Assembly (NCBI RefSeq): GCF_016811075.1
Contig: NZ_JAFBGL010000001.1
Span: 434,001-498,000 of the forward strand
Source of the DNA: Oceaniferula flava
GTDB lineage: Bacteria; Verrucomicrobiota; Verrucomicrobiia; Verrucomicrobiales; Akkermansiaceae
DNA: 64,000 bases
Direction of reading: 5' to 3'
Position numbers and translations under genes: made by a program. Below the pieces are notes generated by a model, which was given only the letters and a program-made list of their open reading frames with translations, did not search any database and was not told the DNA's origin. Shown piece after piece: positions 1 through 64,000 of this stretch (its first letter is position 1; each line of letters opens with the position of its first letter).

Positions 1-3000
1 AGATACCAGCCCATGCACGGGTGGTAGGTGACTTCCCTGAGGATGTCCAAGTAGTTGCCGAGGCCGTTGCGGACAAAAATATCATAGTAATCCGCCATCG
101 GCTCCGGCTTGTTATCCAGCGTGGCATCCTTTCTTGAAACCACGAGGATTTGCGAGAGCGCGAAGGCCATGCGCTGGCGCAGCTGGTCCTCGCCGGAGAT
201 CGCGGCACGGGCAAAGGCGGTGGTGATATTTGAGCCTCCTACACTAGAGCTGTTAGGATCGGCGTCGTAGGTTTGGTCGGCGCGCGGGCCATTGTGATCC
301 ACTTTAATCTCGCGGATGTATGAGCTATGCAGGGTGGGGGGCTTCGCCAGCTGGTCGTCAAGCCAGCCCTCGTATCCCAGCTCACGGACATGCTCGGTGT
401 CTTTCATCGTGGGGCCAAAGCTGGCCTGGGTGAGGAAACGTGCGGCGGAACGTTTCGATGGCGTGCCTGAGGCGCTGCTGCCGGGGAGACCTCCACTTTT
501 TGACGACCCTTGCATCATTTCTAGAAAGCTAAGGTAATCGCCCGAGAGTGTCGCTCCGCTGGAATTCACCAAGGCGATGCGGGTGGAATTCTCCGTGCCG
601 GAGCCGCTGTTATCGGCGGAGGTTCCCAAGACCGATTCCTCTGTCCAGTCGCTGAGGCCATCGAGGTCGGTGTCTCGGTCGGAAATCTGAATTTTGTAAA
701 AGGAGAGTGTTTCAGGGGTGAGCAAGACGTCCGGAATGGTCTGATAGATCATGCCGTTCGATGCGCTCGGAGCAGGCAGACCGGTGACGGCGTCCCAGCC
801 GACCAATGTCTCACTCGCACAGACGGTGAAATCTTTTCCAACAACATCCGGCCACTCGATCACCAAGTCATCGCCGGATCGTCCAAGCGTGGATTTTGGA
901 TGGGAGTTGGCATCGGTGGGATTGGTGCCGGCGATGCTTTCTTGGAAATTGCTGAAACCATCGCCGTCGTCATCGCCGCCGGCTGTTAGTCCTGAGACTC
1001 CGGCCCAGAGTTCCCAAGCATCGGATAGGCCGTTGCCGTCGAGGTCTTCGTTAGCGCTGGGAGGTGAGAAGGTGAAAAAGGCGGGCAGGGAGAGGGCTGA
1101 GGTGGGATCGGTGCCGTGGGCGAGCTCCACGTTATCGTCGACGCCGTCGCCATCGCTGTCGCTGACATTCGGATTGGTGCCCGCGAGGTATTCATCGACG
1201 TTGGAAATGCCATCGCCATCGGCATCCACATCGGGGGCGAGATCTCCACCGTAGCTGCTTTCCCAAGCGTCATCCATGCCGTCGTTATCGAGGTCGGTCG
1301 GTCCGAAGGACGCCCGACTGATCACCGCGGTGACGCCGTCCGAGGTCTCCATGGTGATGGTGTTTTCATCATCGTCGATCGCCCAGATTGCGGTTCCGTT
1401 GCGGATCTCGGCATTGTATGAACGCATGCCGGTTTCCGTGGAGGAGTTGATCAATACGGGGTTGTTAGGATCGCTGAAGTCGTAGGTATTGAACGTTACC
1501 GTCCAGGTGTTCTCGGCATCACCCCACACCGAGGGAGCCACAGGTGGGTCTTCCTGAGCGATGCACTCAAAACGCAGCGGCGAGGTATCGTCTTCCCGAC
1601 CTTTCATACTGAGTCCGAGAGAGGCTGAGAGATCGGCGGGTGGATCGCCGCTGCCGTTGTTATACCACGACCAATCAGGGTTGTTATCGCGATAAAACAC
1701 ACCGTTCCGGCTGGTGTTGTAGTAGGTGATGCTGCCCTCTTCATAACTGAGGCCCATGGTGAGCGCGCCGCGCCAGTCCGAGTCCTTGATTTCGGCGCGG
1801 AGTTGTAAAAGCACATCTTCACCCCACTCGTTGGTGGTGATCAGGCCGGTGCCGTGGTCGAGCAGCATGCGCACGTTGTCGACGCGCCAGACCCAGCGGT
1901 GATTGCCGGCCTCCCACTGCGGCACGGTGGCTGCGGCGGCGGTGATGTTGGTATCGGTGGGGTCGGTGCCGGCGAGCAGTTCATCGTAGTCCGAGGTTCC
2001 ATCCGCATCCGTGTCCGCGAGGGCAGGGTTGGTGACGTAGGGATTGTTGAGGATTTCCACGCCGTCGAGAATCTTGTCGCCATCGCTGTCCGAAACCAGA
2101 GGGTCCGCCCCGTGCGCGGCTTCCTGGCCATCGGGGAGCTGGTCGTTATCGGTGTCTGGGTTGTTGGGATCGGTGCCGGCGAGAAACTCGCCGTGGTTGC
2201 TGAGTCCGTCGTTGTCGGCATCGGCCGTGGCGTCGCTGCTTTGCGGATCGAGTCGATGCTGGATCTCATAGGAGTCGGGCATGTTGTCGCCATCCGTGTC
2301 CTGTGAGACATTGACCAGCTGGATGGCGTGCACGCCGGTGTTACCTGAAATCGAAGCATTCTGAACGGTGATCACCGGGCCGGTGACATTGCGATAGAGC
2401 ACGTAGTTCGATTCCTCAGCCGTGGGGTCCGTGGTGGCGGTGGCCTCGATGAATCGTAAAAACGGGGGCGTGACGTAGGTGAGGTAGTAACGGTCCGTGG
2501 CAGGGTCTGCGTTCAAGCGGACGGCGCCTTTGCGGTAGTTGTTAAACGCACCCACATAGACGTAGAGATCATAGGTTCCGGCGGGGATGTTGCTGAGGGC
2601 GATCTCGGTGGGGGTGCCGGAGAAATCTTGGTAACCATCAAGACAGCCGGTCCAGATTTTCTGATCCGGGCTGCCGATGTTCCTGGTGTAATCGCTCCTT
2701 GAGGCCGACCACGTGGCGGTGATGCCCGAGCTGGTGTTGATGCTGTTGGTGAGGTCGACAATGCTTCCTGAGGCATCGGTATTGTGGCTGAGAGGCTCGG
2801 TGTTATTCCAGTATCGTTGCGGGAAAACGCCGGCTTGCTCGTGGAGTTCGATCAATGTGTCGTGGCGACGGGTGGAGGTGAAACTGAGCGCCACAGCGCC
2901 ATCGAACAACAAAGGTGTGCTGGCTGAGTTGAGTGGGTCGGTGCCGCGTTCTATTTCCATGGGGTCGGAGACGCCGTCGCCATCGGAGTCGGCTAACAGC

Positions 3001-3878
3001 GGATTGCTGGCAGTTTCCTGACCGTCGAGCAGAGTGTCGCCGTCGCTGTCGGGGTTGAATGGATCGGTGCCGGCGGTGTGTTCCTGGCCGTCGTTGAGTC
3101 CGTCGTGATCGCTGTCGGCGGCCAGCGGCGAGGTGCCGTCGGCGAACTCTTCGGCATTGCTTCGGCCGTCTGAGTCGGGGTCTTCGGCGGCGTCCGACGG
3201 GTTGCTGTCGTCGAAGCCATAGAGCTGCTCCCACCAGAGCGGAATGGTATCGGAATCAGTATCCGTTAGTCCGTCATCATCGGAGGAGAGCGCGACAAAA
3301 TCGATCCGCGTCCAGCTGTTCGGAGTGCCGCCGGTTTCGCGAAGCTCCACGGTATTGCCGGCGGTGGATGTGGCATTCACTGAGCTGGAGCTGAAACTGA
3401 CATCGAAGTGATGTTCTTCCTGCACGTCACTGGCGCTGGCGACGACAACACCATTGAAGCGCAGCTCTAGATCCCGACTGCCGTAGCCGGGGCCGGACGC
3501 GTCATTTTCCCAACGACCGCTGCTGAAAAACTTGACCTGCAGCCGGAGCCTGGAGGTGGTCGAGGCCTGTGAGGCGCTGAGATTGAAGTGGATGTTGTTG
3601 CTAGGGTCGGCTTCACGCAGTGCGCGCTCGAAATGGTTCAGTGCCTCGTCGGTGGCCACGGTGCCGACGCCATTTGGATAGCTGCCCGCGAAGTAGTAAT
3701 GGTCATCGGCGGCGGTGGGGCTGCCATTTCCAGATGTCACCGACCAGTCTTCAGATTTAAACTCGGCGGTGCTGTCATCGTCATTACCTAACTGCCAAAC
3801 AGGGGCAAATGTCTGGGCGGACGCTCCCAAGGAAAAGGTGCAGAGCAGCAGGGGGACGGAAGCGAGATGGGCCTTCAT
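1..3878 (-). CDS. DUF1800 secreted protein with calcium-binding repeats (C-terminus cut by window edge)
   Basis: The frame is open from ATG 3878 to base 1, about 1,292 codons, so the C-terminus is missing. It opens with a signal peptide ([21 protein letters not shown]). A lectin-like or carbohydrate-binding stretch follows, then several blocks of thrombospondin type-3-like repeats of the form DxDxDGxxD...GTDP, which bind calcium in characterised relatives. The last visible part ([13 protein letters not shown], ending HPCMGWYL) matches the start of a DUF1800 domain. Such proteins are common in Planctomycetes and Verrucomicrobia, often beside a DUF1501 protein. The start lies 11 bp downstream of the PEP-CTERM gene, suggesting co-transcription. 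Function is unknown; an extracellular surface role is inferred. Confidence 0.85.
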
Positions 3879-3889
3879 GATGTGTGTGA

Positions 3890-4552
3890 TTAGATTTTCC
3901 TGCGCATCAGCAGGGTGGTGAGCCCCATAGTGAGCATCGCGATCGAGCTGGGCTCGGGCACGAGGGTGATGTTATCGACGGTGAACGAGCCGGAGACTGA
4001 GGATCCTTTGAAGTCTCCTGAGCTGGCGTTGTGCAGAATTCGGATTTGGCTGACGTCGGCGAGCGCGGCACTCAGATCGCTGCCGCCTGCGGAGCTCAGT
4101 GAGCTGGCATCGAGCTGAAACAGAAAGGTGCCACGGTCGCTGGGTGAGAGTTCGATCGGCACCGAGGAGGTCCATCGGTTTCCAGCCGAACCACCCTCAA
4201 TGCCCACGCGCATGAATAAGGTGGAGCCGCTGTTGTTGACCAAATCCATCTGCACGGCGGTGATGCCCGCGGCGGTGTAGTCGCCGGTCCAGGCTGCGGT
4301 GGTGTTGGGCACCACGAGTCGAGACCCGGCTCCGGAGCCGCCACTCGAGGTCACTAACAATAGATCGTTGAAGGGGCCGTCGAACTGAATGCTGGTCTGG
4401 TTTCCGTTGCTCACCGGATGCTGCCAGCCATCTTTGTTTTCGGACTCAAAGTCGCTGACATGCGCCAGCGTGGCTGCGGAGAGGTTTCCTTCGAGCAATG
4501 AAAGCCCGCAGATAGCCAGTAGACATGATAAACCCCGCATATGTAAATACAT
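3890..4552 (-). CDS. PEP-CTERM sorting domain protein
   Basis: A 220-residue exported protein. It has an N-terminal signal peptide ([20 protein letters not shown]...LSA), a beta-rich Ser/Gly/Thr-rich body resembling carbohydrate-binding domains, and a C-terminal PEP-CTERM signal: VPEPSS, a hydrophobic helix, then RRK. In known systems this tail is cut by an exosortase (EpsH family) and the protein is delivered to the surface or extracellular polysaccharide. No exosortase is in the window. It lies just upstream of the DUF1800 gene on the same strand. The ligand is unknown. A second in-frame ATG four codons in is an alternative start. Confidence 0.85.
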
Positions 4553-4634
4553 AGCAGGGTCGTGGCCACTCGGCCAAGGCTAGATTTCTAACTTTTCCTG
4601 ATATTCGCTCTGAATCAAGCAGTTGTCAGCGATC

Positions 4635-5297
4635 CTAGAGCTCATCTAACGTCATTGTCCGACTCTCTCCCTGCTCGTTGGTCTGCCAAATTTGACCAGA
4701 ATCGACGTCCAGAGCGCTGAGCCAGCCACCACCGTAGGCGCAGGTGTCGAGGCAGATGGCGTGGCCGAGGTTAGTGGGCAGGTCGCCTTGGATGGTGTGG
4801 CCGCAGACGACGGTTTTGCCGGAGATATGTGGCTGTTGGCTGTAAAATCGCTGGTAGTAATAAGTTTCCTGATCCTGCTGGTCGACCGGTGTCTGACTGG
4901 AAACCCCGGCGTGCACGAGGATGTGATTTTCCAGTTCGTGGTAGAGTTTCGCTGAGCGCATGAAGTCCCAGTGCGCCTCCGGCACGTCCTCGAAGCTGCC
5001 GCCGTAGGAGTCCAGCGTGTCTTGGCCGCCACACATCTCACTGAGAAAACGGTCGCGGTCCTGGCGGGTTTCCAGTGCGCGGATCATCTGGATTTCATGG
5101 TTGCCCATGAGATGCACGTAGTTGTGGTCTTTTTGGAATTCCAACAGGGAATCGATCACCGACTTCGAGTCGGGCCCGCGATCGACGTAGTCGCCGAGAG
5201 TGACGATGAGATCTTCTGCGCTGGGCTGGAGTTGCTCCAGCATGGTCATCAGCGCGTGGTGGCAGCCGTGAATGTCTCCGATGGCGATTCGTTGCAT
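4635..5297 (-). CDS. PPP-family metallophosphoesterase (serine/threonine phosphatase-like)
   Basis: About 220 residues. The metal-binding motifs of the PPP phosphatase fold are in order: GDIHG near the N-terminus, GDYVDRG about 30 residues later, GNHE, and later histidines in LVHAG and VCGHT. Members dephosphorylate phosphoserine/threonine proteins or cleave diadenosine polyphosphates, and the sequence does not tell which. ATG 5297 (MQRIAIGDIHG) is chosen because the motif follows directly; an in-frame TTG two codons upstream is possible. No partner kinase is nearby. The gene is separated from the PEP-CTERM gene by 82 bp. Confidence 0.9.
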   Translation of the reverse strand: MQRIAIGDIHGCHHALMTMLEQLQPSAEDLIVTLGDYVDRGPDSKSVIDSLLEFQKDHNYVHLMGNHEIQMIRALETRQDRDRFLSEMCGGQDTLDSYGGSFEDVPEAHWDFMRSAKLYHELENHILVHAGVSSQTPVDQQDQETYYYQRFYSQQPHISGKTVVCGHTIQGDLPTNLGHAICLDTCAYGGGWLSALDVDSGQIWQTNEQGESRTMTLDEL

Positions 5298-5447
5298 GGT
5301 CAAAAAATAGAAAAGGTTACTGGGGCTTCAATAGGGTAGCTGCTGGGGTGGGAACAAGGAGGAAATAAGGAAGCTCGCTGGAGGCGTGGCGCTATGCTCA
5401 CCAGTATTTTCTCCCGAAGCTAGCACGCTATCTGCTCAACTGACAAT

Positions 5448-6845
5448 ATGCCCACTACCGAACTGAAAACCACTTTAGACAAGGCCCTACAGGTGAACCT
5501 AGACCCCAAACGCTACGGCACATTTGCAGAAATTGGTGCCGGGCAGGAGGTGGTGCGATGGTTTTTCCGCGCCGGAGCGGCAGCAGGGACTATTTCCAAA
5601 AGTATCTCCGCTTACGACATGAAGGTGAGCGATGCGATTTATGGTCGTTGCAAGCGCTACGTTTGCCGGGACCGACTCGAAAGCATGCTCGAATATGAGC
5701 AAGACCTCAACCTCGAGCGACTGAAATCGGAGCGCGGGGATACCACTGCCTTTTTCACCTTTGCCGATACCGTCTCGGCGCGCAACTACCATGGAACCAA
5801 CGAATGCCATGGCTGGATGGGCGTCCGTTTCCAAGCGCATCCACGCGATGAAAGCAGCCAAATCATCATTCACGTCAGAATGCTGGACACCACCAATGCG
5901 CTCCAGCAGGAAGCGCTCGGCGTGGTGGGGGTGAACCTGCTCTACGGCGCCTGCATGCTGCACCATCACCCGGACAAGCTGATCGAGTCGCTGCTCGATA
6001 ACCTCTCCACGGCACGCATTGAAATCGATATGATTGAGTTCTCTGGGATCGAGTTTCGCCATGTGGACAATCGTCTGATGAGCCTGAAGCTGGTCCAGCT
6101 GGGCCTGACCAGTGCGGCGATGTTTGGTGCGAAAGGGAAGGTGCTGCAGCCGTCCGAGGTGCTCCGCAAGAAGGCAGTGCTGGTGGAGCGCGGCAGCTTC
6201 CGCCCGGTCTGCAACACCAATATCGATATCATGCGCTGCGCCCACGAGCGCTTTATCGTGGAACCTGAAGTCGATGCCGACTCGGTGATCCAGATTATGG
6301 AAGTGACCATGAGTAACCTGATGGCCGACGGGCAGATCGACTATCGAGATTTCCTGGCGCGAGCCGATATGCTGGTGGCCTGCGGCATGACGGTGCTGAT
6401 CTCGGACTATTTCCAATACTACCGCCTCGCCGCCTATCTCAGTCGCTACACCAAGAAAAAGATCGGCATCACCATGGGCATCGGCAGTGTGCGGGAGCTA
6501 TTTGATGAGAAATACTACACCGCTCTGGAAGGGGGAATTCTCGAGTCGTTTGGCAGATTGTTTAAAAATGACCTGAAGCTCTATGTCTACCCGCTCAAGG
6601 ATGCTAACAAGAAAGAGCTGATGACCATCGAGAATCTTGAGGTTTCCGAGGATCTGAAAAACCTCTACAACTACCTGATCGACCGTGGCTGCATCGAACA
6701 GCTCACCAATCACGATGAAGAATGCCTCGAGGTCTTTTCCAGAGATGTGCTGGCCAAGATAGCAGCCGGCGATAAGAGCTGGGAAAAGATGGTGCCGGAA
6801 GAGGTCGCCGAGGTGATAAAAACTCGAGGCTACTTCGGCGCCTAG
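5448..6845 (+). CDS. Conserved protein of unknown function (465 aa)
   Basis: A soluble-looking 465-residue protein with no signal peptide or membrane segment. The N-terminal region around YGTFAEIGAGQEVVRWFFRAG and the later ECHGWMGVRFQ recall a family conserved in Bacteroidetes, Verrucomicrobia and Leptospira. From memory, database entries of this family sometimes bear the label TonB-dependent receptor; nothing in the sequence looks like a beta-barrel or plug, so that name should not be used. The middle is rich in Met, Asp and His. It stands alone, upstream of the island, with its stop about 50 bp before a hairpin that probably served the opposite strand. Function is not inferred. Confidence 0.8.
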   Translation: MPTTELKTTLDKALQVNLDPKRYGTFAEIGAGQEVVRWFFRAGAAAGTISKSISAYDMKVSDAIYGRCKRYVCRDRLESMLEYEQDLNLERLKSERGDTTAFFTFADTVSARNYHGTNECHGWMGVRFQAHPRDESSQIIIHVRMLDTTNALQQEALGVVGVNLLYGACMLHHHPDKLIESLLDNLSTARIEIDMIEFSGIEFRHVDNRLMSLKLVQLGLTSAAMFGAKGKVLQPSEVLRKKAVLVERGSFRPVCNTNIDIMRCAHERFIVEPEVDADSVIQIMEVTMSNLMADGQIDYRDFLARADMLVACGMTVLISDYFQYYRLAAYLSRYTKKKIGITMGIGSVRELFDEKYYTALEGGILESFGRLFKNDLKLYVYPLKDANKKELMTIENLEVSEDLKNLYNYLIDRGCIEQLTNHDEECLEVFSRDVLAKIAAGDKSWEKMVPEEVAEVIKTRGYFGA

Positions 6846-6890
6846 GGAAGGGTCGATTGGAAGATCGACGGAAATGCCAGCTTCGAGGGC

Positions 6891-6923
6891 AAAAAAATTC
6901 CCGCTCGTGTGACCGAGCGGGAA
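6891..6923 (-). terminator. Rho-independent terminator, minus strand (ancestral tRNA-Phe terminator)
   Basis: A perfect 10-bp stem (6898-6907 with 6914-6923, arm TTCCCGCTCG) with a 6-nt loop. On the minus strand it is followed by seven T residues (A7 at 6891-6897). It lies 19 bp beyond the left 52-bp tRNA repeat, in the position expected for the terminator of the tRNA-Phe transcript before the island inserted. It may also stop the 465-residue gene from the other side, but there the T-run is poor. Confidence 0.8.
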
Positions 6924-6941
6924 ATATTAAGCAGGAGGAAA

Positions 6942-6993
6942 AAATGGTGGCTCCACTCGGATTCGAACCAAGGACACGCGGATTTTCAATCCG
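6942..6993 (-). repeat. attL: 3' half of tRNA-Phe, 52-bp direct repeat
   Basis: Bases 6942-6993 are identical to 15180-15231. The copy contains the 3' half of tRNA-Phe on the minus strand: CCA end, acceptor 3' strand, T arm, variable loop, and the anticodon arm up to its 5' stem. The match ends abruptly at 6994, so this is not a complete tRNA. It is the chromosomal 3' end displaced by integration. Confidence 0.95.
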
Positions 6994-7071
6994 TTAATCG
7001 ATCATTAAATCCATTGATTTACAGTGGTTTGTTTCTTTTTGAATTGCCTTATTCCGTTTATTCTCGACTTT

Positions 7072-7091
7072 TAACTGCGATATTGCAGTAA
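7072..7091 (+). promoter_or_regulatory. Candidate integrase arm site or operator, left
   Basis: TAACTGC (7072-7078) and its near inverse GCAGTAA (7085-7091) form an inverted repeat with a 6-bp spacer, ending 6 bp before the integrase ATG. The 12-mer TAACTGCGATAT recurs near the right end at 15112-15123. Presence at both element ends suggests an arm-type Int/Xis site, and the position also allows repression of int. Confidence 0.45.
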
Positions 7092-7097
7092 TGGTTC

Positions 7098-8279
7098 ATG
7101 CCCAGAACTCCACGATTTGATTACAGAAAGACCTCGAAAGGTTGGCTGGTGAATGTGCCAGCCAGTGCATCAGACACCGGTAAATTCCGCCGCCGGTATT
7201 TCTCGACGCGTGACGAGGCTAAGGCCGAAGCTAAGCGGCTACGTGAAGCGGCCAATGGAACACGGGCAAAGGCAATCGACATTCGGGCCGATCTGGCCGC
7301 CGATGCGATCAAGGCGAGCGAGTTGCTGAGTGAATGGGGCATATCTTTAACGCAGGCTGCGATGCATTATATTGAGCATCACGACACGCGAAGCAAGGCC
7401 CCTACGCTCTGCGATGCCTGGACGGCAGGATTGAAGCACAGGGAAAACCACAGGCCGCGAACATTGGCCGACTTCCGAGCATGGGAAAAGGCACTGCCTG
7501 AATGGTTCATGTCGATGAACTGCCACGACATCACCGCCGACGATATCCAGAAGGCTCTGGACGAAACCACCGACGGTCAGACTCGGTGGAAAAACGGAAT
7601 GCGTAACATTTCAGCTATACTTGGCGACGTGGTGAAAAGTGGTGCTATTGAAAAGAACCCAGTGAAGGCGATGAAGGTGAAGCGAAACCCAGAGTCGTCT
7701 GATGAGGTGACCACCTACACGCCCAAGGAACTCAAGGCACTATTTGCAGCGTGTGTTGATTACCCAGAGGGGGAGACTGATCGGCTTTGCTCTGGTTGCG
7801 CTATGCCTTTTGCTTTCATGGCCTTTGCTGGCATCCGGCCCGAAGAAGTCACCAAGTTGCGCTGGGAGAATGTCTCCTTGGAGCTTGGCAACATCAGAAT
7901 CGACGCGACGATTGCTAAAAAGCTGTATCGCCGAAATGTTAGAATTCAGCCGACCCTAGAAAAATGGATCGAGTCAATCCCCGCCAAGGAGCGTGTGGGC
8001 AAGATCATTCCTCCGCGATGGCGATTTAAAGCTGCTAAAGTCCGCAGTAAGGCAGGTATCGACGGCAGAGAGAAGCAGGACGCGCTGAGGCATTCATTCG
8101 GCAGTTATTTACTCGCCACGGAAGGTGATCTTGACGCGCTTAAGTCCGATATGGGGCACGGGCACATGAGCACGTTCTTTGATCATTACCATAAGGCATT
8201 CACTAAGCGCGAAGCTTTGCCCTACTGGCAGGTATTACCCGCTGGCGCTAAACTATCCAATATTTCAGCCGTTGTTTGA
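7098..8279 (+). CDS. int: Tyrosine recombinase/integrase of the tRNA-Phe island
   Basis: A 393-residue site-specific recombinase. It has an N-terminal arm-binding-like region (about 1-60), a SAM-like core-binding domain (about 100-195) and a C-terminal catalytic domain. Visible catalytic residues are R247 (AGIRPEE), K275 or nearby, R331-H332 (DALRHSF), H354 (MGHGH) and Y364 (FDHYHKA). The usual first His of the HxxR motif is Asp328. The gene starts about 100 bp inside the left att repeat, the usual place for an integrase acting on a tRNA 3' end. ATG 7098 follows an inverted repeat that may control it. It presumably integrates and excises this element. Confidence 0.95.
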   Translation: MPRTPRFDYRKTSKGWLVNVPASASDTGKFRRRYFSTRDEAKAEAKRLREAANGTRAKAIDIRADLAADAIKASELLSEWGISLTQAAMHYIEHHDTRSKAPTLCDAWTAGLKHRENHRPRTLADFRAWEKALPEWFMSMNCHDITADDIQKALDETTDGQTRWKNGMRNISAILGDVVKSGAIEKNPVKAMKVKRNPESSDEVTTYTPKELKALFAACVDYPEGETDRLCSGCAMPFAFMAFAGIRPEEVTKLRWENVSLELGNIRIDATIAKKLYRRNVRIQPTLEKWIESIPAKERVGKIIPPRWRFKAAKVRSKAGIDGREKQDALRHSFGSYLLATEGDLDALKSDMGHGHMSTFFDHYHKAFTKREALPYWQVLPAGAKLSNISAVV

Positions 8280-8325
8280 TTACAATTAAAGCATTAACCG
8301 AAGTATCTTAACTAAGAATATTGTT

Positions 8326-8820
8326 ATGAGTGAAAAAACTATTACGGGCGACGATGGCGTAGCGCGAACCTGCATGGAATGGATTAGTTTTCTATTTATG
8401 AAAATGACGGCTTTACGCGGAGGCGAAGACAATGACCAACTAACAATATTGAAGAGAGATTTTCACCTACATGATAGATTGGGAAGTGATCCCGAGACAC
8501 TAGGCAGAATTGCTAATGATTACGTCATAGCGTCGAAGCGCACCAAAGGCGAGTATCTACCGTCTGCGATGGAGCGATTATCAAAGTCTCCTAGTGATGG
8601 AAAAATATTCGAAACGAGACACCGGTTCATTTTGTTTGGAGCAGCACTTGTGAAATTTCAGAGAGAAAAAAGATCCCTCCCTGATACTCGCGTCGAGCTT
8701 GCTGATTATATGGTAGAAAGTTATGACCTTAAAAAGAGGCCGACTCGAAAGGATATATCGGAAGCTCTTGTGTATTTTTCCCTCTCTGAAGTGATAAGGA
8801 AATACTACAAGGGGAAGTGA
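8326..8820 (+). CDS. Island protein of unknown function (164 aa)
   Basis: A mostly alpha-helical, charged 164-residue protein with no signal peptide or recognised motif. It lies 46 bp after the integrase and is relatively AT-rich compared with the flanking chromosome, as accessory genes often are. Its place between integrase and the excisionase-like gene suggests a role in element maintenance, but nothing in the sequence shows this. Confidence 0.65.
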   Translation: MSEKTITGDDGVARTCMEWISFLFMKMTALRGGEDNDQLTILKRDFHLHDRLGSDPETLGRIANDYVIASKRTKGEYLPSAMERLSKSPSDGKIFETRHRFILFGAALVKFQREKRSLPDTRVELADYMVESYDLKKRPTRKDISEALVYFSLSEVIRKYYKGK

Positions 8821-8880
8821 TTGAGTGTTTCTCTCCCCTTTCTACTCAGTTCCAGTGAATTAAGAATAATTCCTACTGTC

Positions 8881-9108
8881 ATGAAGACAGTAACAAATAC
8901 AAAACAAGTCGAAGCGGGCGAGCCTATTCTCGTTCCAGCAAAAGTTATCGCTCGCGATATTAGCTGTTCATCACGCTATGTTCACATGCTCTACGAGCAA
9001 GGGGCGATTCCGGGCGTGAGATTCGGGAAAGCGTGCATCAGGTTCAACCGAGCCGCCGTGTTAGCGGCTCTTGGCGTGGAATCTGAAGCAGGAAAGGAGG
9101 CCGTCTAA
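8881..9108 (+). CDS. Excisionase-like MerR-type HTH protein (75 aa)
   Basis: A small basic protein whose core (PAKVIARDISCSSRYVHMLYEQGAIPGVRFG followed by CIRFNRAAV) has the layout of a winged-helix excisionase/HTH_17 domain: helix-turn-helix, then a wing with a conserved basic residue and the final helix. Such proteins bind attachment sites and direct excision, or act as repressors. ATG 8881 is preferred; a TTG at 8821 would add 20 hydrophobic residues that do not resemble coding sequence. Its stop overlaps the next ATG by one base (CTAATGG). Confidence 0.7.
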   Translation: MKTVTNTKQVEAGEPILVPAKVIARDISCSSRYVHMLYEQGAIPGVRFGKACIRFNRAAVLAALGVESEAGKEAV

Positions 9109-9359
9109 TGGACTCCACCGACGCGAAAACACTCTCGGTCATGATCGGGAATCGAGCTGCTGACAAACTAGCCACTGAAGCGCTAGAGCGGAAAAAAGAG
9201 AAGCTGAAGAATTATTGCAGTAATCTTCCTGCCGAAAAGCAAAAGCTAGTCAGCTGCCACTTTCCGGAGTTGATCGCCCACCAGAGTCATGAGCCGTTAG
9301 ACGATCTTGTCGAGTCCATCCGTGCCGCTGAATTCGAAGAGAAGGGAGCTAGCCAATGA
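9108..9359 (+). CDS. Small island protein (83 aa)
   Basis: A charged, helical 83-residue protein rich in Lys and Glu, with no recognised domain. Its start overlaps the stop of the excisionase-like gene by one base, and its own TGA overlaps the primase ATG (ATGA at 9356). Translational coupling with the primase is therefore likely, and a replication accessory role is a guess from position only. Confidence 0.65.
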   Translation: MDSTDAKTLSVMIGNRAADKLATEALERKKEKLKNYCSNLPAEKQKLVSCHFPELIAHQSHEPLDDLVESIRAAEFEEKGASQ

Positions 9360-10291
9360 GATCCAGATTCGATGAAAACACACTTGCAGAAATTCGCCAT
9401 CGACTGCCGGACTATCTCGAAGCATCAGGCGTGGTACTCAGTCCAAAGGGCACGCGCCTTGTCGGACGTTGCCCTGTTCATGATGACCGTTCGCCATCGT
9501 TCGCAGTATTTGGATCCGACCACGAAAACTGCGGTTGCCATCCATGTGGATTCACTGGCGACGTGTTCAAACTCTCGCAATGGTTAGGACGTTCCAGCAG
9601 CTTCCCTGATGCCGTTCGTGAGGTTGCCGCCGTCCTAGGCGTTCACTTGTCACAGGAACCTAACGGACGCGCCACGAGGCCAGCCACGGCACGAAAAAGG
9701 ACACCCAAGCCGACGACGCAGCCGTTTAAGTTGACCGCAGCCGACAATCAAAGAATTCACCGCGCAAATCTAGCGTTCGATGATGCTTTTTTTAGCGGCG
9801 ACCCGATAATATCAGAAATTGCCGATAGCTTAGGCGTTAACCGTGAAACGCTCCGCATCGCATCATGGGGAAGCTCAGGCCTTGGAATAGCTAACGGATG
9901 GCTCTGCTATGTTTACCCGCAGGGCTTAAAATGGCGCAACCCAGATCCGAAAGCCAAACCGCGTTTTATATGGATCGCTGGTAAAGCCCTAGCACCATGG
10001 CGCATGGACTGGGTAAAACCAGAAACGCGAACCGTGTATTTAACTGAAGGAGAAAGCGACACCATCGCATTGATTGCTGCAGGAGTGGAGGCCGATGGCA
10101 CCGCTGTTAGCGTAGCATCACCCGGCACAAGCTTCTCAAAGGAGTGGGCACCGTTGTTTAAGGGAAAGCGCGTTGTCATTTGCTTTGATTCTGATCCGCC
10201 TGGACGAACTGCCACCGCTACGGTTGCCGCCATCCTCAAGGGGCACGCTTCCGAGGTCCTAACATGGAAAGGATTTGCAAATCATGAGTGA
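9356..10291 (+). CDS. Primase: CHC2 zinc finger plus TOPRIM
   Basis: A 311-residue protein. The N-terminus has a CHC2-type zinc-binding module (C39-P-V-H42, then cysteines at about 59-64) as in DnaG and phage primases. A short helical linker follows, then a TOPRIM domain with E231-G-E-S-D235 and the acidic pair in CFDSDPPG (278-280). It would make RNA primers for element replication. It lacks a fused helicase; the following gene supplies an ATPase and overlaps its end by 8 bp. It is shorter than DnaG, as in satellite and plasmid primases. Confidence 0.88.
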   Translation: MRSRFDENTLAEIRHRLPDYLEASGVVLSPKGTRLVGRCPVHDDRSPSFAVFGSDHENCGCHPCGFTGDVFKLSQWLGRSSSFPDAVREVAAVLGVHLSQEPNGRATRPATARKRTPKPTTQPFKLTAADNQRIHRANLAFDDAFFSGDPIISEIADSLGVNRETLRIASWGSSGLGIANGWLCYVYPQGLKWRNPDPKAKPRFIWIAGKALAPWRMDWVKPETRTVYLTEGESDTIALIAAGVEADGTAVSVASPGTSFSKEWAPLFKGKRVVICFDSDPPGRTATATVAAILKGHASEVLTWKGFANHE

Positions 10292-11942
10292 AGCAGCACT
10301 AGCGAAAGATGCGCGTGGAATCCTAACGACGGCAGGGGCACCAGCACTACGCGCTGCCGTGCTCGACGTGGAACCGATCGAAGCGCCAGCCGAGGCCGCG
10401 CCACCGTTGGACAGCGCCGCCATAGAAATCCCAGACAACATTTTTCCAGTGCCTGCCGGAGGGATTGGAAACAATGCCGCCGCTGAAATCATCTTTCCTG
10501 CAATGGGTAAGATGAAGCGGCTATTCATGCGCGGATTTACAGTCCATGAAATCGTTCAGGGTGCTGAGATGGACTATCTCGCCCCCATATCACCGGAAAG
10601 ACTTTGCAGCCTTGTGGAGACGGCAGGGAGTCGCATTGCGCGGCGGGAGGTGAAAAAGGGTGATGATGGTAAGAAATCAACGGTGTGGAGATCGACAACA
10701 TTTCCCGTAAATGCCGCCAAGATTCTGTTAGAAACGGATGCATCTCGCCAATACCTGCCAACAATCCGCCAGCTCGTGAATTGTCCGATCCTAACACAAG
10801 AAGGGAAAATCCTTACTCGCGGATACCATGACCACGCGGGTGGAACCTACATCGGAGCTGGGCACAATCCCGAGGAAATCCCATTCAATACCGCCGTCGG
10901 TGCATTGCTTGGAATCCTTGGTGATTTTGAATTTGCCACCGAGTCGGATTTATCGAGAGCCTTCGCCAGCCTCATATCACCAGCACTAAAAATGGGGGAC
11001 TGGATCAACGACGACTTTCCTTTGGATCTTGCCGAAGCTACCGAGTCGCAGAGCGGTAAGACCTTCCGGCAAAAGCTCGTGTGCAGAATTTACAACGAAG
11101 TTCCCACATCGATCACCCTTGCTCGTGGTGGAGTTGGTAGCATCGATGAAAGTATCTCCGCGGCACTCGTGAAGGGCCGCCCGTTCGTGACACTCGCCAA
11201 CATGCGCGGGAAGATCGACAGCACAATCCTGGAGGAGGCCTTGCGAGGCTCAGGCCGCGTCAACTGCCGGACGCTCAGGAATAGCACCGAGGTAGACTGC
11301 AGACCATTCTTGTGGCAGTTCAGCACCAATGGCGCTGAGCTAACGAGAGACCTTGCCAACCGTGCAATAGTCACCCGCATACGGAAAAGACCGGAGGGGC
11401 GCGAGTGGAAGGAATACGCTGAGGGCGATCTTGAAAGCCACATCATAGAACATCAAAACTTCTATCTCGGATGTGTGTTTTCAGTTCTGCGAGCATGGAA
11501 GGCAAAAGGGCAACCCACTACGAAGGAATCACGCCACGACTTCCGGACATGGTGCCGGACGCTCGACGGTATCGTGCAGCTATGCGGACTCAGACCGCTA
11601 CTAGACGGTCACAAGGAACAGCAGGAGAGAACGGCCAATCCTCAGCTTCAATGGCTCAGGGAGATCATTCTTGCCGCTAAGCCGTCGCAGTATGACGCGG
11701 AGTTATACACCCACGATCTTGTAAATATCGCAGAAGATTACGGCATCGAGTTTCCCGGCAATCCATACTCTAAGGATGAACCGAACAAAAGAGCTGGGCG
11801 AATACTGGGTAAAATATTCAGAGATGTGGGCGGTGAAGAGATCGAGGTTGACGGCTTTATTTTTTCTCGGAATGAGTCGCCAGATTACTCCGACGAGGGG
11901 AAAGGGCGAACGGTTAAAAAATACACCATCAAAAACCTGTAA
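10284..11942 (+). CDS. AAA-type ATPase, putative replicative helicase of the island
   Basis: About 552 residues from ATG 10284, overlapping the primase stop; an in-frame TTG at 10275 is less likely. The centre holds a P-loop-like ESQSGKT, a Walker-B-like strand (RPFVTLANMRGKID) and a sensor/arginine-finger region (FSTNGAELTRDLANRAIVTRI). This layout fits the DUF927-like or P4/D5-like ATPases that sit beside primases in mobile elements. The Walker A is a relaxed version of GxxxxGK[ST]. It probably unwinds the element's origin. A helicase role is inferred from neighbour and motif order, not shown directly. Confidence 0.72.
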   Translation: MSEAALAKDARGILTTAGAPALRAAVLDVEPIEAPAEAAPPLDSAAIEIPDNIFPVPAGGIGNNAAAEIIFPAMGKMKRLFMRGFTVHEIVQGAEMDYLAPISPERLCSLVETAGSRIARREVKKGDDGKKSTVWRSTTFPVNAAKILLETDASRQYLPTIRQLVNCPILTQEGKILTRGYHDHAGGTYIGAGHNPEEIPFNTAVGALLGILGDFEFATESDLSRAFASLISPALKMGDWINDDFPLDLAEATESQSGKTFRQKLVCRIYNEVPTSITLARGGVGSIDESISAALVKGRPFVTLANMRGKIDSTILEEALRGSGRVNCRTLRNSTEVDCRPFLWQFSTNGAELTRDLANRAIVTRIRKRPEGREWKEYAEGDLESHIIEHQNFYLGCVFSVLRAWKAKGQPTTKESRHDFRTWCRTLDGIVQLCGLRPLLDGHKEQQERTANPQLQWLREIILAAKPSQYDAELYTHDLVNIAEDYGIEFPGNPYSKDEPNKRAGRILGKIFRDVGGEEIEVDGFIFSRNESPDYSDEGKGRTVKKYTIKNL

Positions 11943-11954
11943 CCCTTATTCCCC

Positions 11955-12048
11955 CGCGTTTCCCGCGTTCACCTATTCTTTCTAGAATCGCTACACTAAA
12001 GACAAAAAGTGTAGTCATTCTAGGAAGTTATCAGCAACGCGGGAAACG
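11955..12048. other. Nested inverted repeats, candidate replication origin of the island
   Basis: Two nested inverted repeats lie in the 170-bp gap after the ATPase gene. The outer arm CGTTTCCCGCGTT (11957-11969) is mirrored exactly at 12036-12048. The inner arms are CTAGAAT..CTACACT (11982-11997) and AGTGTAG..ATTCTAG (12008-12023), around a 10-nt AT-rich loop. No T-run follows, so a simple terminator is unlikely. Proximity to primase and ATPase suggests an origin or regulator-binding site. Confidence 0.45.
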
Positions 12049-12114
12049 GCGGGAGAGTTTACCAATTCACCGCCAAGCCCCACAGAAACCAAGTTGTAAC
12101 CGCGCCTTTTGTAT

Positions 12115-12456
12115 ATGCTGATTACGACATTTGAGCCGTCAGAGACACCCGATCTTCCCGCGCTGATTGACGGCGAGGAACCGAAGCCCGCGAACCCCTA
12201 CCGTGAAGCGTCCATCCGGTATCTGGAGATCGTGAACACGGTCACAACTTACATCACAGAGTCACCCTCTCCAACCGTTGCCGCCTGGGCCGTTGTCTAT
12301 GCACTTGGCTTGCCATGCGCCGAGGGGGTTTCCCTAACAGATAGGGCGGAGCAATTAGGCATTTCAGTAGCTGCCTTGTCAAAGCAGGTGAGAATTATCC
12401 AGAGACGCTGCAACGTAGAGGAAAGCTTGTATTCTAACAACAAAGACAACCGATGA
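12115..12456 (+). CDS. HTH DNA-binding protein (113 aa)
   Basis: The C-terminal half (VSLTDRAEQLGISVAALSKQVRII) reads as a helix-turn-helix like sigma-70 region 4 or an ArsR/LuxR-type recognition helix, preceded by an acidic Pro-rich N-terminus. It probably regulates island genes or binds the adjacent inverted repeats. ATG 12115 is chosen over a TTG two codons upstream. Its TGA overlaps the next ATG (ATGA at 12453). Confidence 0.65.
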   Translation: MLITTFEPSETPDLPALIDGEEPKPANPYREASIRYLEIVNTVTTYITESPSPTVAAWAVVYALGLPCAEGVSLTDRAEQLGISVAALSKQVRIIQRRCNVEESLYSNNKDNR

Positions 12457-12974
12457 TCGACAACATAGAAAAAGCAATGGCCGATGAACTCAGCAAGGCC
12501 CACGTCATCACGCAAGACTTGATCGCCAAGGCTAGCGCCGCAGTGAAGGCCGCTACTGGATCCGCTGCCTACGCTGGGCAACTGGTCGAAAAGGCCAGCC
12601 GGAGCAAGAAGACCACCGTTTACCAGTGGCTCAGTGAGTGCGCTCAGATCGACGGAGAGACAGCCCGAGCCTACAAGCTGGCACATACTACCGCGCAGAC
12701 CCGCAAGGCTCACAGCGACCGACGCTGCTTGCTTCGCTTAGGCGTGTTGGAAGGTCAGGTGAAGACGCAGGCCAAGCCGAGCAAGGTGAAGACTCCTTTG
12801 TCTCTGTCATCTATTGTCAGGCGTGCCACTGCCAGCGTTGCCAAGGGCTTGGAGAATCGACCAATCAGCGCCATGAGTGGAGCCGAAAAGCACTTGTTGA
12901 AAGGTCAACTGGAAGACCTAGCAAGGGTCTATGTGGAACTGTCCCGCCCCGCTCAGTCCTCACAGGGCCAATAA
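12453..12974 (+). CDS. Island protein of unknown function (173 aa)
   Basis: An alpha-helical, Ala/Lys-rich 173-residue protein. The central segment (KKTTVYQWLSECAQIDGETARAY) could be a helix-turn-helix, so a small DNA-binding or replication-control protein is possible. It is translationally coupled to the preceding HTH gene by ATGA. Its 3' end overlaps the end of a minus-strand gene by 22 bp. The family is not recognised. Confidence 0.65.
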   Translation: MIDNIEKAMADELSKAHVITQDLIAKASAAVKAATGSAAYAGQLVEKASRSKKTTVYQWLSECAQIDGETARAYKLAHTTAQTRKAHSDRRCLLRLGVLEGQVKTQAKPSKVKTPLSLSSIVRRATASVAKGLENRPISAMSGAEKHLLKGQLEDLARVYVELSRPAQSSQGQ

Positions 12975-13165
12975 CCGGAATCGGTCAATCTGACCACCTT
13001 ACCATCATGGCATCTCATTCGTAACCATCGACACGCCTCAAGATCGCTGCCGAAGTCATGGGCATCTATTGCGTCATTCACTGGCATTAGATATTTCATC
13101 TTCGTGCCTGCTTTGATTTGAAAGGCCACGAACGAGCCGTTAGCTGACTGAATTACATAGCGCAT
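12953..13165 (-). CDS. Small island protein (70 aa), minus strand
   Basis: A 70-residue product with a protein-like alternation of hydrophobic and charged residues (MRYVIQSANGSFVAFQI... GYWPCED). It ends tail-to-tail with the preceding gene, overlapping by 22 bp. No family is recognised. It could be a small antitoxin or an inhibitor, but nothing beyond composition supports this. It is listed because the reading frame looks coding and the other strand here is otherwise empty. Confidence 0.45.
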   Translation of the reverse strand: MRYVIQSANGSFVAFQIKAGTKMKYLMPVNDAIDAHDFGSDLEACRWLRMRCHDGKVVRLTDSGYWPCED

Positions 13166-13525
13166 GTTTTCAGTGTGTATTTTGGTGCTGAGTTAGTGGA
13201 TACAACGAGCCGAAGATATACGAGATTGGAGATAAATCCACGATGTTAGACTGTTCATTCAATCAGTTCCGTGTGAGGCGCGACCGCAAACCCCTATAAG
13301 TCAAGGTTATGGGATACCCCCCCCTAGGAATTCTAGTAGGGCAGGCGCTTTTTAAGGGGTCCTGTATGCTTACCGTCAAAAAACACGCGAAGTGCGCAGA
13401 ATGACCTAATCAGGATTAGCTTGAATCCACCACTTTTTCAGAGCGTTACACTTTGGCCGGATCAAAGCCAGTTGAATTCAGTTCATTAGTAACGAGGACA
13501 CCAACAAGCCTCTTGATTAGATCAT
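13166..13525. other. 360-bp non-coding region of the island with two small inverted repeats and a C-run
   Basis: No convincing gene is seen. At 13291-13313 an imperfect inverted repeat (CCCCTATAA ... TTATGGG) is followed by eight C residues (13317-13324) and a near-palindrome centred on GAATTC (13324-13341). Such clusters occur at oriT, cos or regulatory sites. No relaxase or terminase is nearby to choose between these, so function is unassigned. Confidence 0.4.
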
Positions 13526-13771
13526 ATGAATACATCACCCACACCAGGACTTGCCGCAGCTTTTAAGCGCGGAGGATTCACCCCTTCAGAGAACAAGCCC
13601 GCCCCCAAGCCCCATACACCCGTGGGGAAATTTAATCCATCAGCAGCACCGCAGCAGGTGGCATGGACGCCGCCTGTCATCCCTACGCTGACCCGCGCAG
13701 GATTCCGCGCTCTCTCCTTGAAACAGCGCTCTGCCTTCCTAGCAGCCGAGGGAAAAATCACTGAAGCTTAA
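13526..13771 (+). CDS. Small Pro-rich island protein (81 aa)
   Basis: An 81-residue protein rich in Pro, Ala and Lys (APKPHTPVGKFNPS), probably largely disordered, ending in a short helix (FRALSLKQRSAFLAAEG). No family is recognised. It is the first of three short plus-strand genes spaced by about 12 bp, which probably form one transcript. Confidence 0.55.
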   Translation: MNTSPTPGLAAAFKRGGFTPSENKPAPKPHTPVGKFNPSAAPQQVAWTPPVIPTLTRAGFRALSLKQRSAFLAAEGKITEA

Positions 13772-13782
13772 CAAGACCCGCC

Positions 13783-14277
13783 ATGACCAAAACCCAAAAC
13801 AATCGCCCGTCCGCGACCATCCGAAACGACATCGAGCGCCTGCCAGCCGAAACCCGGCTTGCATGGGTTCGCTATCAGTCCGCGAAGCAACGCGCGGAGA
13901 TGCTAACAGCCGAGACAACGAGCGAATTGCTCTGTTTAAAGGGCAGTGAAGACCTCACGAATCCCGATAACTCAGGCTCAGTGATTGCCTCGTTCGTAAG
14001 ATCGGAAAACGGCAACGAGCTGGCTTCGACTCTGGCAGTGATGGAGATCATTCAGAGATCGGAAGGATTCATCGACGCTGAAAAACGACTGGTGCCACTC
14101 CTAGACGAGCTGAAGGCGTCGGAACAAGCCGAGCGCCAACATTCTGCGAAGATCGCAGCCGCAAAAGCTGCAATTAGTGAGGCTGAGGAGGCCGCGAAAG
14201 CAAGGGCCTTGGAAGCCGCCGCAGACGATCCCGAGATTGCCAAGGCTAAAAAGGCCTTGGAGAAGATCGAAGCCTAA
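13783..14277 (+). CDS. Coiled-coil island protein (164 aa)
   Basis: The second half is a long Ala/Glu/Lys-rich helix (from about residue 100 to the end) typical of a coiled coil. The N-terminal half is helical with no recognised motif. It resembles small scaffold or structural accessory proteins of phages only in general composition. It lies 11 bp after the preceding gene and 12 bp before an excisionase-like gene. Confidence 0.6.
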   Translation: MTKTQNNRPSATIRNDIERLPAETRLAWVRYQSAKQRAEMLTAETTSELLCLKGSEDLTNPDNSGSVIASFVRSENGNELASTLAVMEIIQRSEGFIDAEKRLVPLLDELKASEQAERQHSAKIAAAKAAISEAEEAAKARALEAAADDPEIAKAKKALEKIEA

Positions 14278-14289
14278 CCATTCACAGTC

Positions 14290-14493
14290 ATGACCATTGA
14301 AACCATCGAAGCCCCCTTGCTCTCTGAGTCAGAGGTACGCCGCAAGGTCTTTTCAAAGGAGGCCCGCCCGAGCAAGGAGAGCTTTGCACGCATCCGCCGT
14401 GAAATGGGAGTGCCTCACGTCAAGATCGGCAGAAAGGTCTTTTATCAGGAGTTACCGGTTCGCGAGTTTTTCCTAAATTACCGCGAAACATAA
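14290..14493 (+). CDS. Second excisionase-like DNA-binding protein (67 aa)
   Basis: The segment from ARPSKESFARIRREMGVPHVKIGRKVFYQ to the end matches the helix-turn-helix plus wing pattern of small excisionase/AlpA-like proteins, ending with the conserved (K/R)(K/R)xFY wing. It is a candidate recombination directionality factor or regulator. The short region after it contains a terminator hairpin at 14553-14592. Confidence 0.6.
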   Translation: MTIETIEAPLLSESEVRRKVFSKEARPSKESFARIRREMGVPHVKIGRKVFYQELPVREFFLNYRET

Positions 14494-14552
14494 CCGCAGA
14501 AATTTTAGCCAGAGGTTTTTTATTGTCCTCGGTGTTCTTAGGCTAATGAACT

Positions 14553-14592
14553 GCCCGCCCCTCTGCAATCCGAGGGCGCGGGCTTTCATTTT
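14553..14592 (+). terminator. Terminator hairpin between convergent island genes
   Basis: GCCCGC-CCCTC pairs with GAGGG-C-GCGGGC (14553-14583, one bulged C) over an 8-nt loop, followed on the plus strand by TTTCATTTT. It ends the plus-strand run and lies just before the stop of the convergent minus-strand gene. Confidence 0.75.
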
Positions 14593-14951
14593 ACCTTCAT
14601 GACCCAGACATCAATCCCTAGTTTTTTTCCGTCGATAAGGCTACGGAGTCGCATCAGGTGTTTTCGGTCTTTCTCACTGCGAAGTACTAGGAGGATGCCC
14701 GCTTTTTTATTTGTCTGGAATGAATACCAGAGCGCCTGTCCTACACCCTCGGCCCATTTTTCAGCAAATTCGACTTCGATAGCATGAGTGGCTGTCACAA
14801 TATCACAGCGTGTTCCGTCGCCCATTCTCACCTCAACCTCGCCACCGTGCGCCTTGGCCCACGCCTTTTGATAATCAGACTCATAAAGTTTCCTCTCAGC
14901 TCCTTGTAGGCTCAGGGAGGTTAAGAGCAGGGCGGCGAATAGTAGTCTCAT
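14586..14951 (-). CDS. Secreted PD-(D/E)xK nuclease-like protein (121 aa)
   Basis: It has a clear N-terminal signal peptide (MRLLFAALLLTSLSLQGA). The mature part has the spacing of a PD-(D/E)xK fold: E38-V-E40, R48-C-D50-I-V, then I58-E-V-E61-F with K65 three residues on, and GQALWYS, where the Gln may be the helix residue seen in this superfamily. Cytoplasmic relatives in mobile elements carry a similar D...EVxxxxKW...GQ core. A nuclease-like domain with an export signal is unusual. Catalysis is not shown. It is the last gene of the island, on the opposite strand. Confidence 0.65.
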   Translation of the reverse strand: MRLLFAALLLTSLSLQGAERKLYESDYQKAWAKAHGGEVEVRMGDGTRCDIVTATHAIEVEFAEKWAEGVGQALWYSFQTNKKAGILLVLRSEKDRKHLMRLRSLIDGKKLGIDVWVMKVK

Positions 14952-15111
14952 GCCAAAATCATAACGCGAGCGTGATAGGTCGCAATGATTACCGGATGGA
15001 ATAACGAGAAAGACGGCTTGCGACCAAGTGGCACGCGCTGGGGCTACTCACTGATGCCGGATTGCAGAAGGCTCTAATACGTAGTGAACGGAGAAGGTGA
15101 ACTTCGTTTTA

Positions 15112-15130
15112 TAACTGCGATATAACTGCA
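15112..15130 (+). promoter_or_regulatory. Candidate integrase arm site, right
   Basis: TAACTGC occurs twice as a direct repeat (15112-15118 and 15123-15129) within TAACTGCGATATAACTGC. The first 12 bases match 7072-7083 near the left end. It lies about 50 bp from the right att repeat, a typical distance for arm-type sites. Confidence 0.45.
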
Positions 15131-15179
15131 CCGCTGGAAAGACATGTTAGGCTCAAAGTGCCTGTAAGTCATTGTGTTT

Positions 15180-15231
15180 AAATGGTGGCTCCACTCGGAT
15201 TCGAACCAAGGACACGCGGATTTTCAATCCG
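15180..15231 (-). repeat. attR: 52-bp direct repeat inside tRNA-Phe
   Basis: This is the copy identical to 6942-6993. It forms the 3' half of the functional tRNA-Phe, so the element brought in a replacement 3' end and kept the tRNA intact, as is common for tRNA-targeting integrases. Confidence 0.95.
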
Positions 15232-15258
15232 CTGCTCTACCAACTGAGCTATGGAGCC
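15183..15258 (-). tRNA. tRNA-Phe (GAA anticodon)
   Basis: A 76-nt cloverleaf reads on the minus strand. It has a 7-bp acceptor stem (GGCTCCA with TGGAGCC), a D arm (GCTCAGTTGGTAGAGC), an anticodon arm GCGGA-TTGAAAA-TCCGC with anticodon GAA, a T arm containing GGTTCGAATCC, discriminator A and an encoded CCA end. It is the attachment target of the island, which lies directly downstream of its 3' end. Its probable original terminator is now 8.2 kb away at 6891-6923. Confidence 0.97.
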
Positions 15259-15505
15259 TTCACATTGTCACCAACGTGCTTTGCGCCGAGGCGCGGGAGG
15301 GGTTTAGTGTCTGTTTGTAGGAATGACAATAGAAAAATAAGCCAATTTTCGCTTATTTTTTCAAGAGCATGCGCAGCGTGGTTAGGGTGAGCCGATATCG
15401 AACGGTTTGACGATCCATCGCGCTGCCGAAAATGCTCATCCACGACCAAGCGACTCCTGGGAATATGGGCTTGCAGAGCGAATAAAGGCTGATAGCGGTG
15501 AATGG

Positions 15506-16345
15506 GTGATTATCAACGTAAAGCGATGGCTCATAAGCGGGCTTTTCTTATCGATGCTGGCATGCCAAGAGAAGCCGCAAGCCAAGCATGAGCCCGCAGA
15601 GACGCAAACCGGCGAGGCGACGACGGCTAAGGCGGAGTGGAAAACCCATCGCTGGTCCGGGTATCAGGTGCTGCGCGAACTGCCTCACGACAATCAAGCC
15701 TACACACAGGGCCTCTATTTATCCAACGGTCACTGGATGGAAAGCACCGGTGGACACGGGACCTCGAACGTCAGACGGGTGGAAAAAGAGACGGGCCGCG
15801 TGTTGGCGAAGGTGGATCTGGACAAGAAGTATTTCGGCGAAGGAATCACCGAACTGAATGGAAAACTTTACCAGCTCACCTGGCAGAGCCAGCAAGGATT
15901 CGTGTATGACTCCGAGAGCCTGAAACCGTTAGGCAGCTTCACGTATCAGGGCGAAGGCTGGGGGCTCACCACCGATGGCCAATCGTTGATCATGAGCGAT
16001 GGCACGGACCGCTTGCGCTTTCTCGATCCGAAGACTCTGCGTGTGCAGCGCGTGCTGCCTGTGAGTTACGGCGGCAAACCGGTCCGGATGCTGAATGAAC
16101 TCGAATTTATCGAGGGCGAGATCTTTGCCAATGTTTGGCATACCCAACAAATTGTCCGGATTAACCCGACCAATGGCCAGGTGATCGGCGTGATCGATCT
16201 CACAGGCATCTACCCGGATGCTGGAAAGCGGAACCCTGAGTTTGTGCTCAATGGGATTGCCTATGATGCCGCATGCGGAGATCTTTTCGTCACCGGCAAG
16301 TGCTGGCCGAAGATCTATCAGATCCGCTTAGTGAAAAAACGCTGA
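15506..16345 (+). CDS. Glutaminyl-peptide cyclotransferase, bacterial/plant type, lipoprotein
   Basis: The enzyme converts N-terminal glutamine to pyroglutamate. This type is a five-bladed beta-propeller, and the visible landmarks are YTQGL, GEGITELNGKLYQLTWQS, GEGWGLTTDG, LNELEFIEGEIFANVW and VLNGIAYD, all in the family's order. GTG 15506 gives a lipoprotein signal (VKRWLISGLFLSMLAC) and is preferred. An ATG at 15407 would add 33 residues with no signal character. It ends convergently with parB. Periplasmic or outer-membrane placement is inferred from the lipobox. Confidence 0.85.
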   Translation: MIINVKRWLISGLFLSMLACQEKPQAKHEPAETQTGEATTAKAEWKTHRWSGYQVLRELPHDNQAYTQGLYLSNGHWMESTGGHGTSNVRRVEKETGRVLAKVDLDKKYFGEGITELNGKLYQLTWQSQQGFVYDSESLKPLGSFTYQGEGWGLTTDGQSLIMSDGTDRLRFLDPKTLRVQRVLPVSYGGKPVRMLNELEFIEGEIFANVWHTQQIVRINPTNGQVIGVIDLTGIYPDAGKRNPEFVLNGIAYDAACGDLFVTGKCWPKIYQIRLVKKR

Positions 16346-16386
16346 CCCGTGCTGGCTCCCAGTGGCTCAGCTGCCTTGGCGGCCAC

Positions 16387-17271
16387 TTAGAGCTCCACGC
16401 CCAGGAGGTCGAGGATACGCTGGAGGTCATCGTTGCCGTAGTAGGTGAGCTCGATTTTACCTTTTTTCGGCGTGTGGTTGAGTTTCACCTTGGTGGCGAA
16501 ACGCTCGCGCAGGGTGCTCTGGATCTGCTGGATCACGGCATCGGCTTCCCGACTGTTCGAGCTGGATTTTCCTGACTTCTTCGGGTTGAGCATTTCTTTC
16601 GTCAGCTGCTCTGCTGCACGCACGGTGAGGTTTTTCTTGAGAATCTGATCGGCGGCCAGGCACTGGGTCTCGAGGTCCTTGATACCGAGGATAGCTTTGG
16701 CGTGACCGACGCTGAGGCGGTTCTGGGCCACGTGTTCTTGGATGTCCGGGTGCAGTTCCATCAGGCGCATGGCATTGGCCACAGAGGCCCGAGATTTACC
16801 CACGCGCTGGGCGATGGTTTCCTGCTTCATGTTGAACTCTCTCGCCAGACGAACGTAGCCTTGGGCTTCTTCGATGGGGTCGAGGTCCTTACGCTGGATG
16901 TTCTCGATCAGTGCCATTTCCAGCACCTCGTGATCGGTGGCTTCGCGAATGCGGATCGGCACTTCCTTGAGTCCGAGCTCGGTGGAGGCACGCCAACGGC
17001 GCTCACCGGCGATGAGTTCCAGCTTGCCATTCACCTTGCGGACGATCAGGGGCTGGATGATGCCGTGCTGGCGGATCGACTCCATCAGCTCGTCTAACTG
17101 ACCTTGGGCGAAGTGCTTCCGCGGCTGCAGGGGACTGGGGACAATCTCGGTGATGGCAACGTGCGTATTGGCCGCTGAGGCCGACGCATCGCCTTCCTTG
17201 GAGTGCTCTGAATTAGCGGGCTGTTGCTTAATCAGTGCGCCCAATCCCTTACCTAATGCCTTTTTCGCCAT
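16387..17271 (-). CDS. parB: ParB/Spo0J chromosome partitioning protein
   Basis: A 294-residue protein starting MAKKALGKGLGALI, as many ParB proteins do. The ParB/Srx CTP-binding domain follows, with PRKHF, QPLIVRK and the GERRWRA box. Then comes the HTH domain (EMALIENIQRKDLDPIEEAQGY, and QETIAQRVGKSRASVAN), and a C-terminal dimerisation region after a Ser-rich linker. It loads at parS sites and works with ParA. ParA is usually directly upstream, but here the upstream gene is a YitT protein and no parA is in the window. Confidence 0.95.
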   Translation of the reverse strand: MAKKALGKGLGALIKQQPANSEHSKEGDASASAANTHVAITEIVPSPLQPRKHFAQGQLDELMESIRQHGIIQPLIVRKVNGKLELIAGERRWRASTELGLKEVPIRIREATDHEVLEMALIENIQRKDLDPIEEAQGYVRLAREFNMKQETIAQRVGKSRASVANAMRLMELHPDIQEHVAQNRLSVGHAKAILGIKDLETQCLAADQILKKNLTVRAAEQLTKEMLNPKKSGKSSSNSREADAVIQQIQSTLRERFATKVKLNHTPKKGKIELTYYGNDDLQRILDLLGVEL

Positions 17272-17373
17272 AGGCGGGGAGAATAGGCGTATTTTCAGAA
17301 GATTTGCAAAGCTGATTTTTGAGGAAATGAGAAAAGTTGCGAAATGATGAAAGATCGCTGTTCGGGTGACATC

Positions 17374-18222
17374 CTATCCGTGATTCTGGAATCCATAGCC
17401 GAGCACTTCCGAGGCATCGCTGATGATGGTGAAGGCTTCGGCATCGACCCGGCGGACGTGTCTTCTGAGTCGGGCGACCTTATTGCGGGGCACTACACTC
17501 ACCAGCAGACTGCGCGATTCTCCACTGTGTGCGCCCTCCGCCTTGATCAGGGTGGCCCCGCAGTCGAGGTGATGCAGCAGCATCTCACGCATGGCTTCTT
17601 TCTGTTTGGTGATGATGGTGACCGACTTCGCGGAGCCCAGGCCGGACTGGACGACATCGATCGCCTTGCTGAGTGAAACCACACTGAGCAGCGCCAGCAT
17701 CGCCTGCTCGGCGCCGAAAAATGCCCCCGCGGCGATGACAATGATGCCATCGATGATCAGCATGCAGCGACTCACCGGAATGCCGAGCTGGCGGGAGACG
17801 ATCTGGGCAAGGATCGCCATCCCTCCGGTGGTGGCATTGGCAAGGAAGACAATCCCCAAACCCAGGCCGCAGGTGAAACCTCCGAAGATGGCAGCCAGCA
17901 TGGCATTTTCCACAGGCAGCCGAAACCAATCGCGGGTGACGAAAATCGCCAGCGGCAGGACCAGGGCTCCGGTCAGGGAGTGCAGTGTGCTTTGCCTGCC
18001 GAGCACCATCCAGCCGATGCCGAGCAGCGGGATCCCAACCAGCCATTGGGTGAGTGCGGGGTCGAAGCCGCTCTGACGCTCGATGAGTAGAGAAATCCCC
18101 GGCAGGCCACCGATGATGATGTGGTTGGTGGCCAGGATCGCATTGAAGCCCCAGGCGAGAATCATAATGCCGGTGAGCAGCAGTGCGATGCGGCTGAGTG
18201 GATGAAGGCTGGTGCGTTTCAT
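17374..18222 (-). CDS. YitT family membrane protein (DUF161 plus DUF2179)
   Basis: A 282-residue protein. Five to six transmembrane helices span about residues 10-190, including the AILATNHIIIGGLPGISLL and ATTGGMAILAQI segments of the YitT (DUF161) core. A cytoplasmic ferredoxin-like DUF2179 domain follows (SVTIITKQKEAMREMLL ... AFTIISDASEVLGYGF). The substrate of these proteins is not established. It is 102 bp upstream of parB on the same strand and divergent from the next gene. Confidence 0.9.
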   Translation of the reverse strand: MKRTSLHPLSRIALLLTGIMILAWGFNAILATNHIIIGGLPGISLLIERQSGFDPALTQWLVGIPLLGIGWMVLGRQSTLHSLTGALVLPLAIFVTRDWFRLPVENAMLAAIFGGFTCGLGLGIVFLANATTGGMAILAQIVSRQLGIPVSRCMLIIDGIIVIAAGAFFGAEQAMLALLSVVSLSKAIDVVQSGLGSAKSVTIITKQKEAMREMLLHHLDCGATLIKAEGAHSGESRSLLVSVVPRNKVARLRRHVRRVDAEAFTIISDASEVLGYGFQNHG

Positions 18223-18301
18223 GAAGGTAAAAAGTGGTCTCTAGGGGCGCGGCGACACGCTTGACTTTCCGTGTGGCTGTGTAAATGAATAGCGACACAA
18301 G

Positions 18302-18976
18302 ATGAATATGATCAATTTCTTTTCTACCTCGCTGCTGACGGCAGCCACCGCCGTCTGTGTCTCCATCGGATCTGTCCATGCTCAGGAAGTGGGACAGGGG
18401 GCTGTGGCGGTCGATCCCTTGATCTCCAATTCCGCTAGAGCCGCGGTGCAGAAGCTGGGGATTGAGATGATGAAGGGGAATTTTCAATACAGCATCGATC
18501 GTATGTATCCACGTTGGAAACGACGCCTGGCAGTCAGAAATGGAGGCATGGTGAAGCTGGATGCGGCACTGGCCCAGTCGGTGCAACAGCAGCTCAACAT
18601 GCAGATGAAGGTAGTGGGCTACACTGTCGGTCATCCAACGGCATTTTTCAGCGTCTGGAAGGCGAAAAAGATCGATGCCAACACGGGCAAACCAGTGATC
18701 GACGCCACCGGACGAGAGCGCATCGTGAGTCACTGGCTGGCTGTGGTGCCAACCGTCGTTCGGGTGAAAATCCCTGACCCTCAGCGAGGCAACATGATTC
18801 GCGAGATCGAAGAGAGCAGCTACACCATCGCAATCTCGGAAAAGGGCAGCAACGACTGGCATTTCATGACCGGAATGAAACCCAGTATCCAGGATTTACG
18901 CAGCCTTTTCCCATCGCTCCCTGCCGATGAAAAAGCCTTGCATCTTCCTCCTTCCAAAGCGCGCGAAATCAAGTAA
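18302..18976 (+). CDS. Secreted protein of unknown function (224 aa)
   Basis: The signal peptide (MNMINFFSTSLLTAATAVCVSIGSVHA) ends at a likely AxA-type cleavage site. The mature domain is alpha/beta with conserved-looking WKRRLAVRNGG and DWHFMTG segments, reminiscent of NTF2-like or DUF4440-type secreted domains, but this is not firm. ATG 18308 is a second possible start. It is 32 bp before the SET-domain gene, so the two may share a transcript. Confidence 0.75.
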   Translation: MNMINFFSTSLLTAATAVCVSIGSVHAQEVGQGAVAVDPLISNSARAAVQKLGIEMMKGNFQYSIDRMYPRWKRRLAVRNGGMVKLDAALAQSVQQQLNMQMKVVGYTVGHPTAFFSVWKAKKIDANTGKPVIDATGRERIVSHWLAVVPTVVRVKIPDPQRGNMIREIEESSYTIAISEKGSNDWHFMTGMKPSIQDLRSLFPSLPADEKALHLPPSKAREIK

Positions 18977-19008
18977 GCTGCGCGGCGTTATCTCACCGAC
19001 ACATCCCC

Positions 19009-19590
19009 ATGGCGAAAAAGAAAAAACTCGAGCGCGAGGCCGAACTGGTCCGCAAGTTGAAGAAACTCTACCAGCGTGCCCAGAGTGACCTCTGCGAGGT
19101 GCGGGGCTCGGAGATTCACGGTCGTGGCGTGTATGCCACTCAGGATATCGCCAAGGAAACCGAGATCATCGAATACGTCGGCGAGCCGATTGATAAGGAG
19201 GTCAGCGAAGACCGCGCTTGGGATCAATACGCCCGCGCCGAGGAACACGGCGATGCCGCCGTCTACATTTTCACCCTCGATGACAAGTGGGACATCGATG
19301 GTAATGTGCCCTGGAACACGGCGCGCCTGATCAACCATTCCTGCGACCCGAATTGTGAGGCGTGGATTATCGGGCGGAAAATCTTCATTTACTCGCTGAA
19401 AGACATCAAGGCCGGCGATGAACTGACCTTCGACTACGGATTTGATATCGAGTGCTACGAAGACCACCCCTGCCGCTGCGGCAAGGACAACTGCATCGGC
19501 TACATCGTCAGCCAGGAGCAGTGGCCGGAGCTGCGGGAAAGAATTGCCGAGAAGAAGGCCGCGAAGTCAAAGACCAAGGCCAGCGCGTAG
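19009..19590 (+). CDS. SET-domain protein-lysine methyltransferase
   Basis: A 193-residue protein. A Lys-rich N-terminal helix is followed by a complete SET domain: HGRGVYA (SAM-binding start), NHSCDPNC at 109-116 (pseudoknot and SAM site), and GDELTFDYGF with the catalytic Tyr143. A post-SET CxCG...C motif (C155, C157, C162) then completes a zinc site with the SET cysteine. Such proteins methylate lysines, using SAM. In bacteria the substrates are mostly unknown. The overall form resembles SET proteins of chlamydiae and other PVC members. Confidence 0.92.
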   Translation: MAKKKKLEREAELVRKLKKLYQRAQSDLCEVRGSEIHGRGVYATQDIAKETEIIEYVGEPIDKEVSEDRAWDQYARAEEHGDAAVYIFTLDDKWDIDGNVPWNTARLINHSCDPNCEAWIIGRKIFIYSLKDIKAGDELTFDYGFDIECYEDHPCRCGKDNCIGYIVSQEQWPELRERIAEKKAAKSKTKASA

Positions 19591-19682
19591 AGCGCTATAA
19601 AAAATGCGCCTGATTCGCCCGATTCGCGGTCGGTCATTCTAATCATCATTGCCATTCCGCAAGTTCGTCGCTAGACACAGCC

Positions 19683-20453
19683 ATGCGCTACGCGGAAAAA
19701 CTGCAACAACGAATCTCCGAAGTCGGTTCCCGGCTTTGTGTCGGTATCGACCCTCGCCCTGAACTCTCCGGTGGAGTGGATGAAGTCCCTGAATTTCTCC
19801 GCCGTGTGGTAGGGGAGACCGCCGCATACGCCGCCGCTTTCAAACCCAACATGGCCTACTTCGAAGCCATGGGGCTGCGTGGTATCGAGATGCTGCAGGA
19901 AATGCTGCAAGAAATGCCGAAGGAAGTGCCGGTCATTCTTGATGCCAAACGCTCGGACATCGGCGAGACGCAGAAATACTATGCGAAGTCCTATTTTGAA
20001 AATTGGAACGTCGATGCCGTGACGCTGAACCCATTCCTCGGCTACGATTCCATCGAGCCCTTCCTCGATTGGGAAGGCAAGGGGATCTACCTGTTAGCCG
20101 TGACTTCCAATGCCGGCAGCGCCGATTTTCAACGTCAGAAGCTGGCCGACGGACGCTTTGTGTTCGAACTCGTGCAAGAGCTGGGCAAACGCGCCATCTC
20201 CGAGTCCCGCGCCACCGACGTCGGTTACGTGGTCGGTCTCACCAATGCCAGCGAGGAAGTGCTTGAGCGCATTGCCGATAGCCCACTGCTCATCCCGGGC
20301 CTCGGTGCCCAAGGCGGCGATCTCGCCAGCCTCGAAGGCAAAAAACGCACCGCGCCCGATGTGGTCAACGTCTCACGCGGCATCACCTACAAGGACATGG
20401 ACAAGTCCTTCGCCGAAAAAGCCAAAGCCTGGAGCGAACAGCTCGCAGTGTAA
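19683..20453 (+). CDS. pyrF: Orotidine 5'-phosphate decarboxylase (type 2)
   Basis: It catalyses the last step of UMP synthesis, removing CO2 from OMP. The TIM-barrel landmarks are LCVGIDPRPE, AAFKPNMAYFE, the catalytic DAKRSDIGET (Lys89), NPFLGYDS and VNVSRGI. The length, 256 residues, and the pattern fit the type 2 (PyrF-like, longer loop) subgroup. No other pyrimidine gene is adjacent. It ends at a palindrome shared with the convergent SGNH gene. Confidence 0.95.
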   Translation: MRYAEKLQQRISEVGSRLCVGIDPRPELSGGVDEVPEFLRRVVGETAAYAAAFKPNMAYFEAMGLRGIEMLQEMLQEMPKEVPVILDAKRSDIGETQKYYAKSYFENWNVDAVTLNPFLGYDSIEPFLDWEGKGIYLLAVTSNAGSADFQRQKLADGRFVFELVQELGKRAISESRATDVGYVVGLTNASEEVLERIADSPLLIPGLGAQGGDLASLEGKKRTAPDVVNVSRGITYKDMDKSFAEKAKAWSEQLAV

Positions 20454-20470
20454 TCTTAGGAGATCGGTCT

Positions 20471-20492
20471 GATCGGTCTGATCAGACCGATC
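20471..20492. terminator. Perfect 22-bp palindrome between convergent genes
   Basis: GATCGGTCTGA at 20471-20481 is followed at once by its exact reverse complement, and a further half-copy (GATCGGTCT) precedes it at 20462-20470. It abuts the stop of the minus-strand gene at 20493. It probably forms a hairpin that ends transcription in both directions, although a T-run is lacking. Confidence 0.55.
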
Positions 20493-21512
20493 TTAATTCT
20501 CCAGCTGCGCCTTCAACTGCCCGGCCATCCATCGGCTGAACTTCACCTTGCCGGTCTCGCCAAGGTGATAGCCATCTGAAAAGTCTTCGGGAGTCATGCC
20601 GGGGATCGCCCTGGCGTCCAATACCGTCATGCCCTCAGCCTCGATGATTTTCTGAGCCTCCGGATTGAAATCCCAGACCTCCGGCTGAGGCATCGGGATG
20701 AAGTAGATTTTCACGCCGTGCTGCCTGGCTTCGGCAATGAAGCGTTTCATTCGCTCATATGTTTCCTCAGGTTCAGTGCTCTTGCGTGGCACGGGATTTT
20801 TTTTCGAGGCGAGCTCCGCCTTGCGTTTCTTGCCATCGGCCACCAGTCGGTTGTTCCGATTCAGCCCCGCTTTGTAGTCGGCGATCAAGGTCTGCAGGAT
20901 CCCTAACTGGTGCTCCGGCTGGTCGCCTTCGAGCGCACTGATATTGCACAGCACCGATTGGGTGGTGCGGTGGAAGTCCTTGAGGTCGGTTTTCCAGAGC
21001 AAGGGGAGATCTTCCTTGGCGACAAAGTGACGCGACAGTCGACGCAGCTTGATCGGTTCCTGATCGTGAATGTGGTGGCTAACAAAACCGACCACCAACA
21101 CGTCTGGGTGACTATTTTCATCGCTGAAATAGCGGCGGTAAAGATAGACCCAGTCGAGCATCGCCGTGCCCACCGGAGTGACCTTGGCGGTTTCGATTTC
21201 AGGTCCGTCGGCTTTTTCAAGCTCCTGCTTCACCAGCTCCTGATCCAGTCCGTGCAGCATCAGCGAGTTGCCGAAGAAGACAACTTCCGGGTTTCCAGAC
21301 TCGTCCGCCTTCTCCTCGAGGTTCTTGATGACTTCAGGGAAGGCGTAGATGTTTTCCCGATCGAAATCCAGCACCGGAGCGATGATCCGTGCGATCAGTT
21401 CCAGCGCCAGAACAAAGGCCAACACCACCATCACCACGCGCAGCTCCTGCAGCCAGGTGGGGGCATTCACGCCCGTAGGCATGGCATCGTAATCGTGATG
21501 TTTGTTAGCCAT
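20493..21512 (-). CDS. SGNH/GDSL-like membrane-anchored protein, MBOAT partner
   Basis: A 339-residue protein with an N-terminal transmembrane anchor (about 25-46) and an SGNH-hydrolase-like extracytoplasmic domain. The probable nucleophile is Ser83 in FFGNS, and the catalytic pair is Asp313/His316 in FSDGYHLGETG. It lies 5 bp downstream of an AlgI-type MBOAT gene, the arrangement seen for AlgI/AlgJ-AlgX and DltB/DltD. It therefore probably transfers or removes acyl groups on an exported polysaccharide or envelope polymer. The target is unknown. Confidence 0.8.
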   Translation of the reverse strand: MANKHHDYDAMPTGVNAPTWLQELRVVMVVLAFVLALELIARIIAPVLDFDRENIYAFPEVIKNLEEKADESGNPEVVFFGNSLMLHGLDQELVKQELEKADGPEIETAKVTPVGTAMLDWVYLYRRYFSDENSHPDVLVVGFVSHHIHDQEPIKLRRLSRHFVAKEDLPLLWKTDLKDFHRTTQSVLCNISALEGDQPEHQLGILQTLIADYKAGLNRNNRLVADGKKRKAELASKKNPVPRKSTEPEETYERMKRFIAEARQHGVKIYFIPMPQPEVWDFNPEAQKIIEAEGMTVLDARAIPGMTPEDFSDGYHLGETGKVKFSRWMAGQLKAQLEN

Positions 21513-21517
21513 GGTGA

Positions 21518-22924
21518 TTAGAATTGGAAATAGATGAACTGACCGAAAACCGGCGGCGGAAAGACGATGAGCATGAAGACAAAGTAGCAGTAAGCCGCGG
21601 CCCTCCAGCCCCAGCGCGCGGATTCGAGTCGGCGCAAGGTGTGTGCCTGATCCAGCCAGATCTCATAAGCCATTAGCGGAGCGCAGAAGAACACCAGCAT
21701 GCGCAAACCGTAGTTCGCCAGCGGTGTCATTTCCTGCTGGGTGAAGATCAGCGTCAGCATCTCCCAGGCCTGCGGTAGGGTATCGGCACGGAAGAACAGC
21801 CAGGTGAGGCAGACGAGGTGGAAAAAGAACAGAGTCGCAACGATCCGTCCCCAGCGGTCGGGTAGCTTCACCCGATCTCCCAAGACGCGGTAAATGCAAA
21901 GAATCGCACCATGCAGTCCGCCCCAGATGAGGAACGTCCAGCCGGCACCGTGCCAAAGACCGCCCAAGAGCATAGTGATCATCAGGTTGCGATAGACCAT
22001 GAACTTGCTGCCACGATTGCCACCCAGTGGAATGTAGAGGTAGTCGCGCAGCCAGGACGACAGCGAAATGTGCCACCGCTGCCAGAAGTCCGATGGGTTT
22101 CGCGCGAGGTAAGGCATGCGGAAGTTGGTCATCAGATCGATCCCCAACCACTTCGAAACCCCGCGCGCGATCGACGAGTAACCGGCGAAGTCGCCGTAGA
22201 TTTGAAAGGCAAAACAATACACTCCCACCAGCGCCTCCGTGCCGGTCAGGTCTCCTTTTTCAGCGGAAAAAATCCCGTCCGCAATGAATCCCAAGTTATC
22301 ACCGACCACCACTTTCAGGAACAATCCCAACATCACCAGATACAGACCCTCGGAGAAGTCACCGTGGGGCCGGTTCTTCCGGCTGTTGGTGATCTGCGGC
22401 AGGAGCGAGGAGGAGCGTTCGATCGGACCCGCCACCAGCTGCGGGAAATAGGCGACGTATAGGGCGAAGTCGGCGAGGGAATGGGTCGGTTTAATCTGCT
22501 TCCGGTAAACATCGATGGTGTAAGACATCGTCTGGAAGGTGTAGAAGGAAATCCCCACCGGCAGGATGATGTTGAGCATCTTGATGTCGGCTTGGAAACC
22601 TAACCAGCTCAGCAGTTCCGCCGCACTTTCGGCGAAAAACCCGAAGTATTTGAAATAGGCCAGTAGACCTAACGACACCACGGCCGACGCCGCCATCAGC
22701 CACTTGTGCCGTTTCGGGTCGGTGCTTTTCTCCATCCCGATCGCGGTGAAGTAGTTCACCAGCGTGGTGGTCAGGATCAGTGGCAAGAAACGCCAGTCCC
22801 AGCAGGCATAGAAATAATAACTCGCGCCCAAGAGCATCAAGTTCTGCCCCCGGTGCGGCAGCAAACGATAGATCACCCAGACCAGGGCGAAAAAGAGCCA
22901 GAACGCATAGCTATTGAAGAGCAC
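21518..22924 (-). CDS. MBOAT-family O-acyltransferase (AlgI/DltB type)
   Basis: A 468-residue polytopic membrane protein with about 11 hydrophobic segments. Family landmarks are AGPIERSSSLLPQI, SDFWQRWHISLSSWLRD, YIPLGGNRG and LLGGLWHGAGW, whose His is the invariant catalytic residue. AlgI-like proteins move acetyl groups across the membrane for addition to polysaccharides. The downstream SGNH protein is the likely acceptor-side partner. No polysaccharide synthase is in the window, so the polymer cannot be named. Confidence 0.92.
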   Translation of the reverse strand: MLFNSYAFWLFFALVWVIYRLLPHRGQNLMLLGASYYFYACWDWRFLPLILTTTLVNYFTAIGMEKSTDPKRHKWLMAASAVVSLGLLAYFKYFGFFAESAAELLSWLGFQADIKMLNIILPVGISFYTFQTMSYTIDVYRKQIKPTHSLADFALYVAYFPQLVAGPIERSSSLLPQITNSRKNRPHGDFSEGLYLVMLGLFLKVVVGDNLGFIADGIFSAEKGDLTGTEALVGVYCFAFQIYGDFAGYSSIARGVSKWLGIDLMTNFRMPYLARNPSDFWQRWHISLSSWLRDYLYIPLGGNRGSKFMVYRNLMITMLLGGLWHGAGWTFLIWGGLHGAILCIYRVLGDRVKLPDRWGRIVATLFFFHLVCLTWLFFRADTLPQAWEMLTLIFTQQEMTPLANYGLRMLVFFCAPLMAYEIWLDQAHTLRRLESARWGWRAAAYCYFVFMLIVFPPPVFGQFIYFQF

Positions 22925-23103
22925 GAGGTTGATTTAAGTTCAAAATCCTAAATTCCAAACTCCAAATTCAGGAAATGATTCCACGAGCATCAAAAAAATC
23001 TGAGAAATTCTGTCCAGCGCCGCAGGCAACATCCCTAGCAAGATGCAATAAATCCGACCCACCGTATTGACGCTGCGGCAGTCATCACCTTGAATCATCA
23101 GCG

Positions 23104-25803
23104 ATGGCAGCGGAAAATGTGGTGAGATGGTTGCGTGAGTGTTTCCGTGAGGATCGTGCGCGCTCGGGGGTGAGGGACATTTTTGCCTCGTCGGTATTGC
23201 AGCGGAAATTACTCAGCGGTCGAGAGGAGCTGGCCTCCGACTGGATGCCGGAGATCGTGCTGTCTCCGAGTTATGTCGAAAAAGCCAGCGCCCACGCTGC
23301 TCTCTACCGCCGCGAGCAGGAGGTGGTTTACGCCTGCCTGTTTCTCTGTGGCACAGACGATGGCAAACGCTGCCACACACCTCTCATTTTTTACCACGGT
23401 GAGTTCGGAGCAGCCGCCAGTTTCCAAATCGACCCCAATCGCTGGCGCATCAATCCCCGTGCACTAGAACTCCTGCAAACAGACGCAGAATCCCTGACGG
23501 AGATTCTTAGCGGTGGAATCCTTAGCGAAGGAGTCATTGGCTCGATCCGTGAATGGGCGGAACAGTTGGGGGTGAATGCCGAACCTCTCTGGCAGTGGCC
23601 GCAGCTGGCGGATCGAGAAACAATCCATGCCGCCGCCAAACGAAAACGCCTCAGCCTGCACCCGGCTGCGGCGATCGGTATCCTGCCGCGTTCGATCTCT
23701 TCACGCGGGGTGCTCGATGAACTCGACACGCTCGCGGAGTCAGGTGCCGATGCCTGGTCGGTGCCGATGCGGATATTGTTAGGTGTCGAGCCGATGCAGA
23801 CATTCCCTGAAAATGGTAAACCAACACTGGTGCCGGCACTGCTCAGCCAGTCCCAGGAGCGCATCCTCGCATCGTCCCAAGTGAACCCGGTGACCCTCTG
23901 CCACGGGCCTCCCGGCACCGGGAAATCATTCACCATTTCCGCCATCGCTCTGCATCATGTGGCGCGCGGCGAGAAGGTGCTGATCGCATCGCGCCAAGAC
24001 AGCGCGGTGGATGTGGTGCAGGAAAAAATCGACACCATGCTCGGCGGCGAAGAGGTCACGGTGAGGGCGGGGCGCAAGGACCATCTCTCCCGGCTCAAAA
24101 GCTTCCTGGAGGCCTGTCTGGCTGGCCAAATGAGCTCGGATCTCCCCTTTGGCAAGGAGCTGGAGATCTTGTTTGAGCGAGTCAAGGGCACGATGGAAAC
24201 GCTGCACTCCGATGAGTTAGGTCTCGAGCAAGAATGGGGGAAGGCGCTCGCGCGTGGCGAGTTGATGGCTGATCCGAATCCGAATTTGTTAGAAAAGGTT
24301 AAAAAATCTTGGATTCAATACCGCGTGTCTTGCCGCCCCCTGCTGATGGAACTCACCGCGCATTTGAATGAACTTTATGTGCAACGCGAACTTCAGTTGA
24401 GTAGCTATCTGAGAAAACAGCGCAAGCACCTGCTCAATGAATCGGTGAAGCAGGACAGCACCCGCAAGGACTTCAAACTCATGCTTCAGGCACTGCGAAA
24501 ATACCGTGGCAGCGAGCAGGAGGAGGTCTTTAAGAAGATGGACTTGGGTAATGTGCTAGCCGCGCTGCCGGTTTGGTTAGTCAACCTGGAAGATGTCCAC
24601 CGGGTGCTGCCATTGCAGAAAGACCTGTTCGATGTCGCGATCATTGACGAGTCCAGCCAGTGCGATCTCGCCGGCGTGTTGCCGATCCTGCAGCGCGCCA
24701 AACGCATCGTCATCGCGGGCGATACCCATCAGCTGCGGCACATGTCGTTTTTGGCCAAATCCCGCCAGCGCAGTCTGGCCAGCGAGCTGGGAGTGAACGA
24801 TCAGGAGCAGGAAACCTACAACTACCGCGATGTCAGCCTGATGGACCACGCGGCCACCGCCATCGAGAGCCAGGCGCAGGTCGGCTTTCTCAACGAGCAC
24901 TTCCGCAGCTGCCCACGCATCATCGAGTTTAGCAATCAACGATTCTATCAGAACCAGCTGCAGATCATGCGTGAGCGGCCCTGGGAAGATCAACGTTCAG
25001 CGCTCACCAGCAGAATTTGTTACGGCACCCGTGATGAGAGCGGAGTGAATCAGAAGGAAATCGACGGTCTGTTGGTCGAGCTCAGTATCCTGCTCGACCA
25101 AGCCAAGGCCAAAACCGCTGCCACCCGACCCAGCGTCGGGATCCTCTCGCCCTTCCGTAATCAGGCCGAAGCCATCCGCGAGGCCGTCAGTGCCAAGTTC
25201 GAAAACCGAGAGATGAACCGTTTGCTCAACGAACACGACCTCCTCATCGGCACGGCGCACAGTTTCCAAGGCGAAGAACGCGATGTCATGTTTCTCTCAC
25301 TCAGCGTCGATCGAAGTGTGAACTCATCCACGCTGCGCTTCCTCGAACGTGAGGATGTGTTCAACGTGGCGATCACACGGGCGCGATCGATGCAGATCAT
25401 CTATCATTCTCTGGAAGCCGATGATCTTCCGGCAGGTTCAATGTTAGGAAGCTATCTGAGGTCTCTGGATGCGGTCGGTGCGAACGAACTCACCGATCAG
25501 GCGAGCGATGCCTTTGCCTTGGAAGTCGCCGCCGCGCTCGAACCCTACGACATCGAAGTCCGCAGCAGCCAGCGGGTGTCCGGTGTCAGTGTCGACCTGT
25601 TATTGGTTCAGGGCGAAAAAGTGTTAGGTCTTGATCTCATCGGCTACCCGGGAGTGACCTTCACCGCCGTCGATCGCCACCGCACCAAAATCCTCCGCCG
25701 CGCCGACTTCCGTCTCCTCCCGCTCGGCTACAGCGAGTGGTGCGCGCAGCAAGAGCATGTCATCGATACCATCCGCAAAGAGCTCGATCAGAGTTTGCTA
25801 TAG
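23104..25803 (+). CDS. DNA2/NAM7-like superfamily 1 helicase with C-terminal nuclease-like domain
   Basis: An 899-residue protein. The SF1 motifs are in order: GPPGTGKS (268-275), ASRQDSAVDVV, IIDESSQ (Walker B, around 515), GDTHQL, LNEHFRSCP, GTAHSFQGEERDV and VAITRAR. The last 110 residues (GVSVDLLLVQGEKVLGLDLIGYPG...) resemble a PD-(D/E)xK domain of the DUF559/VSR sort. The insertion between motifs Ia and II is helical. DNA or RNA repair, or phage defence, are all possible. It stands alone, 179 bp from the divergent MBOAT gene. Confidence 0.85.
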   Translation: MAAENVVRWLRECFREDRARSGVRDIFASSVLQRKLLSGREELASDWMPEIVLSPSYVEKASAHAALYRREQEVVYACLFLCGTDDGKRCHTPLIFYHGEFGAAASFQIDPNRWRINPRALELLQTDAESLTEILSGGILSEGVIGSIREWAEQLGVNAEPLWQWPQLADRETIHAAAKRKRLSLHPAAAIGILPRSISSRGVLDELDTLAESGADAWSVPMRILLGVEPMQTFPENGKPTLVPALLSQSQERILASSQVNPVTLCHGPPGTGKSFTISAIALHHVARGEKVLIASRQDSAVDVVQEKIDTMLGGEEVTVRAGRKDHLSRLKSFLEACLAGQMSSDLPFGKELEILFERVKGTMETLHSDELGLEQEWGKALARGELMADPNPNLLEKVKKSWIQYRVSCRPLLMELTAHLNELYVQRELQLSSYLRKQRKHLLNESVKQDSTRKDFKLMLQALRKYRGSEQEEVFKKMDLGNVLAALPVWLVNLEDVHRVLPLQKDLFDVAIIDESSQCDLAGVLPILQRAKRIVIAGDTHQLRHMSFLAKSRQRSLASELGVNDQEQETYNYRDVSLMDHAATAIESQAQVGFLNEHFRSCPRIIEFSNQRFYQNQLQIMRERPWEDQRSALTSRICYGTRDESGVNQKEIDGLLVELSILLDQAKAKTAATRPSVGILSPFRNQAEAIREAVSAKFENREMNRLLNEHDLLIGTAHSFQGEERDVMFLSLSVDRSVNSSTLRFLEREDVFNVAITRARSMQIIYHSLEADDLPAGSMLGSYLRSLDAVGANELTDQASDAFALEVAAALEPYDIEVRSSQRVSGVSVDLLLVQGEKVLGLDLIGYPGVTFTAVDRHRTKILRRADFRLLPLGYSEWCAQQEHVIDTIRKELDQSLL

Positions 25804-25830
25804 TCGATCCACCTTGGTGGAAGAGGCACC

Positions 25831-25975
25831 CGGTAGGGCAGATTGGCCTCAATCTGCCGGGCAACGCCATTCGGGCATCCTTTCGTATGCGGTAGACCAA
25901 AGCAGTTAGGTCGGTTTTAGGTATGAGAAAGTTGACCGCTCCGATCCGGCAGATTGAGGCCAATCTGCCCTACCG
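25831..25975. repeat. 145-bp inverted-repeat element
   Basis: Perfect 30-bp inverted arms (25831-25860 and 25946-25975) flank an 85-bp non-coding centre. Each arm begins GGTAGGGCAGATTGG and itself contains the near-palindrome GATTGGCCTCAATC. It fills the gap between the convergent helicase and PLD genes. It looks like a miniature mobile or REP-type element, or a large terminator structure. Confidence 0.65.
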
Positions 25976-25996
25976 CTGAATACGCGTGAGGTGTTG

Positions 25997-26668
25997 TTAG
26001 GAAAGCAATTCCCACAGTCGCTCAAACTCCTGCTGGAAGGAATCGACCAGTTTACCGTTGTTGCTGACGAGGACATTTTCGTTGTTCACGGTGCTGGCGG
26101 AGCGGGTCCAGTTGTAGCTGCCGGTGAGTAAGAGGGAGCTGTCAGCGATGGCAAATTTGTGGTGCATGTGCGCCATGGTGCGATCGTAGAGGCAATCGAT
26201 CCCCATGGTTTCTAACTGTTCCATGTCGGAGCCTAGGTCCTCGGATTTCAGGTCGTCTGAGATCACGCGGATGTTCACACCGCGGTGCATGGCTTCTTCC
26301 AATTTGTGCACGATGCGGTTGTCGGTGATGGTAAACACGCAGATGTCCAAGCTCCGTTGAGCCTCGCCGATGAGGCGGCGGATGCGGTGCAGGCAGTCTT
26401 CGCCGGGGCTGAAGTAGGCGCTGGCCTTGACCTTCATTTCATTGGCGTAGAGCAGCTTGATCACACCCTCCAGCCAATCCATTGCGGTGACCTCACCCAT
26501 TTCCTCGATGGCAGCGGTGGCCATGCGGAAGGCTTTCTGGCGCACTTTGGCCTGACCGGTTTTATCGCCCTGAAGTTTGGCTAACAGGCTTTTGAGTTCC
26601 TTGCGTTCTGAGCGGGAGATGGCGAAGTCCTCCAGCGAGGCTTCCAGTGCTTGATGAATCGCTTCCAT
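25997..26668 (-). CDS. Phospholipase D-like nuclease (single HKD domain)
   Basis: A 223-residue protein. A helical N-terminal region of about 85 residues precedes a PLD domain with YFSPG, SLDICVFTITD and the HKD-type motif HMHHKFAIADSSLLLTGSYNWT. A single HKD per chain, as in bacterial Nuc and mitochondrial PLD6, implies a dimeric nuclease or phosphodiesterase. No signal peptide is seen, so it acts in the cytoplasm. It follows glutathione peroxidase by 12 bp and may share its transcript. Confidence 0.85.
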   Translation of the reverse strand: MEAIHQALEASLEDFAISRSERKELKSLLAKLQGDKTGQAKVRQKAFRMATAAIEEMGEVTAMDWLEGVIKLLYANEMKVKASAYFSPGEDCLHRIRRLIGEAQRSLDICVFTITDNRIVHKLEEAMHRGVNIRVISDDLKSEDLGSDMEQLETMGIDCLYDRTMAHMHHKFAIADSSLLLTGSYNWTRSASTVNNENVLVSNNGKLVDSFQQEFERLWELLS

Positions 26669-26680
26669 GGGAGAGGGGAC

Positions 26681-27217
26681 TTACTTCAGAGCTTTTTCGA
26701 TGGCCGCGGTGACCTTGGCATCGTCCGGTGTGGTGCGCGGGCCGAAGCGAGCGACCAGTTTGCCGTCCTTACCGATCAGGAATTTTCCAAAGTTCCATTT
26801 CACCTTGCCGGGATATGCCGAATCTTTGCCGGTGAGTGCGGCGTAAAGCGGATGTTGTTGCTCGCCCTTCACGTGGATTTTTTCCATCAGGGGGAAGGTC
26901 ACTTGATAGTTGGTGGAGCAGAAGGTTTTGATCTCTGCCAGCGTGCCCGGCTCTTGGCCATTGAAGTCGTTGCAGGGGAAACCGATCACGACCAGTCCCT
27001 TGTCCTTGTTCTTCTCGTAGAGTGCCTGAAGCGCGGAATACTGCGGTGTCAGCCCACACTTGGAGGCCACATTGACCACCAGCACGACCTTGCCATTGTA
27101 GTCCTTAAGGGTCGTTTCCTTACCTTCGATGTTTTTGAATGGGATCTCTTGCAGATCGGCTTGGGCGAGGAGGGACGTGGCTAGCAGGGAAAACGCTGCG
27201 ATGCTGAATTTAAACAT
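26681..27217 (-). CDS. Glutathione peroxidase-family thiol peroxidase, exported
   Basis: From ATG 27217 the product is 178 residues with a signal peptide (MFKFSIAAFSLLATSLLAQA). The thioredoxin-like GPx core has the active site NVASKCGLTPQY with Cys54 where some homologues have selenocysteine, then GFPCNDFNGQEPG and KWNFGKFLI. It reduces peroxides using thioredoxin or glutathione, here outside the cytoplasm. The longer frame reaching 27298 lacks signal character. It is the fifth gene of a minus-strand run that begins with rho. Confidence 0.9.
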   Translation of the reverse strand: MFKFSIAAFSLLATSLLAQADLQEIPFKNIEGKETTLKDYNGKVVLVVNVASKCGLTPQYSALQALYEKNKDKGLVVIGFPCNDFNGQEPGTLAEIKTFCSTNYQVTFPLMEKIHVKGEQQHPLYAALTGKDSAYPGKVKWNFGKFLIGKDGKLVARFGPRTTPDDAKVTAAIEKALK

Positions 27218-27304
27218 GATGGAGCATAGATAGCCCATGGATGATATCGCGCAATGCGGAAAGTAAGGCGAGTTCGCAACTTGCCGACAACTAGCCAAGC
27301 TGTC

Positions 27305-27685
27305 CTACTTGAGCCGGTGATGTGCGATCGCTGCTAAAAATGCGCCGAGGGTGTAGCAGACGAGGTCGCTCCAGACAAAGGTGTGGCCGAGGATCAGGGC
27401 GGCGATTGGGTTCGCGCGGATGACGTCAATCCATGCGGCGTGATAGAGCTGGCTAAGTTCGATGGCCACGGAGATGACCAAGGTGGTTAGGCATAGACGC
27501 TTGGTCGTGGATTGGGGCGCGAGCATGGCGAGGCCCCAGAACACAGCCATGGCCCAGAGGGTGTCACCGGCGTATTGACCGAAGACACTGGTGTCCGAAA
27601 CAAAGCGCGAACGTGAGAACAGCCCCAGAGCGATGGTCACGACCAGACAGCCGATTGCGATCAGTCGCCGGGAGGACGGGCTCAT
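27305..27685 (-). CDS. DUF2809 family membrane protein
   Basis: A 126-residue protein with four transmembrane helices and the DUF2809 pattern: AGDTLWAMAVFWGLAML, AIELSQLYHAAWIDVIR and SDLVCYTLGAFLA. Function is unknown. It begins 4 bp after the RlpA-like gene stops. Confidence 0.88.
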   Translation of the reverse strand: MSPSSRRLIAIGCLVVTIALGLFSRSRFVSDTSVFGQYAGDTLWAMAVFWGLAMLAPQSTTKRLCLTTLVISVAIELSQLYHAAWIDVIRANPIAALILGHTFVWSDLVCYTLGAFLAAIAHHRLK

Positions 27686-27689
27686 GGCG

Positions 27690-28118
27690 CTAGCGTTTGG
27701 GGTGGCGGTATTTCCAAGTGCCGCGTTCTAACAACTCCACCTTGACCTTGGTGATGCCGCGGGAGTAAAAGCCGAGCTCTTTGGCGCAGCCGATCGCGAT
27801 GTCGATGACCCGGCCTTTGACGTAGGGGCCTCGATCGGTGATCGTCAGAATCTTGGACTTGCCGTTGAAGAGGCAGGTCACGCGCACCTTGCTACCCATT
27901 GGCCAGTGCTTGTGCGCGGCGGTGTGGGCGTGGTCCCGCAGGGGCCGGCCGCTCGCCGTCTTGGTGCCGAAATTCGTGCGGACGCTGTACCATGAGGCCA
28001 GGCCATGTTGGGTTTTCAGAACCTTGGGCTTGGGGGCAGGGACGACCTCCTTGGAACCCGTGGTCGAGCAGGAAACCAATGCTGCGGAACACAGCACGAG
28101 AAACAGAAGCTTTTTCAT
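27690..28118 (-). CDS. RlpA-like double-psi beta-barrel lipoprotein
   Basis: The lipoprotein signal MKKLLFLVLCSAALVSC is followed by a Pro/Lys linker and an RlpA-type DPBB domain: HGLASWYS, GTKTASGRPL, AAHKHWPMGSKVRV, ITDRGPYVKGRVIDIA. RlpA in other bacteria cleaves naked glycan strands at the septum. The catalytic Asp of ITDRGP is kept; the SPOR domain of longer homologues is missing. It starts 14 bp after lepA. Confidence 0.88.
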   Translation of the reverse strand: MKKLLFLVLCSAALVSCSTTGSKEVVPAPKPKVLKTQHGLASWYSVRTNFGTKTASGRPLRDHAHTAAHKHWPMGSKVRVTCLFNGKSKILTITDRGPYVKGRVIDIAIGCAKELGFYSRGITKVKVELLERGTWKYRHPKR

Positions 28119-28132
28119 CGATGTGTCGTTGC

Positions 28133-29929
28133 CTAGTCGTTCTTCAGCACCTTGATAAACGCTTCCTGGGGGATGCTGACTTTACCAAATTGCTTCATCT
28201 TTTCTTTACCCTTTTTCTGTTTCTCCAGCAGTTTGCGTTTCCGAGAAATATCACCCCCGTAACACTTGGCGGTGACGTTTTTCCGCATCGCGGAGATGCG
28301 CTCGGCGGCGACGATCTTGCCGCCCACGCAGGCCTGAATGGCAACCACGAAGAGCTGTTGGGGAATGACGTCCTTGAGTTTGTTCGCCAACTGACGACCG
28401 TAGGTTTCTGCCTTGTCGCGGTGCACGATGGTGGAGAATGCTTCCACCGGTTCTTGCGCGATAAGCATGTCCATCTTGACCATTTTCGCAGCGCGGTAAC
28501 CGCAGTGCTCGTAATCCATCGATCCATAACCCCGAGTCATCGACTTCATGCGATCGTTGAAATCGACCAGAATTTCAGCCAGTGGCAGCTCGCAAGTGAG
28601 CATCACGCGGGTGTCGTCAATGGTTTCGGTGTGAGTGAGTTCGCCTCGTTTTTCCATCACCAGTGACATGATATCACCGATGTATTCGCTGGGCACCATG
28701 ATGAAGGTGCGGACCATGGGTTCGCGGATTTCCTCGATTTCCTGGGCTTCGGGAAGGAAGGAGGGGTTATCGACGATAAGTTCTTCTCCGTTGGTTCTGG
28801 TTACCTCATAAATCACCGATGGGTAGGTGGAGATGACGTCCATGTTGAACTCACGGCGCAGGCGCTCCTGGATGATTTCCATGTGCAGCAGGCCGAGGAA
28901 ACCACAGCGGAAGCCGAAGCCGAGCGCGGATGAGCTCTCGGACATGAAGGTGAAGGCTGCATCGTTGATCTGCAGCTTGCCCATCGCGGTTTTCAAGTTC
29001 TCGTAGTCGGAGCTATCGACCGGATAGATGCCGGAGAAAACCATGGGCTGGATCTCTTTGTAACCCGGCAGTGCCTCGAGGCAGGGGTGGGTGGAGTCGG
29101 TTAGGGTGTCGCCAATTTTCGCCTCGTCGGCGGATTTCATATTGGCAATGACGTAGCCCACGTCGCCGGCGATGAGTTCGTCGCGCTTGGTCATCTTCGG
29201 GGTGAAGACGCCGCACTCCTTGACCTCGTAAGTTTTATCGGTGGCAAAGAGCTTGATGCGCTGGCGCGGTTTGATGGTGCCGCTGAAGACACGGACGTAG
29301 GAAATCACACCACGGAAGGCATCGTAGATGGAGTCGAAAACGGAGGCCCGCAGCAGGTTGTCATCGTTGTCCACCGGTGGGGGGACGCGTGCGACCACGG
29401 CTTCGAGAATGTCCTCGATGCCAATGCCATTTTTCGCCGAAGCAGGGATGGCCTCCTCGGCGGGGATGGCGAGGATGTCTTCGAGCTGTTGTTTGCTCTT
29501 TTCGACATCGGCTGCCGGGAGGTCGATTTTGTTCAGCACCGGGATGATGGTCAGGTTCTGCTCCATCGCGAGGTGCAGGTTCGCCATCGTCTGGGCTTCC
29601 ACCCCTTGCGCGGCATCGATCATCAGGATGGCTCCTTCGCAAGCAGCGAGGGAACGAGCGACTTCGTAGGAGAAATCGACGTGGCCGGGGGTGTCCAGCA
29701 GGTTCAGGCTGTAGGTGATCCCGTCCTTCGCCTTGTATTTCATGGCAACCGGGTGGGACTTGATGGTGATGCCTTTTTCCCGTTCGAGATCCATGGCATC
29801 GAGCAGCTGATCCTGCTGCTGACGCTCGGTGATCGTCTGGGTGTATTCCAGAAGTCGATCCGACAAGGTGGTCTTGCCGTGATCGATGTGGGCGATGATC
29901 GAAAAGTTACGTGTGAGTTCTGTGCTCAT
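28133..29929 (-). CDS. lepA: Elongation factor 4 (LepA)
   Basis: A 598-residue translational GTPase. The G motifs are AHIDHGKT, the switch-1 region EREKGITIKS, DTPGH and NKIDLP. The domain II-V arrangement is followed by the LepA-specific C-terminal domain ending near KQFGKVSIPQEAFI. It binds the ribosome and promotes back-translocation or assembly under stress. Length and motifs are normal. It lies about 140 bp downstream of rho on the same strand. Confidence 0.97.
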   Translation of the reverse strand: MSTELTRNFSIIAHIDHGKTTLSDRLLEYTQTITERQQQDQLLDAMDLEREKGITIKSHPVAMKYKAKDGITYSLNLLDTPGHVDFSYEVARSLAACEGAILMIDAAQGVEAQTMANLHLAMEQNLTIIPVLNKIDLPAADVEKSKQQLEDILAIPAEEAIPASAKNGIGIEDILEAVVARVPPPVDNDDNLLRASVFDSIYDAFRGVISYVRVFSGTIKPRQRIKLFATDKTYEVKECGVFTPKMTKRDELIAGDVGYVIANMKSADEAKIGDTLTDSTHPCLEALPGYKEIQPMVFSGIYPVDSSDYENLKTAMGKLQINDAAFTFMSESSSALGFGFRCGFLGLLHMEIIQERLRREFNMDVISTYPSVIYEVTRTNGEELIVDNPSFLPEAQEIEEIREPMVRTFIMVPSEYIGDIMSLVMEKRGELTHTETIDDTRVMLTCELPLAEILVDFNDRMKSMTRGYGSMDYEHCGYRAAKMVKMDMLIAQEPVEAFSTIVHRDKAETYGRQLANKLKDVIPQQLFVVAIQACVGGKIVAAERISAMRKNVTAKCYGGDISRKRKLLEKQKKGKEKMKQFGKVSIPQEAFIKVLKND

Positions 29930-30072
29930 GATGTTGAACCGCGAAATATGCTAAGGACGCGAAAAGTGCTAGGGTTGTGTTTGGAACCGCGAATTTTGCG
30001 AATGATGCAAAGGGAGAATGGAGTGGCCGAGTGTGGCGTCGCTGGGTGTTGGCTTGGACAATGGCTGGGTGA

Positions 30073-31878
30073 CTAGCCTTTGATTTCCATTAACATTTGG
30101 GCGTTGTTCGGGAAGCGCTTGAGGAAGAAAAGGAGACGTTCCATCGCTTCTTCCGGACGGTGGCCGGCGAGGCCGCGGCGGATGAGGTGGATCTTGTTCA
30201 GCAGGTGCTCCGCCATGATTAGCTCCTCGCGGCGGGTGCCTGATTTGAAGATGTCCACAGCCGGGTAGATGTATTGCTCGGCAATGCGGCGATCGAGCAC
30301 GAGTTCCATGTTGCCGGTGCCTTTGAACTCTTGGAAAATGGCTTCGTCAGCGCGGGAGTTCGTCTGGATCAATGCGGTGGCTAAAATCGTGAGCGATCCT
30401 GCCTGGCGGGTGTTTCGCGCAGCGGCGAAGAGCTTACGTGGCAACTCCAGAGCGCCGGCGACGATACCGCCGGACTGATAACCGCGTCCTTTCTTGCCAC
30501 GGCCACCTCCGCCACCGCCTCCGGTGTTGTAGGCGCGGGCGAGACGGGTGATGGAGTCCATCAGGATGAGCACGTCCTTGTCACCCTCGACCAAGCGCTT
30601 GGCGCGCTCGATACACATTTCGGAAATGCGGGCGTGGTTGCGTGCCGGGTCGTCATTCGAGCTGGCGTAGATTTCCACGCCGGGGAGACAACGTCTGAAT
30701 TCGGTGACCTCCTCCGGACGTTCATCGACCAAGAGGATGATCAGGTGAATCGATTCATCGTATTTCTCTCTGATCGCCTCTGCCATGTGCAGCATCAAGG
30801 TGGTTTTACCGGAGCGGGGAGGCGACACGATGAGGCCGCGCTGGCCACGACCGACGGGAGCGACAATGTCTAACACCCGAGTGGTGTAGCGATCGGGGGT
30901 GGTTTCAAATGCAATGCGACGGTCCGGGTTGATCGCCTTCAGCTCCTCGAAGTGAGGGAGCTTGAATGCCTCGTCCGGGCCGAGGTCGTTGACGGTTTCG
31001 ATCTTGGTGAGCTGCGGTCCGCGTGGGCCTTCCTGGCTGGTGCCGTGAATCCAGACGCCGGCGCGCAGGCCGTGGGTGCGGATGAAATCGGGCGGCACGA
31101 AGACGTCCTTTTTGCATTGTTCGAAATTTTTCTCCGGAACGCGCAGGAAACCAAATCCCTTGGGTGCGATCTCTAACATGCCATTGACCTCCACCGGATC
31201 GCCAGTGAGAACGATTTCACGTTTCGGTGGTCGTTCGCGTTTTTGGTTGCCTTGGTTGCGCTGGTTGCCTCTGCCGTTGCCCTCATTGCCGTTGTTATTT
31301 TGATCGTTATCACGGCGACCTTTGTTGCGGCGGTTATTGCGGCGGTCGTTGTTGCGCTGGCGACCATTTTTCTGGCGGTTGCCTTGCTGCTGGCGGTTGT
31401 CCTGATCGTTTTGGCGATTGTCGTTGTTGGACCTTTCCGCCGGTGCCTCGTCTTGAGTAGAGGTGTTTTTGCTATCACGTTTGACCGGGCCGAGGCCCTT
31501 GACGCGTCCCATTTTCGGTTGCTCGGTGGCTTCCGCTGGGGCGTTTTGCTCTGGCTGACGCTCTTTGGTGTCGCTGGTTGTATTGGACTCGGCTGCAGGC
31601 TGGGGTGCTTTCGCCCCTTGATCAGCCTTCGTCACTTTGGCCGCTGAGGCGTCGAGTGGCAGTTCCTCCTGGGTGGCGACAGACTTTTTGGGCGCCTTTT
31701 TAGCGGCTTTTTTTGCCGTCTTTTTCGCCGCCTTCTTGGCTGTTTTTTTCACGGCTTTGGTCGCCTTTTTCGCTGTCTTCTTGGCAGCTTTTTTGGCGGA
31801 TTTCTTTTTTGCCGGTGCCTTTTCAACCGTGGGTTTGGTTGATTCAGGCTGTGGGTCCTGTGTCGATGGATCGCTCAT
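30073..31878 (-). CDS. rho: Transcription termination factor Rho with long basic N-terminal extension
   Basis: A 601-residue protein, against about 420 in E. coli. The C-terminal two thirds are a normal Rho: RNA-binding cold-shock-like domain (GMLEIAPKGFGFLR), P-loop SPPRSGKTT, Walker B VLILMDSITRLARAYN, and the Q/R-loop region. The extra N-terminal part starts with histone H1-like KKAAKK/KKTAKK repeats (about 20-65), then a Gln/Asn/Arg/Gly-rich low-complexity stretch (about 145-215). Similar insertions in Actinobacteria and Bacteroidetes affect RNA binding or phase separation. It heads a minus-strand gene run. Confidence 0.95.
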   Translation of the reverse strand: MSDPSTQDPQPESTKPTVEKAPAKKKSAKKAAKKTAKKATKAVKKTAKKAAKKTAKKAAKKAPKKSVATQEELPLDASAAKVTKADQGAKAPQPAAESNTTSDTKERQPEQNAPAEATEQPKMGRVKGLGPVKRDSKNTSTQDEAPAERSNNDNRQNDQDNRQQQGNRQKNGRQRNNDRRNNRRNKGRRDNDQNNNGNEGNGRGNQRNQGNQKRERPPKREIVLTGDPVEVNGMLEIAPKGFGFLRVPEKNFEQCKKDVFVPPDFIRTHGLRAGVWIHGTSQEGPRGPQLTKIETVNDLGPDEAFKLPHFEELKAINPDRRIAFETTPDRYTTRVLDIVAPVGRGQRGLIVSPPRSGKTTLMLHMAEAIREKYDESIHLIILLVDERPEEVTEFRRCLPGVEIYASSNDDPARNHARISEMCIERAKRLVEGDKDVLILMDSITRLARAYNTGGGGGGGRGKKGRGYQSGGIVAGALELPRKLFAAARNTRQAGSLTILATALIQTNSRADEAIFQEFKGTGNMELVLDRRIAEQYIYPAVDIFKSGTRREELIMAEHLLNKIHLIRRGLAGHRPEEAMERLLFFLKRFPNNAQMLMEIKG

Positions 31879-32351
31879 GTAAAAATGGGAGGGATGGAAA
31901 AGTGGTGGTGGGCAACTGGCTGAGCCAGTCTGTGGTAGCTCTCACTGGATGCGAAAAGCTGGTGAAACGTGGTTTCGAGAAATGGGTAATTGGGAAAAAT
32001 GGCAGTCCTTCACGGGTGGAAAGGTGACGTGCATGGATGACGCTGATCACGGAAAGTGGATCAGGGGCGGGAGGTCATCTCCGAATGGGGCGTTCAAGTT
32101 CGCGAGCCCTTGGAGTTGAGTCCTGGTCGGCGGAAAAGACCAATTTCTGACCGCCTCATCGTCCAGACGACGGAAATATGCAGCAGCATCGATGCCTTGG
32201 CAATGATTTATTTTGTCCTCAGATTTGGAGGGACGACCGTTAAAGCCGCCAATTTTTTCAACACGAGAGCCCTATGGACACTGCGATGCAAATACCCCCA
32301 ACTCTCGTGAGTGGCCCCGACGGATGCCGTGAGCAGGACGAGGTGTGACAC
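31879..32351. other. Non-coding region upstream of rho
   Basis: This stretch of about 470 bp between the rho start and the next terminator shows no convincing gene or RNA. Short frames on the plus strand lack protein-like composition. It probably holds the rho leader and promoter, but no promoter box is distinct enough to mark. Confidence 0.5.
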
Positions 32352-32388
32352 AAAAAAGCCCTCTCTTCGCCGAGGCAAAGAGAAGGCT
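32352..32388 (-). terminator. Terminator of the PEP-CTERM gene
   Basis: A stem formed by AGCC-TTCTCTTTGCC and its near complement closes over a CTCGG-type loop and is followed on the minus strand by six T residues (A-run at 32352-32357). It lies about 30 bp beyond the PEP-CTERM stop. Confidence 0.8.
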
Positions 32389-32416
32389 GATGAATTGAGG
32401 TTGGTAGCGCCTTGGT

Positions 32417-33118
32417 CTACTTGCGGCGGCGCATGATGAGTGCAATGCCACCGAGTCCAAGGAGAGCTGCGGAGGATGGCTCAGGAACGCTGGTCAAGGT
32501 GAAACCGTTCATGGCGGATCCGGCTGTTCCCGCTGTGTTTTGAACCGTAACCGAAGCGCCTTCAGCAACAAAAGAATAGCTAGCGTCGAAATCGTTGGCG
32601 CTCCACTGGACATTGTCGATTGTGCTCGAGCTGCCGTTGGTCAGTGTGTATTCACGAATATCTGAGTTGGTTGTGCCGCCATTAGAGTCAAGTGCATAGA
32701 CGCTGAGTGTATAGGCTTGCCCTATCACCAGGCCGTTGATGGTGAGTGCTAGTGCTCCTGTTGAACCGGAAGCTCCGACAATATCTTCATAGATCTCTAC
32801 GGGGGCGTTGGCTCTGTTCTGAAGATCAAACATGCTCACATTGGCACCGGTGTTGATGTTGGTGGCTGTCATAGTCGCACTGATGTCGTTGGCAAAGCCT
32901 GTGCTAGCGGCTGTGTAGGTGTCACTGGTGGATGTGAGCACCTGATGAAAGGCTCCTTGAGTATTGACATCTGTGTCGTCTCCGAGGGATGAGTCCCAAC
33001 GGACAAATCCAGGGGCTACCGAGCCGTGGAAATCGACGGACAAGCTGGCAGCGGATGCGCTCAAAGGAGCTAAGGCAATGAAGAGTGCCGTAAGTTTCAA
33101 TGTTTGGGTGTTAATCAT
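32417..33118 (-). CDS. PEP-CTERM sorting domain protein
   Basis: From ATG 33118, 233 residues: signal peptide (MINTQTLKLTALFIALAPLSASA), a beta-rich Thr/Ser/Asn-rich body, and a C-terminal VPEPSSAALLGLGGIALIMRRRK sorting tail. Exosortase would process the tail and deliver the protein to the surface. It is monocistronic, with its own terminator. It resembles the protein at 3890-4552 only in design, not in detailed sequence. Confidence 0.85.
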   Translation of the reverse strand: MINTQTLKLTALFIALAPLSASAASLSVDFHGSVAPGFVRWDSSLGDDTDVNTQGAFHQVLTSTSDTYTAASTGFANDISATMTATNINTGANVSMFDLQNRANAPVEIYEDIVGASGSTGALALTINGLVIGQAYTLSVYALDSNGGTTNSDIREYTLTNGSSSTIDNVQWSANDFDASYSFVAEGASVTVQNTAGTAGSAMNGFTLTSVPEPSSAALLGLGGIALIMRRRK

Positions 33119-33351
33119 GGTATGGTTTTTTATGTTGATGCTTCCGTTGTCATAAGTTTCCGCGCCTTTGGCCAAGGCTAAAGGGGAACCCTAAGATGTA
33201 GCATTTGAATGTTCGTCATCCAAAAATCTATGGTGAGTTAATTTCCAATAACGAATCAGAGCTACCAACTAACAAAAGACCGATACCAACAAGGATTTAT
33301 GAATTGGTTAGAGGGGTATGTTTTGGCCTAATCCATTACTTGGTGAGCCAC
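33119..33351. other. Non-coding gap before the second PEP-CTERM gene
   Basis: Apart from the likely promoter of the PEP-CTERM gene, nothing is seen. It includes an AT-rich stretch and no convincing ORF. Confidence 0.4.
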
Positions 33352-33378
33352 AAAAAAAGACAGCCTGATGCTGTCTTT
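33352..33378 (-). terminator. Rho-independent terminator, minus strand
   Basis: AAAGACAGC (33356-33364) pairs exactly with GCTGTCTTT (33370-33378) over a 5-nt loop, and the minus strand continues with seven T residues. It ends the transcript of the gene at 33423-34037. Confidence 0.85.
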
Positions 33379-33422
33379 CAAGGAGTGGGGTAACGGACAC
33401 TCACCGGGATGCATCAAGTGGC

Positions 33423-34037
33423 TTACTCAGCCAGAGTGATGGTGATCTTGCCGTGATCCACGTCGATGTCTTGGACTCCTTCGGCAAGGCGGTTGTTGGA
33501 CAGATTGAGGCCGAGTTCACCGATGAGGTTTTTGCCTTTGATGTCGGCTAACCAGGCGTTGGGGAGGGAGAGTCCCCAGACGGTGAGGTCGTCGAGGATG
33601 ATGGCGGGGTTATTCTGATCATCGGTGAGTTTGAAACGGGCTTTGGCCTTGAGGGTGCGACCGCCGACCACGGGGATCTCCTCATCCAGATCGGTGCGGA
33701 TGCGGGCGTGGATGGCTTGGTTGGCGAGCTCGAAGCGGACTTTATCGCCCAAGCCGGTGTTATCGTGGAACAGGGCGTTGACCTCCTTTTCCGTGAGCAC
33801 GAGAGTCTTGCCTCCGGGTTCATAGCTGCGCTCTTGCACGGCTTCGACTTTTTCATCGAGGAGACGTTGTTCCTGTTGATCGAGGACGACCGGTTGGATC
33901 GGGCGATTGCTCCACCAGTAGTAGGCGGCGCCGGCGGATACCAGCAGCAGGGCTACTACGCCGATGACGAGGAGGGTCTTGCGCTTTCCTCCGGTGCGGG
34001 CAGGGCGGAGAGGGGTGGCTGTTTCTGAGGTGCTCAT
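33423..34037 (-). CDS. Single-pass membrane-anchored protein of unknown function
   Basis: From ATG 34037, 204 residues: a short basic cytoplasmic end, one transmembrane helix (TLLVIGVVALLLVSAGAAYYWW) and an extracytoplasmic alpha/beta domain. That domain contains LTEKEVNALF, a motif reminiscent of YpmS/DUF2140-type proteins, and repeated beta strands. Function is unknown. It lies about 100 bp downstream of the metallopeptidase gene on the same strand. Confidence 0.75.
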   Translation of the reverse strand: MSTSETATPLRPARTGGKRKTLLVIGVVALLLVSAGAAYYWWSNRPIQPVVLDQQEQRLLDEKVEAVQERSYEPGGKTLVLTEKEVNALFHDNTGLGDKVRFELANQAIHARIRTDLDEEIPVVGGRTLKAKARFKLTDDQNNPAIILDDLTVWGLSLPNAWLADIKGKNLIGELGLNLSNNRLAEGVQDIDVDHGKITITLAE

Positions 34038-34134
34038 GATGGATTGGAGGGTTGTTATGTGAGTATAAGTCACATCGGGGGATTAGCTATCAGTGAATCG
34101 ATGAGAAAACCGGGCGGAAATTGTAACGGCAGAC

Positions 34135-35133
34135 TCAGGGTGAACTGAATTCGAGTCGCAATCCACGCGGTCGCCAGTAATCGACGATGCGCTTCTGCAG
34201 CGCCGATCTCTCGTCCAGAGGGATCAATGCCTGGTCGGCCTGTTTCACCGGTGGCCGTTGTTGGATTTTGGCGAGAAACTCTCGGGTGGCAGCGCGGCGT
34301 TTGCTGCCTCCGTGGAACAGGGTGTGCACGATGAGCAGGGAGGTGCCGTAGCTGCGGTAGTGGTTTTCGGCCTCCCCTTGTTCGATGCGTTTTCTCCATT
34401 GCTCGGAGCTGAGTGCCATGGTTTCTGCGATGCCCGGGAGCACGATGTGATCTTGATCGTTGGGGAGATGACGTTTGATGCGGCGTTTGATGGAGGAAGG
34501 GACTTTTGAAAACTGATAGACGCCTCCGGTTTCATGCATGGCTGCGAGGTATTCGGCGACTCCTTCTTGAAACCATGTCGGATAGTGGGCGAGATCGCGG
34601 TGCATGCACAGGTGGGTGAACTCGTGCACCAGCAGCCCGTAGTCCGCCTTGGGCGGTAGTCGGCTTCCTGACGGAGGTGGCGGACTGAGAAAGGTGTCTG
34701 CGCGGAGCATGATCGCTTGTTTCCTGCCACTGTAATATCCAGCCGCCTCCTTGGGGCCTCCGGCGGCGACGAAGCTATCTTGATCTGGAAAAATATACAC
34801 CTTGGCGCGGCCATCTTTGGGCATGCCGAGCAGTGGCAGAGGCAGGCGCTTGATCACGCTGGGCACCGATTCAGCGGTGGTGGCGAAGAGAGCCAGATTG
34901 CGCTGGTTCAGTGCGGTCAGCGAATGCAGCGCGAAGTTCTCGGTGTGATAGATGAACTCCCGACCACCGCCACCTTGCTGCACGAGGACAATTTTGGCCT
35001 GGGTAGAGGGACGGAATGATTGAGGCCAGGATTTGACGTGAGATTCTTGTGCCTGGGCAGCAAGGCTAAAGCTGAGGCTAGCCAGCAGCAGCCAGCATTT
35101 AGCGAGGAATCGTAGTCTGGAGAATAGAGGCAT
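34135..35133 (-). CDS. Secreted gluzincin-type metallopeptidase (peptidase MA-like/DUF1570)
   Basis: A 332-residue exported protein (signal peptide MPLFSRLRFLAKCWLLLASLSFSLAAQA). The zinc motif is H170-E-F-T-H174, followed by YPTWFQEGVAEYLA, which supplies the glutamate ligand. This matches the peptidase MA/DUF1570 pattern HExxH...WxxEGxAxY. The substrate is unknown. Its first 35 bp overlap the 3' end of manA in another frame, so the two genes are probably translated from one message. Confidence 0.85.
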   Translation of the reverse strand: MPLFSRLRFLAKCWLLLASLSFSLAAQAQESHVKSWPQSFRPSTQAKIVLVQQGGGGREFIYHTENFALHSLTALNQRNLALFATTAESVPSVIKRLPLPLLGMPKDGRAKVYIFPDQDSFVAAGGPKEAAGYYSGRKQAIMLRADTFLSPPPPSGSRLPPKADYGLLVHEFTHLCMHRDLAHYPTWFQEGVAEYLAAMHETGGVYQFSKVPSSIKRRIKRHLPNDQDHIVLPGIAETMALSSEQWRKRIEQGEAENHYRSYGTSLLIVHTLFHGGSKRRAATREFLAKIQQRPPVKQADQALIPLDERSALQKRIVDYWRPRGLRLEFSSP

Positions 35134-36037
35134 CAGCAGTGGCGGTCAGCGGCTCTCCAGCGCGAGGCATGAGGAGGAAATCTCCGGCAACATGCTGGCG
35201 GCCATCGGCTGACTCTAAAACACCATCGACGACGGTCACAATGGAAAAGCGCTCAGGGTCAGGATTTCCGACACTGGCGCCGGCGCTGAGGCTGAGTCGG
35301 TCGACCTGGAAATACGGACAGCTGGCGAGTGTTTGTCCGTCGGGCGTGTCCATGGGCGGTTCGGTATCGGTGAAATCAATGCAGCTCATGGATTCCTCGA
35401 CGTGGAGTTGACGTGGTTGACCATCGAGCCCCATGCGGTTCCAGTCGAAGACACGGTAGGTGGTGTCCGAGTTTTGTTGGATTTCGTAAATCACCAAGCC
35501 TGCGCCGATGGCGTGGAGTCGACCCGATGGGATGAAGATGGAGTCGCCCGCCTTCGGACGGATCGCGTGCACCGTTTGATCGACGGTTCCAGCTTCGATC
35601 GACGCTTGGAAATCTTCCTGGGTGATGCCCTCCTTCAGGCCGACGTAGAGTGTTGCGCCCGGATCCGCGGCGGCGATATACCACATCTCCGTTTTTGGCT
35701 CGCCGCCAAGCTCTCCGGCGATCTCCGCCGGTGGGTGGACTTGGATCGACAGATCATCGCGTGCGTCGAGGATTTTGATGAGCAGGGGGAAGTGCGGTTC
35801 CGCTTCAAATCCGACGCCGAAGATTTCCTCTCGCTTTTCCTGCCACAGCTGGCCGAGGGTGCTGCCGGACAGGGGGCCGTGATCCACCACCGACTGCTCA
35901 CCTGGGCGGTCGGTCATTTCCCAAGATTCACCGAATGGGGTGTTCGGCTTGGGAAGGGAGCGATCGTAAACTGTCTCCAGTTCACGTCCGCCCCAGACAC
36001 GTTCCATGTAGAGCGGGGAGAATGTGATCGGCTGCAT
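35099..36037 (-). CDS. manA: Mannose-6-phosphate isomerase (class I)
   Basis: A cupin-fold enzyme interconverting mannose-6-phosphate and fructose-6-phosphate, feeding GDP-mannose or glycolysis. Landmarks are SPLYMERVWGG, FPLLIKILDARDDLSIQVHPP (metal ligands), KTEMWYIAAADPGA and IPSGRLHAIGAG. At 312 residues it is the short bacterial form. ATG 36037 is chosen; an in-frame ATG at 36049 is possible. It overlaps the downstream metallopeptidase gene by 35 bp and diverges from the ABC gene. Confidence 0.92.
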   Translation of the reverse strand: MQPITFSPLYMERVWGGRELETVYDRSLPKPNTPFGESWEMTDRPGEQSVVDHGPLSGSTLGQLWQEKREEIFGVGFEAEPHFPLLIKILDARDDLSIQVHPPAEIAGELGGEPKTEMWYIAAADPGATLYVGLKEGITQEDFQASIEAGTVDQTVHAIRPKAGDSIFIPSGRLHAIGAGLVIYEIQQNSDTTYRVFDWNRMGLDGQPRQLHVEESMSCIDFTDTEPPMDTPDGQTLASCPYFQVDRLSLSAGASVGNPDPERFSIVTVVDGVLESADGRQHVAGDFLLMPRAGEPLTATADASILQTTIPR

Positions 36038-36126
36038 GCAAAAACCCATAGGTGGTGGTTAGAGAACTGCGATGATTTTTTGAGAAAAAAATTCGCTTCC
36101 GATGTGGGATCGACTAGGGGTAGGGC

Positions 36127-36807
36127 ATGAGCAATGGCGCGAGTAGCGAGGCATGGATTGTGGCGGAGAACCTTCACCGGGGATACTCGGTGGGGAAGAA
36201 ACGCGTGGAGGTGCTGCATGGTATCAATCTGGAAATCCGTCGAGGTGAGAAAGTCTTTCTCTGTGGCCCCAGTGGTGCCGGGAAGACCACACTGATGTAT
36301 ATTCTCGCCGGTCTGGAGCGCCCCGAGCAAGGGCGGGTGCTGGTGGATGGGGTGGACCTCTATGCCCAAACGCGCCGGAAGCAGGCGAAGCTGCGGAATC
36401 AATGCATGTCCTATATCTTCCAGAACTATTACCTCATGCCCGAGCTGACCGCTTTGGAAAATGTCATGGTGCCGGCGATGATCGGCGGCAAGGATCTGGC
36501 TGAGAAGGCGAAGGCTTCGCTGGAGCGCGTCGGCTTGAGCAATCGTATCGATCACCTCCCGGCCGAACTCAGCGGCGGCGAGCAGCAGCGGGTCGCCATT
36601 GCGCGTTCGCTGGTGAACTCCCCCCAGATTATTTTTGCGGATGAACCGACGGGAAACCTCGACTCTCGCAACGGCTCCCAAGTGATGGAGATGCTGATCA
36701 ACCTCACCAAGGAAGATAACGTCACCCTGGTGGTGGTCACTCACGATGAAAGCCTCGCGCTTCACGGCGACCGCAAGATGATCGTGAAAGATGGTGTCAT
36801 AGCCTGA
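36127..36807 (+). CDS. ABC transporter ATP-binding protein (LolD/MacB subfamily)
   Basis: A 226-residue ATPase with Walker A GPSGAGKT (47-54), signature LSGGEQQR, Walker B IIFADEPTGNLDS and the switch His in VVTHD. The LAGLERPEQGRV and NLDSRNG pattern is typical of the LolD/FtsE/MacB group, which handles lipoproteins or envelope substrates. No permease gene adjoins it in the window, so its membrane partner must be elsewhere. It is followed 63 bp later by ilvE. Confidence 0.9.
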   Translation: MSNGASSEAWIVAENLHRGYSVGKKRVEVLHGINLEIRRGEKVFLCGPSGAGKTTLMYILAGLERPEQGRVLVDGVDLYAQTRRKQAKLRNQCMSYIFQNYYLMPELTALENVMVPAMIGGKDLAEKAKASLERVGLSNRIDHLPAELSGGEQQRVAIARSLVNSPQIIFADEPTGNLDSRNGSQVMEMLINLTKEDNVTLVVVTHDESLALHGDRKMIVKDGVIA

Positions 36808-36870
36808 AAAAAGGCATATGCAATAGGGCCGATCCGTGCTTTAACAGCGCCAACAATTTTCTGACCCATC

Positions 36871-37752
36871 ATGAGCGACTCACAAAAAATCTGGCTCGAC
36901 GGAGAACTCGTCGACGAAGCCGATGCAAAAATTTCCATCTTCGATCACGGCCTGCTTTACGGTGACGGCATCTTCGAAGGGATTCGCGCTTACAATGGCC
37001 GTGTGTTCCGGCTGAAAGAGCATGTCGAGCGTTTGTTCCTCTCGGCCAAGGCTATCTTGTTAGATATGCCGTGGACAGAGAGCGAAGTGTGCGACATCGT
37101 CTGTGAAACTGTCCGTGCCAATGGTCTTAGCGATGGTTACATCCGCCTCGTGGTCACCCGTGGTAGCGGGGGGCTGGGCCTGAACCCCTACCTCTGTCCG
37201 AAGCCCTCGATGTTCTGCATCGCCGCTTCCATTCAGCTCTATCCGAAGGAGCATTACGAAAATGGCCTGGAGCTCATCACCTGTTCCACCCGCCGTCCTA
37301 CCCACGCCACCCTCAGCCCTCAGGTAAAGTCGCTGAACTACCTGAACAACGTCATGGCGAAGGTGGAGTGCATCCAAGCCGGCGTGATGGAAGGTCTGAT
37401 GCTGAATGAGCACGGCACCGTGGCCGAGTGCACTGGCGATACGGTTTTCATCGTGAAAGACGGAGTCGTCTACACACCACCGATCAGTGATGGCGCGCTC
37501 GATGGCATCACTCGCGCGGTGATCTTTGAACTTTGTGAGCGACTGGACATCAAGATTGTGGAGAAAACCATGACTCGCTACGATGTCTACACCTCCGACG
37601 AATGTTTCCTAACGGGCACAGCCGCCGAAGTGATTCCTGTGGTGAAAATGGACAGCCGCGCGATCGGTGACGGCACTCCCGGTGAGGTCTTTAAGAAGCT
37701 GCTCGACGGCTTCCGTCATGAGACCACCACCACCGGCGTCGACATTGCCTAA
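36871..37752 (+). CDS. ilvE: Branched-chain amino acid aminotransferase
   Basis: A class IV PLP-dependent aminotransferase of 293 residues. Landmarks are the N-terminal FDHGLLYGDGIFEGIRAYNG, the catalytic Lys153 in PQVKSLNYLNN, EGLMLNEHGTVAECTGDTVF and FLTGTAAEVIPV. It makes leucine, isoleucine and valine from their 2-oxo acids using glutamate. The pattern fits ilvE better than D-amino acid transaminase or aminodeoxychorismate lyase. Its end overlaps the convergent DUF2254 gene by 4 bp. Confidence 0.93.
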   Translation: MSDSQKIWLDGELVDEADAKISIFDHGLLYGDGIFEGIRAYNGRVFRLKEHVERLFLSAKAILLDMPWTESEVCDIVCETVRANGLSDGYIRLVVTRGSGGLGLNPYLCPKPSMFCIAASIQLYPKEHYENGLELITCSTRRPTHATLSPQVKSLNYLNNVMAKVECIQAGVMEGLMLNEHGTVAECTGDTVFIVKDGVVYTPPISDGALDGITRAVIFELCERLDIKIVEKTMTRYDVYTSDECFLTGTAAEVIPVVKMDSRAIGDGTPGEVFKKLLDGFRHETTTTGVDIA

Positions 37753-39044
37753 TCGCTTTCGGCAAAAATCTGATACCGCTCGAGAAAATCGGCGAGGTCG
37801 TCAGGATTGGTATAACATTTTTCCACATCGTGTTTCAGCAGCTCGGCATGACGCTTGAGCTCGCTGGCGAACACGGGGGAAATGGCACGTTCCTTGAGTC
37901 TGGCCAAGGTGTCCATGAGGGTGATGCTGACCGATTCCACGTTGCAGGAGTTTTGCCGAATCTGATTGAAGGAGGCATCGAGAAATCCTGAGTAGGTGTA
38001 AGTCTGCGTGGCAATCCGGAGCAGTCCTTCGTCATCGTGCAGCACGCCGCCGGGGATGCCCTTTTCGTCCAGCTCCGCCATCGCGGAGCCGAGCACCTTG
38101 ATGCAGTTTTTGGCAGTGAAGGGGTCGTTGATCCCGGGGGACAGCGCCCTGACGGCTACTTCCACCAGTTGGTCGATGGCAAACTCGGCGTCCTGGTCGT
38201 CGGTTCTCTCCGGGCCCAGCAGCAGTGCCTCCTCGACATCATCCTGAACGTCATCCCAGCCACCGTCTTGCGTCCAGAGCAGTGCCACCTCTTCGCCGGG
38301 CAAGATGTGGTCGCCCGGTTTGAAGTGAATGCGTAGCAGGGCGCGGTGTTCCATGGCACGTGCTAACAAGGGTTCGATGTTGATGGCCTGCACGAAACCG
38401 GAGCGCTTGGTTTTGACCGAGATCGGCTCGTTCAAGTCCTGGGGCAATGTTCCGGCTTTCACTGAGGCGTGTTTTTCTTCGGACAGCGCCGATAGGGGGA
38501 ACAAGACCTCCAAGGTCTTAAACAGGCGGCGGGAGACATCGTTGATCACTTCCGAGGCCTGGAGGAAATTGGTGACGTGATGAATGAAGGCAATCAGCAG
38601 GGCAAAGCTCAGCACCCCGAAGACACCTCCGGCGGTGACCGAGAGCTGGGGCACCCAGCCGTGGTCGCCATCGCGCACCGTGGCGGTGACCATCAGGCAG
38701 TAAATAAAGGTGCCGATGTAGCCACCTAACACCCACTTCGTCTGCGGTTGGCGGATGAAGTTTTGCATCAGTCGGGGGCCGTATTGGTTCGATGCGGACG
38801 ACAGTACCACCATGGTGATGGAGAACACCACGCCGGCCACCGTGATCGAGGAGCCGGCCACGGTGGTTAGGATGGCGCGCGCGCCTGAGGCATCGGTGAG
38901 TTCCCATTCCAGGGTGCCATATAGCGCCATATCGATCTTCTGCGCGGCATACGCAGCCAGCATCGCGCAGATCGAGACCAAGCCGGGAATAAACCAGAAG
39001 CTCATCTGCATCCGATTGAGAAAACGCGAGATCTTAACTTTCAC
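37749..39044 (-). CDS. DUF2254 family membrane protein
   Basis: A 431-residue protein with four N-terminal transmembrane helices (about 15-160) and a large C-terminal soluble domain. DUF2254 landmarks include SSASNQYGPRLMQNFIRQPQTKWVLG, AINIEPLLARA, DQLVEVAVRALSPGINDPFTA and the acidic QDDVEEALLLGPERTDDQD. Function is unknown. It is flanked by convergent ilvE and divergent ppk2. Confidence 0.9.
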   Translation of the reverse strand: MKVKISRFLNRMQMSFWFIPGLVSICAMLAAYAAQKIDMALYGTLEWELTDASGARAILTTVAGSSITVAGVVFSITMVVLSSASNQYGPRLMQNFIRQPQTKWVLGGYIGTFIYCLMVTATVRDGDHGWVPQLSVTAGGVFGVLSFALLIAFIHHVTNFLQASEVINDVSRRLFKTLEVLFPLSALSEEKHASVKAGTLPQDLNEPISVKTKRSGFVQAINIEPLLARAMEHRALLRIHFKPGDHILPGEEVALLWTQDGGWDDVQDDVEEALLLGPERTDDQDAEFAIDQLVEVAVRALSPGINDPFTAKNCIKVLGSAMAELDEKGIPGGVLHDDEGLLRIATQTYTYSGFLDASFNQIRQNSCNVESVSITLMDTLARLKERAISPVFASELKRHAELLKHDVEKCYTNPDDLADFLERYQIFAESD

Positions 39045-39189
39045 TGGATAACCTTGGGGGCGATTGCGGGTATTGTAAAAATAAATCGGGGAGGAATCGT
39101 TCTCAGCCGGTGAGGATTTTCAGCCCCATGACCAAACTATCGATCTTTCGACCTTGCTTTTCAGGGCATCGCCCTGAGAGAATAGCAGC

Positions 39190-40014
39190 ATGCCTGTTCA
39201 AGGATCGATTGATAAATACCGCGTAGACTCCAAGGAGAAGTTCAAGCTCAGTGATTATGAGACGAATGATAAATCGCTCTTTCAACATGGGGGCAAAGAG
39301 GAGCATGATCCGTATTTGAATCAGCTCCGTGACGAGCTGAAGCAGCTGCAAAACCAGCTCTACGCCGAGAGCAAACATCGCGTGCTGGTGGTCATTCAGG
39401 CCATGGACACCGGTGGCAAAGACGGCACCGTGAAGAGTGTGTTTTCCAAAGTCGATCCCCAGGGAATCCACATCGAACCCTTTAAGAAACCCAGCGAGGA
39501 GGAACTGGCGCACGATTTCCTCTGGCGCATTCATGAGAAAGTCCCGCGCAATGGACAGATCGTGGTATTCAATCGCAGTCACTACGAAGACATCATTGCG
39601 GTGCGCGTGAAAAATATCTACCCCAAGGAAGTTTGGAAACCGCGCTACCGCCACATCGTGGAGTTCGAGCGCATGCTGGCTGAAGAAGGCACGACCATCG
39701 TGAAGCTCTTCCTGCACATCTCCAAGGACGAGCAGAAAGAACGCCTGCAAGCGCGTCTCGATAATCCGGCGAAACATTGGAAATTCAACCCGGACGATCT
39801 CAAGGACCGTGCGCGTTGGGACGACTTCATGGAGGTCTATGAGGACCTGATTGAGAAAACCAGCACCGAGTATGCACCCTGGCACATCATCCCTGCCGAT
39901 CGCAAATGGTATCGTAACCTCGTGGTCGCGCGTATCATGGTGGACACTCTCAAGGGGCTGGACATGAAGTTTCCGACCTCCGATTGGATCGCCGAGGACA
40001 TCACTATCGATTAA
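39190..40014 (+). CDS. ppk2: Polyphosphate kinase 2
   Basis: A 274-residue PPK2. The P-loop variant is MDTGGKDGT (72-80), followed by FLWRIHEKVPRNGQIVVFNRSHYED (lid and Walker B), RLDNPAKHWKF and ARWDDFMEVYEDL. PPK2 enzymes phosphorylate nucleoside mono- or diphosphates with polyphosphate. The single-domain form could be class I, II or III, which the sequence does not decide. It is 3 bp from the YjbQ gene. Confidence 0.93.
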   Translation: MPVQGSIDKYRVDSKEKFKLSDYETNDKSLFQHGGKEEHDPYLNQLRDELKQLQNQLYAESKHRVLVVIQAMDTGGKDGTVKSVFSKVDPQGIHIEPFKKPSEEELAHDFLWRIHEKVPRNGQIVVFNRSHYEDIIAVRVKNIYPKEVWKPRYRHIVEFERMLAEEGTTIVKLFLHISKDEQKERLQARLDNPAKHWKFNPDDLKDRARWDDFMEVYEDLIEKTSTEYAPWHIIPADRKWYRNLVVARIMVDTLKGLDMKFPTSDWIAEDITID

Positions 40015-40017
40015 CTC

Positions 40018-40437
40018 ATGGCGGCGCACGCAGCAGAGTTTACCTTATCGACCCGGGGTAAGGGGACCTATGAAATCACCGATCAGGTGATGAATGTCGT
40101 GGCTGAGGCCGGTGTCGGCACGGGCACGGCGACCATTTTTGTCCAGCATACCAGCGCCAGCTTGGTGATCATGGAGAATGCGGATCCGAGCGCGCGCACG
40201 GATTTGGAGGCCTTTTTTGATCACCTCGTGCCGGAAGACACACCGTATTTCATCCACACCTACGAAGGGCCGGATGACATGCCCTCACACATCCGCATGG
40301 CTCTCACCCGCAGTAGTGAGGTGATCCCAGTGATTCATGGTAGGATGACTCTGGGCACCTGGCAGGGGATCTTTCTCTTCGAACACCGCCACGCCCCGCA
40401 CACCCGGCGGATTAGCATCGTGGTGCAAGGCGACTGA
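40018..40437 (+). CDS. YjbQ family protein
   Basis: A 139-residue UPF0047/YjbQ protein with VGTGTATIFVQHTSASLVI, EDTPYFIHTYEGPDDMPSHIR and LGTWQGIFLFEHR. Members fold as a trimer and show weak thiamine-phosphate synthase activity; the physiological role is unclear. It starts 3 bp after ppk2 stops, so the two are co-transcribed. Confidence 0.92.
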   Translation: MAAHAAEFTLSTRGKGTYEITDQVMNVVAEAGVGTGTATIFVQHTSASLVIMENADPSARTDLEAFFDHLVPEDTPYFIHTYEGPDDMPSHIRMALTRSSEVIPVIHGRMTLGTWQGIFLFEHRHAPHTRRISIVVQGD

Positions 40438-40689
40438 GGGCCGACTGCTTTCATGGTGGCATGCGCACCAAGGTCGAACTAGGGGTAATGCTCTGCAACT
40501 TTCTGGACTCGGAGAGTGTGGAGCCGTGTTGATTTTGTTGGAATCTAACAAAAAACATCTTTTAGGAAAAGGACGGCCGAACTTTATAGTGATTATGAGT
40601 TAGTTTTTCAAGTGTCTGGAAGAGAATTTCTTAGCGCGGTAGTTAGAAAGATTCTTGGACAAAAAAGAGGTCTGCGACATAGTAATATC

Positions 40690-42897
40690 ATGTCACATCT
40701 AACCCTCGTTTCAAACAGACTACCGATAAGGATCAATGAAGAAGGAGAAGTGGAGCGCACCACCGGTGGGCTGGCATCCGCCCTTGCTGGCGCGGGCATT
40801 CCCGGGTCATTTACCTGGATTGGCTGGGGCGGGGTAAATGAGGAGGACATTGAGGACAGGGAGGATTATGAGAAGAAATTAAAGGCGGTGGGGGTCAAGC
40901 CGGTGATCCTCGAGACCGATGAGTTTGATGCCTACTACGAAGGGTATTCGAACTCCACGCTCTGGCCGATGTTGCATTACATGAAGGACCGCGCGCGCTT
41001 TGATCCGGAATGGATGGAAGGATACCGCGGGGTGAACCAGAAATTTGCCGAAGTGGTCGCCAAGGAGGCCGACCAGGACGGAGAGGTCTGGATCCACGAT
41101 TATCATTTGATGTTAGTGCCGAAGATGCTGCGGAAACTGAGACCGGATTTGAAGATTGGTTTTTTCCTTCACACCCCGTGGCCATCGAGCGAAATCATCC
41201 GTGCTCTGCCGGAGCGTAACGAAATTTTGGAGGGGCTGTTAGGGTGTGACGTGATTGGATTTCATACCTACAACTACCTGCGCCACTTCCGCTCCTGCCT
41301 GCTGCGGATCCTCGGGATTGAAGGGGAGTCGGAGGGGCTCTGGCACGGCGATCGGATGGTGCGGATGGGCGTGTATCCCATCGGCCACAACAGCATTGGT
41401 TTTCAGGAGGCAATGCAAAGCGACACCTATCGCGAAGCCCTGGCTTTGCACAAAAAACGTCTCGATGGCGGCAAGCTCATCCTCAGCGTGGAGCGCCTCG
41501 ATTACACCAAGGGGGTGCCGGAAAAGCTCGATGCCATCCGTGAGTTCCTGAAGAAAAACCCGGAGCAACGCAGTCAGGTGAACTTTGTGATCATCGCTGT
41601 GCCGTCGCGTGTCGGGGTGGAGGAATACAACTTGTTAGCCGAAACCGTGCAACGCGAAGTGGGCGCCATCAATGGCGACTACGGTGAGGTGGGGCACTCG
41701 CCGGTGCAGTTCTTGCACCGCGGATTCCCCATGGAGGAACTGGCGGCCTTTTACGCCCTGGCGGAAGTTTGCATGGTGACGCCCATTATCGATGGAATGA
41801 ATCTGGTGGCGAAGGAGTATATCGATTGCAAAAGGAAGAAATACGATGCCCGCGCCGGTGTGCTGATCCTGAGTGAGTTTGCCGGAGCGGCCCAAGAGAT
41901 GTCGCACTCCTTGCTAATCAACCCACACGATACCCAAGGGGTGGTGAAAGCGATGGAGCAGGCGCTGGCGATGTCTGAGGACGAGATGTGGTCGCGTGTG
42001 CGCGCCATGCAAGATCGCTTGGCCCGCAACGATGCCGGCGCCTGGGCGAGACACTTCCTCGGCGATCTCGATGCCAGTGGCACGCCGGAGCACGATCCAG
42101 CGGCGCACGAAACTTTGGCGGAAGTGGAGGCAAACCTGACCAAGCACCTCGCCGCCGGTCGTAAGGTGGCCCTTTTCCTCGATTACGATGGCACTTTGCG
42201 CGACTTTGTGGATCGCCCCGAAGATGCGGTGCCGGATGCCAGTTTGTTGAATTTGTTAGAACGTCTGGCAGCGCATGACTCATTGAATCTCGCGGTGATC
42301 AGTGGTCGACCCAAGGAGTTTTTGGAAAGCCACATCGGTCACCTTCCCATCGATCTGGTGGCTGAGCACGGTTACTACTGGAAACGCCTGGAGGTGGGGG
42401 AGTGGGAGCTGATGAACCCGCACGTGGACAACTCTTGGATGGAAACCGTTCGGCCAGTGTTAGAGTGGGCGGTGACCTTGACTCCCGGCTCTGAAATCGA
42501 GGTGAAGACTTCATCGATCGTGTGGCACTACCGTCAGGCCGACCCGGAATTCGGTCTTTGGCGCGCCAAGGGGCTGTTGGACGAGCTCACTGCCATCACC
42601 GCGAGCCTTCCGGTGTCGGTGCATCACGGGCAGAAAATCGTCGAGGTCGCGTCGCAAATGGTGAACAAGGGCGTGGCAGCGGACTCCCTGATGAGGGACT
42701 GGATGCCGGACATTGCCTTTGCCGCGGGGGACGACCAGACCGATGAAACCATGTTCGCCATCACCCCGGTCTGTGAGGACCATTTCCACACGGTCAAAAT
42801 AGGAACTGGCTCAACACGTGCTGAACATCGCACCAGCATCAAAGGCCTCCGCCGCTTTCTCGAATCCCTAGCAGACACCCTTTCACAACAGTCATGA
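40690..42897 (+). CDS. otsA-otsB: Fused trehalose-6-phosphate synthase/phosphatase
   Basis: A 735-residue bifunctional enzyme. The GT20 synthase domain (about 1-475) carries SNRLPIRI, WIGWGG, HDYHLMLVPKMLR, FFLHTPWPS, ERLDYTKGVPEKL and the DGMNLVAKEY loop. A HAD-type OtsB domain follows: DYDGTLRDF (D498, D500), AVISGRP and GDDQTDETMF. Together they turn UDP-glucose and glucose-6-phosphate into trehalose. ATG 40690 (MSHLTLVSNRLP) fits the family start; a longer frame from 40612 adds basic non-conserved residues. Its TGA overlaps the next ATG. Confidence 0.95.
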   Translation: MSHLTLVSNRLPIRINEEGEVERTTGGLASALAGAGIPGSFTWIGWGGVNEEDIEDREDYEKKLKAVGVKPVILETDEFDAYYEGYSNSTLWPMLHYMKDRARFDPEWMEGYRGVNQKFAEVVAKEADQDGEVWIHDYHLMLVPKMLRKLRPDLKIGFFLHTPWPSSEIIRALPERNEILEGLLGCDVIGFHTYNYLRHFRSCLLRILGIEGESEGLWHGDRMVRMGVYPIGHNSIGFQEAMQSDTYREALALHKKRLDGGKLILSVERLDYTKGVPEKLDAIREFLKKNPEQRSQVNFVIIAVPSRVGVEEYNLLAETVQREVGAINGDYGEVGHSPVQFLHRGFPMEELAAFYALAEVCMVTPIIDGMNLVAKEYIDCKRKKYDARAGVLILSEFAGAAQEMSHSLLINPHDTQGVVKAMEQALAMSEDEMWSRVRAMQDRLARNDAGAWARHFLGDLDASGTPEHDPAAHETLAEVEANLTKHLAAGRKVALFLDYDGTLRDFVDRPEDAVPDASLLNLLERLAAHDSLNLAVISGRPKEFLESHIGHLPIDLVAEHGYYWKRLEVGEWELMNPHVDNSWMETVRPVLEWAVTLTPGSEIEVKTSSIVWHYRQADPEFGLWRAKGLLDELTAITASLPVSVHHGQKIVEVASQMVNKGVAADSLMRDWMPDIAFAAGDDQTDETMFAITPVCEDHFHTVKIGTGSTRAEHRTSIKGLRRFLESLADTLSQQS

Positions 42898-44729
42898 CCC
42901 ACGCAAACTCTGATAACTACAACTACGGTATCATCGGCAATGGACGCACCTGCGCTCTGATCGATACGGACGCCACCATTGTTTACTGCTGCATGCCGGA
43001 TTTTGATTCCGGAACGATCTTCGCCTCCATCCTCGACCCGGACATCGGGGGCGAGATGGGGATTTCCATGATCGGCGGTGAACCGGTAAGTCAGGAATAC
43101 GAACGCAATACCGGCATCTTGGTCACCCGCTTCAAGGGCGATGATGGCGAGTTTGAGGTGATCGATTTCATGCCTCGCTACTCGTGGGACGGTCGGGCCG
43201 GAACGAACCATGATGTCTCCAGCGATGTCATCCGCGTGATCAATCCCCTCAGTGGCTCACCGCGGATGAAGGTGAATTATAACCCGAGACTGGAGTATGG
43301 TCGTTTCGATACCGAATCCCACCCGTTTGGTGATAGCAGGATCAAGAGCACCACTTCCGGTCAACGGAAAGACGGTCACGCGGTCTATGAGTCATGCTAT
43401 TTATACACGGATCTCGATTGTGATACCATTATCGCCGGTGGCGAGCATAGCCTCGATCAGCAGGTTTATCTGCTGGTGAGTTATAACGATAAGGTGATGC
43501 CTCCCGATGCCGATCTGGTGGAGCTTATGCTTCAGCGCACGCGTTCCTACTGGTTGCTGTGGGCAGCGCGCACGCACCGCTGCGAACGTTACAGTGCGGA
43601 GATTTTACGATCAGCTATCACGCTGAAAATGCTGCAGTTCTCGCCCACTGGCGCCGTGCTGGCAGCCGGCACCACCTCGCTGCCGGAAACCATCGGTGAG
43701 GAACGGAACTGGGACTACCGCTTCTGTTGGATCCGTGATGGATCGATGACCGTTTCGGTGTTGCGCCACCTCGGCCACCCGCTGATGGCCGAGCGCTTCA
43801 TCGATTGGGTGATGAAAACCGTGCCCACCAAGGATGATGCGCTGCAGATCATGTATGGAATCCGGGGTGAGAAAAAACTCACCGAAGAGGAGCTGGACCA
43901 CATGTCCGGCTACCACGGTTCTGGTCCTGTGAGGGTGGGGAATGCCGCCTATCACCAGATGCAGCACGATATTTACGGCATCCTCATGGACGTCATCCAC
44001 CAGGATCTGGAAGCGAGGAAACGGACACCGGAGACGCTCGATCGGATCTGGACCCGCGTTCGCTCGATCGTGAAAACCGTCAGCGAATACTGGCAGGAAC
44101 CGGATCGTGGTATCTGGGAAATTCGGGGGGAAGCCAGACACTTCGTCTTTTCCAAAGTGCTCTGCTGGGTGGCGGTCGATCGTGCGATCAAAGTGGCCCG
44201 GATGTTAGATAAAGACACCTGGGCTGACAATCACGAGGCGCTGCTCGCCGCGATCAAGGATGACATCATGGAAAAAGGATGGAATGAGAAGAAGCAGGCA
44301 TTCACCCAGGCCTATGGCTCGGAGGATTTGGATTCGTCGAACCTGCTGATGGCTGAGTATGGCTTCATCGATTACAAGCATCCCAAGTTTGTTTCCACCG
44401 TAGAAAAGAGCGATGAAGACCTCTGCCGCGGCGGACTGATGTATCGCTATCGGAACCAGGATGATTTCGGTGAGCCGTCGAGCGCTTTCACCGTTTGTTC
44501 CTTCTGGATGGTCAAGGCCTTGGCGAAAATCGGCAAGCGCAAGGAGGCGCGGAAACGCTTTGAAACCTTGCTCAGCTATGCCAATCCCAAGGGACTCTAC
44601 GGCGAGGATCTCGATTTCGAGAGCAAACGTCACCTCGGAAACTTCCCCCAAGCCTATTCCCACCTCGCGCTCATCGACTGCGCACTCGAGCTGGCCGAGG
44701 ACTGTGGTGATTACCTCATCGAAGCCTAA
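42894..44729 (+). CDS. Glycoside hydrolase family 15 enzyme (glucoamylase or trehalase type)
   Basis: A 611-residue cytoplasmic protein. An N-terminal beta-sandwich (IIGNGRTCALIDTDATIVYCCMPDFDS) precedes the (alpha/alpha)6 barrel with NWDYRFCWIRDGS, DRGIWEIRG and the C-terminal FGEPSSAFTVCSFWMVKAL, where catalytic glutamates of GH15 usually lie. In mycobacteria and Thermoplasma some GH15 members are trehalases. ATGA coupling to the trehalose synthase suggests a role in trehalose breakdown or turnover, though glucoamylase activity is not excluded. Confidence 0.9.
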   Translation: MTHANSDNYNYGIIGNGRTCALIDTDATIVYCCMPDFDSGTIFASILDPDIGGEMGISMIGGEPVSQEYERNTGILVTRFKGDDGEFEVIDFMPRYSWDGRAGTNHDVSSDVIRVINPLSGSPRMKVNYNPRLEYGRFDTESHPFGDSRIKSTTSGQRKDGHAVYESCYLYTDLDCDTIIAGGEHSLDQQVYLLVSYNDKVMPPDADLVELMLQRTRSYWLLWAARTHRCERYSAEILRSAITLKMLQFSPTGAVLAAGTTSLPETIGEERNWDYRFCWIRDGSMTVSVLRHLGHPLMAERFIDWVMKTVPTKDDALQIMYGIRGEKKLTEEELDHMSGYHGSGPVRVGNAAYHQMQHDIYGILMDVIHQDLEARKRTPETLDRIWTRVRSIVKTVSEYWQEPDRGIWEIRGEARHFVFSKVLCWVAVDRAIKVARMLDKDTWADNHEALLAAIKDDIMEKGWNEKKQAFTQAYGSEDLDSSNLLMAEYGFIDYKHPKFVSTVEKSDEDLCRGGLMYRYRNQDDFGEPSSAFTVCSFWMVKALAKIGKRKEARKRFETLLSYANPKGLYGEDLDFESKRHLGNFPQAYSHLALIDCALELAEDCGDYLIEA

Positions 44730-44880
44730 GAGTATAATCTAGCAGGAGGTGTCAGCCCTCTGCTAGGTATGGACGTGGTGCTTGTGTGTCTGATTGTTTT
44801 TAGACATTCAGGCACATATGGGTATCTTCGGCTCGATCTCTCTTTGAGGACCGTGTAGAGTCGCCTCACCGCCCCTTGAG

Positions 44881-45129
44881 ATGAAAATACGAGTGAAAGT
44901 CACCCCGAATGCACGAGCCAATGAAGTCATGGGCTGGCAGGAAATGGATTTGGTCGGCCCCGTGCTGCTGGTGCGCATCAAAGCTCCACCGGTCGATGGC
45001 AAAGCCAACAAGGCATTGACCCAATTCCTCGCCAAACACCTGGGTGTTAGTAAATCCCAAGTGCGCTTGGAAAAAGGAGACAGCTCAAGAATCAAAGTGC
45101 TCTCAGTGCCAGACGGTGTGGAGGTTTGA
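44881..45129 (+). CDS. DUF167/YggU family protein
   Basis: An 82-residue protein with the family pattern KVTPNARANEVMGW, LLVRIKAPPVDGKANKAL and QFLAKHLGVSKSQVRLEKGDSSRIKVL. It is a small alpha/beta fold of unknown function found in most phyla. It is about 150 bp downstream of the GH15 gene, probably with its own promoter. Confidence 0.9.
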   Translation: MKIRVKVTPNARANEVMGWQEMDLVGPVLLVRIKAPPVDGKANKALTQFLAKHLGVSKSQVRLEKGDSSRIKVLSVPDGVEV

Positions 45130-45173
45130 GTTTGTCAGTTTTCAGTGGTCATGTGGTCACGTAGTGTTCAGCC

Positions 45174-45292
45174 CTAGGGGCCGGCCCGCCTCAACCCAGA
45201 CCCGGAGGGTCGACAGAAACTAGCGCGGGGTGAAACCCCGGGGGGGATAAACAGCCGCCACAAGCACCCAAGTCCCGGAGGGACGACAGAAG
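45174..45292. repeat. About 120-bp dispersed repeat, copy A
   Basis: Shares most of its sequence with 46737-46858. It contains CCCGGAGGGTCGACAGAAAC, the self-complementary CGGGGTGAAACCCCG, and a second CCCGGAGGGACGACAGAAGG. The two copies are direct repeats on either side of the transporter gene. The hairpins suggest a REP-type intergenic repeat. Confidence 0.75.
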
Positions 45293-45354
45293 GGCAACTG
45301 CGCCTAACACCCTCCTCTCGGTTCCACGCAAATAGGCCGATGGAACCCTGCATG

Positions 45355-46545
45355 TTATTCCGCAGGAATGCCAAACAGGCTGATCGCCAAAGCCAACACC
45401 GCCATCAAAGCGAAGAAAATCGCACTGGGTTTCCGTTTCAAAGACATGGCCGCATAGGCTGCAATCCCCGACTGCAGCGCGTAATAGATCGCGAAGGCTC
45501 GCGAGGCGAAACTGATGATCTCAAACACATTCGAGGTCCACGTGAGAAGCAGACCAATTCCCACCAACAGGCCGTAACCCATCCTGGGCGATATCCGCCC
45601 CCCTGAGATCTCACTCAGCAATCCACCCGAGCCACTGGTGTCTGCGATGGCGGCACTGAACTGGGCTGCAAGAGCCGCTGCGACGAGGAGGACAGGCAGG
45701 ATAGGGGCCACCACCAGCATTAAGTCGATGATGGCGGTTTCGTCTAACTCAAGTTCACCTGGAACGATGGCATAAGTCAGCAGGCCAATGTAAACGAGGT
45801 AAATCACGGTCGCGATGATTTGCGCCCACCACATCGATCGGATACGCGTCTTTGCATCATAGGTATGACCAATATAGCGAGAAGTCTCGAATCCCTGCAC
45901 CGTCACAATCAGCCCTGCCAGTAGCATCAGTGCATTGGTTCCACTTTCCTTGGCTTGGTCGAAGACCAAGGCCCCGGCATGGGCCTGGTCACCAAAATAG
46001 ACAGCGAGGCCGACAATGAGGCCGGCGATGACGGCCAGTTTCACTCCCACAGAAATCTGTTCCATGCGCTCGAGCGCGGAAAACCCCCGTGTGCAACCAA
46101 CGCTCAGAATCAGGAGAAACACTCCAGTGGTCATTAGGCGCGCGTGGAAGGGGTCGTCCACGCTAGTGAGGCTGACGGCAAACGAACCAAATAAATTGAG
46201 GTAATACGCAACCGAGATGAAGAAGGCGAACGCCAGACTCACTGAAGCAAAAAGCTCCATCCGATGGATCACCGGACCTCGCTGGGCTCGGGTATCGATG
46301 TCTTGGATATTGAAGCGAATCGCGCTGCCAAAGCCCCACGCCACACCACAGAGCAGCAGCATGGCCAAAGGTGCCCAGCCGCCAAAGCTGACATCCAGAA
46401 TGGGGCCTAACACCAAGAATCCGCTGCCGATAATGGAGGCCAAGGGGGTAATGGTCGCTCGCCACAGCGGTGAGTTGGCCACGCGCGGCCAGATGAGCAA
46501 CGCACTGACAAGAATGACGGCGGTAAGTATGAAAATGTTTAGCAC
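45355..46545 (-). CDS. APC-superfamily-like membrane transporter
   Basis: A 396-residue protein with about 11 transmembrane helices. The first conserved segment (PLASIIGSGFLVLGPIL) has the Gly-rich break typical of APC-family helix 1, and GLIVTVQGFETSRYIGHTYD matches helix 6. The substrate cannot be read; an amino acid or small organic ion is likely. It is bracketed by the two 120-bp repeats (45174 and 46737) and lies near a second, canonical APC permease, as if inserted or duplicated. Confidence 0.75.
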   Translation of the reverse strand: MLNIFILTAVILVSALLIWPRVANSPLWRATITPLASIIGSGFLVLGPILDVSFGGWAPLAMLLLCGVAWGFGSAIRFNIQDIDTRAQRGPVIHRMELFASVSLAFAFFISVAYYLNLFGSFAVSLTSVDDPFHARLMTTGVFLLILSVGCTRGFSALERMEQISVGVKLAVIAGLIVGLAVYFGDQAHAGALVFDQAKESGTNALMLLAGLIVTVQGFETSRYIGHTYDAKTRIRSMWWAQIIATVIYLVYIGLLTYAIVPGELELDETAIIDLMLVVAPILPVLLVAAALAAQFSAAIADTSGSGGLLSEISGGRISPRMGYGLLVGIGLLLTWTSNVFEIISFASRAFAIYYALQSGIAAYAAMSLKRKPSAIFFALMAVLALAISLFGIPAE

Positions 46546-46934
46546 CTCGGAAAATAGGAAAGTTCAACAGCCAGCAGAAGCCACTGCGTTACGAGCTAGC
46601 GATAAAGCTCCAGCACCCGACCGACAAGGCGCAAATCCAACGCTCTAGCAGCGGGGGAGAGGCTGTTAGCCGTATTCAGTGTTCAGGAGTCAGGAGTGTG
46701 GAGTCAGGAGTCAGGAGTCAGGAGTGTGGTTTTCTGCCCCTGGGGCCCGGCCCGCCCTCAACCCAGACCCGGAGGGTCGACAGAAACTAACGCGGGGTGA
46801 AACCCCGGGGGGGAAATAGGCACCACACGCCCCCCAGTCCCAGAGGGACGACAGAAGGCCGCCTCTCCGAGCATCTCACCAACACCACCAACCCATCCCA
46901 ACCGGAATCCCTCGATCGTAAAAAACAGGCCGCC
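46546..46934. other. 389-bp non-coding region with a short tandem repeat and repeat copy B
   Basis: It contains a tandem of the GTCAGGAG type at 46682-46730, followed by the second dispersed repeat at 46737-46858. No gene is supported here. Confidence 0.5.
46737..46858. repeat. About 120-bp dispersed repeat, copy B
   Basis: Same order of motifs and orientation as 45174-45292, with differences mainly in the stretch after CCCCGGGGGGG. Preceded by a tandem of short GTCAGGAG units at 46682-46730. Confidence 0.75.
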
Positions 46935-47357
46935 TCATTCCGCTATCTCTTCGGCCCCTCGGACTTGGAGAAAATTACGGTTCGGTTCCGCATTGAGTTT
47001 TTCAGGGATGGCCAACTCCAATTCAGCCCCTTCGAGATGCATAAAAGTCGCCGCCCGCCAGCGTGTCTCATCTCTCGTGTAGGCGAAAGCATCTGTAATG
47101 GGGCTCTGGTCGATAGCGATGCGCAAGTTCTTACTGCCGACATTCCAGTTCGCCTTGAAGTAATCGTATCCCTCCTTGCGCCCTTTGTAGTAGACCGATC
47201 CCAAGGTGTCTCGGTTGGTGGTTGCCACGACTTCCTCAAATTCTGCCCTGGAATAAATTGTGCTACATCCTCCGGCTAGAAATGAGAGACCTATCGCCGT
47301 CGCTCCGACGACGGCAGCACCACCGAGGGCGAGAAATAATTTCAACATTGATTTCAT
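46935..47357 (-). CDS. Lipoprotein of unknown function (140 aa)
   Basis: A lipoprotein signal (MKSMLKLFLALGGAAVVGATAIGLSFLAGGC) with lipobox LAGGC is followed by a 105-residue beta-rich domain (SVYYKGRKEGYDYFKANW ... RWRAATFMHLEG). No family is recognised. It lies 27 bp downstream of the amino acid permease gene and may be co-transcribed with it. Confidence 0.75.
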   Translation of the reverse strand: MKSMLKLFLALGGAAVVGATAIGLSFLAGGCSTIYSRAEFEEVVATTNRDTLGSVYYKGRKEGYDYFKANWNVGSKNLRIAIDQSPITDAFAYTRDETRWRAATFMHLEGAELELAIPEKLNAEPNRNFLQVRGAEEIAE

Positions 47358-47383
47358 AGCGAGGGATTAGGGTGTGAATGAGC

Positions 47384-48679
47384 TCACTGGATCCTTGGTT
47401 TGATTTCTCTCTTGGCAATTTTCTGCAAAATAACCTCCGTGCTTGATGCTAACAGAACAAAGCCAGCCAGCACATACACGACATGGTTTGAGGACTTGCT
47501 TACATAAATCAATGCCAAGACCATCGCTGTGAGGCTGAGTATGGCGGCAGTTAATACCAAAGGTTTCGAGCCCTTTGTTTCGTTGAGGATTTTTAAATGA
47601 CCAAGGTGGGTGACCGTATGGATCAACAAGATAGAAATGGAGCCAATTGAGGCGATCTCTGACAAGTCAAACAGCAGTGATAAGACAATGATCAGAATCC
47701 CGCTGATGATTAAGCCTTCCCGGCTATGTGCGATGGGCTTGCCAAACTGCGCCGGAAGCTCTCCTTCTTTGGCCAGCTGATAAGTCACATTGGTAACCGC
47801 ATATAAATTGGCATTGATCGATGACGCCGTTGCAATCAATGCTGTGATGGCAACCACCGTAAAACCAGTTTTACCAAAAATCGGCAGAGCGGCCTCAGCC
47901 AGGGCGAAGTCCTTGGCCGCGATGACTTTTCCCACTGGGAGGTTTCCGAAAACAGCAAAGGCAATAGCGACGTAAAGCACCATCACCAAGAGGATGGCTG
48001 TCATCATGGCTTTGGGGAGCGTTTTAGAAGGTGTGGGCATGTCTTCCGCCGTATTGGTGATGACGCGGAAGCCTTCAAAGGCAAAAAATGTAATGGCCAA
48101 GCTGAATAAAATATCTCCAGAGCCCGGATAATGTTTCGTCGACAGGAGCTCTGGATCGACAAACATGATGCCAGCGATCGATAAACCGGTTAGAACCACG
48201 AATTTTACACCCACCGTAATCCTTTCCCAGATGGCCACATCCTTGGCTCCCTTGAGGTTGATCCCAACAAATAAAACAATAATCCCAATCGCAAAAAAGT
48301 GATGTGTGAGGCTCGTTATCTGCTCGGAGGGTAGAAAGGTCACCGCGTAATTGCCAAATGCCTTAGCGACTAAGCTTAATGAGACAACGGCTGAAAAATA
48401 CAGCATCACCCCCATGGTTCCGGTGAAAAAGCCCACGCCATAAGCCTGAGATAGGTATTCGATGATCCCCCCTGATGACGGGTAGCGTGCGCCTAACTTC
48501 CCCAACGAATAACCACTGAATAAAGCAATGATCCCACCGAGGATGAATGAAATATAGACAGCACTTCCTGAGATAGCGCTCGCTTCACCGAGCAGGGCAA
48601 AGATCCCAGCGCCTACCATCGCCCCGACCCCCATGGATACAGCCGACCAGAAACCAATCGGTTTTTGTGATTTATGCAT
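47384..48679 (-). CDS. Amino acid permease, APC family
   Basis: From ATG 48679, 431 residues and 12 predicted transmembrane helices. Helix 1 has SMGVGAMVGAGIFALLGEA, helix 6 has ITFFAFEGFRVITNTAEDMPTPSKTLPKA, and INANLYAVTNVTYQLAKEGELP follows, all typical of the APC/LAT group. It imports or exchanges amino acids; specificity is not readable. An in-frame start at 48739 would add a basic non-conserved stretch. It is upstream of a lipoprotein gene. Confidence 0.9.
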   Translation of the reverse strand: MHKSQKPIGFWSAVSMGVGAMVGAGIFALLGEASAISGSAVYISFILGGIIALFSGYSLGKLGARYPSSGGIIEYLSQAYGVGFFTGTMGVMLYFSAVVSLSLVAKAFGNYAVTFLPSEQITSLTHHFFAIGIIVLFVGINLKGAKDVAIWERITVGVKFVVLTGLSIAGIMFVDPELLSTKHYPGSGDILFSLAITFFAFEGFRVITNTAEDMPTPSKTLPKAMMTAILLVMVLYVAIAFAVFGNLPVGKVIAAKDFALAEAALPIFGKTGFTVVAITALIATASSINANLYAVTNVTYQLAKEGELPAQFGKPIAHSREGLIISGILIIVLSLLFDLSEIASIGSISILLIHTVTHLGHLKILNETKGSKPLVLTAAILSLTAMVLALIYVSKSSNHVVYVLAGFVLLASSTEVILQKIAKREIKPRIQ

Positions 48680-48820
48680 ACAATCGCTTACAGATTCAAG
48701 GCGAGTGTAACGCCCCTTAGGTCTGTGTAAAGCGACCAAGTAGCGAATGAGAACCAGCGCTTGATAGGCCTCAGTCCATGAATGATAAATGTTCGCGCGC
48801 CGGTGGTCGATTACGGCTGG

Positions 48821-49525
48821 TCAGTGGTCAGTTAGTGACTCGATCACGAGTTGGCTATCTTCGTGCCGATTCGGGTTCTTGAGTGCGCAGGCCATCGCAA
48901 GCCAATCGCTGTGGACTTGGTTGTAAACGCTGAGGCCAAAGAGAAATTGGTCATCATGAGCGAGATAGCTCAAGGAGTCGCTTTTTCTCACCGCAGCTTC
49001 ATCAGCGATTAGCCGCGTTGCGGCAGCCTCGGAGGCTTTCCAGTCACTTGCCTTTTGCGCGAGAATCATCGTAGCCAAGGTAAAAAAGGGGTAGCCCTCA
49101 TCGAGGTTCGTTGTGCTTAGTAACTTTCTGGTCGCTTCCACGGCCGATCGGACTAACGACAGGTGCCGCTCGCAGCTCGGGTCGAGGTCGATCAGGAGAT
49201 CGCGTGCCAGGTAGTTTGCAGGTCGCACAACTTCACTACATTGTCCATGATGCAAGAGAGCTAAGCCGATGGCAGAGGTAAACCTGCGGTAACGCCGAAA
49301 TCGTTCAGGGTCAGGCCACTCATCAGGTTTCGCCCATCCCGTCAGCCCGATCACTTCTGAAAGGTCAAAGTCGGCCTGTGTGGGCATCGCTCCAGAGCGT
49401 CTGATCTCTGTCCAAACCTTCACATAATCCGGGTAGCCGGGGTCCCCCGGTGAGAAGTCGATGATATCCTGATCACAGACTCTTGAGCGAGTGTACTCAA
49501 ACAGGCTGACGATTGAGGAATCCAT
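48821..49525 (-). CDS. Protein of unknown function at the distal end of the cassette array
   Basis: From ATG 49525, 234 residues, soluble, helical, with Trp- and Arg-rich segments (EWPDPERFRRYRRFTSAIGLALLH) and TPR-like spacing near FFTLATMILAQKASDWKASEAAA. No family is recognised. It lies 79 bp beyond the last attC-like site, on the same strand as the cassettes. No attC follows its stop, so it is either the terminal cassette that has lost its site or the first chromosomal gene. The longer frame to 49609 runs into the site and is rejected. Confidence 0.7.
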   Translation of the reverse strand: MDSSIVSLFEYTRSRVCDQDIIDFSPGDPGYPDYVKVWTEIRRSGAMPTQADFDLSEVIGLTGWAKPDEWPDPERFRRYRRFTSAIGLALLHHGQCSEVVRPANYLARDLLIDLDPSCERHLSLVRSAVEATRKLLSTTNLDEGYPFFTLATMILAQKASDWKASEAAATRLIADEAAVRKSDSLSYLAHDDQFLFGLSVYNQVHSDWLAMACALKNPNRHEDSQLVIESLTDH

Positions 49526-49603
49526 GACGTGTGATGAATTAGCACTTGGTGCAGTGATGTGAAACGAGGTTTTTTGGCGTAAGAGAGTAATCTGCCGCCG
49601 CGG

Positions 49604-49692
49604 TTGCAACGTCTGTCAACCGGGTGGATTGATCGTTGTAAAACGCGTTTGGACTCCAACACCTATCGGACGCGTGCCCCGGCTTGTTATGC
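49604..49692 (-). other. attC site 11 (distal, about 89 bp)
   Basis: R'' is GCATAACAAG, overlapping the stop of the HEAT-like gene (TAA at 49687). At the far end GACAGACGTTGCAA gives the R' core GTTGCAA. Inner complementarity is weaker than in other sites. Confidence 0.6.
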
Positions 49693-50298
49693 TTGGGTGT
49701 TTTGTTGTTTGAGGTAGTTGAGAGCACTCTGGCATGCCTTACGGACCTCACAATCAGAATCTGACATAAGACCTTCGAGTAGAGATAGAGCTTCTTCCGT
49801 ATACTGATTCACTACTGCTCTTATACAAGCAATACGCGTCTGATGAAATAGAGAATTATCAGCCGCCCCTATCATGACGTATCTCTTGGATTCGGGGTTC
49901 TGAATCTCTGCTAGAATGTCGCCCGACTTCCATGAAATCTCACCACCACCAGTATTGAGGAGCCAGCCTCCTAGGAGATGCACAAAGCTGTCAGAAACGG
50001 CATAGAAGTTATCTTCAGAATAGAGTAGCTCGATCAGAGCATACATGTAATCGGCTAGCCATGGAGAGCCGCCTGGCTGGCCATCCTCAATCTGCTCAAT
50101 CAGAGGAGCAATAAATCTCTGATCGTTGACATCTGCCAACAATGACGCAAAAGCATTCGTGTCGTCAGTATGAGATGGGTCTTTGATGATCTCTACAAGA
50201 GTTTCAACTACACGGCCGTTGATGGGTTTAGAGTCAGCGTAAAGTTCAGCGAGCACATCGTTGCGCGTGCTTATGTCAGTGAGTCCCTGAGCGATCAT
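49687..50298 (-). CDS. Cassette 11: HEAT-like repeat protein (203 aa)
   Basis: An all-helical 203-residue protein with three or four HEAT-like repeats, visible as helix pairs: NGRVVETLVEIIKDPSHTDDTNAFASLLADVNDQRFIAPLIEQIED and TRIACIRAVVNQYTEEALSLLEGLMSDSDCEVRKACQSALNYL. These usually bind proteins. Bacterial cassettes and toxin loci carry similar HEAT/immunity-like proteins. It starts 8 bp from the 31-bp attC 10, and its stop codon lies inside attC 11. Confidence 0.75.
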   Translation of the reverse strand: MIAQGLTDISTRNDVLAELYADSKPINGRVVETLVEIIKDPSHTDDTNAFASLLADVNDQRFIAPLIEQIEDGQPGGSPWLADYMYALIELLYSEDNFYAVSDSFVHLLGGWLLNTGGGEISWKSGDILAEIQNPESKRYVMIGAADNSLFHQTRIACIRAVVNQYTEEALSLLEGLMSDSDCEVRKACQSALNYLKQQNTQA

Positions 50299-50305
50299 TA
50301 TCTTA

Positions 50306-50336
50306 GCCTAACATTAGGGCCGAGGCCTTGTTACCC
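50306..50336 (-). other. attC site 10, only 31 bp
   Basis: GGGTAAC-AAGGCC-TC-GGCCCTAAT-GTTAGGC: both core sites are present (R' GTTAGGC fits the GTTRRRY consensus) and joined by a minimal hairpin. All inner arm and loop sequence found in full-length sites is missing. Confidence 0.6.
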
Positions 50337-50342
50337 TCTTGG

Positions 50343-51314
50343 TTACCATTGGATATCCGTGTTTGGAAGGGTCGATTGAAGCTTCTTACCTCCCGCATCA
50401 GAAATCTGTGTTTCAAACAAGTAGAGCTCTTTGAGGTTGATAAGATCCCGAAGCTTCTCAAGTCCTTCATTTGAAATGCGGGTATTCCGAAGGTGGAGGA
50501 CCCTCAGTGCTTGCAGGTCTCCGATATGCTCAAAGGCTGCATCGGATATCCCCGTTCGATGAAGATACAGTTCCCGAAGTTTGGTAAGTTTGCAGATCTC
50601 CTGAACATCCTGATCCGTCACATTCGTTCCACCTAAATAGACGCAGCAAATCCTCTCAAAATACTTGGAATTCTCGGGCTTCACCATATCGCGAACCCAT
50701 GCCGGGCCAAGCCACTCTCTTCGAATGCCTCCGCGTATTGTATCATCGGGACGATGTTTTGATATTCTTTCAGCGATCATTGATTCCTGCTCCCACCTTT
50801 GTTTCGCCATTGCCACCTCGTATTTGAGTGCTGCCTCAGTTCGATTGCTAGACTCATCCAGAATCCGAATCTTGCCTTCCAGTGCAGAGCTCGGCAGAAC
50901 GATACTTTTGGCTGCGATAAACTTCAAATGGACAGGCTTGAAGTCGCCCAATATCCCTTTAGCGATAAGCAATCCGTCGAGATCATCCTCAGACTTCGAT
51001 AAAGTAAGTTCCCAATCCATGGGAAAGGCCTTTCCAATATTTCCATACGTGGCCGTAAAATCAATCCGCTGGTCGTTCGATGAAGTCACGTTCATTTTGT
51101 CGAAGAAAACTGAATTTTCCTCAGTAATAATCTCAATCTCTCCCGCCCACTGACCGTCCGTTCTAATGAGTGTATATCGATAAGGCCATTCCGAGTCGGT
51201 TGATTGGGAAATATAGAACTCCGGCTCCTCAACGAGCTCCTCCGCAGACCTTCCACCCTCCTTACACGTTGTAACAAATAAGCAAATTGCGAGTGTGATT
51301 ACGGCTCGGTGCAT
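50343..51314 (-). CDS. Cassette 10: leucine-rich repeat protein, probably exported
   Basis: A 323-residue protein. The N-terminal signal (MHRAVITLAICLFVTTC) ends in a possible, atypical lipobox. A beta-rich domain of about 200 residues follows, then a C-terminal LRR block of three to four 24-residue repeats of the form LRELYLHRTGISDAAFEHIGDL. LRRs mediate protein binding. Cassette-borne LRR lipoproteins have no set function. Its stop is 6 bp from the short attC 10. Confidence 0.8.
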   Translation of the reverse strand: MHRAVITLAICLFVTTCKEGGRSAEELVEEPEFYISQSTDSEWPYRYTLIRTDGQWAGEIEIITEENSVFFDKMNVTSSNDQRIDFTATYGNIGKAFPMDWELTLSKSEDDLDGLLIAKGILGDFKPVHLKFIAAKSIVLPSSALEGKIRILDESSNRTEAALKYEVAMAKQRWEQESMIAERISKHRPDDTIRGGIRREWLGPAWVRDMVKPENSKYFERICCVYLGGTNVTDQDVQEICKLTKLRELYLHRTGISDAAFEHIGDLQALRVLHLRNTRISNEGLEKLRDLINLKELYLFETQISDAGGKKLQSTLPNTDIQW

Positions 51315-51326
51315 TGGTTCTTTTTA

Positions 51327-51409
51327 GTATAACCTTGAGGTCAACCACTGCGTATTAAATGGCTGCGCACAAGGAGCGGTTAACGGTCGCCAGCTTCTCC
51401 TTGTCATCC
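51327..51409 (-). other. attC site 9, degenerate (about 83 bp)
   Basis: The R'' position reads GATGACAAGG, with GAC replacing the usual AAC. The R' position reads CAAGGTTATAC. The arms pair poorly. It lies where an attC is expected between two cassette genes. Confidence 0.5.
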
Positions 51410-51994
51410 CTTTGCTGTCTTCTGGCGCAATTCACTGCATAAATGCCAATACACATCCATATCATAAATCTCAAGGTTCTCGATGGTATCTGGTCCACTT
51501 AAAAAGAGAGGGGTTTGATAACCAACGCACTCAGTAAATTTAGGAGTTATGCCACCCGCATCGAGCCACTCATGGAAAAAAGGTTCAGCAAGGGCGTCTG
51601 AAGCATACTCGACCAATTCGATGTTGTGAAAATCAGCAAACGAAACAGGGATCTGCATCGCCTCGCCAGCACCTGGTTCAATAAGTAATATTGGCCACTG
51701 TCCTTCGCTTGGTCTGGTATCAAGAGCAAAATGGCGTCCTAACCAGTCGTATCCGAAACACACGATTACTCCCCGATACTCGGGAAAAGCCATCTCAACA
51801 TTCTTAGTCCAATCCGCAATATCTCCAGATCCGTGAAGACGATATAGACCATTAGAAAAAGTTGCACCGCCTGAAGAACGAAGAAGCTCAGTGATCCCCG
51901 TGGCCCGCTCTTCAAGTGAAGAAAGAACTGAAAGATTTAGTTCGCCGCTAGGACCTGCGCCCTCGCCATATTTTTCACGGAAATGAGCGAACAT
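51404..51994 (-). CDS. Cassette 9: Tdi1-like (DUF1851) immunity-type protein
   Basis: A 196-residue protein. The GVIVCFGYDWLGRHFALD core and the C-terminal GYQTPLFLSGPDTIENLEIYDMDVYWHLC segment match, from memory, the GAD-like/DUF1851 family. That family includes Tdi1, the immunity protein against the type VI secretion DNase Tde1. No toxin or secretion gene is nearby. Its stop codon lies in the degenerate attC 9. Confidence 0.7.
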   Translation of the reverse strand: MFAHFREKYGEGAGPSGELNLSVLSSLEERATGITELLRSSGGATFSNGLYRLHGSGDIADWTKNVEMAFPEYRGVIVCFGYDWLGRHFALDTRPSEGQWPILLIEPGAGEAMQIPVSFADFHNIELVEYASDALAEPFFHEWLDAGGITPKFTECVGYQTPLFLSGPDTIENLEIYDMDVYWHLCSELRQKTAKG

Positions 51995-52000
51995 TTTTTA

Positions 52001-52126
52001 GGATAACATCAAAAGCCAGCCTCCGACTAAAACGGGCGAATGTTGCCGAAGAAGTTAAGGCTTAGAGTGATCATAAAATTAAACGATGTAACGTGTAGTG
52101 GCTTGGTGTGCGCTGCCTTGTTCTAA
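52001..52126 (-). other. attC site 8 (126 bp)
   Basis: R'' TTAGAACAAG and R' GTTATCC bound inverted arms; GATGTTATCC at one end and AACAAGGCAG at the other face each other. The cassette 8 stop (TAG at 52123) lies within R''. Confidence 0.8.
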
Positions 52127-52602
52127 TTGATTTTATTGGCTTCACTGAAGGATACATGAATGACAAGGATGTCTCCTTCTACAGGCTGAATAAAAACTTT
52201 AAACCTGATATACTCACCAGTATCCGCTGAAGTTTCGTTGAACGAAGAAGAATAATGTTTACCCAACAAGCCTGGTGCAGATGTATTTACTCCTTTAGAG
52301 CCAGAGGAGGAAATGTTTTTATATTCACTTTTAAACCCTTTCGCGATCATGTCTGCTAAGTCGCCCAAATTTGGACCGGTCATGCCCTTCTTGGCCTGAT
52401 AAATAAAATAAGCACTGCCCTGTGAAATGCGAATATCGCCGACATCAAAAGATGATGTTGGATTTGTATTTTCAAATCTTTTGAGTTTATAAGACGACAT
52501 TAAAGACTTTGCGGTCTTCACAAGACCTCCTTCAGAAAGAGGGGCTGAATATAGACTGATGGTAGAAAGTATCGTTATTGATGCTGTAATGATTAAGTTC
52601 AT
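52123..52602 (-). CDS. Cassette 8: secreted protein of unknown function (159 aa)
   Basis: A signal peptide (MNLIITASITILSTISLYSA) precedes a 140-residue domain with Ser- and Lys-rich loops and a C-terminal beta segment (EYIRFKVFIQPVEGDILVIHVSFSEA). No family is recognised. It is AT-rich relative to chromosomal neighbours. Its start is 6 bp from the short attC 7. Confidence 0.7.
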   Translation of the reverse strand: MNLIITASITILSTISLYSAPLSEGGLVKTAKSLMSSYKLKRFENTNPTSSFDVGDIRISQGSAYFIYQAKKGMTGPNLGDLADMIAKGFKSEYKNISSSGSKGVNTSAPGLLGKHYSSSFNETSADTGEYIRFKVFIQPVEGDILVIHVSFSEANKIN

Positions 52603-52608
52603 TTTTTT

Positions 52609-52667
52609 GTAGAACCGTCAAAGGCCTGCCTCCCGCTACTGGGAGCTAGCCTCCGACTCAAGTTTAG
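52609..52667 (-). other. attC site 7, short form (about 59 bp)
   Basis: GGAGGCTAGCTCCC and GGGAGGCAGGCC form the inner arms, with CCTAAACTTGAG and CTTTGACGGTTCTAC as outer cores. The last codons of cassette 7 are read through the site. Confidence 0.55.
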
Positions 52668-53397
52668 GTTTCTGATCACCCTCAGGCTTCGACTTGGGAG
52701 CGGTAGCGGGGTGGCCAGTGCTGTTCCGTTCGCCCTCTTTTTCGAACCAGTATAGCGCGCCAGCCAACAAGGCAGCCCCCTCATCGCGATGAAGAATGTT
52801 GATGATGGGGAACTGATTTTCATTAAATTTCCTGCGGCCTATACTCGATTTTTCCGGCACATAATATCCGAAACTGTGAACTGCAGATTGACTCGTAAAA
52901 GTATGTGCCAATCTGATGTCCCATCCCCACAGCCTCTGGAGATGCACGTAGACCATTCTGTATGTTTCGCTGCCATCTAAACTTCGAGGTGTAGAATTGA
53001 TCGCCTTCCCAGACAACACGACTGACACAGCTTCCATCCTTGCCGGGGATTTCTCTGGCGGTTCTTCACACTCGTCCCCATCGATCGAATTCTTCGCTCC
53101 ATAGAGAATCCAATTTCCCTTGGGAAAGACCAAGCTATTAAAGGTCACCGTAACGTCCCCCCTGGGGTCAGCCTTGTGTTTGAAGACGACAGCCCGACCA
53201 TCCTTCGCTTCTAAGATTGCTCTTTTATCTAAAATACAGCCAAGCGACTCGATTTTCTCCGCTACGATTTCCATGCGTCTTTCACCAACCGAGGGAAACT
53301 GTTGGAGGGCGTTCTCATTTGCTTTAGAATCTGCGGCAACCCAAAGGAAAACCAGCATTGTGATTGCAGTTCTTGTGATTCCGATTCTTGATTGCAT
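52636..53397 (-). CDS. Cassette 7: secreted protein of unknown function (253 aa)
   Basis: The signal peptide ends near ADSKA. The mature protein is alpha/beta with a conserved-looking SETYRMVYVHLQRLWGWDIRLAHTF segment and a charged, Pro/Lys/Glu-rich tail encoded partly by attC 7. No family is recognised. Only 32 bp, with no complete attC, separates it from the preceding SUKH-ankyrin gene, so the two may now travel as one cassette. Confidence 0.7.
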   Translation of the reverse strand: MQSRIGITRTAITMLVFLWVAADSKANENALQQFPSVGERRMEIVAEKIESLGCILDKRAILEAKDGRAVVFKHKADPRGDVTVTFNSLVFPKGNWILYGAKNSIDGDECEEPPEKSPARMEAVSVVLSGKAINSTPRSLDGSETYRMVYVHLQRLWGWDIRLAHTFTSQSAVHSFGYYVPEKSSIGRRKFNENQFPIINILHRDEGAALLAGALYWFEKEGERNSTGHPATAPKSKPEGDQKPKLESEASSQ

Positions 53398-53430
53398 GGT
53401 TCTCAGTTGATCCTCCGTATCTTGTTCGCC
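53398..53430 (-). other. attC site 6, remnant
   Basis: Only an R''-like GGCGAACAAG is present, at the stop of the SUKH-ankyrin gene. No GTT core or pairing arm occurs before the next ATG at 53397. This looks like a site largely deleted, fusing two cassettes. Confidence 0.5.
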
Positions 53431-54197
53431 TAGTTCGTTTGTTCGTCCGCAAGGAGAGCGCCCCGCTCGCGCAAAGCACTGACTCGATCTTCTTGGAAGG
53501 AGGCCCAGTCGAGCGGGGTTCTCCCATCACTGCAGGGTTGATTGATGTCCTCTCCCAGTGAAATTAGTAGATCGACAACATTCAGATTCCCATTCATGGC
53601 AGCGAAGTGCATGGATTCGCCAAATGGCCGACCTAGGGACGCCCATTGCTCAATCACATCCGACCGCCCCTCCATAGCCGCACACTCACAAACCGAACGC
53701 CGATATTCACTCTGCCAGTCGGCAGGCAACGATTCCCAACTGGTAAAGTCGCACTCAGGAGGATCCGGGGGCGTAGGCTTAACCCGCTCAAGCAGATCCG
53801 AGAAACCAGCTGCAAGCTTTGCTCTCTCGCCAGTCTCGTGGTCCCACCAGAAAACAGTATGTGGAGATGCAAGACGCATGACAAATAGGTTACCACCATG
53901 ATCACTACCAATAACGAAGAGGTCGTCCGGAACTGCCCCCTCGTAGCAATCCTGCATACCATCAAGGTCGCTGAATAGAACTCCGTTCTGGGGGTCGATC
54001 CCGTGTAGCGTTCTTATCTCGAAATAGCCTTCATCCCGTGCGATCGCATCAATTGTGTTCTCAATCAGTGATCCTCCTCCACAATCGAGCAGAAACGTTC
54101 TGTAGTCGTCGGGAAGACTAATGCCGCGGGAAGCCTCAAGATCCACCAGCTTCTTGGGATCTGCGCCTCCATAGGGGCTTTCGATGCAGGTGAACAT
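53430..54197 (-). CDS. Cassette 6: SUKH (SMI1/KNR4) domain plus ankyrin repeats
   Basis: From ATG 54197, 255 residues. The N-terminal SUKH domain has SLPDDYRTFLLDCGGGSL, GVLFSDLDGM, LFVIGSDHGGNLFVM and VFWWDHETGE in the usual order. Two to three ankyrin units follow, including FGESMHFAAMNGNLNVVDLLISLGEDINQP. SUKH proteins are widespread immunity proteins against polymorphic toxins. The combination with ankyrin repeats in a cassette is notable. The longer start at 54215 lies in attC 5. Confidence 0.85.
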   Translation of the reverse strand: MFTCIESPYGGADPKKLVDLEASRGISLPDDYRTFLLDCGGGSLIENTIDAIARDEGYFEIRTLHGIDPQNGVLFSDLDGMQDCYEGAVPDDLFVIGSDHGGNLFVMRLASPHTVFWWDHETGERAKLAAGFSDLLERVKPTPPDPPECDFTSWESLPADWQSEYRRSVCECAAMEGRSDVIEQWASLGRPFGESMHFAAMNGNLNVVDLLISLGEDINQPCSDGRTPLDWASFQEDRVSALRERGALLADEQTN

Positions 54198-54203
54198 TTT
54201 TTG

Positions 54204-54329
54204 GCAGAACGTCAAAGCGATGTCACTGCCTGCCGACAGCGCGCTCCGACTTCGGGGTTGATGGTTGAATGTTCATGACGCTTCCGACTCGGCGCGGGCA
54301 GGCAGTTGATCATCCGCGACTTGTTATGC
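54204..54329 (-). other. attC site 5 (126 bp)
   Basis: R'' GCATAACAAG overlaps the stop of cassette 5 (TAA at 54324), and R' is GACGTTCTGC. The outer arms are long, with GCGATGTCACTGCCTGCC facing GGCAGGCAGT, and a non-pairing centre. Confidence 0.85.
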
Positions 54330-54992
54330 CTTGGGTTTTCTCGGTGCGAAATCATCCTTGTTGTCGATGACCCATCGATGAGCAGCCTCCTGCGTCTCTC
54401 TGTCGATTTCGGCGAAAGTGCCCCACTTCGATTCGAGTTCCCGGAGCGCCTCATCCAACGACGCACGATCACTCTCCGACAACTCGGCATAGGGCTCCTC
54501 GTGATCTGGAATCAGACTCCTGTATCCGAATCGATCCAATATGGCCAGGTACTCCGCAACTGCTTCGGCAGCTTTGGTCGCTCCGCATCGTTCGAGACTG
54601 GGCAATACCTGAAAAAGCACTGAGTGATGTCCCTCTACAATCATGTCTAAGAACCCGTTCCGCCAATCGCAAGACAAGCGCCCGACAAAGGTTGGAACCT
54701 GTTCGCAGGTGAGAAGTCTCTGGTCGGGTATCCCTGCCGAATCAGCGAAATACGATAGAACTTCGTAGTGCTCACGACCTCGGAGAATCTCATCAATATC
54801 GTAGGAGACCGGATTCCTGTCGAAATCGGCAAGTTCCTTCGATCTCTCTTTCTTCGATTCTATCTTCTCGCAGTCTTCGCAGAGGATCGAAAGGCCACCG
54901 ATGTCCAAAAACTCAGTCACTCGTCCACAACGCCGACACCTCTTGTTCGGGGTGTCCGCCAGTAAGTCAGAGATGTCCGATTTTTTTGGCAT
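54324..54992 (-). CDS. Cassette 5: zinc-finger protein with DMP19/DUF4375-like domain
   Basis: From ATG 54992, 222 residues. An N-terminal CRRCG...CEDC treble-clef-like pair (about residues 18-38) precedes a helical domain. There GFLDMIVEGHHSVLFQVLPSLERCGATKAAEAV and LDEALRELESKWG resemble the DMP19-like (DUF4375) family; this match is tentative. The start codon overlaps the R' core of attC 4 (GTTATG), and the stop lies in attC 5. Confidence 0.72.
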   Translation of the reverse strand: MPKKSDISDLLADTPNKRCRRCGRVTEFLDIGGLSILCEDCEKIESKKERSKELADFDRNPVSYDIDEILRGREHYEVLSYFADSAGIPDQRLLTCEQVPTFVGRLSCDWRNGFLDMIVEGHHSVLFQVLPSLERCGATKAAEAVAEYLAILDRFGYRSLIPDHEEPYAELSESDRASLDEALRELESKWGTFAEIDRETQEAAHRWVIDNKDDFAPRKPKA

Positions 54993-55117
54993 AACGTTCC
55001 AGCACACCCAATCCGACCGACTCAGCGCGCTTTCATCACTTCTACCACGCTCCCTCCTCCTGTCAATCCTCCGACTCGCCAGCGCGGTCGGATTTGTGGT
55101 GCTGCGTCTTGTTCGCT
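54989..55117 (-). other. attC site 4 (129 bp)
   Basis: R'' AGCGAACAAG and R' CGTTATGC. Outer arms CAGCACACCCAATCCGACC and GGTCGGATTTGTGGTGCTG pair well; the centre is unrelated to other sites. The R' core contains the ATG of cassette 5. Confidence 0.88.
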
Positions 55118-55434
55118 TTGATTACGTATGTCGTAATTTTCTCAGCGCAATGACGCACTTGCCCCCGCGTAGGATAGTCGTCAGGCACAATTTGAATCTC
55201 TTCAACCTCAAGATTCGCTTCATGGAGCCTATTAGCGTCCAAGACACCTTCCAGAACCTCGGCAACGTATTGCTCCAGATCAAACGACGGCTTTTCTGCC
55301 TTGGCGATGGAAGAACGGACCGTAATAACTGGACCACCATCTGGCACCCTGCCGAATCTAAGAGAAACCAATACGCAACCTGGTCCCGTCACATGACTCA
55401 TCCTCACGTATGTATCAGTGCGAATTGTTTCCAT
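55063..55434 (-). CDS. Cassette 4, second gene: unknown protein (123 aa)
   Basis: An alpha/beta protein with an apparent repeating beta core (CVLVSLRFGRVPDGGPVITVRS) and a basic C-terminus encoded by attC 4. No family is recognised. It begins one base after the stop of the preceding gene, with a Shine-Dalgarno-like GGAGG just before that stop. The two therefore form a coupled two-gene cassette, possibly toxin-antitoxin or subunit pair; neither is shown. Confidence 0.7.
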   Translation of the reverse strand: METIRTDTYVRMSHVTGPGCVLVSLRFGRVPDGGPVITVRSSIAKAEKPSFDLEQYVAEVLEGVLDANRLHEANLEVEEIQIVPDDYPTRGQVRHCAEKITTYVIKANKTQHHKSDRAGESED

Positions 55435-55435
55435 T

Positions 55436-55672
55436 CTATTCCTCCGATACGCGAAGAGCTAGTTTTCCACCTTCGATTCTCCAAGAGACATCGAACCCTT
55501 CACAGATACAACCGTGTATTTGGTTCTCCACCTCACCAAGTTTCAACGAAGTCGTCCCCACACACTCGGGACCACAAAATTGTCGCAACGTAATATCGGT
55601 AATTGTTGTATCTTTCGTCTCCTCCCTGAACCGCTGAACCAGAGAGTCTGCCTTCTTCAACACGGGATTCAT
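55436..55672 (-). CDS. Cassette 4, first gene: unknown protein (78 aa)
   Basis: From ATG 55672 (MNPVLKKADSLVQRF). It contains three cysteines (CGPECV and CIC) that could bind metal, and a C-terminal beta hairpin (DVSWRIEGGKLALRV). No family is recognised. The longer frame reaching 55690 begins inside attC 3 and is rejected. It is translationally coupled to the next gene. Confidence 0.65.
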   Translation of the reverse strand: MNPVLKKADSLVQRFREETKDTTITDITLRQFCGPECVGTTSLKLGEVENQIHGCICEGFDVSWRIEGGKLALRVSEE

Positions 55673-55678
55673 CTTTTT

Positions 55679-55805
55679 AGCGAACGTCATAGCGCACCAA
55701 TCCCTGACCGGGAGGCGAACGTCGATGACGGGTTAAGGGTTGTAATCATAAAATCGATCCGAAAACACAGCGCGGTCAGGGATTGGGTGCCGCGACTTGT
55801 TCTCT
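55679..55805 (-). other. attC site 3 (127 bp)
   Basis: R'' GAGAACAAG and R' GACGTTCGCT. The outer arm GCACCAATCCCTGACC pairs with GGTCAGGGATTGGGTGC. It is very similar to attC 2 at both ends and different in the middle. Confidence 0.9.
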
Positions 55806-55816
55806 CTTGGTTTCTG

Positions 55817-56509
55817 TTAGTAAAAGTCATAGTAGATCTTCCACGTTCCGAGCTCGGGATGACGCCAGAATGTCAGACTACCATTGTCAATGACGTTGAG
55901 TTGAATCTTCGCATCCGAAGAAATCTGGAATACAAATTCATGGGGATGCAGGTCGACCCCTGACTGACAGAACGAGGGAAATCCGCCGAACTTGTGGCCA
56001 TACACATGTGATGTGACGTCGTAGTAATTCGAAATCTGGTTGTTACTCTCAAGAGCTAGAAAGGCGTCTTCCTGTTCGGAAGTCAGCCCGCCACCGTCCC
56101 AGACAGGGTGATCTGTCGCGACCAACTCCGAACGTAGGGGAAATGGCTTCAGCCCTTCACCATCGTTCTTGAACTCTTTACGCACGAGTCCAGCAATCTC
56201 CCGATACTCTCGAATCGCAAAGCAACCGTCCATCAAATCAGAATCGCCTTCGAGCTCGGGTGATATAAATGCAGTCAAAAGAGTAAACCCAGAGAGCGAA
56301 GCAGGAATATGGGGAAGTGCCTGAAGATAAAACTGCCCTAACTCCATCATTCGATTGCCGTGCTTGTCCAACGGGACATCCTCGTCTGGCAAGTAATGAG
56401 ATACACGCCCAAGCCATGATTCTTCGATTTCATTGGTGGGGCGGAATCCGCCTACCTCGAATGTCGTGCAGGGTCGGCTTACCTGTTCAAGAAGCGTGGC
56501 GAGATTCAT
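55817..56509 (-). CDS. Cassette 3: DUF1963-like (YwqG) protein
   Basis: From ATG 56509, 230 residues. The C-terminal part (HKFGGFPSFCQSGVD ... FVFQISSDAKIQLNVIDNGSLTFWRHPEL) has the GGxPxWxQ and FLLQIxxD pattern of DUF1963/YwqG proteins, some of which sit beside SUKH immunity genes. The start at 56533 is rejected because it lies in attC 2. Confidence 0.75.
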   Translation of the reverse strand: MNLATLLEQVSRPCTTFEVGGFRPTNEIEESWLGRVSHYLPDEDVPLDKHGNRMMELGQFYLQALPHIPASLSGFTLLTAFISPELEGDSDLMDGCFAIREYREIAGLVRKEFKNDGEGLKPFPLRSELVATDHPVWDGGGLTSEQEDAFLALESNNQISNYYDVTSHVYGHKFGGFPSFCQSGVDLHPHEFVFQISSDAKIQLNVIDNGSLTFWRHPELGTWKIYYDFY

Positions 56510-56514
56510 TTTTG

Positions 56515-56639
56515 AGAGAACGTCATAGCTCACCTATCCCTGACCAAGGGGCGAGCGTAGACTTATGGTGAATAGTTGTAGTGGTCATAAAACGTAACAT
56601 CGGGGCAGGTCAGGGATTAGGTGCAGCGTCTTGTTCTGC
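56515..56639 (-). other. attC site 2 (125 bp)
   Basis: R'' GCAGAACAAG and R' GACGTTCTCT. Outer arms include CACCTATCCCTGACC and GGTCAGGGATTAGGTG. Compared with attC 3 only a few arm bases differ, with compensating changes. Confidence 0.9.
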
Positions 56640-57221
56640 TTAGTTTAGTGTTAAGGCGATAAACCGGAATTGAGGGAATTGCTTTGATGTTTCGATCAGC
56701 TCTGCAAGTGTTCCTTCGGTCATTCCTTTCGTTATAGCTAAATCCAAAACACCCATCTCAATAGTGTCGTTGATCTTACTAAATATCAATACATCCACTA
56801 TCGCGTCGTTGCCGTTTAATTTAGCATTCCTACCCCAAGAGGCATTGGCTAAACGCCAGCCTGCGTCAATATCGCCTTGATAAAAAGGATGTTGACCTGT
56901 GTGTGACCGAAGGCACCAGGCCCAATAATTCTTTCTGCTACGTTCAGGGAAAAAACTCGCTGTAATATAGTTACCTCGCTTTAACTCTCCAGTTCCTAAA
57001 ACTAATGAATCACCATTCTCAATTTGCCGAACTTGAGCTGATTCATAGTTTGAGGCACTTGTGATGTGATAAAACTTTACGCCGGTTGTAGGAGGTTCAT
57101 CACTAGATGAGTAGTGCATGATTTGGCTAAAAACAATAACCTCAGCAGTCTTATCTCGATGTTTGCTGCACCCGACAACTAGAAGAATAATTACACTTAG
57201 AATAATAGGGGTAAATCGCAT
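56640..57221 (-). CDS. Cassette 2: lipoprotein of unknown function (193 aa)
   Basis: From ATG 57221. The signal MRFTPIILSVIILLVVGC has a clear lipobox (VVGC). The mature part is alpha/beta, with EVIVFSQIMHYSSSDEPPTTGVKFYHITS and a Lys/Arg-rich middle. No family is recognised. The upstream extension to 57278 is read through attC 1 and is rejected. Confidence 0.75.
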   Translation of the reverse strand: MRFTPIILSVIILLVVGCSKHRDKTAEVIVFSQIMHYSSSDEPPTTGVKFYHITSASNYESAQVRQIENGDSLVLGTGELKRGNYITASFFPERSRKNYWAWCLRSHTGQHPFYQGDIDAGWRLANASWGRNAKLNGNDAIVDVLIFSKINDTIEMGVLDLAITKGMTEGTLAELIETSKQFPQFRFIALTLN

Positions 57222-57229
57222 ATTTTTTA

Positions 57230-57356
57230 GCAGAACGTCAAGGGTGACCCGCCGCCTACAGGCAGCGCCACTCCGCAACAGGGTTAAGGGTTGAATTAAA
57301 TAGGGTCATGTCGACTCGGGGCGTGTAGGCGGTTGGTGTCCACCCGCTTGTTCTCT
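57230..57356 (-). other. attC site 1 (127 bp)
   Basis: R'' GAGAACAAGCG and R' GACGTTCTGC, with inner arms around CCGCCTACACGCC and GGCGCTGCCTGTAGGCGG. The C-terminal codons and stop of cassette 1 lie inside it. Confidence 0.88.
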
Positions 57357-57773
57357 CAGGTTTTGTTCTGCGCGGTTGATCGCGTCCTCGGCAATCCTGT
57401 CTTGCTCGTCGCGCCGCGAAAACCACTCATGGCCACACCAACTGCAAATGCATGCCTTGGGTGTTGCGACGAGATGGCCACAAGCTTCGCATCTGTTCAG
57501 GTAGAATAGCTCGGGACACTCACTTTCGATTCGCTGCAAAACGCGATCCGTAAAGGCATCGAATCCATCGCGAAGCTCCGAAGCGATATAGGCATCATCC
57601 CAGTCCCCAAACATCTTCCTGAGCATCTTGTCCTGAGAGGGTGAATTCGCAGCCTTTTGCCGTCCGAGATAGGCCTTGTAAACGCTTCGCTCAGCCTCAG
57701 TGCAGATGACGGAGAAATGAGCCCAAAGATAACGTCTTAGCTCCGTCTGCTCATTGTAATCCTGCACGGGCAT
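57306..57773 (-). CDS. Cassette 1: zinc-ribbon protein (155 aa), attI-proximal
   Basis: A mostly helical, soluble protein with a C-terminal zinc ribbon (CEACGHLV ... CICSWCGHEW) and a charged tail encoded by attC 1. The family is not recognised. Being next to attI it is the newest cassette in the usual model, and the most strongly transcribed if a Pc promoter exists. ATG 57773 lies 8 bp from the attI core. Confidence 0.75.
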   Translation of the reverse strand: MPVQDYNEQTELRRYLWAHFSVICTEAERSVYKAYLGRQKAANSPSQDKMLRKMFGDWDDAYIASELRDGFDAFTDRVLQRIESECPELFYLNRCEACGHLVATPKACICSWCGHEWFSRRDEQDRIAEDAINRAEQNLREQAGGHQPPTRPEST

Positions 57774-57781
57774 GTTTTTAG

Positions 57782-57900
57782 AGAGAACAGTGTTATTAGT
57801 TGACTCGAGTAGTAGAAACTTTCAGACGCTTAATTATCATAGCTTGTTAAGTGTAGAGTTGATACCCGTTGTAATGCATAAATTCTAGCTTGTTAGTTCG
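57782..57900 (-). other. attI region of the integron
   Basis: The core GTTCTCT (57782-57788, minus strand) precedes the first cassette and matches the attC R' cores. Between it and intI, the 10-mer TAGCTTGTTA occurs twice in direct orientation (57840-57849 and 57886-57895). These may be the accessory integrase-binding repeats known from attI1. The cassette promoter must lie here or in intI, but no clear -35/-10 pair is assigned. Confidence 0.65.
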
Positions 57901-58070
57901 AGGCGCCGCAAGAGAAATAATGGATAAGTTCTGTTATTTGTATGGATGAATATAGTATCTGGAGGTGTTATTACGGGTTTATTGCTAGTCACAGATGGTT
58001 AAAATACATCCGGAATGAAAGGTGTCGTTTTTTCTTGATCCAATATTCATGTGAACAGTATGTTTGTGTT

Positions 58071-59357
58071 ATGAGTCGGAATGATAATGCAAAGATTGAT
58101 CGGCAGGCTTCGGAGGGGAGGACGGAAGCAAAGATCGTGGACTGGCGTGAGGACATGTTAGCTTCGCGGGATTTGAATGATCGAGAGAAACAGGGGTATG
58201 GTTTTCTGTTATCTTGGTATGAAACGTGGCGTATCTCCAGGCGTTTGCAGCCAAATTTACAGTCAGCTCGTCAATTTTGGAGGCAAGAGGTTCTCGCGAA
58301 AGATCGTAAGCAGTGGCAGTTGGAGCAATGGGCACAAGCTGTTCGCTGGTATTTGCAGTGGCTGGATATATGTGCCAGGCAGGGATGGGCGACGGTGAGT
58401 CTGGCTGAGAAGGTGAGGGATGCGGTGGAGCGGACTGGTGCTAGGCGTGGTTTGGCGTTGAAAACGAGGCAAGGCTACGGCAGCTGGGCCGCCCGTTTTG
58501 CGGCTTGGGCTGGTGTGAGAAAGCGAGTTACGAATCCTGAGTATGCTCGTGATTGGTTGGGGCAATTAGTAAGTCAGTCACGTGTGAGTTATGCGACCCA
58601 GAAGCAGGCCCTGAATGCTCTGGTGTTCCTTTACCGCGATGTGTGTGGCATGGAAGAAGTAGATTTAGGTGTGAAGCTGCGCAAAACACCCAAGCGTATC
58701 CCTGTGGTGTTGGATATGAATGAACTAATGAAATTGATCGAGAAGCTAGAGCCCATCTACCGTCTGCCGGCACAGCTTCAATACGGCGCTGGTCTAAGAG
58801 TCAGCGAGCTAGTGAATCTACGAATCAAAGATGTGGATACTGAACGACGGCAACTCACCGTCAGAGCTGGAAAGGGGGATAAAGATCGGGTAACTGTGGT
58901 GCCAGCTCAGCTGGTAGAATCCATTGAGTTGAACAAAAAACGTGCACGCCTGCTTTATGAAGAAGACCGGCGCAATAAGTCACCAGGAGTGTTTTTACCA
59001 GGGGCTTTGATGAGGAAAATGCCTAAGGCTGGAGAGCGGTGGGCGTGGTTTTGGCTGTTTCCGGCGAGGGATTTGTCGAAAGACCCTGACTCTGGAATCA
59101 TCAGGAGGCATTGCCTTCATCCAGCCGTTTACTCAAGAGCCCTGCAGCGAGCTGCGCTGGCAGCAGGGATTGAAAAACGAGTGACTTCGCATGTGCTCCG
59201 CCACTGTTTTGCTACGCACTTGTTAGAATCAGGTTGTGACTTGCGGACGATCCAAGAGCTGCTGGGGCACGGCGATGTGAGGACAACGGAAATCTACACC
59301 CACGTAGCCAAAGGGGCGAACGGATGTGGTGTTAGGAGTCCGTTTGACGACTGGTGA
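58071..59357 (+). CDS. intI: Integron integrase IntI
   Basis: A tyrosine recombinase of 428 residues from ATG 58071; an in-frame ATG at 57942 would give 471. Catalytic residues are R243 (AGLRVSEL), a Lys in the TVRAGKGDKDR loop, H374-x-x-R377-H (HVLRHCF), a His in LLGHGDV and Y409 (IYTHV). The extra IntI-specific segment before box II (WAWFWLFPARDLS...SGIIRRHCLHPAV) separates it from XerC/D. It recombines attI and folded single-stranded attC. It is longer at the N-terminus than IntI1 (337 residues). It is divergent from the array and intact. Confidence 0.95.
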   Translation: MSRNDNAKIDRQASEGRTEAKIVDWREDMLASRDLNDREKQGYGFLLSWYETWRISRRLQPNLQSARQFWRQEVLAKDRKQWQLEQWAQAVRWYLQWLDICARQGWATVSLAEKVRDAVERTGARRGLALKTRQGYGSWAARFAAWAGVRKRVTNPEYARDWLGQLVSQSRVSYATQKQALNALVFLYRDVCGMEEVDLGVKLRKTPKRIPVVLDMNELMKLIEKLEPIYRLPAQLQYGAGLRVSELVNLRIKDVDTERRQLTVRAGKGDKDRVTVVPAQLVESIELNKKRARLLYEEDRRNKSPGVFLPGALMRKMPKAGERWAWFWLFPARDLSKDPDSGIIRRHCLHPAVYSRALQRAALAAGIEKRVTSHVLRHCFATHLLESGCDLRTIQELLGHGDVRTTEIYTHVAKGANGCGVRSPFDDW

Positions 59358-59417
59358 CAGTGAGGCAGATGCTGACGGCGAGGAGGTTTTCTGTCGCCAG
59401 GAGCTCCGCACAGCTGA

Positions 59418-60839
59418 TCAGGCATCTGCGATGTCTTCGGCCGGGTAGGTCCAAATTTCACTAAGCGTGGGGTGGTAGTGGGGGATGGTGGCCAGCTGGC
59501 CGGCGGTGGCGCGGAAGGCCATGGCGACGACGATCTCGTGGATGAGTTCGGTGGCTTCGGGGCCGACCACGGACCCGCCGAGGATTTCCTTGGTTTCGGC
59601 ATCGGCGATGAGTTTGACGAAGCCGTGCTCGGTGCCGTGCACCATGGACTTTCCGTGATCGTTGAATGGATAGCTTTCCACGATGACCTTTTTCCCTTCC
59701 TCCTCGGCCTCGAGTTCGTTGATCCCGACGGAGGCGACTTGGGGCTCGGTGAAGATGCCGTAGAGCTTCAGGCGGTAGTCCATGAGCTGGAAGCTGCTTT
59801 CTGGATCGCCCCGGAGAAGTTTAGCGGCATTGGTGGCGGCTTTTTCACCTTGTTCGATGGCGAGGTGGACAATTTCGTAGGGGCCGCAGACGTCACCGGC
59901 GGCGAAGATGTGGGGGCAGCTGCTTTGCACGGCCTTACTGATGACCACCTTGCCCTTGTCCAGATCCACTCCGGCCTGTTCCGCCTGCAAGTGCCCGGTG
60001 TTTGGCTTGCGACCGAGGGCGCAGAGGATTTCTGCCGCCTCGACGCTGAGGGATTGATCGTGGTGATCGAAGGTGATTTTTTTCATCCCCTCGGCAGTGG
60101 TTTCCACCTGCTGGATTGAAGTGCCGCAGAAAACTTGCATGCCTCGTGCCTCCAGTGCTTCTTGCAAGGTATCGGCCAGGTCGTGATCCATGCCGCTGAG
60201 CAAGTGCTCGCTGCGCTGGATGACGGTGACTTTCTTGCCAATGCCCTCGTAGTAGTGAGCCATCTCCAAGGCAATGGCACCACCACCTAACACGATGATG
60301 GAATCCGGCACATCTTCTTGGTCTAAGACATCATCGCTGGTGACGTAACCGGTTTCCTCCAAACCGGGGATATCCGGCACCGCGATGGATGATCCGGTGG
60401 CGATGACAAAGCTCTTCGCCGAGACGGTCAACAGCTCGCCACCATCGCGAGGTTTGACTTCCAGTGTATGGGGATCTGTGAAGCGGGCGTGGCCGCGGAT
60501 GAGATCGAATCGGCCGTCCTGCAGCTGCTCCGCGCGGTAATCGCTGAATTCACTGATTAAGCGGCGTTTGCGGGCGATGATGCTGTGGGTGTCCGGCTCG
60601 CCAGCTTCGGCGCGGAGGCCAAATTCTTCAGCTTCGCGAATGACGATGTTTCTGTTAGCCGATTCGATCAGTGTCTTACTAGGCATGCAGCCGCGAAGGA
60701 TGCAAAGGCCACCGAGCTCATCGGCGCCATCGATGACGACGGTTTTCAGTCCTTCGGAAACGGCGGTGCGTGCGGCGGCGTAACCTCCGCTGCCACCTCC
60801 GATGACGGCGAGATCATATGTGTTGGTTGATTGGTTCAT
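59418..60839 (-). CDS. Pyridine nucleotide-disulfide oxidoreductase (dihydrolipoyl dehydrogenase/mercuric reductase family)
   Basis: A 473-residue flavoprotein. It has the FAD-binding GGGSGGYAAARTA, the redox pair in GGLCILRGCMPSKT, the NAD-binding IIVLGGGAIALEMA and the C-terminal dimerisation domain (HGTEHGFVKLIAD). The C-terminal His-Pro active-site motif appears as HYHPTLSE. Such enzymes oxidise dihydrolipoamide or reduce other disulfides or metals; which one cannot be read, and no lipoyl complex gene is nearby. Its start is buried in an 8-bp repeat array that separates it from selB. Confidence 0.88.
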   Translation of the reverse strand: MNQSTNTYDLAVIGGGSGGYAAARTAVSEGLKTVVIDGADELGGLCILRGCMPSKTLIESANRNIVIREAEEFGLRAEAGEPDTHSIIARKRRLISEFSDYRAEQLQDGRFDLIRGHARFTDPHTLEVKPRDGGELLTVSAKSFVIATGSSIAVPDIPGLEETGYVTSDDVLDQEDVPDSIIVLGGGAIALEMAHYYEGIGKKVTVIQRSEHLLSGMDHDLADTLQEALEARGMQVFCGTSIQQVETTAEGMKKITFDHHDQSLSVEAAEILCALGRKPNTGHLQAEQAGVDLDKGKVVISKAVQSSCPHIFAAGDVCGPYEIVHLAIEQGEKAATNAAKLLRGDPESSFQLMDYRLKLYGIFTEPQVASVGINELEAEEEGKKVIVESYPFNDHGKSMVHGTEHGFVKLIADAETKEILGGSVVGPEATELIHEIVVAMAFRATAGQLATIPHYHPTLSEIWTYPAEDIADA

Positions 60840-60842
60840 TAG

Positions 60843-61034
60843 TTGATTAGTTGATTAGTTGATTAGTTGATTAGTTGATTAGTTGATTAGTTGATTAGTT
60901 GATTAGTTGATTGGTTGATTGGTTGATTGGTTGATTGGTTGATTGGTTGATTGGTTGATTGGTCGATTGGTCGATTGGTTGATTTGTTGATTTGTTGATT
61001 TGTTGATTTGTTGATTGGTTGATTGGTTGATTGG
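60843..61034. repeat. Array of 24 eight-base repeats
   Basis: Tandem octamers run without a break: 8 copies of TTGATTAG, 7 of TTGATTGG, 2 of TCGATTGG, 4 of TTGATTTG and 3 of TTGATTGG. Degenerate units run on through the first codons of the reductase gene (to about 60823). It spans the whole selB-to-reductase gap, so it forms the untranslated leader of the reductase. Confidence 0.95.
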
Positions 61035-62948
61035 TTATTGAGCGAGGGTGCGGTAGTTATCGTTTCTGATGGTTAGGCCGATGGCGTCGAGGTGCTCGAG
61101 CAGGGGCATGACGACTTTTCGGGTGGAATCGAGGTGCTGGCGGAGCTCGCTGGCGGTGGCTTGACCACGCTCGCTGATGAAGGACGTGACGCGGTCGGCG
61201 GCGTGATTCCGGACTTCGGTGCTAATGACGACCTTGGGATCGAGTTCAATGACTTGGCCGGAGCGGATGAGGAATTTCATCGCTTGCTCGGACTTTGCGC
61301 TGGCTGTGAGGTCGGCTTTATTCGGTGGCTGCAGCCCGCATTGCTGCAGATTTTTCAAAATAGCCTGGGCCTCCGGGGCGATTTCTTCAGGCAGTGTCAG
61401 CTGGTGTTTTTTATTCGCAAGCCCCTTGCCGTTATAGAGGAAACCGCGCTGCTCCATGGCCTCGGGAAGCAGGAGGAGTAGCTTGGGGGGGAGTTCCGGA
61501 AGTTGCTTGGCCAGTTCGTCCGTGGGCATGGCTGGGATGTCCGGTCGCTTGCGGTGCCAGGTATTGATCGCCTTGGACGCTGCATCCAGCTGGGCATTCC
61601 ACCATGGTGCATCAAGCCAGAGGCCACCGTGGCTGATGATGGAACCCTCTGAGAGCATGCGCTTAATCTGGGCGGCAATGGCCTTGGGGTGAAATGGGCT
61701 GTTAGGAAGTGGGTTTCCCTGCGGGATTTGGTGGTCGCGCTCTAGCAGGGAGCTGAGGTAGGGCGGAATGGTGTCCGGGCTGGTGGCTCTGGCTTGTAGG
61801 AAATGCTCGCGTGCCTCGGTGCGGAATCCTTGACGCCGGGGCTGGGCATCCAGGACGGTGCCGCCAGCCAGGGTGCTCTGCTGAGAGCCATCGCGCAGCA
61901 CCACACGGTCGCCAGTTAGAAAGAGCAGGGGTGTCTCGAGGCGCAGTTGGGCCAAGCAGTCTTCACCGGGGTGCAGCTGGGTGCGATCGTTGAGAATCAC
62001 CCTCGCCTGGCAGCGTGTGGAGCCGTGGTGCAGCATCACGGTTTCGGTATTTTTCAATGCCCGGGCCTTGAAGCCGGGGATCGGGCGGGCGAGACGTTGC
62101 AGGTGGATATCGACCGTATCTGTGGGAGTGCCGATATGGGGAGCGCAGAGGCTGTGGCCACGCTGTGCGCCGGTTTTCCCCGGGCCGGCAATGGGTAAAT
62201 CCGGCACGTTGAGAGCGGTGCGCATGCCTGGCAGGGCGGTCTCGAGCGATTGATTGTGGTTCTGGATGTAACGAATCTTGGTCTCGAGCCCCAGCGGCTG
62301 CAGCGTTAGGGAATCGCCCACATGCACCGCACCCCCACTGAGCGTGCCGGTGACCACGGTGCCAGTGCCCTTGGGGGAGAAGATGCGATCGATCGCCAAA
62401 CGTGCCTTCCCCTCGGGTGGGTGCTGCGGGCAGTGGTGCAGGTTTTCTAACAAAACTTGTTGCAGAGCATCGATCCCATCGCCTGTGACCGACGAGACCG
62501 GCACGATGGGAGCATCTGCGAGGGAGGTGTCCTTAAGTTCATCGCGCAGGACTTCGATGGAAAACGGCACGTCCTCGCAGAGGTCCGCCTTGGTGAGGGC
62601 GATGACGATGTTTTTGATGCCGAGGTAAGAGAGGATGTGCAGATGCTCCTCGGACTGCGGCATCCAGCCATCATCGGCGGCGATGATAAAGATGGCGAGG
62701 TCCAGTGCGCCGACGCCGGCCACCATGTTGTTGACGAAGTCGGCGTGGCCGGGGACATCGACAATGCCGATCTCGTAATGCGCCTCACCATCGGTCAATG
62801 CCATGTGGGCAAAACCTAGCTCGATGGTGACACCGCGTGATTTTTCCTCCGGTAAACGATCGGGGTCCGAGCCGGTGAGGCACTTCACCAAGGAAGATTT
62901 TCCATGATCGATATGGCCTGCGGTGCCTAAGACGAGATAGCTGCTCAT
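61035..62948 (-). CDS. selB: Selenocysteine-specific elongation factor SelB
   Basis: A 637-residue translation factor. The GTPase domain is GTAGHIDHGKSSLVKCLTG, EEKSRGVTIELGFA, DVPGHADFV and TKADL. Three EF-Tu-like domains follow, then C-terminal winged-helix repeats that bind the SECIS hairpin. It delivers Sec-tRNA at UGA codons. The usual partners selA, selC and selD are not in the window, and no selenoprotein is recognised here. The downstream reductase begins 195 bp on, across the octamer array. Confidence 0.93.
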   Translation of the reverse strand: MSSYLVLGTAGHIDHGKSSLVKCLTGSDPDRLPEEKSRGVTIELGFAHMALTDGEAHYEIGIVDVPGHADFVNNMVAGVGALDLAIFIIAADDGWMPQSEEHLHILSYLGIKNIVIALTKADLCEDVPFSIEVLRDELKDTSLADAPIVPVSSVTGDGIDALQQVLLENLHHCPQHPPEGKARLAIDRIFSPKGTGTVVTGTLSGGAVHVGDSLTLQPLGLETKIRYIQNHNQSLETALPGMRTALNVPDLPIAGPGKTGAQRGHSLCAPHIGTPTDTVDIHLQRLARPIPGFKARALKNTETVMLHHGSTRCQARVILNDRTQLHPGEDCLAQLRLETPLLFLTGDRVVLRDGSQQSTLAGGTVLDAQPRRQGFRTEAREHFLQARATSPDTIPPYLSSLLERDHQIPQGNPLPNSPFHPKAIAAQIKRMLSEGSIISHGGLWLDAPWWNAQLDAASKAINTWHRKRPDIPAMPTDELAKQLPELPPKLLLLLPEAMEQRGFLYNGKGLANKKHQLTLPEEIAPEAQAILKNLQQCGLQPPNKADLTASAKSEQAMKFLIRSGQVIELDPKVVISTEVRNHAADRVTSFISERGQATASELRQHLDSTRKVVMPLLEHLDAIGLTIRNDNYRTLAQ

Positions 62949-63242
62949 GCTAAAGCTACGATCCGCGAAGAGTGGCTGTTAGGAAAGGGGTTTTTAGTGC
63001 GATTTTTTTTGCCACCGGTTCGCTGATGCTACGCAGACGATGGATGCGGCTTTGGCGACGCATTTTGTTGGGACTGGGGGACCACGGAAGATGTGGAATG
63101 CTCGGAAGGTCGCTGGGGGGGGGCGGCTTGTTTTTTTTGACCGCGAGTCTGGCGAATGGGGCGAGTTTTTATTGGATGGCGGTGGGACCACCCTACTACG
63201 CCGAGGCTACGCAGGGCTCGCGAAAGGGCTGGCTCAGGGGGA

Positions 63243-64000
63243 TTAGCGGGCTGCTTGTCTGAGTTTGTTTTGCTCTTTGTCGTAGATGTGGAAATCGATA
63301 CGACTGAAGGCGTTGAGATCGAGCGAGACTTCGCCGAATGCTTGGCTGTAGCCGCTGATTTTTCCATCTTGGAAGGACGCGAGGCGGAGGGTGACGTGGC
63401 CGCCCTCGTGGAACCACGCGCGGACGTCGCCGGCGTATTTTCGTGGTTGAGCACCGGTGTCGCCGAGACTCAGGGACTTGATTCGTTTGAGGGGAATACG
63501 GATGGGGGTGTATTTGGTCTCGATGATCATGCGTCCGTCCTGGACCTTGCCGACGGTGCCGGGGACTTCATCGCCATTTTTCAGAATGATGCGGTGCGGG
63601 GGCAGGGCGTCTTTCTCGTCGGCATCCTGTTCCTTGTCTTGCCCGGCGGGCTGCAGGTCCAGCTGCTGATTGGGCAGGCTGGTGCCGTTCCATGGGACCA
63701 CGGCGATGTTGGAAATCTCGATGGGGTATCGTTTTTCACCGACAAACGACATACCGGTGCCCAGGTTCTCTGGATCGGGTGCCTGGGACTGCAGCACGCA
63801 GACGTGCACGTTATCGATGTAAACCGTGATGGTTCCGGACTTGCGATCGATATAAATGTCAAAGTGGGCATCGGTTTTATCGCGTGGCAAATTGAGTTGT
63901 TTCCAACGTCCGCCACGCGCCACCACGCCACCACCGTTTGCTTTCCCCCGGGTGCGCAGGTAAGCGTAGGAGCGGTTGAAATTAAGATCGTAGTAGGCAT
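63243..64000 (-). CDS. LamG-like/concanavalin-type protein, N-terminus beyond the window
   Basis: The frame is open to the right edge, so only the C-terminal 250 or so codons are seen. The part from about 63500 rightwards reads as a jelly-roll strand pattern (HFDIYIDRKSGTITVYIDNVHVCVL, GTGMSFVGEKRYPIEISNIAVVPW), as in LamG/DUF1080 domains. After it come a Gln/Asp-rich linker and a beta-rich domain (RIILKNGDEVPGTVGKVQDGRM). It is probably exported; the signal peptide is not in view. Confidence 0.8.
   Translation of the reverse strand, partial: AYYDLNFNRSYAYLRTRGKANGGGVVARGGRWKQLNLPRDKTDAHFDIYIDRKSGTITVYIDNVHVCVLQSQAPDPENLGTGMSFVGEKRYPIEISNIAVVPWNGTSLPNQQLDLQPAGQDKEQDADEKDALPPHRIILKNGDEVPGTVGKVQDGRMIIETKYTPIRIPLKRIKSLSLGDTGAQPRKYAGDVRAWFHEGGHVTLRLASFQDGKISGYSQAFGEVSLDLNAFSRIDFHIYDKEQNKLRQAAR

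Follow-up and report, generated by a model that had tools for sequence, protein, structure and literature searches.

How an island that carries its own integrase and replication genes could spread with neither recognised virion genes nor conjugation genes is the question raised by a tRNA-Phe locus of Oceaniferula flava, examined here in a window of 64,000 nucleotides. The island is bounded by exact 52-bp direct repeats at 6942-6993 and 15180-15231, spaced 8238 bp apart (8290 bp counting both repeats). The right repeat lies inside an intact tRNA-Phe (GAA) gene (15183-15258, minus strand), the sole tRNA gene in the window, and covers the final 49 nt of this 76-nt gene, while the left repeat is an identical 3' tRNA-Phe fragment; the exact ends at tRNA-Phe claimed in the original prediction are therefore real. 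A 15-bp motif, TTTTAACTGCGATAT, is located just inside both ends on the plus strand, at 7069-7083 and, with one mismatch, at 15109-15123, and has no further copy in the window even when two mismatches are allowed (0.08 expected). These copies are probably integrase arm sites; the left one belongs to a 34-bp stretch of which 33 positions are identical in locus L036, whose integrase is 65% identical to that of the island.

The empty site is represented by two genomes of the same genus (G012 and G035), in which the phosphatase found at 4635-5303 of the window comes immediately after tRNA-Phe and the island is absent. The gene at 5448-6845 is likewise missing there, so that the difference consists of the island plus this gene. 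The left-flank gene is uninformative for the empty site because it duplicates a gene on another contig (51% identity) and is not conserved at the site; the right-flank gene is present in three of 14 genus genomes, own included. On the evidence of sequence, the island is inserted specifically at tRNA-Phe.

From the integrase to position 14493 all genes are on the plus strand, except for a doubtful minus-strand ORF of 70 aa (12953-13165) with no Pfam or PADLOC match. The tyrosine integrase (393 aa, 7098-8279; PF00589 4.4e-11, above the Pfam cut-off; phrog_1 1.1e-25) agrees with the original assignment. It is followed by g2 (164 aa, 8326-8820), which has no convincing family and, among 10,711 ORFs from the loci compared, matches nothing else at E 0.1, by a 76-aa excisionase-like HTH protein (8878-9108) and by g4 (83 aa, 9108-9359; DUF3091 0.0039, under the cut-off). 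The gene at 8878-9108 could alternatively begin further upstream, at a TTG at 8821. Two excisionase-like proteins had been predicted: the one at 8878-9108 is sustained by phrog_1840 (1.6e-3), by the excisionase domain model TIGR01764 (1e-3, under the model's cut-off) and by a 47% identical homologue in L050, whereas the second, a small HTH-like protein at 14290-14493, is weak, with phrog_20360 at 0.016 as its only family match; it also matches an L103 ORF at 7.9e-4 among 10,711 ORFs.

A DnaG-type primase of 311 aa (9356-10291) contains CHC2 and Toprim domains that pass the Pfam cut-offs (PF01807 1.1e-10; PF13155, Toprim_2, 3.2e-10), as had been predicted, and has long matches of 63-71% identity in G116, G126, G165 and G185. 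The predicted ATPase corresponds to a D5-like replicative helicase of 552 aa (10284-11942), which has no Pfam match up to E 1 and yet matches phrog_29234 at 1e-14; its relatives are 64% (G167), 58% (G098) and 50% (G039) identical. A structural model of low-to-medium confidence (pLDDT 59) matches D5-like helicases at TM 0.23-0.37, namely AsfvPrimPol (1.3e-8), PriRep1 (9.8e-7) and SCCmec Cch (8.4e-5); the PriRep1 entry, for which a literature search turned up no paper, is taken by us to be a staphylococcal island protein. The self-replicating core proposed for the island is plausible.

The possible origin of the original prediction can be placed at ~11951-12054, where inverted GC-rich arms with iteron-like repeats enclose an AT-rich core in which an inner hairpin is nested, the whole starting within 10 bp of the helicase stop. 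The DNA fold of 11943-12108 reached -31.3 vs -14.5 (sd 2.8) for shuffled sequence (z -6.03), with none of 200 shuffles as good, and a hairpin scan matched only this region in the island and nothing in window positions 17001-64000, used as control. The same helicase-hairpin layout is found in five other related loci: in the scan of 25 loci, six match no more than 9 bases from the helicase stop, although the criterion was set after the hairpins of the window, L029, L031, L054 and L140 were known, so that these five are not independent and only L103 is new. L053, L057, L089 and L106 match away from the helicase stop, and the rest of the 25 do not match, including L030, which is similar by eye. 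Two of six further control loci, themselves picked for a primase match, also match (L095, and L096 inside a repeat tract). Hairpins in L034 and L032 are unremarkable, 17 and 20 of 30 shuffles folding equally well; this fold comparison left out two regions of more than 450 bases. A strong fold directly after a stop codon could also be a transcription terminator, which is an unlikely function here: no T run follows the hairpin, its arms contain iteron-like repeats, AT content is 64% in its core vs 48% for the whole island, and core letters are common to the island and L029, two loci with 64% identical helicases. In L031, L103 and L030, AT makes up only 54, 55 and 58% of the core.

Downstream of the probable origin, the HTH-like protein g7 (115 aa, 12109-12456) is 37% identical over 94 aa to L186:10192-10578 (2.2e-15 among 10,711 ORFs), which sits upstream of terS and terL in a prophage-like locus; g7 was not found with a profile of the satellites' HTH genes. 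It is followed by g8 (173 aa, 12453-12974), at the position that TerS occupies after the HTH gene in L054, L140, L183 and L184. This protein matches L057 (6.3e-8 among 10,711 ORFs) and, by profile, L140 (2.6e-8); its weak, all-helical model (pTM 0.30) has no structural match below E 0.001. That g8 is a simple TerS homologue was rejected: when its profile was compared with those of two TerS alignments, the probabilities were 0.2 and 0.3, and in L140 a g8-like protein occurs alongside a phrog_57 TerS. A "g7-like"/"g8-like" pair read by eye in L104 was discarded (19-22% identity, no match of its own among 10,711 ORFs).

Between g8 and g9, 551 bp (12975-13525) contain no convincing plus-strand gene. 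A TerS profile of 13 sequences run against 273 six-frame pieces of the island gave a best E of 0.33, in the primase frame, and no TerS remnant in this gap. The next gene, g9 (81 aa, 13526-13771), ends in a C-terminal motif common to TerS-carrying elements: it matches L140 at 4.7e-4 among 11 proteins, and a motif profile seeded with the window, L140 and L191 retrieved the unseeded L184 ORF 9307-9720 (0.0027 among 10,711). The coiled-coil-like g10 (164 aa, 13783-14277) matches L184 (1.2e-6) and L140 (1.5e-4) among 10,711 ORFs, and in both loci the g9 and g10 counterparts lie downstream of TerS; a g10 search through 387 phylum genomes recovered nothing beyond the copy in the window, and neither g8 nor g10 has a match in phage records. 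The last gene, g12 (121 aa, 14586-14951, minus strand), belongs to no family, has no plasmid match and no solved relative (best 0.76), and probably represents cargo; judged by eye, it seems to carry a signal peptide. A PADLOC defence-gene scan of ten ORFs returned nothing.

Packaging, capsid and conjugation genes had been predicted to be missing, and capsid, portal or relaxase homologues among the unassigned genes had been named as what would change the class of the element. Scans of 13 island ORFs with Pfam, and of 12 of these with PHROGs, recognised neither a capsid or portal gene nor a large terminase or relaxase, no relaxase was found with NCBIfam in nine ORFs, and no other conjugation gene appeared in these scans.

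In the same bacterial family and order, seven firm elements and one tentative element are tRNA-integrated, the firm ones with both ends at tRNA genes and lengths of 5405-8654 bp, and they combine integrases, primases and helicases in mixed fashion; the L034 primase is 70% identical to that of the island. Five of the seven firm elements (L034, L054, L140, L183 and L184) encode TerS with no recognised TerL, and in the four of phrog_57 type a small HTH protein follows TerS. Judged from sequence, the island is kin to elements that carry TerS and no recognised TerL. Proteins of L050, L057 and L104 taken for TerS by eye had no PHROG support (L104 phrog_57 0.53) and were not counted. Homologous TerS occurs in five prophage-like loci, each beside a phrog_15 TerL, which suggests candidate helper phages; prophage-like loci pointing to such helper types are L186, L189, L190, L194 and L195. 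The genome itself has no PF05065 capsid and none of the 14 genus genomes has a phrog_15 TerL, hence no helper of these types is resident and the helper is probably external. IMG/VR contained no close relative of the island helicase, primase, integrase or g8, the primase aligning there with 20 loci at 21-36% identity.

The island is probably a small integrative phage satellite, PICI-like but with no TerS that can be recognised. The helper-dependent satellite of the original prediction stands as the best-supported reading, mainly through the TerS-carrying relatives and the g7-L186 match, and is upheld in part. Conjugative mobilisation, in which the island would bring only an oriT, borrow a helper relaxase and use its replication genes to maintain the excised form, has a precedent in oriT-only elements (PMC11389934) and in distant helicase matches in four plasmid records; it is nevertheless very unlikely for an island with no conjugation gene found, whose g7 points to a terminase region and whose g9/g10 or primase are held in common with elements that carry TerS. 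Nor is there much probability that the island is a satellite that has lost TerS and now stays integrated, no longer packaged. The six-frame absence of TerS and a gap close to the size of a TerS gene would suit such a loss, but the island retains open main genes, exact ends and conserved arm sites, and PICMI is packaged though, as far as its published descriptions indicate, it needs only a DNA motif.

For a phage satellite, the island integrase would have placed the island in tRNA-Phe, and infection by a helper phage would induce excision by the integrase and the excisionase-like protein, replication from the origin-like hairpin by the island's own primase and D5-like helicase, and packaging in helper particles. 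As TerS is not recognisable, packaging would depend either on signals of the helper, through a site in the satellite DNA read by the helper terminase, or on a function of g8, g9 or g10. A more far-reaching proposal, which is improbable as a whole, is that the island belongs to a large modular satellite group, in which the integrase, the primase, the helicase plus matching iteron origin, and the packaging gene are each swapped independently; in its branch TerS would have been dropped, and g8, at the position of TerS in relatives, would form with g9-g10 a new packaging or capsid-redirecting module. Two questions follow: can a satellite that lacks both TerS and capsid genes be packaged, and how do satellites trade a helicase and its origin as a unit while the rest is kept? 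Phage satellites are best known from few bacterial groups; taken with its relatives, the island suggests a varied group of satellites in a bacterial family for which, at the level of titles and abstracts, no description was found.

Among known systems, the island agrees with phage satellites in general in its apparently specific integration by its own recombinase and in the absence of a full virion gene set; unlike integrative mobilisable elements it has no recognised relaxase, and unlike cfPICIs no recognised capsid genes of its own. PICIs of the SaPI type resemble it in the specific integrase, the primase, the helicase-type initiator, the probable own origin and the lack of structural genes, as well as in the TerS without recognised TerL of its relatives. 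The SaPI origin is AT-rich and flanked by iterons, divergently transcribed regulators adjoin the PICI integrase, and TerS is one of several routes by which PICIs redirect packaging. In contrast, the island has no divergent regulators beside the integrase, no TerS by six-frame profile and no recognised capsid-remodelling gene, and its direct kinship to PICIs would lie only in the modelled helicase fold (PriRep1 entry); SaPI initiators with helicase activity and SaPI primases have been described (PMC7145576). The PICMIs of Vibrionaceae resemble it in their small number of genes, in having an integrase and primase and in the lack of capsid remodelling, and according to their descriptions their mobilisation apparently requires no more than a DNA motif (PMC10803314, PMC11389934); they are described as lying beside fis, with AlpA and DUF3987/DUF5906 primase models as their defining features, whereas the island is at tRNA-Phe and has no Pfam match to these. 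Tycheposons, by description, are like the island small and tRNA-integrated. They and VEIMEs are listed as proposed satellite families of marine bacteria (PMC11389934). The five TerS-encoding elements of the same family differ from the island in that gene and resemble it in size, tRNA site, integrase and replication genes.

The two 52-bp repeats bounding the island (6942-6993 and 15180-15231) are identical, and the right one contains 49 of the 76 nt of a tRNA-Phe(GAA) gene (15183-15258, minus strand) that is intact at this end; the predicted island with exact ends is thus real. Its GC content, in 1-kb steps, is 0.44–0.55 against 0.53–0.60 in the surroundings. The right-flank gene is present in only two other genomes among 14 of the genus (G012 and G035), both showing the order ParB, glutamine cyclotransferase, tRNA-Phe and phosphatase with nothing between the last two; between tRNA-Phe and the same phosphatase, the window holds the island and one extra gene (5448-6845). 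This gene, without Pfam match and missing from the empty site in both genomes, is a further insertion adjoining the island; a second copy, 51% identical, lies on contig C10. A 15-bp motif is located just inside each island end with no other occurrence in the window, and a 34-bp stretch containing it is the same at 33 of 34 bp in the compared locus L036, where its neighbours are a 65% identical integrase and, by eye, a tRNA-Phe-like relic. Region 7880-9860 of L036, in which relic, arm sequence and integrase are accompanied by a disrupted fragment from the island's helicase family, represents the remains of an element related to the island.

Among the island genes, the integrase (7098-8279) and primase (9356-10291), both on the plus strand, are certain by Pfam; an excisionase-like gene (8878-9108) lies between them, and of the two excisionase-like proteins originally predicted one is supported and the other weak. 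The predicted ATPase (10284-11942) matches phrog_29234 (1e-14), has no Pfam match, and weakly matches a polymerase/primase family in the PHROG search (9.1e-6). Its structural model, of low to medium confidence (mean pLDDT 59, 202 of 552 residues below 50), matches the helicases AsfvPrimPol, PriRep1, SCCmec Cch and MPXV E5 at E of 1e-8 to 1e-4 but low TM-scores of 0.23–0.37; the protein is likely, though not proven, to be a D5-like replicative helicase. As predicted, no capsid, portal, terminase or relaxase was found among the ORFs scanned.

The 166 bases 3' of the helicase fold into a nested hairpin (z -6.03, equalled by 0 of 200 shuffles) with short repeats in the outer arms and a core AT-richer than the element. 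Comparable structures stand 3' of the helicase in L029, L030, L031, L054 and L140, and are absent with other helicase types (L033, L034, L050); a scan, in which the structure begins at most 9 bases from the helicase stop in 6 of 25 loci, added L103, the only independent case because the scan was devised once most other hairpins had been seen. In L034 and L033, primases 67–71% identical to that of the window precede unrelated helicases, in L034 of the DUF5906 type (falling a little short of the cut-off) and in L033 of the AAA_25 type (1.6e-37). The first ~45 residues of the window helicase are 61–77% identical to the partners of these primases and the remainder matches a different protein, fused in L029 to a BT4734-like domain; helicase parts have thus been swapped behind the primase.

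Among 195 family genomes, 23 have a helicase match (three long, 50–64% identity) and 9 a primase match at 1e-20; across the order, 37 of 386 genomes match the primase profile at 1e-15. Ends were sought in 41 loci (36, L140 and four more), many of whose contigs stop within the element, and are firm at tRNA genes in seven related elements of 5405–8654 bp: L033 (5405 bp, tRNA-Ala, repeat copies 92% identical), L034 (7838 bp, tRNA-Lys), L054 (8311 bp, tRNA-Thr), L104 (8654 bp, tRNA-Lys), L140 (7539 bp, tRNA-Asn, copies 95% identical), L183 (7769 bp, tRNA-Met) and L184 (7922 bp, tRNA-Val). L105 (6356 bp, tRNA-Cys) is tentative, its ends resting on a 16-bp repeat alone, and L100 also shows a 16-bp repeat, which is chance-like. 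At a greater distance, 54-bp tRNA-Arg repeats enclose a 14.7-kb stretch of a Deltaproteobacteria MAG (L028 2061-16846) whose helicase is 33% identical to that of the window, and twenty viral contigs (L120-L139) carry a distant primase relative (21–36% identity).

A terminase small subunit (TerS) is encoded by five of the seven firm elements, namely L034 (Terminase_2 1.1e-8; phrog_51 1.5e-18), L054 (phrog_57 1.8e-12), L140 (1.3e-7), L183 (1.1e-9) and L184 (2.4e-8), and by the incomplete loci L185, L187, L188 and L091. L187 1-2693, from another genome, is an element end, cut by the contig, that adjoins tRNA-Phe, the tRNA type used in the window. The TerS profile matches 21 of 195 family genomes, the island's own not being among them, and 13 loci were taken from these matches for inspection; a large subunit (TerL) of the phrog_15 type adjoins TerS in five (L186, L189, L190, L194, L195). 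No same-strand ORF of at least 300 aa starts within 400 bp after TerS in L183, L184, L185, L187, L188, L054 and L140, by a rough test, given that L186 with its overlapping TerL and L193 with its long ORF both escaped it. When 88 ORFs of eight elements were grouped, the 25 of 53 families listed included integrase (8 members) and TerS (4) and no TerL, capsid or portal. In the unrooted TerS tree, the seven terL-side sequences cluster with support of 0.85, or 1.00 without L186.

Downstream of TerS, a small protein resembles only its HTH half, being matched by profile (2e-5 to 5.7e-4) in L054 (13304-13609), L140 (15134-15367), L184 (9031-9288), L187 (1152-1370) and L188 (1769-1990) and recognized by eye in L183 (9276-9521) and L185 (899-1138). 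One idea is that it acts as a decoy for the packaging site; since five loci elsewhere match too, HTH proteins in general may show this resemblance to TerS.

In the window's element no TerS was detected by profile on six frames. L140 and L184 each have the order HTH, TerS, small HTH, g9, g10, and the window has g7 (12109-12456), g8 (12453-12974), a 551-bp gap (12975-13525), g9 (13526-13771) and g10 (13783-14277). The g7 product matches a protein of L186 (37% over 94 aa) encoded upstream of terS-terL with other ORFs intervening and is missed by a profile built from the HTH genes of the satellites; g7 is therefore better tied to this prophage-like locus than to those genes. The counterparts of g10 in L184 and L140 emerged from a smaller ORF set, and 387 genomes of the phylum gave no second copy. 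The host genome has no PF05065 capsid and phrog_15 TerL is found in 0 of 14 genus genomes (4 of 14 control genomes were positive in the same search), so that no resident helper of these types is present.

Confidence in a satellite reading is slightly lowered because the origin scan is not independent and the phylum search for g10 was negative. Among phage-inducible chromosomal islands (PICI), those of the SaPI type have primases and initiators with helicase activity (PMC7145576); for PICMI, a DNA motif seems to suffice for mobilisation (PMC10803314, PMC11389934). The island is probably a PICI-like phage satellite that has no recognisable TerS, belonging to a group with exchangeable parts.
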